A DNA stretch of 46,577 nucleotides. Source: Halioglobus sp. (GTDB taxonomy: Bacteria > Pseudomonadota > Gammaproteobacteria > Pseudomonadales > Halieaceae). Position numbers and translations under genes: made by a program. Location of the stretch: assembly GCA_020443425.1 (NCBI GenBank), contig JAGRIE010000025.1, positions 1 through 46,577 on the forward strand. The letters are read 5' to 3'. The notes beneath the pieces were generated by a model. The model did not search any database. It was not told where the DNA came from and saw only the letters and a list, made by a program, of their open reading frames with translations. Positions 1 through 46,577 of this stretch are shown one piece after another; position 1 is the first letter of the stretch, and the number at the start of each line of letters is the position of its first letter.

Positions 1-1632
1 CGCGCTGTCCTGCAGTGGTGACAGGTGTTCGTTCAGGCGTTCAAGCAGTTCCTCATACAACAGCTTCTCCCTGGCCAGCGCGCGACTTTTGCTGGACAGC
101 GCCTTGTCTTCAAAGGTTTTCAGTTCGGGAGTGATAAAGCGCTCTGCATTCTTGAGTGTCTGTCGCCTGACATAGGCTGCAGGCGCCTTGTCTGACTGTG
201 CCCGACTGATCTCGATATAGTAGCCGTGCACCCGGTTGTAGCCCACCTTCAGGGTGCTGATACCGGTGGCCTGGCGTTCGCGCTGCTCAATCTCCAGCAA
301 AAAGTCCCCGGCATTGGTACTGATACGGCGCAATTCATCCAGCTCGGCGTCGTAGCCATCGGCAATGACGCCGCCATCGCGGATCACCACGGGAGGATTC
401 TCGATGATGGCCGCGTCCAGTAAAGCGCAGAGTTCGGGGAACTCCGAGGCCTGCTCACCGAGGGCACGCAACAGCGGCGCTTCGGCGGCAGGCAGCTCTG
501 CCCGCAAGTGCGGCAGTGCCTGCAGTGAACTGAGCAGTCGAGTCAGGTCGCGCGGGCGGGCCGAGCGCAGGGCCACCCGGGTGAGGATGCGCTCCATGTC
601 ACCGATGGGTTTGAGCGCCTTGCGCACTGCCTCGTACGTGTAGTTCTGGCACAGCGCTGCAATGGCCGCGTGACGCGTTTGCAGCACCCCGATATCCGTC
701 AGCGGCCGGTGCAACCAGCGCCTGAGCAGGCGGCTGCCCATGGCGGTCTCACACCGGTCCATCACCGACAACAGGGTGTTGCCCTGGCCACCGCTCATGT
801 TGATATCGATTTCCAGGTTGCGCCGCGTGGCGGCATCGAGAATGACGCTGTCTTCGCGGTTCTCCTGCTGCAGTGAGCGAATGTGTGGCAGGTTGCCTCG
901 CTGCGTGTCCTTTACATACTGCAACAGGCAGCCGGCGGCGCCGAGGGCGAGTTCGAGGCTGTCGCAACCAAAACCCTTCAGGTCGTGGGTCTGGAACTGG
1001 GTATTCAGCGCGCGGCGGGCACTCTGGACATCGAACTCCCAGGCGGGCTGGCTGCGCGCGCCGCGACGGGCGGTGATTGCGGGGTGGTAGATGGACTCGT
1101 GGTAGAGGGTCTCGGCCGGGTCCAGCCGCTGCAGTTCGCCGATCAAAGCCTCCTCGCCGCAGATCTCCAGCACGCGGAAGCGACCTGTGCTCAGGTCCAG
1201 GTAGGCGATACCGTACTGCTGCTGGTGTTGTGATACGGCCAGCAACAGGTTGTCGACCCGGTCCTCCAGCAGCGCCTCATCGGAGAGGGTGCCGGGGGTG
1301 ACGACCCTGACTACAGCTCTTTCCACCGGGCCCTTGCTGGTGGCTGGATCGCCGATCTGCTCGGCGATGGCCACAGAGACGCCGGCTTTTACCAGCCTGG
1401 CGAGGTAGTTCTCGGCCGCGTGGTAGGGCACACCGCACATCGGTATCGGTTCGCCGGCCGACTTGCCCCGTGCGGTGAGCGTGATGTCGAGCAATTCGGC
1501 CGCGCGCCTGGCATCCTCAAAAAACAGCTCATAGAAGTCCCCCATCCGGTAGAACAGCAGGTCATTCGGGTGCCTCGCCTTGATGCTCAGGAACTGCTGC
1601 ATCATGGGTGTGTGTGTATCTGGTTGATTCAA
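1..1632 (-). CDS. mutS: DNA mismatch repair protein MutS (N-terminal part, truncated by window edge)
   Basis: MutS recognises mismatches and small loops and recruits MutL. Reading the minus strand from 1632 gives the family N-terminus: [16 protein letters not shown] followed by [15 protein letters not shown], the mismatch-contacting F-x-E region, then the connector and lever/core domains (for example [10 protein letters not shown] and GYYIEISRA near 230-200). About 544 residues are visible. The clamp end and the ATPase domain lie beyond base 1. I chose the TTG at 1632, giving [13 protein letters not shown], because E. coli MutS also has residues ahead of HTPMMQQ. An ATG at 1605 is the alternative, and neither start has a strong Shine-Dalgarno. 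The family identification is certain and the exact start is not. Confidence 0.96.
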
Positions 1633-1953
1633 AACAAAAATGTCATTTGTGTTCGCTGGCTGGCGGAAAGTTACGAGGCGCTATGATAAGGGAAATGTCC
1701 GCCGCGAACACCCTGTTCCCGCCGGCTGGGTACGTGCACACCTCGCTGCTGGTGTCGCAGTCCGGGACATCATAAAGCTGCGCCAGTGGCCGCCTCCATC
1801 CCGGCGGTGGCTGCACCGGCCTGCGCGGGCACGCTGGCGGCGTACCCGGCGGGTATTGCTTATTAGTCCAGAAGGTTGCAATCGTGGACAGTGTTCATTC
1901 TGTCCTGAGTGATCGTATATACTGGCCCGACACTTGGCGGCGGATAGCGGCAT
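1633..1953. other. Non-coding divergent gap between mutS and the DapB-like gene
   Basis: This 321-base stretch separates divergently transcribed genes. I see no convincing gene in it. An open frame at 1640-1912 has Arg/Trp-rich composition and no recognisable domain. The distal end holds an interrupted palindrome and a -10-like TATACT at 1918-1923, so it probably contains the promoter of the downstream operon. Confidence 0.5.
1886..1905. promoter_or_regulatory. Interrupted palindrome GGACAG-N8-CTGTCC, possible operator
   Basis: GGACAG (1886-1891) and CTGTCC (1900-1905) are perfect reverse complements separated by eight bases. The site is about 50 bases upstream of the ATG at 1954 and just upstream of a -10-like TATACT (1918-1923), a normal place for a repressor site. 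No regulator gene lies next to it, so the function is inference. Confidence 0.35.
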
Positions 1954-3030
1954 ATGGCACTAAAAATAATAGTTTGGGGCACAGGTAACGTTGGCCGGCC
2001 GGCGATTCGTGCGGTACTTTCCCACAGTGACCTGGAGCTTGTCGGCGTGATCGTCGCCAGCAGCGACAAGGTGGGTGTGGATGCCGGCGTGATAGCGGGT
2101 GTGGGTGACACCGGTGTGATTGCCACCGATGACTGGCGCGCGGTACTGGCTGCAGGAGCCGACGCGGTCGTGTACACGGCCACTGCCGATACCCGCCCGG
2201 TCGAAGCCATGGCTGATCTGCTGGCGTGTCTCGAGGCGGGAATCAACGTGGTCTCCAGTGCCTTCTATGCGTTCCTGCATCCCGCGTCCAGCCCTGAGGA
2301 AGCCTTGCAACCGGTGACAGCAGCCTGCGCCCGCAGCGGTGCTTCCCTTTTTGTCTCCGGCATTGACCCGGGTTGGGTGATGGATATGTTGCCGGTTGTT
2401 CTCAGTGGCGCAGTCTCCGGTATCCGGGAGATCCGCACCCGGGAAATCTTCAATTACGCACTTTACGACCAACCCAGTGTGGTGCGTGAGGTGATCGGAT
2501 TTGGCGGAGCTATGGACGCGCTGCCAATGATGTTGCATGATTTCGCTATAGAGCTGGTGTGGGCGCCGATGGTGCGCCTGGTCGGTGAAGCACTGGGGGC
2601 GCCGGTAGAAAAAGTGGACATACGGGTAGAGCGCCTGCCGCTGGAGCGGACCGTTGAGGTGGCGGGCATGGGCACATTTGAGGCGGGAACGCAGGGTGCG
2701 TTTCGCTTTGAGGTGCTCGGTTATCACGGCGGCCAGCCGCGTTATGTGCTAGAGCACGTCACCAGGATAGATGACGAATGTGCACCGCACTGGCCCTATC
2801 CCCCGCAGGGGCAGGGCTGTCACCAGGTGCTTATCAGTGGCGATCCCGACCTGCACGTGAGTGTGCACGCGGAGGATCACTTTGAGCCCGGCGTGGCCGG
2901 GGGTGGAAACGCCTCTGCAGCCAGCTGGATTGTCAATGCGCTGCCCGGTGTATGCGGCGCGAAACCCGGTATAGTCACAGTACTGGATCTCCCGCGAATT
3001 ACCGGCGCGGGACAACTCAAATTTGGATAG
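1954..3030 (+). CDS. DapB-like NAD(P)-dependent oxidoreductase (dihydrodipicolinate reductase-like)
   Basis: This 358-aa protein begins with a Rossmann nucleotide-binding motif, VWGTGNVGRPA, near residues 7-17. A DapB-type N-terminal domain follows (GVIVASSDKVGVDAG). The C-terminal part resembles the family annotated as dihydrodipicolinate reductase-like or 2,4-diaminopentanoate dehydrogenase-like, common in actinobacteria and marine gammaproteobacteria. It is much longer than true DapB (about 270 aa), so a housekeeping lysine-pathway role is unlikely. The substrate cannot be read from sequence. It is the first gene of a tightly packed plus-strand group; the next gene starts 7 bases after its stop. 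The ATG start has only a weak upstream GGCGG/GGAT element. Confidence 0.72.
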   Translation: MALKIIVWGTGNVGRPAIRAVLSHSDLELVGVIVASSDKVGVDAGVIAGVGDTGVIATDDWRAVLAAGADAVVYTATADTRPVEAMADLLACLEAGINVVSSAFYAFLHPASSPEEALQPVTAACARSGASLFVSGIDPGWVMDMLPVVLSGAVSGIREIRTREIFNYALYDQPSVVREVIGFGGAMDALPMMLHDFAIELVWAPMVRLVGEALGAPVEKVDIRVERLPLERTVEVAGMGTFEAGTQGAFRFEVLGYHGGQPRYVLEHVTRIDDECAPHWPYPPQGQGCHQVLISGDPDLHVSVHAEDHFEPGVAGGGNASAASWIVNALPGVCGAKPGIVTVLDLPRITGAGQLKFG

Positions 3031-3037
3031 CAGCATT

Positions 3038-3769
3038 ATGAGCAACGAAGCAACCGAAAGCCCCGAGAACGCAACGCCAGAGCACCCGCCTGAGAGCCAG
3101 GAATCCATAGGTGTAGCCGGGGATAACCCACTGGTGGGCCAACCATTCCCGCTGGAGGAGGACGAGATACCTGAATCGGCCAGCCAGCCCGAGCAGAGTC
3201 GTATGCGGCTGGCCAAACTGGCTCGCAATCACGGCCTGGTGTTCCTGGTTGCGGTGCTGTCGTTCGCGGCTGCGGATACCTGGAGTACACTCAGCGGCCT
3301 GTTTATCGCCGATTTGCTCTGTGTGGTCACTGCCGCGCTCGCGGGCATCAGTATCACCACGCTGGCGCATGAGTGGTTCCACTTTTTCGGAGCGCGCTTT
3401 GCCAAAGCGCATATCAATATACCCACGCGCCAGGGTTTGTTTGTCTACTTGTGGGATTTCGGGGGCAATAGCGCGGGCCAGTTCCTGATCATGAGTATTG
3501 CCGGCAGTATCGGCGGGTTTCTGGCGGTCATACTGCTGTGGACCACGGTGCCTGCCGATACCCTGGGGCGCGCCGTGTTGAGCAGTGCCGCCGTCGCCAG
3601 CTTTGTCTACGCGGCATTTATCGAGTGGCCGGTGATCCGGCGCGTACGGTTCAGTGGTGACCCGCTGGCGGAATTATCAAAGATTGACAAGCCGGTGTTG
3701 TCGCGTAGTTTTCTTGTTGCCACGCTTTCCGGTATCGTACTGACAATGGCGTTGATGGCTGTAAACTGA
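3038..3769 (+). CDS. Membrane protein with HExxH motif (possible M50-like metalloprotease or relic)
   Basis: This 243-aa protein has an acidic, Pro/Glu-rich cytoplasmic N-terminus (about 50 residues) followed by about six hydrophobic segments. The sequence LAHEWFHFFGARF, inside or beside a hydrophobic helix, contains HEWFH. That fits the zinc-binding HExxH of site-2-type membrane proteases and is a standard place for it in M50 enzymes. A second metal-ligand motif such as NxxPxxxLDG is not evident, so catalytic activity is uncertain. I took the ATG at 3038; a TTG at 3023 would add five residues and overlap the upstream gene. The spacing suggests co-transcription with the DapB-like gene. No specific family name is claimed. 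Confidence 0.6.
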   Translation: MSNEATESPENATPEHPPESQESIGVAGDNPLVGQPFPLEEDEIPESASQPEQSRMRLAKLARNHGLVFLVAVLSFAAADTWSTLSGLFIADLLCVVTAALAGISITTLAHEWFHFFGARFAKAHINIPTRQGLFVYLWDFGGNSAGQFLIMSIAGSIGGFLAVILLWTTVPADTLGRAVLSSAAVASFVYAAFIEWPVIRRVRFSGDPLAELSKIDKPVLSRSFLVATLSGIVLTMALMAVN

Positions 3770-3802
3770 GTCGACACCTACCGGCAACCGTGAGCGTAAC
3801 CA

Positions 3803-4540
3803 GTGAAAAATACAATGAAAATGCCTGCCTCGATATTGATCAGTACCCTGCTGGCTGTGCTGATGGGCAGCCTCGCCCACGCCGCCGATGAGCCGGTGTC
3901 GCGCATCATCGTGACCGGGGAAGGCAGCGTCGATATTGCACCCGATATGGCGGTACTGGTACTGAGCGTCAATCGTGAAGCGCCGACTGCGCGCGAGGCA
4001 TTGACCGCCAACTCCGCAGCCATGAGCAAAGTGCTGGAGGCCATGACGGGGCTCGGCATAGACAAGCGCGATCTGCAGACGGCTAACTTTGATATCCAGC
4101 CGCGCTACACCTACCCCAACAGGCAGGGAAACGGCGCAGACCAGGCACCCAAGCTGGTGGGTTATATTGTCCGCAACTCACTGTCGGTGCGGGTGCGAGA
4201 TATCAGCAGGGTGGGGGAGGTGCTCGATACCTCGGTAACGCTGGGCGTCAATGAGGGAGGCAGCATCCTGTTTACCAATGATGACCCCTCGGCGGCGATC
4301 ACCCAGGCGCGGGTGAAAGCGATGGGCGAGGCGCTCTCCAAGGCCCGTACGCTGGCAGATGCGGCCGATGTCTCGGTGGGCGATGTACTGGAAATATCCG
4401 AGCAGCACTACAGCCCGCGCCCGATGCCGATGATGGCGAAAGGGATGATGGCGATGGACAGCGCTGAATCAGTACCCATCGCCGCCGGCGAGAACAGTTA
4501 CAAGGTGACAGTGAATGTGACGTTGGCGATAGAGCAATGA
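3803..4540 (+). CDS. SIMPL domain (DUF541) periplasmic protein
   Basis: This 245-aa protein has a clear Sec signal peptide (KMPASILISTLLAVLMGSLAHA, cleavage after AHA near residue 27). A SIMPL/DUF541 domain follows: RIIVTGEGSVDIAPDMAVL at its start, the NFDIQPRYTY strand near residue 95, and a C-terminal VTVNVTLAIE strand. Relatives include E. coli YggE and the kinase-associated SIMPL. YggE reduces oxidative stress and forms channel-like rings, but the role here is unknown. The start is GTG 3803; ATG 3815 is an alternative that would shorten the signal peptide n-region. It lies 33 bases after the HExxH membrane gene and 25 before the MFS gene, probably in the same transcript. Confidence 0.85.
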   Translation: MKNTMKMPASILISTLLAVLMGSLAHAADEPVSRIIVTGEGSVDIAPDMAVLVLSVNREAPTAREALTANSAAMSKVLEAMTGLGIDKRDLQTANFDIQPRYTYPNRQGNGADQAPKLVGYIVRNSLSVRVRDISRVGEVLDTSVTLGVNEGGSILFTNDDPSAAITQARVKAMGEALSKARTLADAADVSVGDVLEISEQHYSPRPMPMMAKGMMAMDSAESVPIAAGENSYKVTVNVTLAIEQ

Positions 4541-4565
4541 ACGCGTTCGGTGGCAGCGGCGCCCT

Positions 4566-5864
4566 GTGAGTTCCCTGCGATCGGCGGATGAGCGCAATCC
4601 CTATGCATTGCGCAAGAAAGCGTATTACACGCTTGTCATCTTAACGATTGTCTACAGCTTCAATTTTATTGACCGGCAGTTGCTGGCGATCCTGCAGGAG
4701 TCGATCAAGGCTGATCTCGGACTGTCCGACAGCCAGTTGGGCCTGCTGACGGGGTTCGCTTTCGCAGTCTTTTATGTCACAGCCGGCATCCCCATTGCGC
4801 GCTGGGCAGACCGGGGTAATCGGCGCAATATCGTCGCCCTGTCGCTATTCATCTGGAGTTTCATGACAGCGGTCAGCGGCTTTGTGCAGAATTTTGTGCA
4901 GCTGTTGCTGGCCCGGATCGGTGTCGGCATCGGAGAGGCCGGCGGCAGTCCGCCGTCCCATGCCATTATTTCAGATATTTTCGGCCCCAATGAGCGCGCC
5001 AGCGCGATCGGCTTTTACTCGATGGGTGTGAGTATTGGCATACTGTTTGGTTTTCTGGCCGGCGGCTGGCTGAATGAATTTTTTGGCTGGCGGGTGGCCT
5101 TTATGGTGGTCGGTATTCCCGGAATCCTGCTCGCCATTGTGGTGCGCCTGTCCGTGGCTGAACCCAAGCGCGGCCTCAGCGAACAGCGCCAGGACAGCGA
5201 TACGGTGGTGCCGCTGCGCGATGTTCTCGCCCTTCTGTGGAGTCGCCGCTCGTTCCGGCACATGGCGCTGGCCGCCGGCCTGAACGCTTTCGCCGGCTAC
5301 AGTACCAGCAACTGGATCGCCTCCTTCATGATCCGCACCCACGGTATGACGACTGGAGAGCTCGGCACCTGGCTGTCGCTCACCGTTGGCCTGGGCGGTG
5401 CAGTGGGCGTGTTCTGTGGTGGGCTGCTTGCCGACCGCATGGGGCAGCGGGATCAGCGCTGGTACCTGTGGCTGCCGGCATTGGCCGGCTTTATCTGTGT
5501 GCCCTTCATGATCGCACTGTACCTGGTGCCGAACGCATATACGTCCCTGTTACTGGGTATAGTGCCGGGCATCCTGTTCAATGTGTATCTCGGCAACCTC
5601 ATCGCCACGACACACGGGCTGGTGGGCCTGCGTATGCGTGCCCTGTCCTCGGCGATACTGTTCCTGATCATCAATATCATCGGCCTCGGGCTCGGTCCCT
5701 GGAGCACCGGTATGCTCAGTGATTCCCTGCAGGCGTCGCTGGGTGCAGACTCGCTGCGCTACGCCATGCTGTACCTGTTGCCGCCTGTGATGTTCTGGTC
5801 AGCATGCCATTTTTACCTGGCGGCGCGCACGGTGAGAGAGGATCTGGCGGCCGCCCCACCATAG
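4566..5864 (+). CDS. MFS transporter, Spinster-like
   Basis: This 432-aa inner-membrane carrier has about 12 hydrophobic helices. The N-terminal half is typical of Spinster-type MFS proteins: YSFNFIDRQLLAILQE in helix 1, then ARWADRGNRRNIVALS, the loop 2-3 signature, and GVGIGEAGGSPPSHAI in helices 4-5. The protein is full length. The start is GTG at 4566. Such carriers are abundant in hydrocarbon- and sterol-using marine bacteria, but the substrate is not predictable. The SDR gene begins 12 bases later, so carrier and dehydrogenase are probably co-expressed. Confidence 0.88.
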   Translation: MSSLRSADERNPYALRKKAYYTLVILTIVYSFNFIDRQLLAILQESIKADLGLSDSQLGLLTGFAFAVFYVTAGIPIARWADRGNRRNIVALSLFIWSFMTAVSGFVQNFVQLLLARIGVGIGEAGGSPPSHAIISDIFGPNERASAIGFYSMGVSIGILFGFLAGGWLNEFFGWRVAFMVVGIPGILLAIVVRLSVAEPKRGLSEQRQDSDTVVPLRDVLALLWSRRSFRHMALAAGLNAFAGYSTSNWIASFMIRTHGMTTGELGTWLSLTVGLGGAVGVFCGGLLADRMGQRDQRWYLWLPALAGFICVPFMIALYLVPNAYTSLLLGIVPGILFNVYLGNLIATTHGLVGLRMRALSSAILFLIINIIGLGLGPWSTGMLSDSLQASLGADSLRYAMLYLLPPVMFWSACHFYLAARTVREDLAAAPP

Positions 5865-5876
5865 AGGAGAGCAATA

Positions 5877-6740
5877 GTGACGACTGCAGCGACAACGACG
5901 CCGGGCAAACTGCCGTTTGCGGACCAGGTAGTGTGGATCACCGGTGCCTCGTCGGGCATAGGGGAGGCGCTGGCGAAGGCCTTTGCCGGCAGCGGTGCCC
6001 GAGTCGTGCTGTCGGCACGCAATGTCGCCGAACTGCAGCGTGTACACGGTGAATGCCTTGCTGCAGGTGCGCCGGAGAGCAAGCTCCTGGTACTGCCGCT
6101 GGATGTGCTGGACTACGATGCGCTGCCGGCGGCGGTCGCGGCAGTCGATGCGGCGTTCGGTCGTATCGACCTGTTGGTCAATAATGCCGGCACCTCGCAG
6201 CGCTCTTTTTGTCTTGAGACGGAACTGCAGGTGTACCGCACACTGTTTGAGCTGAACGTGATTGCCCAGATCGCGTTGACCAAGGCTGTGCTGCCCGGCA
6301 TGGTAGCGCGGGGCAGTGGCCATATCCTGGTCACGGCCAGCGTCGCGGGCAAGGTCGGTGTGCCTCTGCGCACGGGCTATTGCGCAGCCAAGCACGCGGT
6401 GATGGGGTTTTTCGACGCACTGCGTACCGAGGTGGCGCACCTGGGTATCAAGGTCACCACGATTGTGCCCGGCTTCATCCGCACCAACATCGGCGCCAAC
6501 GCCCTGACCGGCTCAGGGGCGCCGACCGGCGTCCAGGATGCCGATATAGAAGCGGGTATGGATGTCACCGAATGCGCGACCCAAATGGTCAAGGGCATTG
6601 CCGACGGTGTTGAGGAAATCGCGGTGGGCAGTGGTCCCGAAATGGGGCTGTTGGAGCTCAGGCGCGACGACCCGACATCGACATTCCGCCTGCTCGAGGC
6701 GATGGCGGCAGACATCCGCGACAAACAGCAGAGCCGGTAG
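5877..6740 (+). CDS. Short-chain dehydrogenase/reductase (SDR family)
   Basis: This 287-aa classical SDR, somewhat longer than usual, resembles DHRS7-type enzymes. The cofactor motif TGASSGIG is near residue 22 and the NNAG strand near residue 101. The catalytic triad is Ser in VTASVAG, then Tyr and Lys in the YCAAK motif (about 169-173). The start is GTG 5877, preceded by GAGGAG with good spacing. It probably oxidises or reduces an alcohol/ketone with NAD(P). It sits between the MFS carrier and a GST-like protein in one run, which suggests detoxification or catabolism of an imported compound. The substrate is unknown. Confidence 0.9.
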   Translation: MTTAATTTPGKLPFADQVVWITGASSGIGEALAKAFAGSGARVVLSARNVAELQRVHGECLAAGAPESKLLVLPLDVLDYDALPAAVAAVDAAFGRIDLLVNNAGTSQRSFCLETELQVYRTLFELNVIAQIALTKAVLPGMVARGSGHILVTASVAGKVGVPLRTGYCAAKHAVMGFFDALRTEVAHLGIKVTTIVPGFIRTNIGANALTGSGAPTGVQDADIEAGMDVTECATQMVKGIADGVEEIAVGSGPEMGLLELRRDDPTSTFRLLEAMAADIRDKQQSR

Positions 6741-6750
6741 CCGGCGCTGC

Positions 6751-7956
6751 GTGAGCAGTTTTATCCTTTGGGGGCTTACCGCCTCCCCGTACCAGCTGAA
6801 GATGCAGTCACTGCTGGATTTTGCCGGGCATAGCTGGACGCGCTGGCCTGACGCCGCCGGGCGCTGGTCAGCACTGTCGATGGCGGCGCGACTGCACTGG
6901 GCCATACGCCGCGGCGCGGTGCGGCGGTTTCCCGCGATGGCAGTAGGCCTCGACGAGTACCCCGCCGTGCCGTTCTACACCGAGGACGGGCGACATTTCT
7001 ATTACGATTCGACTGCACTGGCGCACCATCTGGATCAGCATCCGGAGCGTCACCCGGCGCCCCTGACCCCGAGCGATCCGGCACTCGCGTTCGTCTGCCA
7101 GCTGATCGACGAGGCCTTTGACGAGTTCGGCCTCTACATGGTTCACCATATGCGCTGGGTGGGCTCCGCCCGCAGCACGCCGATGGGGGTGATGACAGCG
7201 CGGGAATTCAAGTCCTTGCTGCCGCCGGGCTTTACTGCCCGCCTGGCGGCGAGGCTGTGCCGGCGGCAGGCGGCGCGGTGCCCCTACCTGTTCAGTGTGG
7301 CGCCCGGCAACTATGTCGCCGGGGTGAACCCCGACAGGGCGGCGCCTCCGCGCCCGGGGTTCCCGCCGACGCATGCCCTGCTTGAGGAGGCGTGGCGCGG
7401 CTACCTTGCGGGGATGGAAGCAGTGCTTGCGGAGCAGCCCTACCTGCTGGGCGGGCGCTTCACACTGGCCGATGCGAGTGCGTACGGTCAGCTCGGAATG
7501 AACCTTGTCGATCCCGAGGCCATCGAACTGCTGGAGGCGCTGGCGCCGCGCACTTATCGATGGCTTTGCGCGATCCGTGACCAACGGCACTGTGGTCGTG
7601 CCGGGTCGCTGGCGTTAACGCCGTCCCTGCAGCCGCTGTTGCGGATGATCTGCGCAACCTTCGTACCGCTGATGGTGCAGAATGCAGCGGCGTATGCACG
7701 CGAACTCGCTGCCGGTGAAACCCTGTTCAACGAGGCTGCGTTTGATCGCGGTCGCGCACTGTATGACGGCCGCCTGCTCGGCCATCCGTTCCGGGCTGTG
7801 GTGAAAACGTTCCAGGTGCGTGTTTGGCGCGACCTGAAAGCGAGCTGGTCTGCCCTGGACGGCGATACGCGGATGGCACTGGAGCACGACTACCTGCCCG
7901 GGATCGCCACGGCGCTGGGCGACGGTGCGTCGTCGCCAGCAGCTGTGGCCGTTTGA
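6751..7956 (+). CDS. Glutathione S-transferase-like protein, enlarged
   Basis: The N-terminus, ILWGLTASPYQLKMQSLLDF, fits a thioredoxin-fold GST N-domain, with FYYDSTALAHHLD as the glutathione-site E/DS-type motif. EQPYLLGGRFTLADASAYGQ (about residues 228-247) is the classic GST C-domain signature. At 401 aa the protein is nearly twice the usual GST length: there is an insertion of roughly 60 residues between the two domains and a C-terminal extension of about 130 residues. I chose GTG 6751, ten bases after the SDR stop, because the GST fold begins right there. Frame upstream of it only overlaps the SDR gene. It is the last gene before the recA promoter region. Confidence 0.75.
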   Translation: MSSFILWGLTASPYQLKMQSLLDFAGHSWTRWPDAAGRWSALSMAARLHWAIRRGAVRRFPAMAVGLDEYPAVPFYTEDGRHFYYDSTALAHHLDQHPERHPAPLTPSDPALAFVCQLIDEAFDEFGLYMVHHMRWVGSARSTPMGVMTAREFKSLLPPGFTARLAARLCRRQAARCPYLFSVAPGNYVAGVNPDRAAPPRPGFPPTHALLEEAWRGYLAGMEAVLAEQPYLLGGRFTLADASAYGQLGMNLVDPEAIELLEALAPRTYRWLCAIRDQRHCGRAGSLALTPSLQPLLRMICATFVPLMVQNAAAYARELAAGETLFNEAAFDRGRALYDGRLLGHPFRAVVKTFQVRVWRDLKASWSALDGDTRMALEHDYLPGIATALGDGASSPAAVAV

Positions 7957-8051
7957 ATGGGCACCTGTCGACAATTCAGGCGGGTTTTTGTGGCCGGTGC
8001 CAAATGACCGAATTTAATCGCTTATGGGGCTTGCAATCCGAAATCAAACAA

Positions 8052-8067
8052 CTGAGTATATATACAG
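8052..8067 (+). promoter_or_regulatory. LexA (SOS) box upstream of recA
   Basis: CTG-N10-CAG with an AT-alternating centre (CTGAGTATATATACAG) lies 105 bases before the recA ATG. It matches the gammaproteobacterial LexA consensus TACTGTATATATATACAGTA closely. LexA would repress recA here until DNA damage. The TATATA core also offers a -10 element, so operator and promoter probably overlap. Confidence 0.93.
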
Positions 8068-8172
8068 TAGTTTTGCTGTACCGCAGTAGCAGCGTAAAAA
8101 GGCTGTCTGAAGCAGGACGAACCGGATCAAGACGGGAATACACTGAACACCAGTACTAAGAGAGAGGCTACT

Positions 8173-9228
8173 ATGGACGCTAACAAGACAAAAGCACTCG
8201 ACGCAGCTCTGAGCCAGATCGAGCGGCAGTTCGGCAAAGGCACGGTCATGCGCATGGGGGACACGGAGCGGGTAGCCATACCCTCTATCTCCACCGGCTC
8301 TCTCGGTCTCGATATCGCACTGGGCATAGGCGGCCTGCCGCGGGGCAGAATCTGTGAAATTTACGGTCCGGAATCCTCCGGCAAAACCACCCTGACGCTG
8401 CAGGTGATCGCCGAGTGCCAGAAGTTGGGGGGTATTGCCGCTTTCATCGACGCGGAGCACGCGCTCGATCCCTCTTACGCTGAAAAACTAGGTGTGCAGG
8501 TTGACGATTTGATCCTGTCCCAGCCGGACACTGGTGAGCAGGCTCTGGAGGTGGCGGAAATGCTGGTGCGGTCCGGCGCTGTCGAAGTGCTGGTTATCGA
8601 TTCGGTTGCGGCTTTGACGCCGAAAGCGGAGATCGAAGGCGAGATGGGAGCCTCCCATATGGGCCTGCAGGCCCGGTTGCTCAGCCAGGCGATGCGTAAA
8701 CTGACGGCGGCGATTAAGCAGACCAACTGCCTGGTGATTTTCATCAACCAGATCCGTATGAAGATTGGCGTTATGTTCGGCAGTCCGGAAACGACCACCG
8801 GTGGTAATGCCCTCAAGTTCTACTCCTCAGTGCGGCTGGATATCCGTCGCACGGGATCGGTGATGGAGGGTGATGAAGTTATCGGAAACGAAACTCGCGT
8901 TAAAGTGGTGAAAAACAAGGTGTCTCCGCCTTTCAAACAGGCAGAGTTCCAGATTATGTACGGCTCCGGTATTTATCATTTGGCAGAGGTCCTCGACTGG
9001 GGTGTCAAGCTCGACCTGGTGAATAAAGCGGGGGCCTGGTACTCCTACAAGGGTGACAAAATTGGTCAGGGTAAAGCCAATGCTGCCAAGTTTCTCGGCA
9101 GTAACCCGGCGGTGGCCAATGAAATCGAAACTCAGATTCGCGCGCAAATGCTGAATCTGGGCGGGCCGGAAAAGGATTCCGTTTCTGCTGAGGCGGAGAA
9201 AGAGGAGGAGACTTTGTCGGAAGAGTGA
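8173..9228 (+). CDS. recA: Recombinase RecA
   Basis: This 351-aa full-length RecA forms the ATP-dependent strand-exchange filament and activates LexA self-cleavage. The Walker A motif is GPESSGKT near residue 67 and the Walker B region is [10 protein letters not shown] near 140. Loop L1 is [12 protein letters not shown], loop L2 surrounds [19 protein letters not shown], and the acidic C-terminal tail is present ([11 protein letters not shown]). The ATG is preceded by AGAGAGG. The gene is controlled by the LexA box upstream and followed by a strong intrinsic terminator. The usual gammaproteobacterial neighbour cinA is absent. Confidence 0.99.
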
Positions 9229-9267
9229 CCGCACTCTGAATTTGGAGTTTCCATGACGACTTTCCAC

Positions 9268-9317
9268 AGGCGCCGGGGCCCTGCTTACCCCATTCACGTA
9301 CCCGGCGCCTTTTTTTA
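9268..9317 (+). terminator. Intrinsic terminator after recA
   Basis: AGGCGCCGGG (9268-9277) pairs perfectly with CCCGGCGCCT (9301-9310), leaving a 23-base loop, and is followed by a run of seven T (9310-9316). It ends three bases before the recX ATG, so recX must depend on read-through or an internal signal, like the attenuated recA-recX arrangement of E. coli. Confidence 0.9.
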
Positions 9318-9319
9318 TT

Positions 9320-9790
9320 ATGCCTGACCAGCACGAAGCCGGCGACGCTGTTGTCACGCCCGCCGACATCCGCCTTGCTGCGATGAACCTGCTGGCGCGC
9401 CGCGAACACTCGCTGTGGGAGTTGCGCAGAAAGCTCAGGCGTCGATTTTCCGATGCGGGCGTGCTGGATGAACAGTTGGCGCGACTTACCGAGGAAAACC
9501 TGCAGAGCGATCTGCGCTTCGCTGAGAGTTATGCCCATCAACGCATTTATCGGGGTTACGGGCCACTGCGCCTGCGAGAGGAGCTTCGCCAGCGCGGTGT
9601 CTCCAAAACTGATATCGCGCAGACAATGGCGGCACTGGAAGTCGACTGGTGCCAGCATGCAGCCCAGGTGCTGGAGAACAAATTCGGCAAGCTCTCGCCA
9701 ACGGATCTCAAGGATGCCGCCAGGCGCGCCCGCTTCATGCAGCATCGCGGTTTCACCGCCGAGCATTATCGAGAGCCGTGGCAGGATTGA
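9320..9790 (+). CDS. recX: Regulatory protein RecX
   Basis: This 156-aa protein limits RecA filament growth. It shows the RecX three-helix repeats: AAMNLLARREHSLWELRRKL at about residues 21-40, then LTEENLQSDLRFAESYAHQR, and RLREELRQRGVSKTDI at about 89-104. Length and position directly after recA fit the family. The ATG at 9320 follows the recA terminator T-run and has no Shine-Dalgarno. A later ATG at 9383-9385 (MNLLARRE) would cut into the first conserved repeat, so I keep 9320. Expression is probably low relative to RecA because of the terminator. Confidence 0.93.
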   Translation: MPDQHEAGDAVVTPADIRLAAMNLLARREHSLWELRRKLRRRFSDAGVLDEQLARLTEENLQSDLRFAESYAHQRIYRGYGPLRLREELRQRGVSKTDIAQTMAALEVDWCQHAAQVLENKFGKLSPTDLKDAARRARFMQHRGFTAEHYREPWQD

Positions 9791-9856
9791 TGCCGCAGTG
9801 ACGTCCCGGGACAGCCCTTGCCTGATCCCGCAAATACAAGTATTTTCGCTGCTTGG

Positions 9857-9875
9857 GCTGGCGGCTGTCGCCAGC
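9857..9875 (+). other. Stem-loop between recX and psiE
   Basis: GCTGGCG (9857-9863) and CGCCAGC (9869-9875) are perfect arms around a 5-base loop. No T-run follows, and the psiE AAGGAG begins eight bases later at about 9883. It could be a weak recX terminator or a 5' leader structure of psiE. Confidence 0.45.
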
Positions 9876-9896
9876 TGACGCGAAGGAGTTCAGGCT

Positions 9897-10421
9897 ATGG
9901 CGCAGGAGGAATCATCCGGGGAGAAGATTGTCCATCAGGAGCTGTCCTCGAACTTTCACGATCCGCTCATCCGGGTTTTGCACGTAGCCATCCGGCTGTG
10001 TATCAAGATGCTGGCAGTGTTGATGGTGCTGGTGATTTTTCTCGGTGTACTCGACGTTGTTTACCATCTCTATGATGCGCTGAAAGAACCGCCTATCCTG
10101 CACCTGACTGTCAGTGAAATATTTGAAATCTTCGGTGCCTTCATGGTGGTGCTGATTGCAGTCGAGATTTTCATCAATATTCGCCTGTATCTCGGCTCCA
10201 ATACACTGCCTATCCAGCTGGTGATTGCCACTGCGCTGATGGCGATCGCGCGTAAGGTCATTGTGCTCGACCTGACCGATACGCCGTCCGAGTATGTTTT
10301 TGCGATAGGTGTAGTCACGCTGGCATTGGGTGTCACGTACTGGCTGGTTAGTAGCCTGAACAAATCGGGCGCTACCGAAGAGCGTGCGACGCTGCCCGCC
10401 AAGTCGACAAGCGCGGATTGA
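9897..10421 (+). CDS. PsiE family (phosphate-starvation-inducible) membrane protein
   Basis: This 174-aa protein has four predicted hydrophobic helices (about residues 37-57, 79-103, 109-125 and 137-155) and matches the PsiE family, including the EIFEIFGAFMVVLIAVEIF helix and the NTLPIQLVIATALMAIARKVIVLD stretch. The function of PsiE is unknown; in E. coli it is induced by phosphate starvation and repressed by cAMP-CRP. A strong AAGGAG lies eight bases before the ATG. Its TGA overlaps the TTG start of the ceramidase gene, so the two are translationally coupled. Both could relate to phosphate or lipid stress, but I see no Pho box. Confidence 0.85.
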   Translation: MAQEESSGEKIVHQELSSNFHDPLIRVLHVAIRLCIKMLAVLMVLVIFLGVLDVVYHLYDALKEPPILHLTVSEIFEIFGAFMVVLIAVEIFINIRLYLGSNTLPIQLVIATALMAIARKVIVLDLTDTPSEYVFAIGVVTLALGVTYWLVSSLNKSGATEERATLPAKSTSAD

Positions 10422-12448
10422 GCGACCGCCGGCGATATACGTGGCTTGCGCGCGGGGTTTGCAGCCTCCTCGCCCTGCTGCATGTCTCTCTCGTGGCGGC
10501 GCAGTCGCCGGCCACGCCACCACATTACCTCGTTGGTCGTGGCATGACCGATATCACGGGGCCCGCTGTGGGGGTGCAGCTATGGGGTTTCGGTCGCCCT
10601 GACCAGATTGATGAGGGGCTTCATATGCGCCAGCGCTCGCGTGCATTTGTCATCGCTGAGGCAGATGACCCCGGTGCACGCCTCGTCTATGTCAGTGCGG
10701 AACTGGGCAGTATTGATCACCACATCACACTGGATGTTGTAGAGCGCTTACAAAAGCAGTTCGGGAAAATCTACAGCCTCGACAACGTTATTATCACGGC
10801 TACCCATACGCATTCCGGCCCCGGTGGTTACTGGCAGTCGCGAACACAGACCGGACTGGATGGCGGCCTCTACCCGCAACACTATGAAGCGATTGTCAGC
10901 GGCATCACGGCCTCTGTCGTGAAGGCGCACAGCGATATGCAGCCGGGCAATATCTTCATCAGTACCGGCCGGGTTACCGATGCCGGGGTGAATCGTTCGG
11001 CTGTGGCGTATCTCGAAAATCCTGCCGAGGAGCGGGCGCGTTACAGTGAAAACACCAATACCGCCATGACCGTGCTGAAGTTTGTTGATTTCTCAGGCCC
11101 AATCGGCATGCTCAGTTGGTATGCACTGCATCCCACAGCGATGAATTTTTACAATCTGCTGATATCCGGTGATCACAAGGGGTACGCCTCGCTCCGCATG
11201 GAGCAGCAGCACGGTGCCACCTATGCCTCGGACGAGGACTTTGTCGCGGCGTTCGCGCAGTCTGATCCCGGCGATGTAACGCCGAACACCAATCTCGATA
11301 ATACCGGGCCCGGAGCGACGGATGTCGAGACCACGCGTATCATGGGGGAGCGACAACTAGAGGTGGCGCGGCAGTTGTTTGCAGCGGCTAGCGAAGAGCT
11401 GTCCGGCCCGATTGCTGTGCGACGTGTGTACGTCGACTTCACGCGTTTCCCTGTTCAGTCCCGCTACACCGGAGCGGGTCAACAGTATACCTGTCCTTCG
11501 GCTTACGGCTATTCTTTTGCCGGCGGGTCGACTGAGGATGGCGGTGGCCACTTCCTGTTCCGGGAGGGGATGACAGAGCAGCGCGTGTGGTTGGACTGGT
11601 TGATTCGCCTGGTGACCGGCGCTCCCCGCTGGACGGAATCAGTAAAGGCATGCCAGGCGCCGAAGCCGATTCTGTTTGAAACGGGAAGTGGCTCGCCGCC
11701 ATTGCAGTCGCAGATACATTCCGTCACCGTGGCGCGTATTGGCCAACTCGTTATTCTTGCCCTGCCGGTGGAAGTGACTACGATGGCCGGCAGGCGTTTG
11801 CGTGACAGCGTGATGGATGAACTCGGTGACTGGGCCCGGCACATTGAGCTGGCCGGCTACGCGAACGGGTACGCAGGCTATGTCACCACGCCGCAGGAGT
11901 ACCAGTTGCAACAGTACGAGGGCGGCCACACGCTTCACGGTCAGTGGAGCCTCCCTGCATACCAGCAGGTCGCGGCCGGGTTGGCCCGTGCGCTGGAGTC
12001 GAACGCAGGGGTGGGGACTGAGGTGCGCTACGATGACTGGCGCGGCAGATCGGCGGGCATGCCGCTGCCGGTTGGCAGCGAGGCAAGCCTTCCCGAAGGC
12101 AGGGACTTCGGCGACGCGCTGCCGCTGGAGAGAACACGCTACGGCAAAGGCGATACCGTGCTCACGGAGTTTTGGTCCAGCAATCCCACCGCGCATTACA
12201 CCACTGGAGGCAACTTTATGCTGGTCGAGCGGCGCACACGCTCCGGCTGGCATGTCATCGCTGATGATGGTGATTGGAGCACACGCGTGCGCTGGCGAGA
12301 GGAGGGCGATGCCTACATTGCGCAGCTCAGCTGGGAAATTCCCGGCGGTACGCGCGCGGGCGATTACCGCATCACGCACCTGGGATTTGACAGGGGCGGG
12401 GCGCCGTTCAGCGGCACCTCCGGTATTTTTCGCTACGGTAAGCCCTGA
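10418..12448 (+). CDS. Neutral/alkaline non-lysosomal ceramidase, secreted
   Basis: This 676-aa protein would hydrolyse ceramide N-acyl bonds. It begins with an Arg-rich n-region and a Sec signal peptide (WLARGVCSLLALLHVSLVAA, cleavage near residue 31). The mature start GRGMTDITGPAVGVQLWGF is typical of the ceramidase N-domain. Zinc-site sequence ITATHTHSGPGGYWQ and the catalytic-serine region NRSAVAYLENP (DAGVNRS) are both present, as is a C-terminal Ig-like ceramidase domain (from about residue 520). The start is TTG 10418, overlapping the psiE stop by the pattern TTGA. It is likely periplasmic or secreted. Ceramide is unusual in gammaproteobacteria, so environmental sphingolipid is the likelier substrate. 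Confidence 0.93.
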   Translation: MSDRRRYTWLARGVCSLLALLHVSLVAAQSPATPPHYLVGRGMTDITGPAVGVQLWGFGRPDQIDEGLHMRQRSRAFVIAEADDPGARLVYVSAELGSIDHHITLDVVERLQKQFGKIYSLDNVIITATHTHSGPGGYWQSRTQTGLDGGLYPQHYEAIVSGITASVVKAHSDMQPGNIFISTGRVTDAGVNRSAVAYLENPAEERARYSENTNTAMTVLKFVDFSGPIGMLSWYALHPTAMNFYNLLISGDHKGYASLRMEQQHGATYASDEDFVAAFAQSDPGDVTPNTNLDNTGPGATDVETTRIMGERQLEVARQLFAAASEELSGPIAVRRVYVDFTRFPVQSRYTGAGQQYTCPSAYGYSFAGGSTEDGGGHFLFREGMTEQRVWLDWLIRLVTGAPRWTESVKACQAPKPILFETGSGSPPLQSQIHSVTVARIGQLVILALPVEVTTMAGRRLRDSVMDELGDWARHIELAGYANGYAGYVTTPQEYQLQQYEGGHTLHGQWSLPAYQQVAAGLARALESNAGVGTEVRYDDWRGRSAGMPLPVGSEASLPEGRDFGDALPLERTRYGKGDTVLTEFWSSNPTAHYTTGGNFMLVERRTRSGWHVIADDGDWSTRVRWREEGDAYIAQLSWEIPGGTRAGDYRITHLGFDRGGAPFSGTSGIFRYGKP

Positions 12449-12451
12449 TAG

Positions 12452-12488
12452 ACGGGCCCGTACGAGGTGACAGCTGAGCGCTCAGCTG
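12452..12488. terminator. Palindromes at the ceramidase/glutamate-synthase-like convergent junction
   Basis: Two perfect palindromes sit between the converging genes: ACGGGCCCGT (12452-12461) and CAGCTGAGCGCTCAGCTG (12471-12488). The second overlaps the minus-strand stop codon at 12482-12484. Neither is followed by a T-run on either strand. Their placement suggests a bidirectional terminator or an mRNA 3'-end stabiliser. Confidence 0.5.
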
Positions 12489-14110
12489 GCCTGCGCCGGG
12501 GGCAGGGCGTCGAGATTGGGCATGAAACTGTCGGCACTCGCCAACTGCCAATCCTGAATCCAGTTCCGGGGAATTTTGCTCTCATCTGCGAGTAGTATAT
12601 TGGCCGCGAGCGCGGGAAACACATCGTCAAAATGTTGGTTGATACCATCAGCGCCGCGCCGCCAGATCAGGTGCGGGAACAGTTTGTCGGGATCATCCAG
12701 TCCCATGGCCCCGATCATCTCAAAAGCTGAATGCAGGGTGCGCTGCTGGAAACTGGCCACACGCTTGTGGCGTGTTTCCACGTCCAGCGCCTTGCCCCGG
12801 ATGGGGTCCTGGGTGGCGATGCCGGTGGGACATTTATTGGTGTTACAGGACTGGGATTGAATGCAGCCGAGAGACAACATCATGGTTCGCGCGGCATTGG
12901 TGACATCCGCCCCGATTGCGAGCTTGGTGACGATATCGAAACCGGTTGCCGTCTTGCCGGACGAAATGATGCGTATCTTGTCGCGCAACCCCGTACCCAC
13001 AAGGCAGTTGTGTACGAAGTTGGTGCCCTCCAGACAGGGCACCCCCAGCCGATTGGTAAACTCTACCGGTGCGGCGCCAGTGCCGCCCTCCGCGCCATCG
13101 ACGGTGATGAAGTCCGGTGTGATACCTGTCTCCAGCATGGCTTTACAGATCGCCAGGAACTCGTATTTCCGGCCCACGCACAATTTGAATCCCACTGGCT
13201 TGCCACCGCTCAATTCGCGCAGCTTCACGACAAAATCCAACAGCCCTTTGGGTGTACTGAACTCGCGATGCGCGGGCGGAGACAGCACGTCCTTACCCAT
13301 ATCGACGAGCCGGATCCTGGCGATTTCTTCAGACACTTTAGCCGCTGGAAGTACACCGCCATGAGAGGGTTTGGCCCCCTGGGAAATCTTGATTTCAATC
13401 ATTTTGACCTGTTCAAGGGTCGCCGACTTCTGGAAAGCCTCTGCGTTGAAATCGCCATCGGGTGTGCGACAGCCAAAATACCCCGTGCCGATCTGCCACA
13501 CGATATCCCCGCCCTGGCGGTGGTAGGGGCTGAAACCACCCTCCCCGGTATTGTGGTAAAAGTTGCCGAGTTTGGCGCCCTTGTTGATCGCCATGATCGC
13601 ATTGGCGCTGAGTGCGCCAAAACTCATCGCGGAGCAATTCAGGCGCGCCGCACTGTAGGGTTGGCTGCAGTTTTCTCCGCCGATGAGCACGCGCTTGCTC
13701 TCTTCGCGCACCGTGGTCGGCGCTATTGAGTGGGCGGCGCCAAGCCAGCCCGTGGCAGTGATTTCGTGTTCGGTACCGAACGGCTGGGTGTCATCCAGCC
13801 CTTGCGCGCGCCGGTAGACAAGGTCTCGCTCCTCCCTGCTGAACGGCAGTTCCTCGGTGTCACCTGCAATGAAATACTGGCGGATTTCCGGACGGATGAA
13901 TTCCAGTGCGTAGCGGATATAGGCTGCGACGGGGTAGAGCCGATTCAGCGTGTGGGGGCTGAAATACAAATCGTAGATCCCCACGACCACATACAGTCCC
14001 AGCAGTATTGAGATCACGTGCATGGGTGACCAGAGGTTGTTTGCGAGGTACACCGACGTCGGGAAGACGATCAGTGCGATGACCCAAAATAGTTTCTGCA
14101 TGAATGTCAC
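12482..14110 (-). CDS. FMN-binding glutamate synthase-like protein, membrane-anchored
   Basis: This 542-aa protein has an N-terminal hydrophobic segment (residues 5-24), a second near 30-50, and then the GltS FMN/central domain. Recognisable parts are SAMSFGALSANAIMAINKGA, IKISQGAKPSHGGVLPA, and a Gly-rich FMN barrel segment, VDGAEGGTGAAPVEF. The Cys cluster CIQSQSCNTNKCPTGIATQD is the 3Fe-4S ligand set. It lacks the glutaminase domain of true GltB, so it is an archaeal-type or stand-alone relative whose reaction is not settled. The GTG at 14110 has GGGAG eight bases upstream. It lies 34 bases after the TPP-enzyme stop and is probably its operon partner. Confidence 0.9.
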   Translation of the reverse strand: MTFMQKLFWVIALIVFPTSVYLANNLWSPMHVISILLGLYVVVGIYDLYFSPHTLNRLYPVAAYIRYALEFIRPEIRQYFIAGDTEELPFSREERDLVYRRAQGLDDTQPFGTEHEITATGWLGAAHSIAPTTVREESKRVLIGGENCSQPYSAARLNCSAMSFGALSANAIMAINKGAKLGNFYHNTGEGGFSPYHRQGGDIVWQIGTGYFGCRTPDGDFNAEAFQKSATLEQVKMIEIKISQGAKPSHGGVLPAAKVSEEIARIRLVDMGKDVLSPPAHREFSTPKGLLDFVVKLRELSGGKPVGFKLCVGRKYEFLAICKAMLETGITPDFITVDGAEGGTGAAPVEFTNRLGVPCLEGTNFVHNCLVGTGLRDKIRIISSGKTATGFDIVTKLAIGADVTNAARTMMLSLGCIQSQSCNTNKCPTGIATQDPIRGKALDVETRHKRVASFQQRTLHSAFEMIGAMGLDDPDKLFPHLIWRRGADGINQHFDDVFPALAANILLADESKIPRNWIQDWQLASADSFMPNLDALPPAQAS

Positions 14111-14144
14111 AGTGTCCGCTCCCGGTAGAAATTAATGATCGAGG

Positions 14145-15893
14145 TCAGGAAAAAAATGCTTTGAATTCATCGCGCCATTCCTTCCAGACACGGTGATCAC
14201 CCTTGATGCCGAGTATACCTTCCTTGAGCTTGGATATACCGAAGCCGTAGAACTCGTCGGCGCCGATATGCGGCGGCATGGACAGTTCGCCGGAGCTGAC
14301 AATCGCATCGATGATGAACGGTTTGTCTGAGGCGATGGCCTGCTGGATAGCCGGGACAATATCCGCTGCGTGTTCAACGCGGACGCCGTCGCCGCCGCAG
14401 GCTTTGGCATAGGCGGCGAAGTCGGGGTTGGTCAAACCGGTTGCCTCATCGTTCTTGGGCATACCGGCTACCTGCATTTCCATTGCCACAAAGCCGAGTT
14501 CACTGTTGTTGAAAATGAGCACTTTCAGTGGCCATCCGTAGCGGACGGCTGTGACAAAATCATTCATTGACATACCGAAGCCACCGTCACCGCACAGTGC
14601 CCAGACCTGCCGCGACGGGTCGAGCGCTGAGGCCCCCAGTGCGGTGGGAAGGCCTGAGCCCAGTGAGCCGTGATTAAAGCCGCCTACCATGCGTCGCTCA
14701 CCCCCCATTGCCATCTGCCGGGCGACCCAGATTGCACACTCGCCGACATCGACCGCAAAAATGGCATCGTCTGCAGCGGCGTCGCTGATGGCCCTGGCAA
14801 ACAGCTGCGGGTGCAGGGGTTCGTCGGTGCGTGACAGGCTGGCCTGCTCATCCATGTGCTTGCACCACTTCTCCCGTGCCTTGACCAGGTGATCGCGAAA
14901 ACGGGCCGACTTCTGGTCGCTTTCGAGCAGTGGCAGCAGTGCGCGAACCGTCGCCCCGACGTCGCCGACCAGACCGAGTGTTACGGGCGCACGGCGGCCG
15001 ATATGATCGACATTATTATCGACTTGTATGATGGGGCGCCCGTCAGGCAGGAATTCAGCATAGGGAAAATCTGTGCCCAGCATCAGCAGCACATCGCAGT
15101 CATTGACGGCGTGCAGCCCGGCGGGATTGCCGATATTGCCGGTGAGGCCGACGACAGGACCGTCCTCATAGCTGAAGATATCCAGCGCGCGCAATGTATG
15201 GGCGACGGGCGCGCCCAGCTTTTCCGCCAGCGCCAGCACGTCGGCTTTTGCGTCGCGGCAGCCGATGCCGCAGAACAGGGTTACCTTGCTGCCCTGCTGT
15301 AACAGTGCGGCGGCTTTCTGCAGTTCTGACGCGGGAGCGGGCACAGCGGGCAGGGCATGCACCAGTGGGTGCGTGTAGTGTTCGCTCGCGATATCCTTGA
15401 CGAAGATGTCGGCAGCGACTTCAACCCGAGTCACCACGCGCTCGGTCAGTGATTTCTGTGCCGCGATCTCCACCATCCGTGGGACCTGTGCCGGTGTTTC
15501 AATAATGGCCTGGTAGGCGCAGACATCGTCAAATACCTTGGTCAGGTCCATCTCTTTGTGGAAGTCGCTGCCGCGCTGTGCCGTCGGCACCTGACCGGTG
15601 ATAGCGATCACCGCGGCTCCCTCTTTTTGTGCGTTGTACAATCCGTTGATCAGGTGCAGCGCCCCCGGGCCGGAAGTGCCGGCACAGACCCCGATGCGGC
15701 CGGTCAATTGTGACTGGGCTGCTGCCGCATACCCGGCGTGCTCCTCGTGGCGGACTGTAATCCAGCGAAACCGCGGATCTTTGATTGTCGCCAGTACAAA
15801 GGGATTTATCACATCCCCGACCACCCCGAATACATCGCGTGCGCCGGCTTCGGCCAATACATCCAGTATCGCCTCGGAAATACTGCGAGCCAT
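14145..15893 (-). CDS. Thiamine-pyrophosphate enzyme, pyruvate oxidase/dehydrogenase (quinone)-like
   Basis: This 582-aa protein has the three-domain layout of PoxB/acetolactate-synthase enzymes. The N-terminal pyrimidine-binding domain carries the catalytic Glu in TVRHEEHAGYAA (about residues 47-58), followed by a central domain. The C-terminal PP domain has CGDGGFGMSMNDFVTAVRYG and the metal ligand N in LIFNNSELGF. The ATG is preceded by AGGAG. The family decarboxylates 2-oxo acids, typically pyruvate to acetate with quinone reduction. I see no obvious C-terminal amphipathic lipid-binding peptide like that of E. coli PoxB. It is followed at 34 bases by the glutamate-synthase-like gene. Confidence 0.87.
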   Translation of the reverse strand: MARSISEAILDVLAEAGARDVFGVVGDVINPFVLATIKDPRFRWITVRHEEHAGYAAAAQSQLTGRIGVCAGTSGPGALHLINGLYNAQKEGAAVIAITGQVPTAQRGSDFHKEMDLTKVFDDVCAYQAIIETPAQVPRMVEIAAQKSLTERVVTRVEVAADIFVKDIASEHYTHPLVHALPAVPAPASELQKAAALLQQGSKVTLFCGIGCRDAKADVLALAEKLGAPVAHTLRALDIFSYEDGPVVGLTGNIGNPAGLHAVNDCDVLLMLGTDFPYAEFLPDGRPIIQVDNNVDHIGRRAPVTLGLVGDVGATVRALLPLLESDQKSARFRDHLVKAREKWCKHMDEQASLSRTDEPLHPQLFARAISDAAADDAIFAVDVGECAIWVARQMAMGGERRMVGGFNHGSLGSGLPTALGASALDPSRQVWALCGDGGFGMSMNDFVTAVRYGWPLKVLIFNNSELGFVAMEMQVAGMPKNDEATGLTNPDFAAYAKACGGDGVRVEHAADIVPAIQQAIASDKPFIIDAIVSSGELSMPPHIGADEFYGFGISKLKEGILGIKGDHRVWKEWRDEFKAFFS

Positions 15894-15964
15894 AAAATTC
15901 TCCTGACGGTGACATGATTTTTATCGGGGTTGTGCGTGGGCCATACTAACGTAACTGTCGACGT

Positions 15965-15998
15965 GCTCGCAATTGCCCTGCGAGCTGGTACTACCAGC
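15965..15998. promoter_or_regulatory. Nested dyad repeats in the TPP-enzyme/alkB divergent region
   Basis: GCTGGTA-C-TACCAGC (15984-15998) is a perfect 15-base dyad. Just left of it, GCTCGC (15965-15970) and GCGAGC (15980-15985) form a second inverted repeat that shares two bases with the first. Both lie between divergent start codons (15893 and 16109), where a shared operator would be expected. No regulator gene is adjacent. Confidence 0.4.
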
Positions 15999-16108
15999 CT
16001 GTGGTATTCCGGGCGGTGCTGCAGTGACTGGAATCCGCGGCAAATGCGTGTCAGGCTGTGAGAGGGCTTGGAGCTTAATCCTCGCGACCCGAGTGCCGGT
16101 AAGGAAGA

Positions 16109-16732
16109 ATGAACTACGATCTGTTTACGCCCTCTGGTGAACATTCACGAGCCTGTCATCGTATCGAGATGGTGGACGCCGAGGCCTGTCTCTTCCCGGC
16201 ACTGTTCTCAGAATGTGAGGCCGCGCGTCTTTTTGCTGTGTTGCGGCGAGACATCCTCTGGCGCCAGGAGAAAATCAGGCTTTACGGCAAGGTCAACCCG
16301 CTACCGCGATTGACGGCCTGGTACGGTGATCCCGGCACCACCTACCGGTATTCCGGTATTACCGCTGAGCCCACGCCATGGATACCGGCGCTGCTGGAAA
16401 TCCGCGCGCGCATCGAAGCGGTTTCTGGTGGGCGCTTCAACAGCGTCCTGCTCAATCTGTATCGCGATGGCGCAGATTCGATGGCCTGGCACGCCGACGA
16501 TGAACCGGAACTGGGGCGCAACCCCGTCATAGGCTCGGTGAGTTTCGGCCAGAGCCGCACCCTGCAACTGAAACATAAAAGGGAGCCCGCCAACAGGCGG
16601 AATATAGAGCTGCCGAACGGCAGTTATCTGCTGATGCAGGGAGCGATGCAGCACCACTGGCTGCACCAGGTGGCCAAGTCCCGGCGCCCGCTGGGCGAAA
16701 GAATCAATCTCACCTACAGGAAAATCCTGTAG
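16109..16732 (+). CDS. alkB: AlkB-type 2-oxoglutarate/Fe(II) dioxygenase (DNA repair)
   Basis: This 207-aa protein is closest in layout to the ALKBH2/3-like bacterial AlkB group. It oxidatively removes N1-methyladenine and N3-methylcytosine lesions. The iron ligands are His and Asp in MAWHADDE (about residues 126-133) and His in MQHHWLHQV (about 179-187). The 2-oxoglutarate-binding Arg pair lies in ERINLTYRK at the C-terminus. The substrate-lid region LYGKVNPLPRLTAWYGD is near residue 54. AAGGAAG precedes the ATG closely. It is transcribed divergently from the TPP enzyme. I see no Ada- or LexA-type box in front of it. Confidence 0.92.
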   Translation: MNYDLFTPSGEHSRACHRIEMVDAEACLFPALFSECEAARLFAVLRRDILWRQEKIRLYGKVNPLPRLTAWYGDPGTTYRYSGITAEPTPWIPALLEIRARIEAVSGGRFNSVLLNLYRDGADSMAWHADDEPELGRNPVIGSVSFGQSRTLQLKHKREPANRRNIELPNGSYLLMQGAMQHHWLHQVAKSRRPLGERINLTYRKIL

Positions 16733-16735
16733 GTG
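16711..16735. terminator. Perfect 11-bp hairpin spanning the alkB stop codon
   Basis: CACCTACAGGA (16711-16721) and TCCTGTAGGTG (16725-16735) are perfect complements around an AAA loop, covering the alkB stop (16730-16732). The next gene converges from 16787. No T-run follows on either strand. It is a probable bidirectional terminator or 3'-end stabiliser. Confidence 0.6.
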
Positions 16736-16786
16736 TGGTGCTGACGACCGGTGCTGCCAGGCACAGTCGCCGGCGGTGTACCGGGG

Positions 16787-18523
16787 TCAGGCTGCGATCG
16801 GACCCGCCTGGGTGCCACGGATCAGTTTGCCGGGCACGGCCCCGGTGTATTTGCCATTCTCCATGATCACCTCGCCGCTGACGATCGTCGCGAGATAGCC
16901 CTGTGCGCCCTGGAACATGCGGCGTCCACCGGCTGGCAGGTCGAAGATAATCTGTGGGGATTCGAGCTGCAGCTGCTCGAAGTCGATGAGGTTCAGGTCT
17001 GCCTTCATGCCGACTTCCAGGGTGCCGCGGTCCGCCAGCCCGACGCAGCGTGCAGTGTCGTGTGTCTGCATCCTGACCACATCCTCGAGCTTCAGCCGGT
17101 GGCCGCGCTCGCGGTCGCGCACATAGTAGCTGAGCATCTGGGTGGGTATGCTGGCATCGCAGAGCACGCCACAGTGAGCGCCGGTGTCAGCCAGTGACAG
17201 CACTGTGCTCTCGTCCTCAAGCAGTGCTATCTGGCGACTGAGGTCGTTGGAGCCGTAGCCGAAGCACGGGAAATACACCACCGTTTTGCCGCCGTCCTGC
17301 ATCATCAGGTCATAGCAGTACTCCTGTGGTGACACCCCGGCGCGGGCAGCCCTGGCGGCAATGCTGTCTTCAGGGGCTGGCTCGTAATTCGGTGGACTCC
17401 CCAGTGGATAAAGCTTGTCATAGCCACCGATAATGGTGTCCATGAAAGCGTCTCCCATCAGCGGCAGCTCCTCGGCGAGAATGGCCGCGCGGACTTCCGG
17501 CTTCTGCAGTTCGGCGAGACGTTCTTCATGACTCATCACTGACAGCGGGCCGTAGTTCGTGTGGAAGCTGAACGGGTTGATGGTGCCGTCCCAGCTCAAC
17601 AGGATGTTGACCGGACGCGCGCCGATATGCGGGATGAGTTGCGCACCTTCTTCCTTGGCCTTGCGGCAGTAATCCAGTTGCTTGAGCACGCGATCCCAGT
17701 CCGCTTCCTCGCGGAAAAACAGCACAAAGTTGATCTGGCAGTTATTTTCGATGGACAGCCGTTTCATCCAGTCCATTTCCTGTTCCCAGTTGTGGAAATC
17801 AGATACCAGACCGAAAATACCCTTGCCGCCCAGTTCCCCGATCACCTTGCCGATACCCAGCAATTCTGCTTCGTCGGCATAGGTTCCCGGCATCGCCTGG
17901 TCACCGCCGGTGGTGTGCAGTTCTGTGCGCGAGGTGGTGAAGCCGAGTGCACCGCTCTCGATGCCTTCCTTGACGATGGCGGCCATGGCCTTCACATCCT
18001 CCGGGGTGGCCACTTCATTGTTTGCACCGCGCTCCCCCATCACATAGGTGCGAACTGCACAGTGGGGGACCTGGGCACCGACATCGATAGCGCGAGGGAA
18101 TTTTTCCACCGCGTCCAAATACTCCGGAAAGCTCTCCCAGTCCCACTGCACACCTTCGTGCAGTGCTGCGCCCGGGATGTCTTCGACGTCTTCGACGACT
18201 GTAATGAGGCGGGCCTGCGCTTCCTCGTTGGGTTCGCAGGGGGCGAACCCGATGCCGCAGTTACCCATGACCAGTGTGGTGATACCGTGGTTGGCGGCGG
18301 GGCTGCACAGGGGATCCCAGGTCGCCTGGCCGTCCATATGTGAATGCACATCCACCCAGCCCGGGGTCAGCAGTTTGCCCTGGGCATCGATTTCCTTTTT
18401 GCCCTGGCCGTCGACGCTGCCAACAGCGGCGATTTTGCCAGCGGAGACAGCCAGGTCTCCCGAGAAAGCGGGTTTGCCCGTACCATCCACGATTGTTGCG
18501 TTTCGAATCACCAGGTCATACAT
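16787..18523 (-). CDS. Amidohydrolase, N-acyl-D-amino-acid deacylase family
   Basis: This protein of about 578 aa carries the amidohydrolase metal motif DVHSHMDGQATWDP (about residues 58-71) and the family's HGITTLVMGNCGIGFAP stretch. ADTGAHCGVLCDA is near residue 460, and the C-terminal composite domain GMKADLNLIDF follows. It would hydrolyse an N-acyl amide or a related cyclic amide with zinc. True D-aminoacylases are about 480 aa, so this is the longer branch common in Halieaceae and mycobacteria, with unknown substrate. The start is chosen at ATG 18523 (MYDLVIRNATIVDGTG), which lies eight bases after AGGAGG. ATG 18529 (two residues longer) is possible. It is divergent from the Tat-signal oxidoreductase. 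Confidence 0.85.
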   Translation of the reverse strand: MYDLVIRNATIVDGTGKPAFSGDLAVSAGKIAAVGSVDGQGKKEIDAQGKLLTPGWVDVHSHMDGQATWDPLCSPAANHGITTLVMGNCGIGFAPCEPNEEAQARLITVVEDVEDIPGAALHEGVQWDWESFPEYLDAVEKFPRAIDVGAQVPHCAVRTYVMGERGANNEVATPEDVKAMAAIVKEGIESGALGFTTSRTELHTTGGDQAMPGTYADEAELLGIGKVIGELGGKGIFGLVSDFHNWEQEMDWMKRLSIENNCQINFVLFFREEADWDRVLKQLDYCRKAKEEGAQLIPHIGARPVNILLSWDGTINPFSFHTNYGPLSVMSHEERLAELQKPEVRAAILAEELPLMGDAFMDTIIGGYDKLYPLGSPPNYEPAPEDSIAARAARAGVSPQEYCYDLMMQDGGKTVVYFPCFGYGSNDLSRQIALLEDESTVLSLADTGAHCGVLCDASIPTQMLSYYVRDRERGHRLKLEDVVRMQTHDTARCVGLADRGTLEVGMKADLNLIDFEQLQLESPQIIFDLPAGGRRMFQGAQGYLATIVSGEVIMENGKYTGAVPGKLIRGTQAGPIAA

Positions 18524-18749
18524 ATCCATCGCCTCCTCCAGAAAGTGGGTCACAGTGTACTGAAGTTCCACATGCAGTCGTTAGTGTAGCGTGTTGAATA
18601 CAGCCTGCGGTTTAAATTGGGCAACCCTTCAGCCGGGGCCCCGCCGCTGCCGGCTGCGGACCTCCCGCCCCGGGGTACAGCCGCCGAGACAGCGCGGCCA
18701 GACTGGGCTATGGTTAGCACTCGTCAAACCTGTTGCAAAGAGGATCACC

Positions 18750-19847
18750 ATGAGTCTGAACCGCAGAGAATTCACGCTGGCATCGCTGACGGCGTTAAGT
18801 GCTATGGCGCTCCAACCGGCACAGGCGGCAGCGCCCGCCACTAATCGCCGTTTTGTGTTGGCGTCGCGGCCTGTCGGCGCGCCGACGGCGGATAATTTTC
18901 GCCTCGAAACGACCCCGGTTCCGCAGCCGCAGGAGGGTCAGGTGTTGCTGCAGACTCGCTTTCTGTCGCTGGATCCTTATATGCGTGGGCGTATGAATGC
19001 GGGCAAGAGCTATGCGGACCGGGTGGAGTTGGGTGACGTTATGGTGGGTGGCACCGTCAGCGAGGTAATCGAATCGCGCAACCCGGCCTTTTCCAAGGGC
19101 GCACTGGTGACCGCCAACGCCGGGTGGCAGGACTATACGGTCTCGGACGGCAGCGACCTGATGCCGGTAGACCCCCGGGTGGTGCCGTCGTCGTATGCGC
19201 TGGGTGTTCTCGGCATGCCCGGGCTGACAGCGTATGTGGGATTGCTGGATATCGGCCAGCCCAAGGCGGGGGAGACCGTGGTGCTGGCGGCGTCTACCGG
19301 AGCCGTGGGATCGGTGGTAGGGCAGATCGCCAAACTCAAGGGGTGTCGCGTGGTGGGTATCGCCGGTGCGAAGGAGAAGTGTGCCTACGCGGTAGAGGAG
19401 TTGGGCTACGATGCCTGTATCAGCCATTACGACGAGGATATGGCGGCGCAGCTGGCCGCAGCCTGCCCCGAGGGCATTGATGTCTACTTTGAGAACGTGG
19501 GCGGCAGTTCCTGGGAGGCGGTGATGCCACTGTTGAACAACTTCGCACGGGTGCCAATCTGTGGCCTGATTGCACACTACAACCAGACCGAACTGCCCCC
19601 CGGCCCGGATCGTATGAGCATGCTGCAAGCCCTTATCCTGCAGCGCAGCCTGAAGCTGCAGGGCTTCATCGTGAGTAATTATATGGCACAGATCCCGGCC
19701 TTTGTGGCCGATATGAGCCGCTGGCTGGCCGAGGGGAAAATCAAATACCGCGAGGATGTCGTGGAGGGACTGGAAAATGCGCCCGAAGCGTTCCTCGGTC
19801 TGTTCTCGGGCGCGAATTTCGGGAAGCTGGTGGTGAAAGTCAGTTGA
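18750..19847 (+). CDS. MDR-superfamily NADP-dependent oxidoreductase with twin-arginine signal
   Basis: This 365-aa protein is a leukotriene-B4 12-hydroxydehydrogenase/CurA-type medium-chain reductase. The catalytic domain has LSLDPYMRGRMN, the nucleotide-binding segment is VVLAASTGAVGSVVGQIAKL, and YFENVGGSSWEAVMPLLN is the family signature near residue 250. Unusually, it starts with NRREFTLASLTALSAMALQPAQA, which has the RRxF core and Ala-rich h/c-regions of a Tat signal. The family is normally cytoplasmic with no leader. AGAGGA precedes the ATG at 18750; frame upstream to 18591 has no family similarity. It probably heads the run ending in the aldehyde dehydrogenase. Confidence 0.87.
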   Translation: MSLNRREFTLASLTALSAMALQPAQAAAPATNRRFVLASRPVGAPTADNFRLETTPVPQPQEGQVLLQTRFLSLDPYMRGRMNAGKSYADRVELGDVMVGGTVSEVIESRNPAFSKGALVTANAGWQDYTVSDGSDLMPVDPRVVPSSYALGVLGMPGLTAYVGLLDIGQPKAGETVVLAASTGAVGSVVGQIAKLKGCRVVGIAGAKEKCAYAVEELGYDACISHYDEDMAAQLAAACPEGIDVYFENVGGSSWEAVMPLLNNFARVPICGLIAHYNQTELPPGPDRMSMLQALILQRSLKLQGFIVSNYMAQIPAFVADMSRWLAEGKIKYREDVVEGLENAPEAFLGLFSGANFGKLVVKVS

Positions 19848-19896
19848 GGTGTGGCTGGCTGCTCCTGCGCGGACGCTGGCGTGACCTGAGGCGCTG

Positions 19897-20838
19897 ATGA
19901 CACCGACGTTACATGTGGGCACCACTGTCTGGTCCTGGGGCGGCAGTGGCCTGGCCGATACCTTGTGCGCCCAGGCGCAAGCCGCCGAGGCCCAGGGGTT
20001 TGATTCGTTCTGGCTGCCGGAGAATCATCTCGCCACCGGCACGGCGATCCCCTCACCGCTGATGCTGCTGGCTGCCATTGCTGCGCGGACGCAGACCATT
20101 GGACTCGGATGTACCTCGTACCTGTTGCCGATCCGCCACCCACTGCTGGCGGCGGAGGAGGTGGCAGTGCTGGATCGCCTGTGTGGGGGGCGGTTGACAC
20201 TCGGTCTGGGCCGCGGACTCTCCGCCGCGATGTTCCAGGCCTTCGGTGTACCCGCGGGCGATAAACGCAAACTGTTCCAGGCCAATCTGGATATCATGCG
20301 ACGGGCATGGCGCGGGGAGCCGGTCGCGGGCAGTGACCCTGACGCACCGGTCCGGCTGGCGCCCCTGCCGCTGCAACAGCCCTCGCCGCCGCTCTGGGTC
20401 GCGGCGTTCGGCCCCTTGGCACTGCAGCAGGTAGCGGGTCTCGGCCTGCCGTATCTCGCGTCCCCGGTGGAATCCCTGGACGTACTGGAGGAAAACTACC
20501 GGCGTTATCACGGCGCGGTGGCGGCGGCCGGACACACTCCCATCGCCACCATTCCTGTCATGCGTACGGTGTTTGTGACGGGCGACAACGCGCTGGCGGC
20601 ACGTGTTCGCACGGCGCTCGCCGCAGGTGTGCCGGTGTCGATGCGGGACAGGAGCGGAGCGGTGGAAGACTGGGCCATTGTCGGGGACCGGCACTACGCG
20701 CGCGACAAACTGGCCGAGTACCGGGAACGTCTGCAGCTCAGCCACCTGATTGTGCGGGCCGGGGTGCCCGGTGTCAGCGAGAGCCTGCAACTGGAGAGCC
20801 AGCAGTCCCTGCTGGGCGCTGTCGCAGATATGCGCTAG
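19897..20838 (+). CDS. Luciferase-like (LLM class) flavin-dependent monooxygenase
   Basis: This 313-aa protein has the luciferase-like TIM-barrel pattern: [16 protein letters not shown] near residues 29-44, then [27 protein letters not shown], and [16 protein letters not shown]. Such enzymes use reduced flavin (FMNH2 or F420H2) to oxygenate or transfer hydride. The F420 versus FMN choice cannot be made from sequence alone. The ATG at 19897 has only a weak GAGG-like element. It lies between the MDR reductase (49 bases upstream) and the aldehyde dehydrogenase, consistent with a short oxidative catabolic run. Confidence 0.85.
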
Positions 20839-20954
20839 TGTCTGTCGTGCTGAGCGCCGCTGCAGTGCCGGACAATAAAAAAAGCCGCACTGAAATTTGT
20901 CGCAGAGTGGACTATATTAAACATCCAATAACACAACACGAAAGGAATTTCTTC

Positions 20955-22475
20955 ATGCTCTATGCCATGCCCGGATCAGAAAAAGCGCTGTTCAACTTTC
21001 GCGATCGTTATGAGAACTTTATCGGCGGTGAGTGGGTGGCGCCACTGGAGGGACAGTATTTCGAGAATGTCACACCGGTGACGGGAGCGGTTATCTGTGA
21101 GGTGGCGCGCTCCACGCCCGCTGACCTGCACAAGGCGCTGGATGCCGCACATGCGGCAGCACCGGCCTGGGGCAAGACGGCAGTGGCCGAGCGCTCCAAC
21201 ACGCTGTTGAAAATCGCCGATCGTATCGAGGCGAACCTCGAGACACTGGCCTATGTGGAGACCTGGGAAAACGGCAAGGGTATCCGCGAAACGCTCAACG
21301 CCGACATCCCGCTGCTGGTGGATCACTTTCGCTATTTCGCCGGATGCCTGCGGGCCCAGGAGGGCAGCGCCAGCGATATCGACGGCAATACGGTCAGCTA
21401 TCACTTCCACGAACCGCTGGGCGTGGTGGGCCAGATTATTCCGTGGAATTTTCCGCTGTTGATGGCGGGCTGGAAACTGGCGCCCGCGCTGGCGGCGGGG
21501 AATTGTGTGGTGCTGAAACCGGCGGAGCAGACACCGGTCTCCATCCTGGTGCTGATGGAGATGATCGCCGATCTGTTGCCTCCCGGTGTGGTCAACATCC
21601 TGAACGGCTACGGTGAGGAGATCGGCCAGGCGCTGGCCAGTTCCGATCGCATCGCCAAGATCGCGTTCACCGGCTCTACCGCAGTCGGGCACCTGATTCT
21701 CGCCAATGCCGCCAGGACACTGATCCCCTCAACCGTGGAACTGGGCGGCAAGTCGCCCAATATCTATTTCGAGGATGTGATGGCGCAGGAGGACGAGTTT
21801 GTCAGCAAATGTATCGAGGGGTTGCTGTTGGGCTTCTTCAACCAGGGTGAGGTCTGTACCTGCCCGTCACGGGCGCTGGTGCAGGAGAGCATCTATGACG
21901 ATTTTATCGAGCGCGTGCTGGCGCGTGCCAAACTGATCAAACAGGGGAACCCGCTGGACACAGACACCATGGTGGGCGCACAGGTATCGCGCGAACAGTT
22001 CGACAGGATCATGGGGTATATGGAGGTCGCCCGAGCCGATGGTGCGAAATTCCTGATGGGCGGCGACAAGGCCGTGGTCGGCAGCGATATCGCAGGTGGC
22101 TTTTATGTGCAGCCCACACTGCTGCAGGGTTCCAACGATATGCGTGTGTTCCAGGAGGAGATCTTCGGTCCCACACTGGGCGTGACGACATTCAAGGATG
22201 AGGCCGAGGCACTGGCCATCGCCAATGCCACCGAGTACGGCCTCGGCGCTGGCGTGTGGACGCGCGACACCAATCGAGCATTCCGTATGGGGCGCGGTAT
22301 CAAGGCCGGGCGCGTGTGGATGAACTGCTATCACGTCTATCCCGCTCACGCGGCGTTCGGCGGCTACAAGAAATCAGGTATCGGCCGCGAGACCCACAAG
22401 ATGGCGCTGGAGCACTATCAGCAGACAAAGAACCTGCTGGTGAGTTACGACATCAATCCATTGGGCTTTTTCTGA
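20955..22475 (+). CDS. NAD-dependent aldehyde dehydrogenase, ExaC/AldB-like
   Basis: This 506-aa protein, the exact length class of Pseudomonas ExaC and E. coli AldB, shows high similarity from [19 protein letters not shown] onwards. Visible motifs are [21 protein letters not shown], the NAD-binding [17 protein letters not shown] with the general-base Glu, and the catalytic Cys in [12 protein letters not shown] (about residue 300). The start is ATG 20955 with AAAGGAAT upstream; frame upstream to 20838 carries no family similarity. It would oxidise acetaldehyde or longer aldehydes, possibly produced by the two oxidoreductases before it. Confidence 0.93.
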
Positions 22476-22493
22476 GCGGGATACCGATCAGTC

Positions 22494-22521
22494 GTTCGCA
22501 TCGGTAGTAGCCGGTGCGAAC
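22494..22521. terminator. Hairpin at the aldehyde dehydrogenase/esterase convergent junction
   Basis: GTTCGCATCGG (22494-22504) pairs with CCGGTGCGAAC (22511-22521) with a single G-T wobble around a TAGTAG loop. It lies 18 bases after the aldehyde-dehydrogenase stop and inside the 3' end of the opposing esterase reading frame. There is no T-run. Confidence 0.5.
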
Positions 22522-22925
22522 GCCTTCTCGAGAAACCGGATGCGCTGCGACAGCGATTGCCTGGCGATGTCACTCGCGGCGTTGGCATCGTAGCCGTGGA
22601 CAGTCTGGCGCGTGGCGTTGACCTCCACCTCAATGCCCTCCGCGCGCAGCGCTTCGGCGTAGTCCAGGCCCTCGTCGCGCAGCGGGTCGAACTCTGCGGT
22701 CTCCACATAGCTGAGCGGGAGGTCGCGCAAATTGCCGTGTCCCGGCGCGGCATAGGGCGGTGTCACGCCGCCTGGATACCGGCTCAGGTACATGTCCCAC
22801 ATGCGGCGGTTGGAGATGGCATTCCACAGCGGCACATCGACAAATTCGGTGGCCGAGGCGGTGGAGCAGGTGTTGTCCAGTACTGGATAGATCAGCAACT
22901 GGGCGCAGAGGTCGACCAGTTGTTC

Positions 22926-22941
22926 GTCCCTGGGTCCCTGG
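22926..22941. repeat. 8-bp tandem duplication (GTCCCTGG x2) inside the esterase gene
   Basis: Two perfect head-to-tail copies of GTCCCTGG lie at 22926-22933 and 22934-22941. Removing eight bases rejoins the two esterase reading frames exactly, so the duplication is the cause of the frameshift. Confidence 0.92.
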
Positions 22942-23562
22942 CTCTCTGCGCCACGCCCGCGGCCAGTGCACCGCCGGCGCTGTCGCCGCCCACGGCGATG
23001 CGGTGGCGATCAAGGCCGAGGCTATCGCACCCCGCGACGGCCCACTGCAGGGCGGCGTAGCAGTCGTCGAAGGCGCAGGGGAACGGGTGGCGCGGGGCGA
23101 GACGGTAGGCGACCAGAATCACCACGCAACCGGCTTCATTGGCATAGCGTTCACAGCTCTGCAGGTGGTTGCTGGCGTATGTCATCGCAAAGGCGCCGCC
23201 GTGGTAGTACAGCAGTGCCGGCGCGGGTGACCGCAGGCCGTAGGGCTTCATCACCATGATATCGAAGCTGCCGCCGTCAGCGCTGACCAGCGTGTGGTAT
23301 TGCGTGTCCAGTGAGTATGAGCGTTTGCCGAGCCACCGCGTGGTCCTGATCAGCAGGTTCAGCGTAGCGACAATCACACTGTTGAAGCGGAAAGAGAACA
23401 CCGGAAAGCGGGCGAAGTCTGGGTGGATATTATATTTTTTGGACATGGCGGTATCGAGTCTCTGCATTGAAAGGCGTCTAGAGTAGCAAATGCCCGTCCT
23501 GCGACAACTGTTTTGTCCGTGTCGGGGTGTCAGCCGGACGCGCCGTCACTGTCGCCCTGTAA

Positions 23563-24798
23563 TCACAGCAGCAGGCCGACAATGCAGCCCGTCATGCAGG
23601 TGGCCAGCAGTCCGGACCAGACCGCGCGAGGTGCCAGACGCAGAATATCGACCCTTCGCTCCGGGCACATCGCCGTCAGTCCGCCGATCATGATGCCGAG
23701 GCTGCCGAAGTTGGCAAAGCCGCACAGGGCATAGGTCATGATCAGTCGGCTGTGGTCGCTCAGCTGTGTCGGCTCGAGAGCTGCCAGCTGCAGGTATGCG
23801 ACCAGCTCATTGATAAACACCTTGGTGGCCAGCAGTTCACCGGCTGTGTTCGCTTCAGCCCAGGGGATGCCAGTCAGCCAGGCCAGTGGTGCCAGCAGTT
23901 TGCCCGCAGTCCCGACCAGTGTCAGGGGCTCAGCGGCCAGTGGCAGCAAACCCAGCATCCGGTCTGCCAGGTAGACCAGTGCGACAAACACAATCAGCAT
24001 GCCGATAATACTGGCGAGCAGGCGCAGTCCCTCACCGGTGCCGCTGACCAGTGCGTCCATGCCGCTGTTATACGGGGATTGCATATTTACCGGTGCAGTG
24101 CTGGTGCCCGGTTCGGGCGGCACCATCACCGCGGCGAGCAGGATGGCGGCCGGCGCACTGATCAGCGAGGCCACCAGGATATGGCTGAGTGCTGTCGGGA
24201 CGGTGCTGGCGAGAATGCCGGCGTACAGCCCCATCACGGTGCCTGCCACGGTGGCCATACCACAGCTCATCAACATGAACAGCTCGCTGTTGGACAGTGT
24301 CCGCAGGTGAGGCCTGATCAGCAGTGGCGATTCCACCATGCCGATGAAGACAGAGCTGGCTCCGCCCATGCTGACCGCGCCACTGAGTCCCATCGAGTGC
24401 TGTAGCAGGCGGGCCAGTGCCGCAATGGTGACGGGAATGATTCGCCAGTGCCACAGCAGTGCGCTCAGTGCTGCAAAGACAATAACAATGGGCAGTGCGC
24501 GAAACGCCAGCACAAAGCTGTGCTCGGGACCGGTGATCTCGAAAGGCGCGGGCGCTCCTCCCAGGAAGCCAAAGACCATTGCCGTGCCTTCTGCTGTGGC
24601 GGCTTCCAGCGTCATCATCAGCCGGTTCACCAGTAACAGGGCGTCCTGCAACAGCGGAACTTTCAGGAACAGCGCGGCCAGCAGCAACTGTGCCAGCACC
24701 CCGGTGAGTACCAGCTTCAGCGGGAACCGGCGGCGGTTGCTGCTGCACAGCCAGGCCAGCAGGATTATCGCGGGTAGGCCGAACAGGGCCTGGGGCAT
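23563..24798 (-). CDS. Concentrative nucleoside transporter (CNT/NupC family)
   Basis: This 411-aa inner-membrane protein has about 10 hydrophobic segments. It shows the CNT gate and core pattern: VFGFLGGAPAPFEITGPEHSFVLAFRALPIVIVFAALSALL is the family N-terminal core, followed by a nucleoside-site stretch, MGGASSVFIGMVESPLLIRP. The scaffold helix ELLATKVFINELVAYLQL and the C-terminal YALCGFANFGSLGIMIGGLT are also present. It imports nucleosides with H+ or Na+. The esterase remnant lies about 115 bases downstream on the same strand. The ATG at 24798 has no strong Shine-Dalgarno. Confidence 0.93.
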   Translation of the reverse strand: MPQALFGLPAIILLAWLCSSNRRRFPLKLVLTGVLAQLLLAALFLKVPLLQDALLLVNRLMMTLEAATAEGTAMVFGFLGGAPAPFEITGPEHSFVLAFRALPIVIVFAALSALLWHWRIIPVTIAALARLLQHSMGLSGAVSMGGASSVFIGMVESPLLIRPHLRTLSNSELFMLMSCGMATVAGTVMGLYAGILASTVPTALSHILVASLISAPAAILLAAVMVPPEPGTSTAPVNMQSPYNSGMDALVSGTGEGLRLLASIIGMLIVFVALVYLADRMLGLLPLAAEPLTLVGTAGKLLAPLAWLTGIPWAEANTAGELLATKVFINELVAYLQLAALEPTQLSDHSRLIMTYALCGFANFGSLGIMIGGLTAMCPERRVDILRLAPRAVWSGLLATCMTGCIVGLLL

Positions 24799-25005
24799 AG
24801 CAGTGTCTCGTGCGGGTTGAATATTCGACGTTAGAGCAGGGCGGTGGAAAAGTCCATCGCCGGCGGTGCCGTTGGGCGGCGGCTCCGCTCCGTACAGGGC
24901 AGGGTTTGATTAAATATACGCGCGCGCAGTGATTGCTTTCGCGGCTTGTTGGCGGGCGCATTGTAGGTCATGCTGGCGGGCCTTGATTTCGGGAGTGCCA
25001 CAGCC

Positions 25006-26133
25006 ATGTTATCCAAATTCGATGATTACCCCATTCATCAGACCGCTGAGCCGGTGATGCACACGGCCTCCAGCGACCGGTTTTTCTACGATCGCTACTG
25101 GTACAACGGTCACGCCCAGGATGGCAGCTTTTACTTCGGTGTCGGCCTGTGCCGCTACGCCAATCTGGGTATACTGGATTGCAGCCTAAGCCTCGCTATT
25201 GATGGCCACCAGTACGCATTTCACGGGTCTCGCCGCGCGCCCCAGGAACCCACTGACACCACCGTGGGGCCGTTTGCGCTTCAGATACTGGAGCCCATGG
25301 GGCGGCACCGCCTGGTCATCGAGGCGAATGACACCGGTATTGAGTGCGACCTGGTTTTCACGCCGCGCACCGGTTGTATCGAGGAGGGGCGCCAGACGCT
25401 GCGCAATGAGCGGCATATCGTGATGGACGCCACCCGCCTCGACCAGTTCGGGTTCTGGGCCGGCTGGATTCGCTACGATGGCAAGGTACTGAAAGTCGAC
25501 GGGCGCACGACTTATGGCTTGAAAGACCGCTCCTGGGGTATCCGTCCGGTCGGGGACGCCTATACCGGTGGTGCACCCCTGGCGGAATACCACGCGATTC
25601 ACTTCGCCTGGGTGCCGATCCACTGGGAGACCGAGTGCAGCCTCGCCGGTTGGTTCGAGGATGACAGCGGTCACCAGTGGCACACAGACCAGGCCATCCT
25701 GCCGCACTACCCCAGTGTCGATGCGATCCCCGGAACTGTCGATCCTGCGACCCGCGTTTGGCAGGGAACGGTGGAGCACGAGGTGACTATGATTCCGGGC
25801 ACTCGCAGGGCGAGCGGCGCCATTGTCACCATGCACGACCGCTCCGGGGAGAGTATGGAAGTGCATCTGGAACCTGTGCTGGTGCACCGAATGAAAGGGC
25901 TGGGCTACCAGCATCCGACCTGGGGACACGGCAAATGGCACGGTGAACTGGTGATATCGGGCGAAAGCTGGAAAGACAGCGAACTCGATCCACTGGCGCT
26001 GGAAAACCTTCATATCCAGCAGATTGTAAAAGCCACCTGCGGTGACAGGGTAGGGCACGGCGTCATGGAACAGCTGCACATCGGGCCATCCACGGCCTAT
26101 GGCTTCAGCGATTGGTTTGATGGTGCAAAATAG
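25006..26133 (+). CDS. Conserved hypothetical protein, beta-rich, family not assigned
   Basis: This 375-aa protein has no signal peptide or membrane helix. It starts MLSKFDDYPIHQTAEPVMH and is rich in aromatic and beta-prone segments, including DRFFYDRYWYNGH, FYFGVGLCRYANLG, RTTYGLKDRSWGIRPVGD and HAIHFAWVPIHWE. The pattern reminds me of lipocalin-like AttH/CrtC-type proteins found beside lipid or steroid catabolism genes in mycobacteria and marine gammaproteobacteria, but I cannot assign a function. I chose ATG 25006 because GGGAGTG lies about nine bases upstream; ATG 24970 would add 12 atypical residues. It is divergent from the nucleoside transporter. Confidence 0.75.
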   Translation: MLSKFDDYPIHQTAEPVMHTASSDRFFYDRYWYNGHAQDGSFYFGVGLCRYANLGILDCSLSLAIDGHQYAFHGSRRAPQEPTDTTVGPFALQILEPMGRHRLVIEANDTGIECDLVFTPRTGCIEEGRQTLRNERHIVMDATRLDQFGFWAGWIRYDGKVLKVDGRTTYGLKDRSWGIRPVGDAYTGGAPLAEYHAIHFAWVPIHWETECSLAGWFEDDSGHQWHTDQAILPHYPSVDAIPGTVDPATRVWQGTVEHEVTMIPGTRRASGAIVTMHDRSGESMEVHLEPVLVHRMKGLGYQHPTWGHGKWHGELVISGESWKDSELDPLALENLHIQQIVKATCGDRVGHGVMEQLHIGPSTAYGFSDWFDGAK

Positions 26134-26213
26134 CCATTCACGATACAACTGTGCAAAAATAGGCCGCATCGGCGGCACCAGCTGCCTCTGGGTATGTGTA
26201 GCGGAGTAGTGTC

Positions 26214-27122
26214 ATGGCCAAAGCGAAAAGTCTGTGGATGAGAATCCTGAAAGTAGTGCTGGTCGTTGTCGTTATCGGCGCGGCGGTGTCGCTGTTCGCT
26301 ATATGGCGCATAGGTGCGTGGAATCTGGTATTTCCCGGCAACAGTCACGATACCGTGGCGCCGGCCATCCCGGCAGGCCTCAACTCACCCTCTGTCCTGG
26401 TGTTCTCCAAAACCAACGGTTTTCGCCATGTCGACGGGATTGAAGGTGGTGCCAAAGCCCTGCAGGCTATCACCAGCAAGCACGGCTGGGGCATGTTCCA
26501 CACCGAGAACGGGGCGGTCTTCAACGAGCAGGACCTCGCGCAGTTCGATGTCGTGGTCTTCCTGAACGCCTCCGGCGATATGCTCAGTGCAGCGCAGGAG
26601 AGTGCCTTCCAGTCCTGGCTGACGGCCGGCGGTGGCTGGCTGGGCATTCACGCGGCGGGTGACTCCTCGCACCTGGAATGGCAGTGGTATCGGGACAACC
26701 TGATCGGGGCGACATTTACTGCGCATATCATGGGCCCGCAGTTCCAGACGGCCGCGGTGGTGCTGGAGAATCACCAGCACCCGGTGCTGCGTGAGCTGCC
26801 GGATATCTGGCAGCATGAGGAGGAGTGGTATTCCTGGGAGCAGAGCCCGCGAGTCGAGGGCTTTACGATACTGGCCACCCTCGATGAAAGTTCCTATGTG
26901 CCGGTGGCGGACTTCATGGGTACACAGACTGACCTGAGAATGGGCGATCATCCCGTGGTGTGGGCCAATTGCATCGGTAGCGGAAAAAGCGTTTACGCCG
27001 CTATGGGGCACCGCGGTGACGCTTTCGAGCAGCCTCAGGTGCGTCTGCTGCTGGACAACGCCCTGGCCTGGCTGATCGACGACACCCAAGACGGGGCTTG
27101 CAGTCCGCTGCAAGCCGACTGA
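26214..27122 (+). CDS. ThuA-like (trehalose-utilisation/class I amidotransferase-like) membrane-anchored protein
   Basis: This 302-aa protein has an N-terminal membrane anchor (about residues 11-32) and then a ThuA domain. Recognisable parts are VLVFSKTNGFRHVDGIEGG, FDVVVFLNASGDMLSA, the turn GGGWLGIHAAGDSS (equivalent of the amidotransferase nucleophile elbow, without Cys), and NHQHPVLRELPDIWQHEEEWYSW. MGHRGDAFEQPQVRLLLDNALAWLI closes the fold. ThuA domains occur in sugar metabolism proteins; the reaction is not established for most. GGAGT precedes the ATG. It converges on the DUF1214-like gene with only eight bases between stops. Confidence 0.88.
   Translation: MAKAKSLWMRILKVVLVVVVIGAAVSLFAIWRIGAWNLVFPGNSHDTVAPAIPAGLNSPSVLVFSKTNGFRHVDGIEGGAKALQAITSKHGWGMFHTENGAVFNEQDLAQFDVVVFLNASGDMLSAAQESAFQSWLTAGGGWLGIHAAGDSSHLEWQWYRDNLIGATFTAHIMGPQFQTAAVVLENHQHPVLRELPDIWQHEEEWYSWEQSPRVEGFTILATLDESSYVPVADFMGTQTDLRMGDHPVVWANCIGSGKSVYAAMGHRGDAFEQPQVRLLLDNALAWLIDDTQDGACSPLQAD
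27095..27116. terminator. Perfect 9-bp hairpin at the ThuA/DUF1214-like convergent junction
   Basis: GGCTTGCAG (27095-27103) and CTGCAAGCC (27108-27116) are perfect arms around a TCCG loop, a stable tetraloop-like closure. It lies within the last codons of the ThuA gene (stop 27120-27122), and the opposing gene stops at 27131. There is no T-run. Confidence 0.6.
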
Positions 27123-27130
27123 TACGCGGC

Positions 27131-28315
27131 TCAGGACAGCGTGATCACTTCGGTCTCCAGTGGCTCGATATCGCCCTGCGGCAATTGGAAGCGCCAGAAC
27201 ATGATGCCATAGGGGCGGCCTTCCGTATCCAGCCAGTTCGGGCGCCCGGGATCGCGGTGCGCAACGATCATTTCAAAATTACCGTCTGCCCCCAGCACTG
27301 TTTGTTCGCGGTTCAGTGAAACGCTGCGCTCTTCGTAATCCAGGGTTTGCAGGAAACGGTTGAACAGCACCACGTTGGAAAAACGGCAGTCGGGAAAGCG
27401 CCCACGGATCAGCAGTGCCTGGTCCGGGCCGAGCACGAACGGCGCCATACTGTAGACATTGTCGCGGGCGGCATAGGTTATCGCATCGTGACTGTCGTCT
27501 TTCTTCGGTGGCACAAACTGGTTCGGCACGCGCGAAACCCATGCCGGGCTGTTGTCGTTGCTCATGGTGATGACGTTGCCTTTCACAAACGTCGTGACGC
27601 GGCGGATGCCCGCGGCGATATCGGTGTCGTTAGGTGTCTGTCTCGGCGGCACCGCATCCAGGTTCTGGATATCCAGCGGAATGTGGTGAAGGCGGTCATT
27701 GTTGATGCAGTGCTCGCGCTCGTAGTAGTGGCGTGATGTGATACTGGCGGCGCCTTTGCTCAGCGGCAGCCAATTGCCCTCGACTTTATCCGCGCTGACG
27801 ATAATCTCATAATCACCGCTCTCATCCGCGACAAATTGGGTGTCATTGAGCGTAGAGCCAATACCGTCGCCATCCGTGCCGGCGCCCAACTCAATCGTGA
27901 AACTGGTATAGGTAGCGTCGGCGAGATTGCCGCGAATGCGATAGCGGTGCTGGTCGTCGATAACGGCGGTGTAGTAACGCGCATCCGGGTTGTCGCCGAG
28001 CAGCTTTTTATGCTGGTTGATGAAGGCGGTGAAGAACGGTCGGGCTGGGTCTGCCTCCAGCCAGCTCTGCAGGCCGTGCATCAGCGCGTGCAACATCACG
28101 CGCCTGGCTTCGGCGTAATCCTGGGGCGTGCGCAGTTTCCATTCAGGGCTGGAAAAGGCGATTTCGAGTTCATCCAGCGCCTGTTGCAATTCCGCCAACG
28201 CCTGTGCTGCCTGGCTGTCGGCTCTGTCAGCTGCGGCCATGGCGATTGTCGGCGCCAACAGTGATCCCGCCAGGCTGCTCAGGGCAACCCCCTTCAGTAA
28301 TTCGCGTCGTTGCAT
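27131..28315 (-). CDS. Tat-exported DUF1214-like protein
   Basis: The 394-aa protein starts MQRRELLKGVALSSLAGSLLAP, a twin-arginine signal of the RRELLKG type. A long N-terminal helical region follows (residues 30-110), then segments of DUF1214 type: YYTAVIDDQHRYRIRGNLAD and, near the C-terminus, PNWLDTEGRPYGIMFWRFQLP. The function is unknown; DUF1214 proteins are often periplasmic partners in lipid or steroid metabolism gene sets. I chose ATG 28315 because GGGAG lies seven bases upstream; frame extending to 28408 lacks a signal-like start. It follows the NTF2-like gene by 40 bases, probably in one transcript. Confidence 0.78.
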   Translation of the reverse strand: MQRRELLKGVALSSLAGSLLAPTIAMAAADRADSQAAQALAELQQALDELEIAFSSPEWKLRTPQDYAEARRVMLHALMHGLQSWLEADPARPFFTAFINQHKKLLGDNPDARYYTAVIDDQHRYRIRGNLADATYTSFTIELGAGTDGDGIGSTLNDTQFVADESGDYEIIVSADKVEGNWLPLSKGAASITSRHYYEREHCINNDRLHHIPLDIQNLDAVPPRQTPNDTDIAAGIRRVTTFVKGNVITMSNDNSPAWVSRVPNQFVPPKKDDSHDAITYAARDNVYSMAPFVLGPDQALLIRGRFPDCRFSNVVLFNRFLQTLDYEERSVSLNREQTVLGADGNFEMIVAHRDPGRPNWLDTEGRPYGIMFWRFQLPQGDIEPLETEVITLS

Positions 28316-28355
28316 ATTGATCTCCCGGTTATTATTGATTGGGTTTCTGATCGCT

Positions 28356-28775
28356 CTATCTGTGGTCTGTCGGTGGGCGCTGCCCCGCACACAGTACATC
28401 GGTGACACGCTCGGTATCCATGTACTCCTTCAACCTGAGCAGCTTTCCATCGCGGAATTGGAACAGGAAATGGTAGTCATTGCTGTAGGTGCGGCCTGAA
28501 ACATGCAGTCCTTCGCTGGTGGCCTCCACCGCCACCTTGTCGCCCTCGGCAACCATCGCCAGTGCGGTGAATTTCAAGCCTGCGGGGAATACCTCGAAGA
28601 TGCCGCCAGCGCTGGCGGCAATCTGGTCGCGGTTGAAGACTCCGGAGATCAGGGTGTTGCCCATTGTCTGCACACAGCCATCATCTGCGTAGGCGTTGAC
28701 GATGTACTCGACATCACCGCGGTTCAGGGCGTCAAAAAAAGCGTCGACGAGCTGCTTGTTGGTGCTGTTTTGCAT
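28356..28775 (-). CDS. NTF2-like (SnoaL-type) small protein
   Basis: This 139-aa protein has the NTF2-like cone-fold pattern: LVDAFFDALNRGDVEYIVNAYADDG in helices 1-2, then GVFNRDQIAA, MVAEGDKVAVEATSEG and YHFLFQFRDGKLLRLKEYMDT. Members act as isomerases, cyclases, dehydratases or binding proteins for small hydrophobics. A Tyr/Asp-lined pocket cannot be judged from sequence. It lies 40 bases upstream of the Tat DUF1214-like gene on the same strand, suggesting a joint role. Confidence 0.87.
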   Translation of the reverse strand: MQNSTNKQLVDAFFDALNRGDVEYIVNAYADDGCVQTMGNTLISGVFNRDQIAASAGGIFEVFPAGLKFTALAMVAEGDKVAVEATSEGLHVSGRTYSNDYHFLFQFRDGKLLRLKEYMDTERVTDVLCAGQRPPTDHR

Positions 28776-28814
28776 GCCAGTGTCCCGCTGCCTTGTCGGC
28801 GGTATTATTGTTAT

Positions 28815-29231
28815 CTACAGCTTAACACGGCCGCGCTGGGATTTGAGTTGCCCGTGTTTTGTTTTGCTGTCCATGCGCTTTTTCTGGCTGCTGCGACTGG
28901 GTTTGGTCGGCCTGCGCGCCTTGCGCGTCGCGCCCGCCGTGCGCACCAGTTCGGCCAGCCGGGCCAGGGCATCTTCGCGATTCTTGTCCTGGCTTCGAAA
29001 GCGCTGTGCCTTGATGACAATCACGCCGTCATCGGTAATGCGCTGGTCGCTGAGCTTGCGCAGTCCCTCCTTGTAGTTATCCGGCAGGGAGGACTGGTTA
29101 ATGCTGAAGCGCAGGTGAACAGCGGAGGAGACTTTGTTGACGTTCTGCCCGCCCGATCCCTGGGCACGGATGGCCTGAAACTGGATTTCCGACAGCGGAA
29201 TACTCAGCTGGCTGGAGATTTTCAAGCTCAT
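28815..29231 (-). CDS. arfB: Alternative ribosome-rescue factor ArfB (YaeJ)
   Basis: This 138-aa peptidyl-tRNA hydrolase releases nascent chains from ribosomes stalled on non-stop mRNA. The catalytic GGQ is in QGSGGQNVNKVSSAVHLRF (about residues 24-42). The Lys/Arg-rich C-terminal tail (KARRPTKPSRSSQKKR) that enters the mRNA channel is complete. GAGAGG sits seven bases before the ATG. It lies 45 bases after the HMG-CoA reductase gene on the same strand. Confidence 0.95.
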   Translation of the reverse strand: MSLKISSQLSIPLSEIQFQAIRAQGSGGQNVNKVSSAVHLRFSINQSSLPDNYKEGLRKLSDQRITDDGVIVIKAQRFRSQDKNREDALARLAELVRTAGATRKARRPTKPSRSSQKKRMDSKTKHGQLKSQRGRVKL

Positions 29232-29276
29232 CGCGTACCTCTCATCGACTGTGTGGTGGCGGTCTGTGCTGCGTCG

Positions 29277-30461
29277 CTACCGATTGCGTCCCAGCCTCTC
29301 GTGAGCGTCCACCCACTCGTTGGTGCGTGTGACCTTGTCCACTTTTGCGGCGGCTCCCAGTGAAATCTCACCCGCGAGCACCAGTGACGCAGCGATTTCG
29401 GCCAGCTTCATGACTTTGCCGGGGCCGTAGCAGTCCATGATCTGCAGGCACTCTCTCTGCGTCGGCAGCGCTGTGCCTCCGCCATACGTGGCGACGATCA
29501 GGGCGGGCAGGGTGATGGAAAAATAGTAGTCGCCATCCCGGGTCACCTTGTTATACGTGGTGCACTGGTTGGACTCGCCGATATTGGCGATGTCCTGCCC
29601 TGTCGCCAGGTACAAGGCGGCGAGACCATTGGCGGGATGCGCGGCGTTGTTGGATGAGTTGGACAGGAAAGCACTCAGCGTGCTGATACCCTGGCCATAG
29701 TGCATCTGCTCCGGAGAGATGCGCAGGTTCTTGAGCATCACGTCGCGAGGGATAGTGATCTCAGCGGTCACGCGTCTGCCGCGCCCTTTGAGCATATTGA
29801 CCGAAGAGGTCTTTTTCTCAGTATCGAAGTTGCCCGATAAAAGGTAGTGCGACAGTCCCTTGAACTCCTTGTTGATCCACTCACAGGCGAAGAAAGTCGC
29901 CTTGCTGGTCATGTTCTGTCCTGCTGCATCACCCGTGCTGTAGTCGAAACGGGTGAACACCATATTGTGTGCGTGGTAGTGCTCGATCTCGTTCAGCTTG
30001 CCGACGGATGTGGTGGACTCGGCAATCGCTTTGATCTGTTCAAACTCTTCGTCCAGCCAGAGGCTGAAATCGCGGGCCTCCCTGGCACTGGGAAATACAA
30101 ACACCGGCGCCCGCTGCATCGCATCTCCCGATACGGTGGTGGTCACACCGCCGCTTTCCCGGATAACCCGCATGCCGCGGTTGTAACTGGCCAACATGGT
30201 GCCCTCGACCGTGGCCATGGGTACGTAAAACTCGCCTACAGCGTGTTCCCCGTTGATGAGCAGTGGCCCTGCAAGGCCGATAGGCACCTGTGCGACACCG
30301 AACAGGTTCTCGATGTTGCCGGACATCTCCCCCGGTTCGAATGAAAACTGTTTGGTGTGATCCAGTCTGGCCGGGGTGTTCTCTTCGATGAATTTCTGGC
30401 GCTCACGGATGATCTCCAGGCCGTAATCATCGTCATTCGAGCGGGGAATTTTTTTACTCAT
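29277..30461 (-). CDS. Hydroxymethylglutaryl-CoA reductase, class I-like
   Basis: This 394-aa protein has the HMGR catalytic domain. ENLFGVAQVPIGLAGPL is the dimer/HMG-CoA loop and PMATVEGTMLASYNRG holds the catalytic Glu. GDAAGQNMTSKATF contains the catalytic Lys (usual form GDAMGMNMISKGTE). KKTSSVNMLKGRGRRVTAE follows, GQDIANIGES has the Asp, and TYGGGTALPTQ is the TVGGGT equivalent. The general-acid His is probably in WVDAHERLGRNR near the C-terminus. It would make mevalonate from HMG-CoA with NADPH. This is unusual for gammaproteobacteria, which use the MEP pathway, and no other mevalonate gene is in the window. GAGG lies seven bases before the ATG. Confidence 0.92.
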   Translation of the reverse strand: MSKKIPRSNDDDYGLEIIRERQKFIEENTPARLDHTKQFSFEPGEMSGNIENLFGVAQVPIGLAGPLLINGEHAVGEFYVPMATVEGTMLASYNRGMRVIRESGGVTTTVSGDAMQRAPVFVFPSAREARDFSLWLDEEFEQIKAIAESTTSVGKLNEIEHYHAHNMVFTRFDYSTGDAAGQNMTSKATFFACEWINKEFKGLSHYLLSGNFDTEKKTSSVNMLKGRGRRVTAEITIPRDVMLKNLRISPEQMHYGQGISTLSAFLSNSSNNAAHPANGLAALYLATGQDIANIGESNQCTTYNKVTRDGDYYFSITLPALIVATYGGGTALPTQRECLQIMDCYGPGKVMKLAEIAASLVLAGEISLGAAAKVDKVTRTNEWVDAHERLGRNR

Positions 30462-30543
30462 GGGATAACCTCATAGAAATCGAGGCGTTAAAATTACGCG
30501 CTTAACCGGCAGGGGTCAATGAACGGGCACACAATGCCGGCCG

Positions 30544-32334
30544 CTACAGGTAGTCGTTGATCACACGCAGGAAGGCGCTGCCGTACTTGTCCAACTTGCG
30601 CTGGCCGACACCGGTGATATGACCGAACTCCAGCGGCGTTCGGGGTACGATGACGCACATTTCTTTCAGGCTGCGGTCGTGAAAAATGACATACGGCGGC
30701 ACACCCTGCTCCTCAGCCAGCTGCCGCCTGCATTCCCGCAGCGCCTCCCACAAGCCGACATCGATATCGGCGGGGAGTGCGGTTTTTGTCTGCTGCCGAG
30801 CGACTTTGCCGGCGGCGTCACGGCGCAGTTCGATACCCTGTTCGCCGCGCAGCAGTGGGCGGCACTTCTCCTCCAGGCGCAGCGCGCCGAACTGGGCGAG
30901 ATCAACACTCAGGTAGCCGCGGGCCACCAGCTGCCTGAATACCGAGCGCCACTGTGTATTGTCCAGTTCCTTGCCGACGCCGTAGGTCGAGAGGGTATGG
31001 TGCTCAAACTGCCGTATTTTGTCGTTGTCCGCGCCGCGCAATACTTCGATCAGGTGGTTGACGCCGAAGCGCTGGCCCGTTCGATAGACGACACTGAGTG
31101 CCTTGCGAGCTGCTTCCGTGCCATCCCAGGTGTCCACCGGTTCCAGGCAGGTGTCGCAGTTGCCGCAGGGTTGGGCGAGGGTGTCGCCGAAGTAGCTCAG
31201 CAGGCTCTCGCGGCGGCAGGAGGTGATCTCGCACAGCCCCAGCATTGCGTTCAGGCGGTGTTGCTCCGCCCGTTTGTGCTCCTCGCTGCCATCCGAGGTC
31301 GCCATCATCTGGCGCAGCTTGATGACATCCTGCAGGCCGTAGATCATCCAGGCGTCCGCCGGCTCGCCATCGCGGCCGGCGCGCCCGGTTTCCTGGTAGT
31401 AGGACTCCACTGTTTTCGGCATGTCCAGGTGCGCCACAAACCGCACATCAGGTTTGTCGATGCCCATACCGAAAGCAATCGTGGCGACGACGATGACACC
31501 CTCCTCGCGCAGAAATCGCGCCTGGTGCGTCGCCCGCAGGGCGGGCGGCAGACCGGCGTGGTAGGGCAGGGCGTTAAAGCCCTGCTGCTGCAGCCAGAGT
31601 GCAATCTCCTCTGTTTTCTTGCGCGAGAGGCAGTAGACGATACCCGCGTCCTGTGGGTGCTCATCCTGCAGGAAACGCAGAAGCTGGGAGCGGGGGTTGG
31701 TTTTGAGGGCGATGCGGTAGCGGATGTTGGGCCGGTCAAAGCCGGCGATAAACTGGCGGGCCTCGGCCAGATCCAGCCGCAGGATGATCTCTTTACGAGT
31801 GCGCGCATCCGCTGTCGCCGTGAGCGCGATGCGCGGGATTGCGGGAAACCGCTCGTGCAGCAAGCTCAACTGCAGATAGTCGGCACGGAAGTCGTGCCCC
31901 CACTGGGAGACGCAGTGCGCTTCATCGATTGCAAACAGCGCAATATCAGCCTGTTCAAACAGCGCCAGGCAGCGCTCCTGGGTCAGGCGCTCGGGCGCGA
32001 TATAGAGTAGATCGAGCTCACCAGACAACAAGTCGCGTTCTACCGCGCGCGCTTCGGCGGCGTCCAGCGTCGAGTTCAGGTAGCTGGCGCGCACCCCCAG
32101 TTGCCGCATTGCGCTGACCTGATCCTGCATCAGCGCGATCAGCGGTGATATCACCACGCCGCAACCGTGGCGCACGAGCGCCGGAATCTGGTAGCAGAGG
32201 GACTTCCCGCCACCGGTGGGCATCAGGACCAGCGCATCACCACCGTCAATGACGGTCTGGATGATGGCATCCTGCGGGTCGCGAAAGGATTCGTATCCGA
32301 AGACGGATTGTAGGATCTGCTGGGCATCGTTCAT
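30544..32334 (-). CDS. recQ: ATP-dependent DNA helicase RecQ
   Basis: This 596-aa full-length RecQ is a 3'-5' helicase acting in RecF-pathway recombination. Motif I is [16 protein letters not shown] (about residues 38-53). Motif II is [17 protein letters not shown] and motif V/VI is [33 protein letters not shown]. The zinc-binding Cys set lies in CEITSCRRE and [12 protein letters not shown], followed by the winged helix and a C-terminal HRDC domain ending near the [13 protein letters not shown] segment. It lies 82 bases upstream of the HMG-CoA reductase gene on the same strand. The RBS is weak. Confidence 0.97.
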
Positions 32335-32430
32335 CGCGGCGCAGTATACCCCAGCTCAGCCGGTCTGGGCGTGTCCGCGATCGAATGTGACAGTAAATCC
32401 GGGAGATTGCTGCCACGCGGTGTCGGGCCG

Positions 32431-32448
32431 GGGCACCGCCAGGTGCCC
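32431..32448 (-). terminator. Stem-loop between the GGDEF/EAL gene and recQ
   Basis: GGGCACC (32431-32437) and GGTGCCC (32442-32448) are perfect arms with a GCCA loop, 56 bases beyond the stop of the GGDEF/EAL gene. There is no U-run on the minus strand, so termination would be factor-assisted or weak. Confidence 0.4.
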
Positions 32449-32504
32449 GCAGGGCGAGTGCCGGGCGCGTCAGGGCGGCTTCCGGGCAGCGATGCCAACC
32501 CGGA

Positions 32505-34823
32505 TCAGTGCGCGTTCAACTCGGCAATCTGCGCCTTGAAATACCCCGGTTCAAGCAGGGTCTTGAGTTCATCGAAGGGTACCGGTTTACTGAACAGGTA
32601 ACCCTGGATCACGCTGGCGCCATTGTTGCGCAGGAAATGGTACTGCTCCCGGGTTTCCACGCCCTCGGCAACGAGTTTAAGTCGCAGGCTGCGCGCCATG
32701 GCGATAATGGCAGTGACCAGGCTGGCGTCGTTCTGGCTCTTGTCGAAATCAATAACAAAACTGCGATCTATCTTCAGTTCGTCCAGTGGGAAGCGGCTGA
32801 GATAGCTCAGTGAGGAGTATCCGGTGCCGAAATCATCGATGGACAGCTGGACACCCAGTTCCTTTAGATGGGTCAGCGCGCGCATCGTCGTCGCCGTGTC
32901 GTCCATCATAATACCCTCGGTCAGCTCCAGTTGCAGACGCATCGGGCGCAGCCCCGTGGTCGCCAGCACTTCTGACACGCGGTCAATAAAGTTCTGGTTG
33001 AACTGCAGTGCCGACACATTGACGGACACCTTGGGCAGTTCCAGGTTCAGCGCCTGCAGTTCCACCATCTGGCGGCAGGCCTGTTCCAGGCCCCATTCCC
33101 CCAGCGCCCCGATCAACCCCATCTCCTCCGCCAGTGGGATGAACTTGAACGGTGGTACCATGCCGCGTTCAGGGTGAGCCCAGCGCATCAGTGCTTCCGC
33201 GCCAGTGACTGTGCCGGTCAGGGTGTCCACTTGTGCCTGGTAGTGGAGTTCCAGTTGCCCGGTTTCCAGTGCCCTGCGCAGTTCGTTCTCCAGTTCGAGC
33301 CGCTCCACGCCAGCGGCGTCCATGTCGCTGTTGTAGAACATGAATTTATTTTTGCCAGAGGACTTCGCGTGGTACATCGCGGTGTCGGCTGCCTTCAGCA
33401 GGCCCTCGACAGTGTCAGCCTCGCCCTGGGCGATAGCGATCCCGATACTGGGGGTGACAACGAGGTCGTGCCCCTCTATTTTGATCGGCTGTGCGAGTAC
33501 ATCGAGCAGGCGCTGCGCAACCATGCCAGCTGAATCGGCGGTGTCGAGTTGGTTGAGAACAACAGTGAACTCGTCGCCGCCCAGCCGCGATACGTCGATT
33601 TGCGAGTTGGCCTCCACATAGTGGGCAATCAGGTCGCTGTCCCGGACGCACCAGGCGAGCCGTTTTGCCACCTCGCGCAACAGCAGGTCGCCGGAGCTGT
33701 GCCCCAGCGAGTCGTTGATACGCTTGAAATTGTCCAGATCCAGGAACAACAGCGCCAGCAATTCCTTGTTGCGCCTCGCCAGGCGCAACAGCAGGTCCAG
33801 CTGCTCGGTGAACAGGCGGCGATTGGGCAGGCCGGTGAGGCTGTCATAGTACGCCAGCTTGCGCAGCCGGTCCTTGGTCTCCGTGACCTCCCTGACGGCG
33901 CGACTCAACTCCTCGTTGCGCCTTGATAATTGTGAGGTGCGCTCTTCCACCTTCATGCTCAGCAACTGGTGATCGACATCCATCCGTGTCTTATAGGTAT
34001 GCAGGCCTCCAATGATGGTGTTGAGCAGCACGGCGATTTCCTTGAATTCACCGCTTTTCTCGAGCCCGAGTGGCTGCACGGCGACGCCTGAAGAGATGTC
34101 GTCGGCCATGCGCTTGATGATGGAGAAGGGCACCGTGATCCTGCGTGCGATAAGCCTGCTGAAGACACTGCAGAGCAGAATAAACAGCATGGAGATTGCC
34201 AGTATCGCCAGCATGGACGGGAGGATTTGCTGGATCACCAGTGAGCGGCTGATGCCCAGTTGCACGTAGCCGACCACGTACAGGCTGGTGGCGCTGCGGG
34301 AACTGGCCAGTGCCGCCCCCAGTGCCTCGCGATCAATATTCTCATTCAGGGGGTTGACCACAGACAGCACCGGGATGGTCAGGTCCCAGACCAGTCCTGT
34401 TGCGGGCAGGGCGGGAGTGGCTGTGGTGCCCGCCCCCGCGAAGGGGTTCGGGTTGGAAGTGAAACTTGTCTCCAGCACGGATGTGCTGCCGCGCGCCTGG
34501 TCGAAAGAGGCCGGTTCAAGCGCCGGGGTATCGCGGCGCTGGACGCGGTTCAACTCACGCCCCGTCTGGCCGCGTGCCACTGCGTATACAATCGCCGGGG
34601 AGGAGGAGAGGAGGTCTTCCAGCGTCGCCTGCAGCTCCCGGGTGTCATTCAGATAGATCGCAATCTGCAGTTGCGGCTGGCTTTGCACAAGGTTGATGGA
34701 CTGTTCGATCAGCCGGTCACGGCTGGAGAAATACTCGCTCAGCGATACCGTCGCGGTGAGTATGCAGCCGGCCACCACGGCAATGGAAATGACCAGGGCG
34801 TTGATTTTTCCCGCTATTGTCAT
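32505..34823 (-). CDS. Membrane-bound GGDEF/EAL c-di-GMP signalling protein
   Basis: This 772-aa protein has an N-terminal TM helix (about residues 9-28), a periplasmic sensor-type region to about 195, and a second TM near 200-220. A HAMP domain and coiled segment follow, then GGDEF (RLGGDEFTVVLNQLD, about residue 414) and EAL (AEALMRWAHPERG, about 541). Both catalytic signatures are intact, including DDFGTGYSSLSYL and the KIDRSFV loop of EAL. No RxxD product-inhibition site precedes GGDEF at the usual place. The protein may make and/or degrade c-di-GMP in response to an envelope signal. It sits close to the exopolysaccharide genes, which c-di-GMP often controls; this link is inference. Confidence 0.93.
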   Translation of the reverse strand: MTIAGKINALVISIAVVAGCILTATVSLSEYFSSRDRLIEQSINLVQSQPQLQIAIYLNDTRELQATLEDLLSSSPAIVYAVARGQTGRELNRVQRRDTPALEPASFDQARGSTSVLETSFTSNPNPFAGAGTTATPALPATGLVWDLTIPVLSVVNPLNENIDREALGAALASSRSATSLYVVGYVQLGISRSLVIQQILPSMLAILAISMLFILLCSVFSRLIARRITVPFSIIKRMADDISSGVAVQPLGLEKSGEFKEIAVLLNTIIGGLHTYKTRMDVDHQLLSMKVEERTSQLSRRNEELSRAVREVTETKDRLRKLAYYDSLTGLPNRRLFTEQLDLLLRLARRNKELLALLFLDLDNFKRINDSLGHSSGDLLLREVAKRLAWCVRDSDLIAHYVEANSQIDVSRLGGDEFTVVLNQLDTADSAGMVAQRLLDVLAQPIKIEGHDLVVTPSIGIAIAQGEADTVEGLLKAADTAMYHAKSSGKNKFMFYNSDMDAAGVERLELENELRRALETGQLELHYQAQVDTLTGTVTGAEALMRWAHPERGMVPPFKFIPLAEEMGLIGALGEWGLEQACRQMVELQALNLELPKVSVNVSALQFNQNFIDRVSEVLATTGLRPMRLQLELTEGIMMDDTATTMRALTHLKELGVQLSIDDFGTGYSSLSYLSRFPLDELKIDRSFVIDFDKSQNDASLVTAIIAMARSLRLKLVAEGVETREQYHFLRNNGASVIQGYLFSKPVPFDELKTLLEPGYFKAQIAELNAH

Positions 34824-35078
34824 GGGCTTAGGGCCCCGGACCGACTGGCCGCGACACTGGCAACACTCGATGCCATCGTTGTATACCCCGGTTTGTTAGG
34901 CGCAGTCATCCAGCGTCCCGGCTGTCGCGGACCCGGCTTTGCGACAGTGGTGGCTGTACGAAAAATTCTACTTTAAAACAAGTACTTGCGTGGAAAATAG
35001 CATGAGAGAGTTGCGCAGTGCAATCGCCGATACAGCGTAGCAATACCAAGCGCTGCAGACGCCCGCCTGCAACCGGTG

Positions 35079-35348
35079 TCAGTTACTCATGCGCCTGTCG
35101 GGCAGGGAGCGTCGGTCGTTGGCAATCAGGATACTGTTTACCGTGAGGGGGAAGGTGACCGGCCTGCCGCTGCGCCGGTCGACCGGGCTGCGCGCCACAC
35201 GCTCGCGCGGGGTGCCGTTCATCGGAGGTCGGCGCAGGTGCTCATGGTCCTCCGACACATAGGTACGGGCGGCCACGGTGAACACATAGGTCGAAATCAC
35301 GACCGCGCCCAAACCCAATAAGCCGAGGGTGATGAGTACCACATCCAT
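35079..35348 (-). CDS. Small single-pass membrane protein, unknown
   Basis: This 89-aa frame has one N-terminal hydrophobic helix (VVLITLGLLGLGAVVISTYVF) followed by a basic cytoplasmic tail rich in Arg and Pro (DRRSGRPVTFPLTVN and NDRRSLPDRR). Family unknown to me. The hydrophobic profile starting at the ATG and the Arg-rich tail after it make it more plausible than a random frame. The GGGG upstream is a poor Shine-Dalgarno at long spacing. It lies alone between the sugar transferase and the GGDEF/EAL gene, on the same strand as both. Confidence 0.55.
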   Translation of the reverse strand: MDVVLITLGLLGLGAVVISTYVFTVAARTYVSEDHEHLRRPPMNGTPRERVARSPVDRRSGRPVTFPLTVNSILIANDRRSLPDRRMSN

Positions 35349-35485
35349 GACAATTAAAGCCCCATAGCCCGCTGATACGGAAAGTGCAAATGATATGCAA
35401 ATTCCGCGCCGGTTTCGTTAGTACTTAGTACAATACGAGTGACTGCGCGATGGTAGCGTCAGAAGCGGGTATCAACAACCGTGGA

Positions 35486-35534
35486 GTGTAAAAAATCCTG
35501 ACACATTTGGGTCACCGGGCGACAGGGGGTCGCC
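35486..35534 (-). terminator. Candidate terminator after the sugar transferase gene
   Basis: On the minus strand, 11 bases past the stop at 35545, the complement of GGCGAC-AGGGG-GTCGCC (35518-35534) forms a 6-bp hairpin. A run of six T follows about 25 bases later (35490-35495 complement). The spacing between hairpin and T-run is longer than in a standard intrinsic terminator. Confidence 0.35.
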
Positions 35535-35544
35535 GGCGGGCCAG

Positions 35545-36957
35545 CTATCGGGCCCCTTTGCCAAACAGTACCACCTCCACGGTGCTGAGTGTGATCATCA
35601 GGTCCAGGAACAGGCTCTGGTTTTTCACATAATAGAGATCAAACTGGAGTTTCTGGCGCGCGTCTTCCTCCGAGGCGCCGTACGGGTAGCACAGTTGGGC
35701 CCAACCGGTAATGCCGGGTTTCACCGCGTGCCGTGAATTGTAAAAGGGAATCTTTTCGGCCAGCTGTTTGACAAATTCGGGGCGCTCCGGACGCGGGCCG
35801 ATGAAGGCCATCTCCCCGGACAGTACATTGAAGATTTGTGGCAGTTCATCGATACGGGTGCGCCGGATAAACGCGCCGACCCGTGTCACACGGCTGTCGT
35901 TGAGTGTCGCCCAGCGCGCTTTGCCGTCACCTTCCGCGTCGATGCTCATGCTGCGGAACTTGAGGACCTGGAAGGCCTTGCCGTTGAGTCCAACCCGCTG
36001 CTGGCTGAAAAAAATCGGCGCCTTGAAGCCGTCTTCAATCCAGATAGCCAGCGCTGTCACCAGCATAATCGGCCAGGTGGACATCAGCAGGATAAAACTG
36101 GCGCAGATGTCGAAGCTGCGCTTGGTCAGGCTGCTGGGTGCGTCACTGCGCAAGTCTTCTGTCAGCGTCATCCAGCCCGGGGTGGCGAAATCCACCAGGA
36201 TCTTGCCCGCCTCGCGCTCGAAGAAGTTCACGAGGTTCATGACTTTGATACCCTGCAGGCGGCATTTGAACAGCTCGTCAGTGGGCATCTGGTCCCGTTT
36301 GTGGTCCAGCGCGACGACGATCTGGTCAATTTCTGTCTGTTTCGCGTACTCCGCCAGCGGCTGGCGCAGGTTGATGATGCGCTCGCCGTTCACTTTGGGG
36401 TTTTCATCGTCCACGCGGACGAAGCCGACGATGGTAAACCCCTGCCGATCGGTCTTGCGGCGCATGGAACTGGTGATCGTGGCGGCGGCAGAGCCGGAAC
36501 CGTAAACCAGCACCCGGCTCTTGAACTGCTCCAGGTCTGTCAGGTTGATGAACACAATGCGGCTGATGAGGTTGGTGCTAAAGGAGAGCAGCACTGCGTA
36601 CAGCAGTATGCTGCGCCACTGGTCGACGTCCGGGAGCAGGGTAAATACGCCCGCTGTGAACAGGCTGGCAGTTCCGAAACCGCCCAGGGTGCGAAGCAGT
36701 ATGCCGGATCTGCCCTCGCGCATACGCGGCTCGTACAGGCCCATGGCAAACAGGCACAGCACCGTGATGACGGCGTAGATGAGGGCGCGATTGGGTATCT
36801 CCTGGACCATGGACTGGAAGCTGCCGGGTTGCGCGCCGACCAGGCTGTAAATGTAGGTGCCGGCGTAAAGGGCCAGCACGAACAGCGCGGCATCTACGAG
36901 GGCGAGCCAATAAAACGATGTATGTACGTGGTGGTTGAATACCCTGACCGTAGCCAT
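35545..36957 (-). CDS. Polyprenyl-phosphate sugar-1-phosphate transferase, XrtA/PEP-CTERM-associated type
   Basis: This 470-aa protein has four N-terminal hydrophobic helices (residues 15-140), a CoA-binding-like domain (SRVLVYGSGSAAATI) and a fifth TM near residue 278. The C-terminal catalytic bacterial sugar transferase domain has KRSFDICASFILL, FFSQQRVGLNGKAFQVLKFRSM and RRTRIDELPQIFNVLSGEMAFIGPRPERP. FFEREAGKI is typical of the TIGR03013-type subfamily tied to exosortase-A loci. It starts exopolysaccharide synthesis by loading a sugar phosphate onto undecaprenyl phosphate. AGGACAGGGG precedes the ATG. The neighbouring ligase/decarboxylase pair supports the assignment. Confidence 0.9.
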   Translation of the reverse strand: MATVRVFNHHVHTSFYWLALVDAALFVLALYAGTYIYSLVGAQPGSFQSMVQEIPNRALIYAVITVLCLFAMGLYEPRMREGRSGILLRTLGGFGTASLFTAGVFTLLPDVDQWRSILLYAVLLSFSTNLISRIVFINLTDLEQFKSRVLVYGSGSAAATITSSMRRKTDRQGFTIVGFVRVDDENPKVNGERIINLRQPLAEYAKQTEIDQIVVALDHKRDQMPTDELFKCRLQGIKVMNLVNFFEREAGKILVDFATPGWMTLTEDLRSDAPSSLTKRSFDICASFILLMSTWPIMLVTALAIWIEDGFKAPIFFSQQRVGLNGKAFQVLKFRSMSIDAEGDGKARWATLNDSRVTRVGAFIRRTRIDELPQIFNVLSGEMAFIGPRPERPEFVKQLAEKIPFYNSRHAVKPGITGWAQLCYPYGASEEDARQKLQFDLYYVKNQSLFLDLMITLSTVEVVLFGKGAR

Positions 36958-37363
36958 TCCCCTGTCCTTTCTACTGCTTTGGTTGCCGGTTCTGCCTGCT
37001 TACCTTCGGTGTCGATTGTCTGTCGGCGCGGCAAACCGTCTGTATTTCGTTATTGGAAACCTCGCTGTCAGTACCGGTGGCTGCGAGTGCCAGCAGGTAC
37101 TTATGCACAGCGAACTGCCATACTTATCCACAAATGACTCTGCGGAACAAATAAAGTAGCACGGGTTTTTTGTGGCTGCTTGGAATATTCCCAGAAATGT
37201 GAACTTGGTCCCCACCTTATTGTGGGACCGTTACACGCGTGTGACATACCGCCGCGGTGCGCTGCCCTGCCGCGTTTGCCGGGGACACCGGTGGGGCCTG
37301 AATAGCTGGCGAAAACAGAGGCCGGGCAGGCCCGGGGCAGGGCGGGCAGCGGCGCTGTCGGCG
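36958..37363. other. 406-base non-coding gap with a bulged hairpin
   Basis: I see no credible gene here; a hydrophobic frame at 36935-37159 overlaps the transferase start antisense. GGTCCCCAC (37207-37215) and GTGGGACC (37222-37229) form a hairpin with one bulged C and loop CTTATT, about 135 bases past the decarboxylase stop. It may separate that operon from the promoter of the sugar transferase. I looked for a sigma-54 GG-N10-GC element and found none with correct spacing. Confidence 0.45.
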
Positions 37364-38614
37364 TCAGACCAGCACCTCTCCCGGTGGCGGGTGGCTCAGG
37401 AAACCGACCGGGCTGGCACTGAGGCCGTAGGCGCCGGACTGGAACACGACAACCAGGTCCCCCGGCTCTGCGGTGGGCAGGGTGACCCGGTGTCCGAGTA
37501 TATCCAGCGGGGTGCAGAGCGGGCCCACCACGTTGACCTCCTCGGTCGTGTCGCCGGCAACCCGATTGCCCAGGCACAGCGGGTAGTTTTTGCGAATGAC
37601 CTGGCCGAAGTTGCCGGATGCGGCCAGGTGATGGTGCAGGCCGCCATTGGTGACCAGGAATGTCTCACCCCGAGACACTTTCTTGTCCACCACCTCGCAG
37701 ACATAGATGCCCGCTTCTGCGACCAGGTAACGCCCCAGTTCCATCACGATTTCTGCCTCGGGCAGGCGCGCTGCGGCGGTTTCGACCAGTTCGGCAAGGT
37801 TGGCGGCGATCGGGGCCAGGTCGAGATGGCGCTCACCCGGGAAGTAGGGAACACCCAGCCCGCCCCCGATATTCAACCAGCGTATCGGCGCTGGCGCTGA
37901 CTGGCTGAGGTGATAGGCGAGTTCGAAGGTTTTACGCTGGGCTTCGATAATGGCCTGTGGGCGCAAGTTCTGCGAGCCGCTGAAAATGTGCAGGCCGACG
38001 AACTCCAGTGGCAGCGATGCCAGTGACTGCATCATGGCCGGCACCTGCTCTGCGTCGACGCCGAAGGGCTTGGGACCGCTGCCCATTTTCATGCCAGCCG
38101 CCTTCAGCTCGAAATCGGGGTTGACGCGAATTGCCACCGGTGGGCGCTTGCCGCAGCGTTCGGCTAGCAGGGCGATGCGCTCCATCTCGCGCCGGGACTC
38201 CATATTGATAATCACGCCGCTGGCCACGGCCAACTCGAGGTCTTCCGTGGATTTTCCCGGTCCCGCAAAACTGATGTTGGCCGGGGCGGTGCCGGTCTCG
38301 AGCGCGACGCGCAGTTCGCCCGCGGAGGCGACGTCAAGGCCATCGGTGATTGCGGCCAGGTGCTGCACGACGTCCGGCATCGGATTGGCCTTCATCGCGT
38401 AATGCAGGTGCAGGCGCGGCGGCATTGCCTCGCGCAGCGCAGTGACGCGGGCGTCCATAACGGTGCGGTCGTAGGCGTAGAATGGGGTTCTGCCCACGGC
38501 GCTGGCGAGGGCCGACAGTGACCGTCCGCCGATGTGCAGGCTGTTGTCGATCACTTCGAACTGCTGCATTACCGCGTGCTCTGGCACTTTGGCGGGGCTT
38601 GGGATGTCGCTCAT
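37364..38614 (-). CDS. PLP-dependent decarboxylase, exosortase-A-system associated (TIGR03099 type)
   Basis: This 416-aa fold-type III decarboxylase belongs to the diaminopimelate/ornithine type. The PLP lysine is in HLHYAMKANPMPDV (about residues 74-87). VGLHIFSGSQN and the Gly loop NIGGGLGVPYF bind the phosphate. The active-site Cys is in GPLCTPLDIL, and the C-terminal FQSGAYGLSASPVGFLSHPPP is present. It would decarboxylate an amino acid to an amine. The ATG overlaps the stop of the acyl-CoA ligase gene (ATGA), so the two are translationally coupled. That pairing is the known exosortase-A accessory arrangement. The amino-acid substrate is not known. Confidence 0.92.
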   Translation of the reverse strand: MSDIPSPAKVPEHAVMQQFEVIDNSLHIGGRSLSALASAVGRTPFYAYDRTVMDARVTALREAMPPRLHLHYAMKANPMPDVVQHLAAITDGLDVASAGELRVALETGTAPANISFAGPGKSTEDLELAVASGVIINMESRREMERIALLAERCGKRPPVAIRVNPDFELKAAGMKMGSGPKPFGVDAEQVPAMMQSLASLPLEFVGLHIFSGSQNLRPQAIIEAQRKTFELAYHLSQSAPAPIRWLNIGGGLGVPYFPGERHLDLAPIAANLAELVETAAARLPEAEIVMELGRYLVAEAGIYVCEVVDKKVSRGETFLVTNGGLHHHLAASGNFGQVIRKNYPLCLGNRVAGDTTEEVNVVGPLCTPLDILGHRVTLPTAEPGDLVVVFQSGAYGLSASPVGFLSHPPPGEVLV

Positions 38615-40218
38615 GCGGGAGTGGCCTGAAATAGATTTTGGTACTCTTCAGACAGCGCGCGCCGATCAATTTTGCCATTCTGGTTATGCGGCAGGGCGCT
38701 GCGGGACACGATTATAGCGGGTACCATGAAATTGGGTAGTTCCCGGCGACAGTGGGCCATCACCGCCTCTTCCAGGGGCTGGCCAGCGCTCGCGTCTGGG
38801 CGCGGGGTGACGACCAGCAGGATGGCCTGTCCCAGTGCGGCATGGCGCAGGCCCAGCGCCGCCGCTGCCGCGACGAGGCCGGACGCATAGGCGCTCTCCT
38901 CGACCTCTGTCGGGCTGACGCGGTAGCCGGAGGTCTTGATCATTTCGTCCTTGCGGCTGATGAAATAGAGGTAGCCTTCCTCATCTTTCATCACCTGGTC
39001 GCCCGACCAGACGGCCAGTTCGGTGTTGGGTATCTCCGGTGGCTGTGTGGGGCAGGGCTTGAAGCGTTCGGCGGTTTTCTCCGGATCGTTCCAGTAGCCC
39101 AGGCTCACCAGCGCCCCGCGGTGCACCAGTTCTCCCGGTTCCCCCGGGCCACACTCCCGGCCGTCTTCATTGATAACCAGTATCTCGGCGTTCGGGATTG
39201 CTTTGCCCATTGAATCCGGGCGCACCGCGACCTGGTCCGGTGGCAGGTAGGTGGAGCGGAACGACTCCGTGAGGCCGTACATCAGGAAAATCTGTGTCTG
39301 CGGCAGGGCCTGTTGTAAAGCCCGGGTAGTGGGCACCGGCATGGCGCCCCCGGTGTTCGTGATATAGCGCAGTGACGCGACAGCGGCGGCGGGCCACTGC
39401 AGATCCTTGAGTTGGTTCCATAGCGGCGGCACAGCGGCGAGGCCGGTTATGCCGTAGCGCGCCACAGCGCGGATTACGTCGCGTGGTAGCAGGTAGTCCA
39501 TCAGCACGGCAGCGGCGCCGACCGAAAACGCCGTGGTCAGCTGGCTGAGACCGGCGTCGAAACTCAAAGGCAGGACTGCCAGTATGCGATCTTCAGGTAC
39601 GTTGCCCAGGTAGCTGGCTACACTGCGGGCGCCGGCGACCATATTGCGGTGAGACAGTACCACTCCCTTCGGGTTGCCGGTGCTGCCCGAGGTATAGAGT
39701 ATGGCAGTCATGTCAGTATCGATACGGCGGTGCGGGGCGGGGGCGGCATCGCCCGCAGCGCGGCCAAATTCCGTGAAGCTCAGCAGTCGCTGGGGCAGGT
39801 CGCGGAGGCTCGCCGGTATCTGCTCCTCGACGATAACGATGGTGTGAAGGTCCGGGCAGTGCCTGACCACTTCTGACAGCATTTCCAGCCGCGTGCTTGA
39901 TGTGATCAGCACCCTGACATTGCAATGGGGCAGTATGTGCGCCAGCTGGCGCGGTTTCAGCAGCGGGTTTACCGGTACAAAGCAGGCCCCTGCCGCTGCC
40001 GCACCGAACAGCCCGATGACGGTTTCCGGTTGTTTGGGCAGGTAAACTGCCACCCGTTCCCCGGGACCGACCCCCAACCCGAGTAGCGCACCGGCGACGG
40101 TCTCGATCTGCCGCTGCAGTTCTGAGTAGCTCAGGCACTGGTCTTTGAACAGCAGTGCGGGCGCATCGGGTGTGACCTGCGCGCTGCGGCCGATAAACTG
40201 GTGTATCAGGTCTGGCAT
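38611..40218 (-). CDS. AMP-forming acyl-CoA ligase, exosortase-A-system associated (TIGR03098 type)
   Basis: This 535-aa member of the ANL superfamily has the P-loop AILYTSGSTGNPKGVVLSH (about residues 169-187) and the aromatic/ATP motif MYGLTESFRSTYLP. The adenylate-binding GDQVMKDEEGYLYFISRKDE and hinge are present, as is the C-terminal lysine motif HNQNGKIDRR. It activates a carboxylic acid as an acyl-adenylate and transfers it to a thiol or carrier. I placed the start at ATG 40218 (MPDLIHQFIGRSAQ), where the family begins; frame extends to 40332 without similarity. The Shine-Dalgarno is weak. It is transcribed divergently from the S1 protease. Confidence 0.92.
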   Translation of the reverse strand: MPDLIHQFIGRSAQVTPDAPALLFKDQCLSYSELQRQIETVAGALLGLGVGPGERVAVYLPKQPETVIGLFGAAAAGACFVPVNPLLKPRQLAHILPHCNVRVLITSSTRLEMLSEVVRHCPDLHTIVIVEEQIPASLRDLPQRLLSFTEFGRAAGDAAPAPHRRIDTDMTAILYTSGSTGNPKGVVLSHRNMVAGARSVASYLGNVPEDRILAVLPLSFDAGLSQLTTAFSVGAAAVLMDYLLPRDVIRAVARYGITGLAAVPPLWNQLKDLQWPAAAVASLRYITNTGGAMPVPTTRALQQALPQTQIFLMYGLTESFRSTYLPPDQVAVRPDSMGKAIPNAEILVINEDGRECGPGEPGELVHRGALVSLGYWNDPEKTAERFKPCPTQPPEIPNTELAVWSGDQVMKDEEGYLYFISRKDEMIKTSGYRVSPTEVEESAYASGLVAAAAALGLRHAALGQAILLVVTPRPDASAGQPLEEAVMAHCRRELPNFMVPAIIVSRSALPHNQNGKIDRRALSEEYQNLFQATPA

Positions 40219-40373
40219 TGTCGTGGGGGTAATGGGCTGTGGCTCGTCGGGGAAGGATGATAGTGTAGCCTCTCTGCAATGACGAGGCTCAGCCCGGATT
40301 GTGCGATGAATCCTGGGCGGGGACAATGGCAATAATGGTTAACTGTGAGTAATTGCACATGAAAGGACGCCCG

Positions 40374-41153
40374 GTGTCGCTTCGAATATATGCCCTGATT
40401 TGCCTGCTACTGGCCTCTTCCGGTGTCGCGGCGGGCCTGCCCGAGCTGATCGACAAGATCAGGCCGGGCGTGGTCGGCGTGGGTACGTCCTACCCGCCGC
40501 GGCAGCCGAATGTGAAGGGCGACCGGGTGGTCTATCTGGCGACGGGGTTCGTGGTGGGTGACGGGCGACATATCATCACCAATGCCCATGTCACTGGATT
40601 AACGCTCGATTCCGAGAACAACCAGACGCTGGCGGTGTTCAGTGGCCGCGGGGTGCAGGCCACTGCCCACCCCGCCACGATAGTGCGCAAGGATGAAGAG
40701 CACGATCTCGTGTTGCTGCAAATCCAGGGGTCGAAGCTGCCGGCGTTGCAACTGGGTGACTCGAACGCGGTGAGGGAGGGGCAGGATATCGCCTTTACCG
40801 GGTTTCCGCTGGGCATGGCACTGGGGCTCTACCCGGTCACCCATCGCGGCACAGTCTCGGCTATTGCGCCGGCCGCACCACCCTCGGCGCACTCGGATAA
40901 ACTCAATTCGGTAAAGATCAAACGCATGCGCAGTGGCTTTGAGGCCTTCCAACTCGACGCCACAGCCTACCCGGGAAACAGCGGCAGCCCGGTATTTGAG
41001 CTGACTGGCGGCCGCGTGATCGGGGTCGTCAACAGTGTTGTGGTGAAGGAGACCCGCGAGACCATGCTGGCCCGGCCATCCGGCATCACATACGCCATCC
41101 CGGCGAAATACATCCAGCCCCTGCTCGATGGGGTGGTGTCACCCGCGCGGTGA
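40374..41153 (+). CDS. Secreted S1C-type (DegP-like, no PDZ) serine protease
   Basis: This 259-aa protein has a Sec signal peptide (SLRIYALICLLLASSGVAAG, cleavage near residue 20) and one trypsin-like domain. His is in HIITNAHV, Asp in EEHDLVLLQI and the nucleophile Ser in TAYPGNSGSPVFEL. There is no PDZ domain. The start decision rests on the RBS: GTG 40374 lies six bases after AAAGGA and gives a normal signal peptide. ATG 40359 or TTG 40353 would give an atypical leader. It is presumably periplasmic. It lies inside the exosortase-A accessory cluster, divergent from the ligase, suggesting envelope or exopolysaccharide-related processing; that role is inference. Confidence 0.88.
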   Translation: MSLRIYALICLLLASSGVAAGLPELIDKIRPGVVGVGTSYPPRQPNVKGDRVVYLATGFVVGDGRHIITNAHVTGLTLDSENNQTLAVFSGRGVQATAHPATIVRKDEEHDLVLLQIQGSKLPALQLGDSNAVREGQDIAFTGFPLGMALGLYPVTHRGTVSAIAPAAPPSAHSDKLNSVKIKRMRSGFEAFQLDATAYPGNSGSPVFELTGGRVIGVVNSVVVKETRETMLARPSGITYAIPAKYIQPLLDGVVSPAR

Positions 41154-41277
41154 TTGGCCATTGCCGCCCCGTCCTGCAGCCATGCAGTCACCGCCTGTAG
41201 CCAAATTCTGGTAGCATGTGCGGCGAATTGTCGAGCGGCGATCCGTTTCGCGCGCCGTTCTCCCCGGAGGCTTTTGC

Positions 41278-41769
41278 TTGACCCTGTTTCGACGCAAGAC
41301 CCGCGTGCTGCTTGTCTGTACCGAAAATATCTGTCGCTCACCGATGGCGGAAGGCCTGCTGCGGCATCACTTGCAGCAATCACCGCTGCGCGGCAGCGTG
41401 GAGGTCGGTTCGGCGGGCACCCGGTGCTCGATGCCGGGGTGTCGGCCGGACCAGAGGGCGCAGAGAGTCGCCGCGCTGCGCGGTATCGATTTGTCCGGGA
41501 TAAAGGCGCGCCGCGTGACAGAGCGCGATATGCAGCGCAGTGATTTTATTTTTGCGATGGATGACGCCAATATGCGTGATCTCCTGCAGTTGTGTCCGCA
41601 GGAGCAGCACGGCAAGATCTCCTATTTACTGAGCCACCATCGGCAACAGAGCCTGATCGAGGTCCCCGACCCGTATTTCGGCAGTGCCGAGGGCTTTGCG
41701 CGGGTTTACCAGATAATAGATGACGCCATGGGTGACCTGATTTTGTATTTGCAGAGCAGGATTGGGTGA
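41278..41769 (+). CDS. Low-molecular-weight protein-tyrosine phosphatase (Wzb-like)
   Basis: This 163-aa protein has the P-loop VCTENICRSPMAE (CX5R, about residues 14-21) and the general-acid Asp in VPDPYFGS near residue 127. Enzymes of this type dephosphorylate Wzc-like tyrosine kinases that control exopolysaccharide export. The start is TTG 41278, seven bases after GGAGG (41266-41270); frame upstream to 41218 has no family similarity. It lies 124 bases after the protease gene and 99 before the acyltransferase. The partner kinase is not in the window. Confidence 0.92.
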   Translation: MTLFRRKTRVLLVCTENICRSPMAEGLLRHHLQQSPLRGSVEVGSAGTRCSMPGCRPDQRAQRVAALRGIDLSGIKARRVTERDMQRSDFIFAMDDANMRDLLQLCPQEQHGKISYLLSHHRQQSLIEVPDPYFGSAEGFARVYQIIDDAMGDLILYLQSRIG

Positions 41770-41868
41770 CAGGGCTCTTTACTCGCTTTGGGCTTGGCGC
41801 TACTGTGGGCTACGGCGCGCCGTGGCGGCTGGGTGTTCCCGGATGGCAGTGATACTTGGGTGATTTTT

Positions 41869-42702
41869 ATGGATAAAAAGAACACGTCCCTGGTTGAGGA
41901 ATTTCAGCGGTACTTCACGATTGAGCAGGCGCTCACGCAGGAGCAGCTGAACAGTGTGTACCGGGTTCGCTACAGAGTCTACTGCGAGGAGTTCCAGTAT
42001 GAACCCGCAGACGCCTGTCCCAACCAACTGGAGACGGACGAGTTCGATGTTCACTCCAGGCACTGTGTCGTGGTGCACAAAGCCACCGGTATGCCGGCGG
42101 GCTGTGCGCGGCTGGTGTTGGCAGATGAGCAGCGCTTGATGCCGATGGAGCGCCATTGTGCCAGTGCGATTGATCAGCAGCTCCTGCGCTCTTTTGACGG
42201 CCGCCGTGACACAGTCTGTGAGTTCTCGCGGCTGGGGGTGGACGGTGCATTTCGCCGGCGTCCGGGAGAGCGGGAGTCGCGTTTTGGCGAAATCTCCGCG
42301 CTGGAGTTCAGCTCCCGCGAACAGCGCACCTTCCCGCTGGTGGCGATGGCCACGATTCTGTCGGCGTTGGCCCTCAGCGAACTGATTGGGCGACCGCACT
42401 GTTTCGCCATGATGGAACCGTTCCTGCCGCGCCTGCTGAGGCGGTCGGGACTGCTCGCTCGTCCGGCGGGACAGGAGACCGAATACCACGGCATCCGCTC
42501 CCCGTTCTACTGGGAGACGCGTGAGGGTGTGAGTACGCTGGAGCCTGAATTCAAAGAATTCTACGACGCCATACTCGCCGATTTTTCAGTCTCGGCCACC
42601 AGTGAACGACGTGCGGCCAGCACACAGTCCGCTACCCCTGCCAGGGTCCAACCCCGGCGCCGGGGGTGGTCGCCTTTCACACAGGCACTGCTCGCCAACT
42701 AG
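41869..42702 (+). CDS. PEP-CTERM/exosortase-system acyltransferase (GNAT/LuxI-like, TIGR03694 type)
   Basis: This 277-aa protein matches the exosortase-linked N-acyl transferase family. YRVRYRVYCEEFQYEP (about residues 27-42) is the LuxI-like substrate loop, and DEFDVHSRHCVVVHKATGMPAGCARLV and CEFSRLGV are GNAT-core segments. The RSPFYWETREGV strand is in the C-terminal half. LuxI-like family members transfer acyl chains from acyl-ACP or acyl-CoA to an amine. Here it could use the amine made by the neighbouring decarboxylase. The start is ATG 41869 (MDKKNTSLVEEF); there is no strong RBS, and frame upstream to 41788 is unlike the family. Confidence 0.9.
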   Translation: MDKKNTSLVEEFQRYFTIEQALTQEQLNSVYRVRYRVYCEEFQYEPADACPNQLETDEFDVHSRHCVVVHKATGMPAGCARLVLADEQRLMPMERHCASAIDQQLLRSFDGRRDTVCEFSRLGVDGAFRRRPGERESRFGEISALEFSSREQRTFPLVAMATILSALALSELIGRPHCFAMMEPFLPRLLRRSGLLARPAGQETEYHGIRSPFYWETREGVSTLEPEFKEFYDAILADFSVSATSERRAASTQSATPARVQPRRRGWSPFTQALLAN

Positions 42703-42757
42703 GCCCCGGCTGCGCGCTGTCAGCGGCGTAGTGCCCCGCCTTAATTCCGGCGCGCAC

Positions 42758-42786
42758 TTGTTATTGTCACGGGTGCTGCATAAGAT
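42758..42786 (+). promoter_or_regulatory. Candidate sigma-70-type promoter before the ThiF-nitroreductase gene
   Basis: TTGTTA (42758-42763) and TAAGAT (42781-42786) are separated by exactly 17 bases, each matching four of six consensus positions. The ThiF-nitroreductase ATG is 84 bases downstream. This is only a candidate on sequence. Confidence 0.35.
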
Positions 42787-42869
42787 GCAGGTCGACCGGC
42801 CGAATAGACTGCCGCCAACAGGGGGTAGTCTGGCTGTGGAGATCTTAGCAATGGAATTCGAGGCTCTGA

Positions 42870-44840
42870 ATGTCGTTTGATTACCACGAGGCCTTCTCCC
42901 GTAACCTGGGCTGGGTGACCGAAACAGAGCAGGAAATACTGCGCAACAAGCGCATCGCGATCGCGGGAATGGGCGGGGTCGGGGGCAGCCACCTGCTGAC
43001 GCTGACACGGCTCGGCATCGGCCACTTCAATCTCGCAGACTACGACCAGTTTGAGCTCGCCAACTTCAACCGCCAGGCCGGTGCCAGCACCCCCCACCTG
43101 GGGCGCAATAAACTCGAGGTGATGGTGGAACTGGCCCGGGGGATCAACCCGGGGCTCGGTATTGCACAGTTCCCGGCCGGTGTCGATGTCGACAATCTCG
43201 ACACCTTTCTCGAGGGGGTCGATCTGTACGTCGATTCCCTGGATTTCTTCGCGCTTGATATCCGTCGGGCGGTCTTCGCCGCCTGTTACGACAAGGGCAT
43301 CCCCGCTATTACCGCCGCGCCACTGGGTATGGGCGCGGCCGTGCTCTGTTTCTTTCCGGGGCAGATGAGTTTTGAGGAGTATTTCCTGCTCGAAGGTCGC
43401 TCCCGAGAGGAGCAGGCGCTTCGCTTTATGCTGGGCCTGGCACCGAACCCGCAGCAGTTGGCGTATCTGGCCGACGACACCAGGGTGGATTTTGAGGCGG
43501 GCAAGGCGCCGTCAACCCCGATGGCGTGCGAGCTCTGCGCGGGGTTCGCGGGCACTTATGCGCTCAAAATACTGCTCGCCCGCGGCGGCGTGCCCGCGGC
43601 GCCACGCGGCATCCATTTTGACGCCTACCGCAACCGGCTGGTGACTACCTGGCGCCCCTGGGGTAACGCCAACCCGATACAGCAGATCGGCCTCAGGATT
43701 GCACGCAAGCGCCTGAACGCCCGCAAGTTACCCTCGGCTGGCCAGGACGCGACTCCCAGGGCGCGCCCGGTCGAGCGGATTCTGGATCTCGCCCGCTGGG
43801 CGCCCAGTGGCGACAATGACCAGCCGTGGCGGTTCCAAATTGTCGATGATCACCATGTGGTCATTCACGGCCGGGATACGCGCGACTGGTGCGTCTACGA
43901 TCTCGACGGCACCTCAAGCCAGATTGCACTGGGTGCGTTGCTGGAGACGCTGCACATCGCCGCCTCCGCTGAGGGTATGAGGGTGGAGACCTCGCTGCGA
44001 CCGGATTCCCCCGAGGAGGCGCCGCTCATTGATGTCAGGCTGATCGACGACGAGGCGGTGTCCGCCGATGCGCTGCTGCCATTTGTCACGTCCAGGGTGA
44101 CACAGCGCCTGCCCTTCAGTACCCGGGCGCTGTCCGATCACCAGCGCCAGGCGCTGGAGCAGGCGGTGGGTGAGGGCTACAGCGTGCGCTGGATCGATGG
44201 TGCTGCCGGGCGCAGACAGGCGGCTAAACTGCTGTTCCATAACGCCCATATTCGGCTTTCCACCCCGGAGGCATACGAGGTCCACCGGCAGAATATTGAA
44301 TGGGGCGTGCAGTTCAGCGAGCACCACCTTCCCGAAGGCGCACTGGGCCTGGATGCGCCGACACGCAAGATTATGCGCTGGGCCCTGCAGAGCTGGCGGC
44401 GTGTGCGCTTCCTGAACCGTTTTTTTGCCGGCACCTGGCTGCCGCGCCTGCAGATGGATGTGCGCACCGCATTGGGGTGTGCCGCCCATTTTGTCATTGT
44501 CGCCGACAAGCCCCTGCTGACGGTGGAGGATTACCTCGCAGGCGGGCGCGCGGTGCAGCGCTTCTGGTTGCACGCCACGCGCTTGGGGCTGCAGTTCCAG
44601 CCGGAGATGACACCGGTTATTTTCTCCCGCTACATCGCCCAATCGCGCACATTCACCGCGGTCGCAGCGGAGCAGGCACTGGCCGAAAAACTGGCTGCTG
44701 ACCTGAGCGCCCTGGTGGGACCATCAGTGCAACCGTTGCAGCGGCTTTACATGGGACGGGTGGGTTTTGGGCCCGCGCCGCGGTCCCGTTCGGTGCGACC
44801 GCCTCTGGAGTCGCTGCTCACCGATGCGTCCAGCCAATAG
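42870..44840 (+). CDS. ThiF/E1-like adenylyltransferase fused to a nitroreductase domain
   Basis: This is a 656-aa two-domain protein. The N-terminal E1/ThiF/MoeB-like part has the ATP-binding AIAGMGGVGGSHL (GMGGVG at residues 33-38), LADYDQFELANFNRQ with the Asp and Arg of the adenylation site (D59, R68), and a conserved Lys in LGRNK (K81). A MACELCAGFAG segment lies near residues 216-227. The C-terminal half starts near 302 with ERILDLARWAPSGDNDQPWRF, the FMN nitroreductase signature. The E1 part would adenylate a carboxylate; the flavin domain could reduce or dehydrogenate the product. Which substrate is used is unknown. It lies between the acyltransferase and a glycosyltransferase, whose ATG is only three bases after its TAG. 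GAGG precedes the ATG. Confidence 0.85.
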   Translation: MSFDYHEAFSRNLGWVTETEQEILRNKRIAIAGMGGVGGSHLLTLTRLGIGHFNLADYDQFELANFNRQAGASTPHLGRNKLEVMVELARGINPGLGIAQFPAGVDVDNLDTFLEGVDLYVDSLDFFALDIRRAVFAACYDKGIPAITAAPLGMGAAVLCFFPGQMSFEEYFLLEGRSREEQALRFMLGLAPNPQQLAYLADDTRVDFEAGKAPSTPMACELCAGFAGTYALKILLARGGVPAAPRGIHFDAYRNRLVTTWRPWGNANPIQQIGLRIARKRLNARKLPSAGQDATPRARPVERILDLARWAPSGDNDQPWRFQIVDDHHVVIHGRDTRDWCVYDLDGTSSQIALGALLETLHIAASAEGMRVETSLRPDSPEEAPLIDVRLIDDEAVSADALLPFVTSRVTQRLPFSTRALSDHQRQALEQAVGEGYSVRWIDGAAGRRQAAKLLFHNAHIRLSTPEAYEVHRQNIEWGVQFSEHHLPEGALGLDAPTRKIMRWALQSWRRVRFLNRFFAGTWLPRLQMDVRTALGCAAHFVIVADKPLLTVEDYLAGGRAVQRFWLHATRLGLQFQPEMTPVIFSRYIAQSRTFTAVAAEQALAEKLAADLSALVGPSVQPLQRLYMGRVGFGPAPRSRSVRPPLESLLTDASSQ

Positions 44841-44843
44841 CGC

Positions 44844-46085
44844 ATGGCCGGGTCCACGCCGCGGTCGCGCAGGATACGAGTTCTCTTTGTTGCCGAGGCG
44901 GTGACGCTGGCCCATGTGGCGCGCCCGGTGACGCTGGCGCAGGCGCTGGATCCCCAGGAGTTCGAGGTACATCTCGCGCATCATCCGCGCTACCGCGATT
45001 TGCTGGGGCCTCTCGCGCTGGCAGAGCATGACATTCACTCTATCGAGCCGGCACAGTTCCTGGCCGCGCTGGCGGCCGGTAGGCCCGTGTATGACCTGCC
45101 GACGCTGGAAGCCTATGTCGCGGAGGACCTGAGGCTTATCGCCGGGATACAGCCGGATATCATCGTCGGTGATTTCCGCCTGTCGCTGGCGGTGAGTGCA
45201 GAGCTCGCAGGGGTGCCTTATATTGCTCTCAGCAATGCCTACTGGTCGCCGTACTGCCGGCAGCACTACACCGTGCCGGAACTGCCGTTGACGAGGGCGC
45301 TTGGCGTGACTCTCGGGCAGTGGCTGTTCTCGCTCGGCCGTCCCTTCGCATTCGCGCTGCACTGCCTGCCCATGCACCGGCTGCGACGCCGGCATGGCCT
45401 GCCCAGTCTGGGTTTCAACCTGAGGCGTGTATACACCTACGCCAATGTCACGTTGTACGCGGATATACCGGAGTTGTTCGACATGCAACACCTGCCGTCG
45501 CAGCACCGTTTTATCGGCCCCGTGGTGTGGTCGCCGAAAGACCCGCGGCCGGCATGGTGGCCGCACTTCCCGCGGGAGCTGCCCATCGTCTATGTGACAC
45601 TGGGCAGCTCCGGCAATGCCGGTCTGCTGCCCGAGCTGATTGCCGCGCTGGGTGAGCTCAATGTCACTGCACTGGTGTCCAGCGCGGGCACTCCGCTGCC
45701 GCAGCAGGCCCCTGCCAATGTGTACATGGCAGCCTATCTGCCCGGCGAGGAGGTGGTAAAAATGGCCAGCCTGGTGATATGCAATGGCGGCAGTCCGGGT
45801 ACCCACCAGGCCCTGGCACAGGGTGTTCCGGTGATTGGTGTCGCGAATAATCTCGATCAGTACCTGAATATGACCGCTATTGTAAAAGCCGGGGCAGGGC
45901 GCGTACTGAGAGCGGGAACCTGCAACTCTGCTGCCCTGGTGACCGCCATCGGCGCCGTATTGCGCGACGCCTCCTGTCGTGACGCTGCGGCCCGGCTCGC
46001 AGCGCGCCTGGCGGCCTACAGCGCCCGCGAGAGATTCGCAGGCATAATCCGCGACTATTGCGGTGCAGCGGGGCTCGGCAATTAA
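44844..46085 (+). CDS. GT1-family glycosyltransferase (nucleotide-sugar, MGT/UGT-like)
   Basis: This 413-aa GT-B-fold protein has the acceptor domain start RVLFVAEAVTLAHVARPVTL (about residues 11-30) and PDIIVGDFRLSLAVSAELAGVPYIAL. The donor domain has LPIVYVTLGSSGN and then ICNGGSPGTHQALAQGVPVIGVANNLDQ, the GT1 nucleotide-sugar loop with G/N-x-G-x-x-T. A DLPTLE acceptor-domain segment is present. It would glycosylate a lipid or small molecule rather than build a polymer. It probably shares a transcript with the ThiF-nitroreductase gene three bases upstream and may decorate the product of that enzyme. A substrate is not predictable. Confidence 0.88.
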   Translation: MAGSTPRSRRIRVLFVAEAVTLAHVARPVTLAQALDPQEFEVHLAHHPRYRDLLGPLALAEHDIHSIEPAQFLAALAAGRPVYDLPTLEAYVAEDLRLIAGIQPDIIVGDFRLSLAVSAELAGVPYIALSNAYWSPYCRQHYTVPELPLTRALGVTLGQWLFSLGRPFAFALHCLPMHRLRRRHGLPSLGFNLRRVYTYANVTLYADIPELFDMQHLPSQHRFIGPVVWSPKDPRPAWWPHFPRELPIVYVTLGSSGNAGLLPELIAALGELNVTALVSSAGTPLPQQAPANVYMAAYLPGEEVVKMASLVICNGGSPGTHQALAQGVPVIGVANNLDQYLNMTAIVKAGAGRVLRAGTCNSAALVTAIGAVLRDASCRDAAARLAARLAAYSARERFAGIIRDYCGAAGLGN

Positions 46086-46171
46086 CGGCAATCGCTACCA
46101 TGCAGTGGGCCCTGCAGTCGGGGTGCTGGCCCCTGTTCTGGCAGCAGGCGCTTGCCAGCCGTTAGCGGAAA

Positions 46172-46208
46172 TTGGAAAATGTCGATTAATCAATAAGATA
46201 GATATACA
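46172..46208 (+). promoter_or_regulatory. AT-rich probable promoter before the last gene
   Basis: TTGGAA (46172-46177) and TAAGAT (46194-46199) are 16 bases apart, with a second -10-like TATACA at 46203-46208 and a GATTAATC palindrome at 46184-46191. This AT-rich patch stands out from its GC-rich surroundings, 40-75 bases before the ATG at 46247. The boundaries are approximate. Confidence 0.35.
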
Positions 46209-46246
46209 GTCTACACTTTGTGTGCGAACACCCAGGGGGGCGTACC

Positions 46247-46577
46247 ATGCGTAAGATCACAACAGGGCAGATCGGCTTCTTCACTCTACTGCTCACGCTG
46301 GTGGTAATGCTGGCGCTGGCGTCTGCCAGTTTTGTCACCGACAGGGCGTGGCTGGGAGACTTCTACGGCGTCGTCTATGTCATGCTGTTGATAGCATTCG
46401 TGTATCTGTGGGCGTTCGTAATCTACCGGCTCTTTCTGCGCAGCTTCCCTCTGCAGGAGGGCTATATCGAGCCCGGCTCGCGCGCCGAGTTTGCCGCCCA
46501 GGTCAACATCCTGTTTTACCTGATGCTATTCAATACCCTGATACGCACGGAGATACTGCCTGTCCCGCTGAAGACTA
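46247..46577 (+). CDS. N-terminal part of a membrane-associated acyltransferase, probably hexapeptide (LbH) type; truncated
   Basis: The window ends inside this gene after 110 codons. Visible are two N-terminal TM helices (about residues 8-29 and 40-63), then LQEGYIEPGSRAEFAAQ and VNILFYLMLFNTLIRT, then EILPVPLKT. The pattern EG-x-I-x-PGSR-x-EF with a following hydrophobic helix and LPVPL reminds me of N-terminal regions of hexapeptide (LbH) acyltransferases. The catalytic hexapeptide repeats would lie past the window edge, so the family call is inference. A G-rich GGGGGG lies six bases before the ATG. Confidence 0.5.
   Translation, partial: MRKITTGQIGFFTLLLTLVVMLALASASFVTDRAWLGDFYGVVYVMLLIAFVYLWAFVIYRLFLRSFPLQEGYIEPGSRAEFAAQVNILFYLMLFNTLIRTEILPVPLKT

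Follow-up and report, generated by a model that had tools for sequence, protein, structure and literature searches.

A probable oxazolone-lipid gene cassette with glycosyltransferase and acyltransferase genes in an exosortase-A island of Halioglobus sp.

What could an N-acyltransferase, a ThiF-nitroreductase fusion, a glycosyltransferase and a second acyltransferase make together beside an exosortase-A gene neighbourhood? The question is raised by four genes in Halioglobus sp. (assembly GCA_020443425.1, contig JAGRIE010000025.1). They lie at the end of the window, by which we mean the whole stretch of 46,577 nucleotides that was analysed. We consider it probable that the cassette is an OxzAB-type oxazolone-lipid pathway built into an exosortase-A island, with more tentative glycosylation and acylation steps. 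An earlier note on this DNA had read four open frames on one strand, with these domains and with the glycosyltransferase starting three bases after the fusion. The ORF check and profile matches above cut-off bear this out at the positions given below, all on the plus strand.

The first gene (41869..42702, ATG start, 277 aa) encodes a probable oxzA-like N-acyl amino acid synthase. It scores 199.8 bits against TIGR03694, the PEP-CTERM/exosortase system-associated acyltransferase family (exosort_acyl, cut-off 111.95), and belongs to that family. It also matches the Pfam families Acetyltransf_5 (59.2 bits, cut-off 22.4) and FeeM (41.5 bits, cut-off 27). The PDB matches of its AlphaFold model (pLDDT 89.8) include acyl-homoserine lactone synthases and FeeM (2G0B). 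After a gap of 167 bases follows the oxzB-like fusion of a ThiF cyclase and a flavin-dependent oxidase (42870..44840, 656 aa). In brief, its ThiF (E1-like) adenylating cyclase domain (42897..43652, residues 10-260) scores 131.2 bits (cut-off 28.1), and its second half holds a nitroreductase-superfamily oxidase, or desaturase, domain (43725..44819; Pfam Nitroreductase, 28.5 bits, cut-off 23.5). A match to the PRK07877/Rv1355c family covers residues 286-650.

The third gene, a GT1 glycosyltransferase of 413 aa (44844..46085), begins three bases after the oxzB stop at 44840. It has an EryCIII-like C-terminal domain (56.8 bits, cut-off 31.7), and profile, subfamily alignment and narrow distribution mark it as a distinct subfamily. 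In an alignment of 20 members, H24, which we take to be the equivalent of the catalytic histidine of OleD, and the CNGGS donor loop are invariant. The loop reads HHGGSG in CalG1 and CNGGSP in the window GT1, so that a usual donor-loop histidine is replaced. The protein scores 66.9 bits against the macrolide-type family TIGR01426 MGT (cut-off 260) and thus appears GT1-like but outside that family. The fourth frame (46247..46577) is open at the window end and probably encodes the hydrophobic, membrane-spanning N-terminal part of a hexapeptide-repeat acyltransferase. This piece alone gave no family match in profile searches of the window frames. It is 80% identical to locus L003 across the shared part, and a full-length relative (L028) matches Pfam Hexapep with 45.8 bits (cut-off 27). 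Past a run of N, the window's own contig carries the hexapeptide repeats at 46673-47008, so the call of a hexapeptide acyltransferase in the earlier note was correct.

The fusion appears to have the domain order, fold and aligned catalytic residues of the oxazolone synthases OxzB and TrzS. We aligned 42 fusions, including two proteins of the Rv1355c family (TrzS-type). The residues G33, D57, N67, R68, K81 and D125 are invariant in all 42, indicating an intact ATP site. In the oxidase domain, the PSGxNxQxW motif and R462 are likewise found in 42/42 and Q577 in 41/42. The counterparts of D125, R462 and Q577 in the aligned M. dioxanotrophicus protein are D199, R524 and Q635, which are offset by 18, 16 and 16 residues from D217, R540 and Q651 of TrzS from M. 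smegmatis. The latter three were mutated in TrzS, and the ThiF-domain aspartate, D217, was shown to be essential (PMC12856293). From the near-constant offset we infer that D125, R462 and Q577 correspond to these residues. The model fold of the fusion matches AclA/ThiF/MoeB, and Acg (2YMV) at rank 12; ThiF/MoeB, Acg and FeeM-type relatives have also been named for TyzA and TrzS (PMC10404671, PMC12856293).

At the level of families, the window fusion seems TrzS-like by residues and domain order, yet falls outside the Rv1355c (TrzS) family NF005901, with 190.4 bits far under the cut-off of 476. Its ThiF part is above the PRK08223 cut-off (417.5 versus 266 bits), and the fusion is under those of both PRK14851 (424.3 bits, cut-off 1170) and PRK14852 (284.9 bits, cut-off 1337). 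In one genome (G066) the cyclase is present and no oxidase match was obtained. The function of the E1-nitroreductase family is known to be that of an oxazolone synthase (PMC10404671, PMC12856293), which makes both the analogy with RiPP pathways and the unspecified "acylated amine" product of the earlier note superfluous.

The first three steps of the pathway that we propose follow from homology to characterised enzymes whose tested residues are conserved. Given the TIGR03694 gene and the oxazolone-synthase-like fusion, the core most likely serves to form an N-acyl amino acid, which is cyclised to an oxazolone and desaturated. In brief, the TIGR03694 enzyme would N-acylate an amino acid, probably aromatic, with a fatty acyl chain taken from acyl-CoA or acyl-ACP. 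The ThiF domain would then adenylate the carboxylate with ATP, upon which the amide oxygen would close the five-membered oxazolone, and the flavin domain would desaturate the ring using O2. An aromatic substrate is not assured, since N-acyl ornithines and lysines were the products reported for a neisserial synthase that carries an exosortase-associated annotation (PMC9762135). More tentatively, the GT1 could add a sugar to the product, most simply at a phenol that derives from tyrosine, and that sugar could in turn be acylated by the hexapeptide enzyme. More speculative still, the neighbouring MMPL, LolA-like and DUF1302 proteins might export the product, which might serve the exosortase/exopolysaccharide (EPS) cell surface. 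The predicted product is a glycosylated, O-acylated acyl-oxazolone or acyl-dehydroamino acid, in which the sugar steps are the more tentative part.

The flank confirms the exosortase-A setting that the earlier note had described. Upstream on the minus strand are the XrtA/PEP-CTERM system glycosyltransferase TIGR03013 (EpsB_2; 35545..36957, 537.7 bits, cut-off 393.35) and two exosortase A system-associated genes, the PLP-dependent decarboxylase TIGR03099 (37364..38614, 608.8 bits, cut-off 478.45) and the acyl-CoA ligase TIGR03098 (38611..40332, 758.6 bits, cut-off 592.35). Between these and the cassette, on the plus strand, profile matches identify a trypsin-like peptidase (40353..41153) and a low-molecular-weight protein tyrosine phosphatase (41218..41769), whose clusters occur in 15 and 14, respectively, of 68 clustered records, the window included in both counts and its duplicate L002 in the latter. 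A profile search found no exosortase A gene in the window itself. In the draft genome of 222 contigs it is located on another contig (G000:C137:1010-1783, 345.1 bits, cut-off 208). The island is rich in glycan genes.

The earlier note had asked whether the acyltransferase, the TIGR03098/03099 pair and a GT1 gene accompany such fusions within 10 kb. Among 66 loci with flanks of up to 10 kb, this held for the acyltransferase (52/66) and for the GT1 (26/66), and failed for the pair. Strong homologues (>500 bits) of the window's ligase are found in 8/66 loci and of its decarboxylase in 7/66. Seven of the eight loci with the ligase group with the window in its nine-row clade of the cyclase tree, and the eighth is from Bowmanella (L061). 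TIGR03098/03099 are features of the exosortase-A surroundings in the window's clade, not of the cassette in general. Nine of the 14 loci without an acyltransferase have less than 3 kb upstream; five (L027, L032, L055, L057 and L066) have full flanks and no acyltransferase. The GT1 lies directly downstream of oxzB on the same strand in 14 loci, and in five of these it overlaps the oxzB end by one to four bases, which suggests translational coupling. Overall, the interpretation given in the earlier note is partly supported: its guess of an acyl metabolite was right, and it rightly placed the interest in the gene set, not in the fusion.

We surveyed 369 genomes of the class with profile searches for the cassette genes and exosortase A. 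The OxzB cyclase was found in 40 genomes, 30 of which have TIGR03694; the other ten have none above cut-off. TIGR03694 occurs in 47 genomes, 17 of them without OxzB. Exosortase A is present in 36/40 OxzB genomes, compared with 73/369 overall. OxzB and XrtA lie within 50 kb on one contig in 14 of these 36; of the other 22, four have them far apart on a single contig and 18 have them on separate contigs. This speaks against the reading that oxzB and exosortase A merely share ancestry or hitch-hike in an EPS island and have no functional link, as do the above-cut-off exosortase A matches in 16 of the 18 named genomes of gamma- and betaproteobacteria that we examined, and the single 989-aa FeeM-ThiF-nitroreductase protein encoded in an EPS island of exosortase type in Nitratidesulfovibrio vulgaris. 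We consider such hitch-hiking distinctly unlikely, even with two genomes (G098, G360) that have OxzB and no exosortase match, and with 37 of the 73 exosortase-A genomes lacking OxzB. Hardly any credence is due to the idea that the ThiF domain acts like ThiF/MoeB on a small carrier protein or sulfur carrier, activating it for oxidation by the flavin domain in a RiPP- or ubiquitin-like pathway. Although the ThiF domain has ThiF, MoeB, PaaA and MccB among its relatives, the proteins of this two-domain type that have been characterised take N-acyl amino acids as substrates, and the acyltransferase is a frequent partner of the ThiF-nitroreductase, once fused to it.

The role of the GT1 is more contested. 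The GT1 and the hexapeptide acyltransferase may belong to the exopolysaccharide/PEP-CTERM branch of the island, leaving only oxzA and oxzB to make a lipid; this is a serious rival, if in our view a somewhat unlikely one. It would fit the many glycan genes of the island and the position of the GT1 next to PrsT in six stretches without a nearby oxzB. Four of these have oxzB on another contig (L075, L077, L079, L085), and two (L081, L082) come from G286, an 85% complete genome with the GT1, the hexapeptide enzyme and TIGR03694 and without OxzB and exosortase. Five of the six also hold a gene labelled, by cluster, as a PEP-CTERM-type protein. Of five inspected genomes with GT1 and oxzB on separate contigs, four have PrsT beside the GT1. 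The distribution of the GT1 points the other way: among exosortase-A genomes it occurs in 9/36 with OxzB and 0/37 without (Fisher p about 0.001), and its place directly behind oxzB in 14/66 loci, five overlapping, likewise argues for a link with the cyclase. The subfamily was found in ten of the 369 genomes, nine with the OxzB cyclase and all ten with the hexapeptide acyltransferase; in three of these nine it is no more than 10 kb from the cyclase, and in the other six the two are on different contigs. As for the end product, it is possible, though we rather doubt it, that a ring-opened N-acyl dehydro-amino acid of the kyonggic/thalassotalic acid type is the stable compound and the oxazolone a passing, hydrolysed intermediate. 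This overlaps with our explanation and the two do not exclude each other. Oxazolones hydrolyse easily (PMC12856293), and in five Massilia loci (L034, L036, L042, L052, L056) genes for all three activities are found next to PrsT and EPS genes. Those fused enzymes that have been characterised, OxzB and TrzS, nevertheless yield the oxazolone, and hydrolysis during extraction could explain its absence elsewhere. Azlactones are readily attacked by alcohols and amines, and alcoholysis of tryptazolones has been described (PMC12856293); for this reason the oxazolone of exosortase islands could be an activated acyl donor instead of an end product. It would pass the N-acyl (dehydro)amino acid to a GT1-made sugar or to the cell-surface target of the exosortase and thereby provide the PEP-CTERM system with a lipid anchor or decoration, a reading that we regard as highly improbable.

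The core chemistry of the preferred oxazolone-lipid pathway is already known, and what is new is its coupling to a glycosyltransferase and an exosortase/EPS island. We found no description of this cyclase-exosortase-GT1 wiring in the searchable literature. The genes of the exosortase/PEP-CTERM system are known, and we know of no anchor for it. For oxazolone lipids the enzymes are known and the physiological role is not settled (PMC12856293). The genome-level oxazolone-exosortase link (36/40) and the GT1/acyltransferase pair (9/10 in cyclase genomes) offer both fields a hypothesis that can be tested in named cultured hosts, namely that the EPS cell surface carries a glycosylated oxazolone or acyl-dehydroamino acid.

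The closest known systems include Pseudoalteromonas rubra OxzAB, an oxazolone synthase (de Rond et al. 2021, as described in PMC10404671 and PMC12856293) that consists, like the core of the cassette, of an N-acyltransferase gene and a ThiF-nitroreductase (flavin oxidase) fusion. In the window these two genes are followed by a GT1 and a hexapeptide acyltransferase, within an exosortase-A island. The mycobacterial TrzAS (Rv1356c/Rv1355c) and TyzACB have the same three activities and are described without an exosortase (PMC12856293, PMC10404671); the window fusion is about 25% identical to two TrzS-type proteins and under the Rv1355c family cut-off. Like the exosortase-linked N-acyl amino acid synthases of Craig, Cherry and Brady (2011), to which TIGR03694 is assigned as cited in later papers (PMC11072679, PMC9762135), the window acyltransferase is above the TIGR03694 cut-off and linked to exosortase. 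The NasY-ThiF-nitroreductase clusters of kyonggic acid, thalassotalic acid and stieleriacine producers share the three activities and yield N-acyl dehydrotyrosines; the tailoring described for them is methylation (PMC12479983), in contrast to the glycosylation and acylation predicted for the window, and a search of that paper's text did not find the word "exosortase". PRK08223, PRK14851 and PRK14852 (NF006077, NF011424, NF011425) are all filed as "hypothetical protein". FeeM, ThiF and nitroreductase domains are combined in a triple-fusion protein of the same length as PRK14852, whereas the acyltransferase of the window is encoded by a separate gene.

The cassette at the end of the window comprises, on the forward strand, an acyltransferase, a ThiF-nitroreductase fusion, a GT1 glycosyltransferase and a hexapeptide acyltransferase. 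All four genes were found as open frames, as the earlier note had claimed, and the GT1 gene does begin directly after the fusion, at 44844 following an end at 44840. The acyltransferase, ACYLTRANSFERASE (41869-42702), opens with an ATG at 41869 in the sequence as read and matches TIGR03694 above the cut-off. The window end interrupts the last gene; at that point the window's 55,596-base contig contains a stretch of Ns, and the hexapeptide half of the gene lies past it. A scan for promoters and terminators gave 3 promoter-like and 9 terminator-like sites, with shuffled sequences giving 1.8 and 4.0.

Past the window end, within L072:6977-15596 (a stretch of the same genome), a prsT gene is followed by a gene whose short product ends in a PEP-CTERM-like tail, both labelled by cluster with annotated representatives. 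Pfam gave no match for the short protein, and its tail was read by eye. The opposite strand encodes DUF1302, LolA-like and MMPL proteins, with families assigned by representatives. Together these genes are a possible lipid export set. The DUF1302, LolA-like and MMPL trio was found together again in loci L003, L004, L007, L038 and L054. Elsewhere in the window, 10418-12448 encodes a possible amide-lipid hydrolase, matching neutral ceramidase with 412.6 bits, under the cut-off of 1200. A GGDEF-EAL protein is encoded at 32505-34823, flanked by a RecQ gene and EPS genes; c-di-GMP genes beside trzAS are noted in the available text of PMC12856293.

The fusion was considered as an E1-nitroreductase protein of unknown function, a reading that we reject since the family has characterised members. 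According to the available parts of two sources (PMC12856293, PMC10404671), ThiF-nitroreductase fusions with an adjoining N-acyltransferase are oxazolone synthases, the described systems being OxzAB of Pseudoalteromonas rubra and TyzACB and TrzAS of mycobacteria. In brief, an aromatic amino acid is N-acylated, the ThiF protein or domain closes the ring in an ATP-dependent step, and a flavin oxidase then carries out an O2-dependent desaturation (PMC12856293, PMC10404671). The fusion scores over the NCBIfam cut-off of PRK08223 and under those of PRK14851 and PRK14852, three models labelled 'hypothetical' in NCBIfam. The Rv1355c family model is not labelled in this way, and its cut-off of 476 was not reached (190.4).

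Our alignment has 42 rows: two proteins of the Rv1355c family, one triple fusion and, besides the window fusion, 38 relatives that are also fused. Every row has D125, R462, the residues of the ATP site and the PSGxNxQxW motif of the FMN site, and 41 of the 42 have Q577. D125, R462 and Q577 share columns with D199, R524 and Q635 of the M. dioxanotrophicus protein, which are offset by 18, 16 and 16 from the positions of the TrzS variants D217A, R540A and Q651A, published in PMC12856293 (available text). Because these offsets are nearly equal, we infer that the three residues correspond to D217, R540 and Q651, the residues mutated in TrzS of M. smegmatis.

The TIGR03694 family is described as N-acyl amino acid makers linked to exosortases by Craig, Cherry and Brady 2011, as cited in the available text of PMC11072679 and PMC9762135. 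A neisserial gene annotated like TIGR03694 yielded N-acyl ornithines and lysines (PMC9762135, available text), and family membership therefore cannot tell which amino acid is used here. Other acyltransferases were seen among the loci with fusion relatives. A FeeM-type N-acyl amino acid synthase domain is joined to a cyclic-nucleotide-binding domain at L010:8750-9970 and L018:19101-20405, and also in L012, L016, L023, L037 and L067; the architecture was assigned by Pfam for L018 and by cluster for the other six. In L010 this protein is the sole acyltransferase seen, encoded 22 bases upstream of oxzB, an arrangement that suggests acylation under cyclic-nucleotide control. Two TIGR03694 matches in surveyed genomes, G061:C1:650390-651091 and G223:C18:29266-29919, lie inside open frames of 1379 and 483 aa and are possibly acyltransferase fusions.

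One scan of genome contigs gave 65 loci carrying the fusion or its parts, 66 with the window; L001 and L002, from the window's own genome, were excluded. Because similarity to the window fusion is what selected these loci, their frequencies are not population estimates; gene calls were derived from open frames. GT1 genes were counted from 250 bits and acyltransferases from 25 bits. The earlier note had proposed checking whether a GT1 gene and the TIGR03098/03099 pair, among others, accompany the fusion; within the flanks this held for GT1 and not for the pair. A window-type GT1 is present in 26 of the 66 loci, directly downstream on the same strand in 14 and elsewhere in the flank, sometimes on the opposite strand, in 12. 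Strong homologues of TIGR03098 occur in only 8/66 loci and of TIGR03099 in 7/66, and we reject the pair as part of the cassette. A direct search with the window fragment found the hexapeptide gene in 13/66 loci; clustering found it in 15, window counted. Among cultured hosts, Methyloversatilis thermotolerans (L039) carries oxzB, GT1 and the hexapeptide gene, and Ectothiorhodospira lacustris (L029) is another host with such genes. The most frequent other neighbour is PrsT (30 of 68 records, family by one representative).

In some betaproteobacteria, separate adjoining genes encode the cyclase and the oxidase. A plasmid-borne gene of Nitratidesulfovibrio vulgaris DP4, flanked by XrtA-type EPS genes and PEP-CTERM protein genes, encodes a protein of 989 aa that combines a FeeM-type acyltransferase with ThiF and nitroreductase domains. 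We searched for exosortase A in hand-chosen genomes of 16 of the 25 non-window GT1-bearing loci and of two Massilia loci. It was found over cut-off in 16 of these 18; L012 and L016 gave only a weaker exosortase match. The plasmid, the nineteenth searched, encodes an exosortase scoring 200.1, just below the XrtA cut-off of 208. In one surveyed genome, G310, genes for a GMC oxidoreductase and a short-chain dehydrogenase separate the GT1 and hexapeptide acyltransferase genes (L077:5412-8031), and may further oxidise the sugar or lipid. The corresponding position in a congeneric genome, G081, holds two genes of similar length (L079, 5277 on).

For 63 cyclase domains a tree was built by a quick method with a midpoint root; 14 loci were left without a GT1 label owing to short flanks. 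GT1-bearing loci fall on both sides of the root and include Halieaceae, Sedimenticola, Ectothiorhodospira, Competibacteraceae, Methyloversatilis, Thauera, Aromatoleum, Azohydromonas and others. The GT1 label requires 12 parsimony changes, whereas shuffled labels require 16.7 on average. At least five changes are forced by supported branches, and the cyclase-GT1 partnership has therefore been gained or lost repeatedly.

To escape the selection bias of the locus scan, genome-wide co-occurrence was surveyed in 369 genomes sampled evenly across the class, the same set being searched five times. After dropping matches below curated cut-offs, the OxzB cyclase (NF006077) was found in 40 genomes (49 matched at 1e-30, 9 dropped), TIGR03694 in 47 (58 at 1e-10, 11 dropped) and exosortase A (TIGR03109) in 73 (113 at 1e-10, 40 dropped). 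The GT1 subfamily (E <=1e-50) was found in 10 genomes and the hexapeptide subfamily (E <=1e-20) in 11, at thresholds of our own choice with weaker matches unlisted; both models were built on oxzB-adjoining loci and could be tuned to them. In G070 and G200 the hexapeptide match covers only some 60 residues, at the edge of a contig. Four cyclase matches, G358:C1:1607551-1608414, G134:C1:108522-109382, G124:C1:176427-177287 and G122:C1:1750715-1751572, cross one stop codon, which is perhaps the frame end.

Among the 40 OxzB genomes, 30 carry TIGR03694 (one-sided Fisher p 1e-23, like all values here ignoring kinship) and 36 carry exosortase A (p 4e-25). OxzB is present in 9 of the 10 GT1 genomes (p 8e-9) and 10 of the 11 hexapeptide genomes (p 8e-10), and all 10 GT1 genomes have the hexapeptide gene (p 1e-18). 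Within the 73 exosortase-A genomes, GT1 occurs in 9/36 with OxzB versus 0/37 without (p 0.001). The link of OxzB to exosortase A and TIGR03694 is one-way, and 37/73 exosortase-A genomes and 17/47 TIGR03694 genomes are without OxzB. The distance from TIGR03694 to the cyclase is at most 5 kb in 22/40 genomes and at most 10 kb in 26/40. GT1 and cyclase are at most 10 kb apart in three of nine shared genomes (G242, G021 and the window's own, G000); in the other six they are on separate contigs, and the link is therefore more than adjacency. Several genomes count against a GT1, OxzB and exosortase link. In G286, which is 85% complete and in 620 contigs, GT1 and TIGR03694 occur along with the hexapeptide gene, with no OxzB-grade and no exosortase match; two other genomes of its family, G036 and G179, are also without OxzB. 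G066 has the cyclase and no oxidase match, and exosortase searches of two OxzB genomes, G098 and G360, gave no match.

The gene set, catalytic residues, predicted folds and co-occurrence are shown at the level of sequence, and the pathway, proposed earlier for an acylated amine, may be drawn as follows. The acyltransferase would acylate and the fusion would cyclise and desaturate, as in TrzAS. More tentatively, GT1 might glycosylate and the hexapeptide enzyme might add an acyl group. A tyrosine-derived phenol would be the obvious candidate for the sugar acceptor; PMC12479983 (available text) describes stieleriacines that are O-methylated, as well as compounds whose para-hydroxy group is replaced by para-methoxy. 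H24 is invariant in 20/20 aligned GT1 subfamily members. CNGGSP stands where CalG1 has HHGGSG, and the donor may therefore differ. The polysaccharide effect of the mutant may be indirect, because it also failed to multiply in the device.

In the openly licensed literature searched, a subset of what is in print, we found no tie of oxazolone synthases or the GT1 pair to exosortase. Where exosortase and oxazolone are mentioned together there, the oxazolone is that of methanobactin, and exosortase and PEP-CTERM together with acyltransferase and nitroreductase gave nothing. Within that literature, the tie of oxazolone synthase genes and the GT1 pair to exosortase is the new part. The core chemistry of acyltransferase and cyclase/oxidase is already known. 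The acyltransferase gave no match in a sequence search of solved structures; its model (pLDDT 89.8) matches LasI, TofI, BjaI and FeeM, and FeeM and BjaI are also named as relatives of TyzA (PMC10404671, available text). The first domain of the fusion model (pLDDT 88.8) matches AclA, at the top, ThiF, MoeB, PaaA and MccB. The second matches Acg (2YMV), which is also the closest solved relative of the TrzS-type oxidase domain (PMC12856293, available text).
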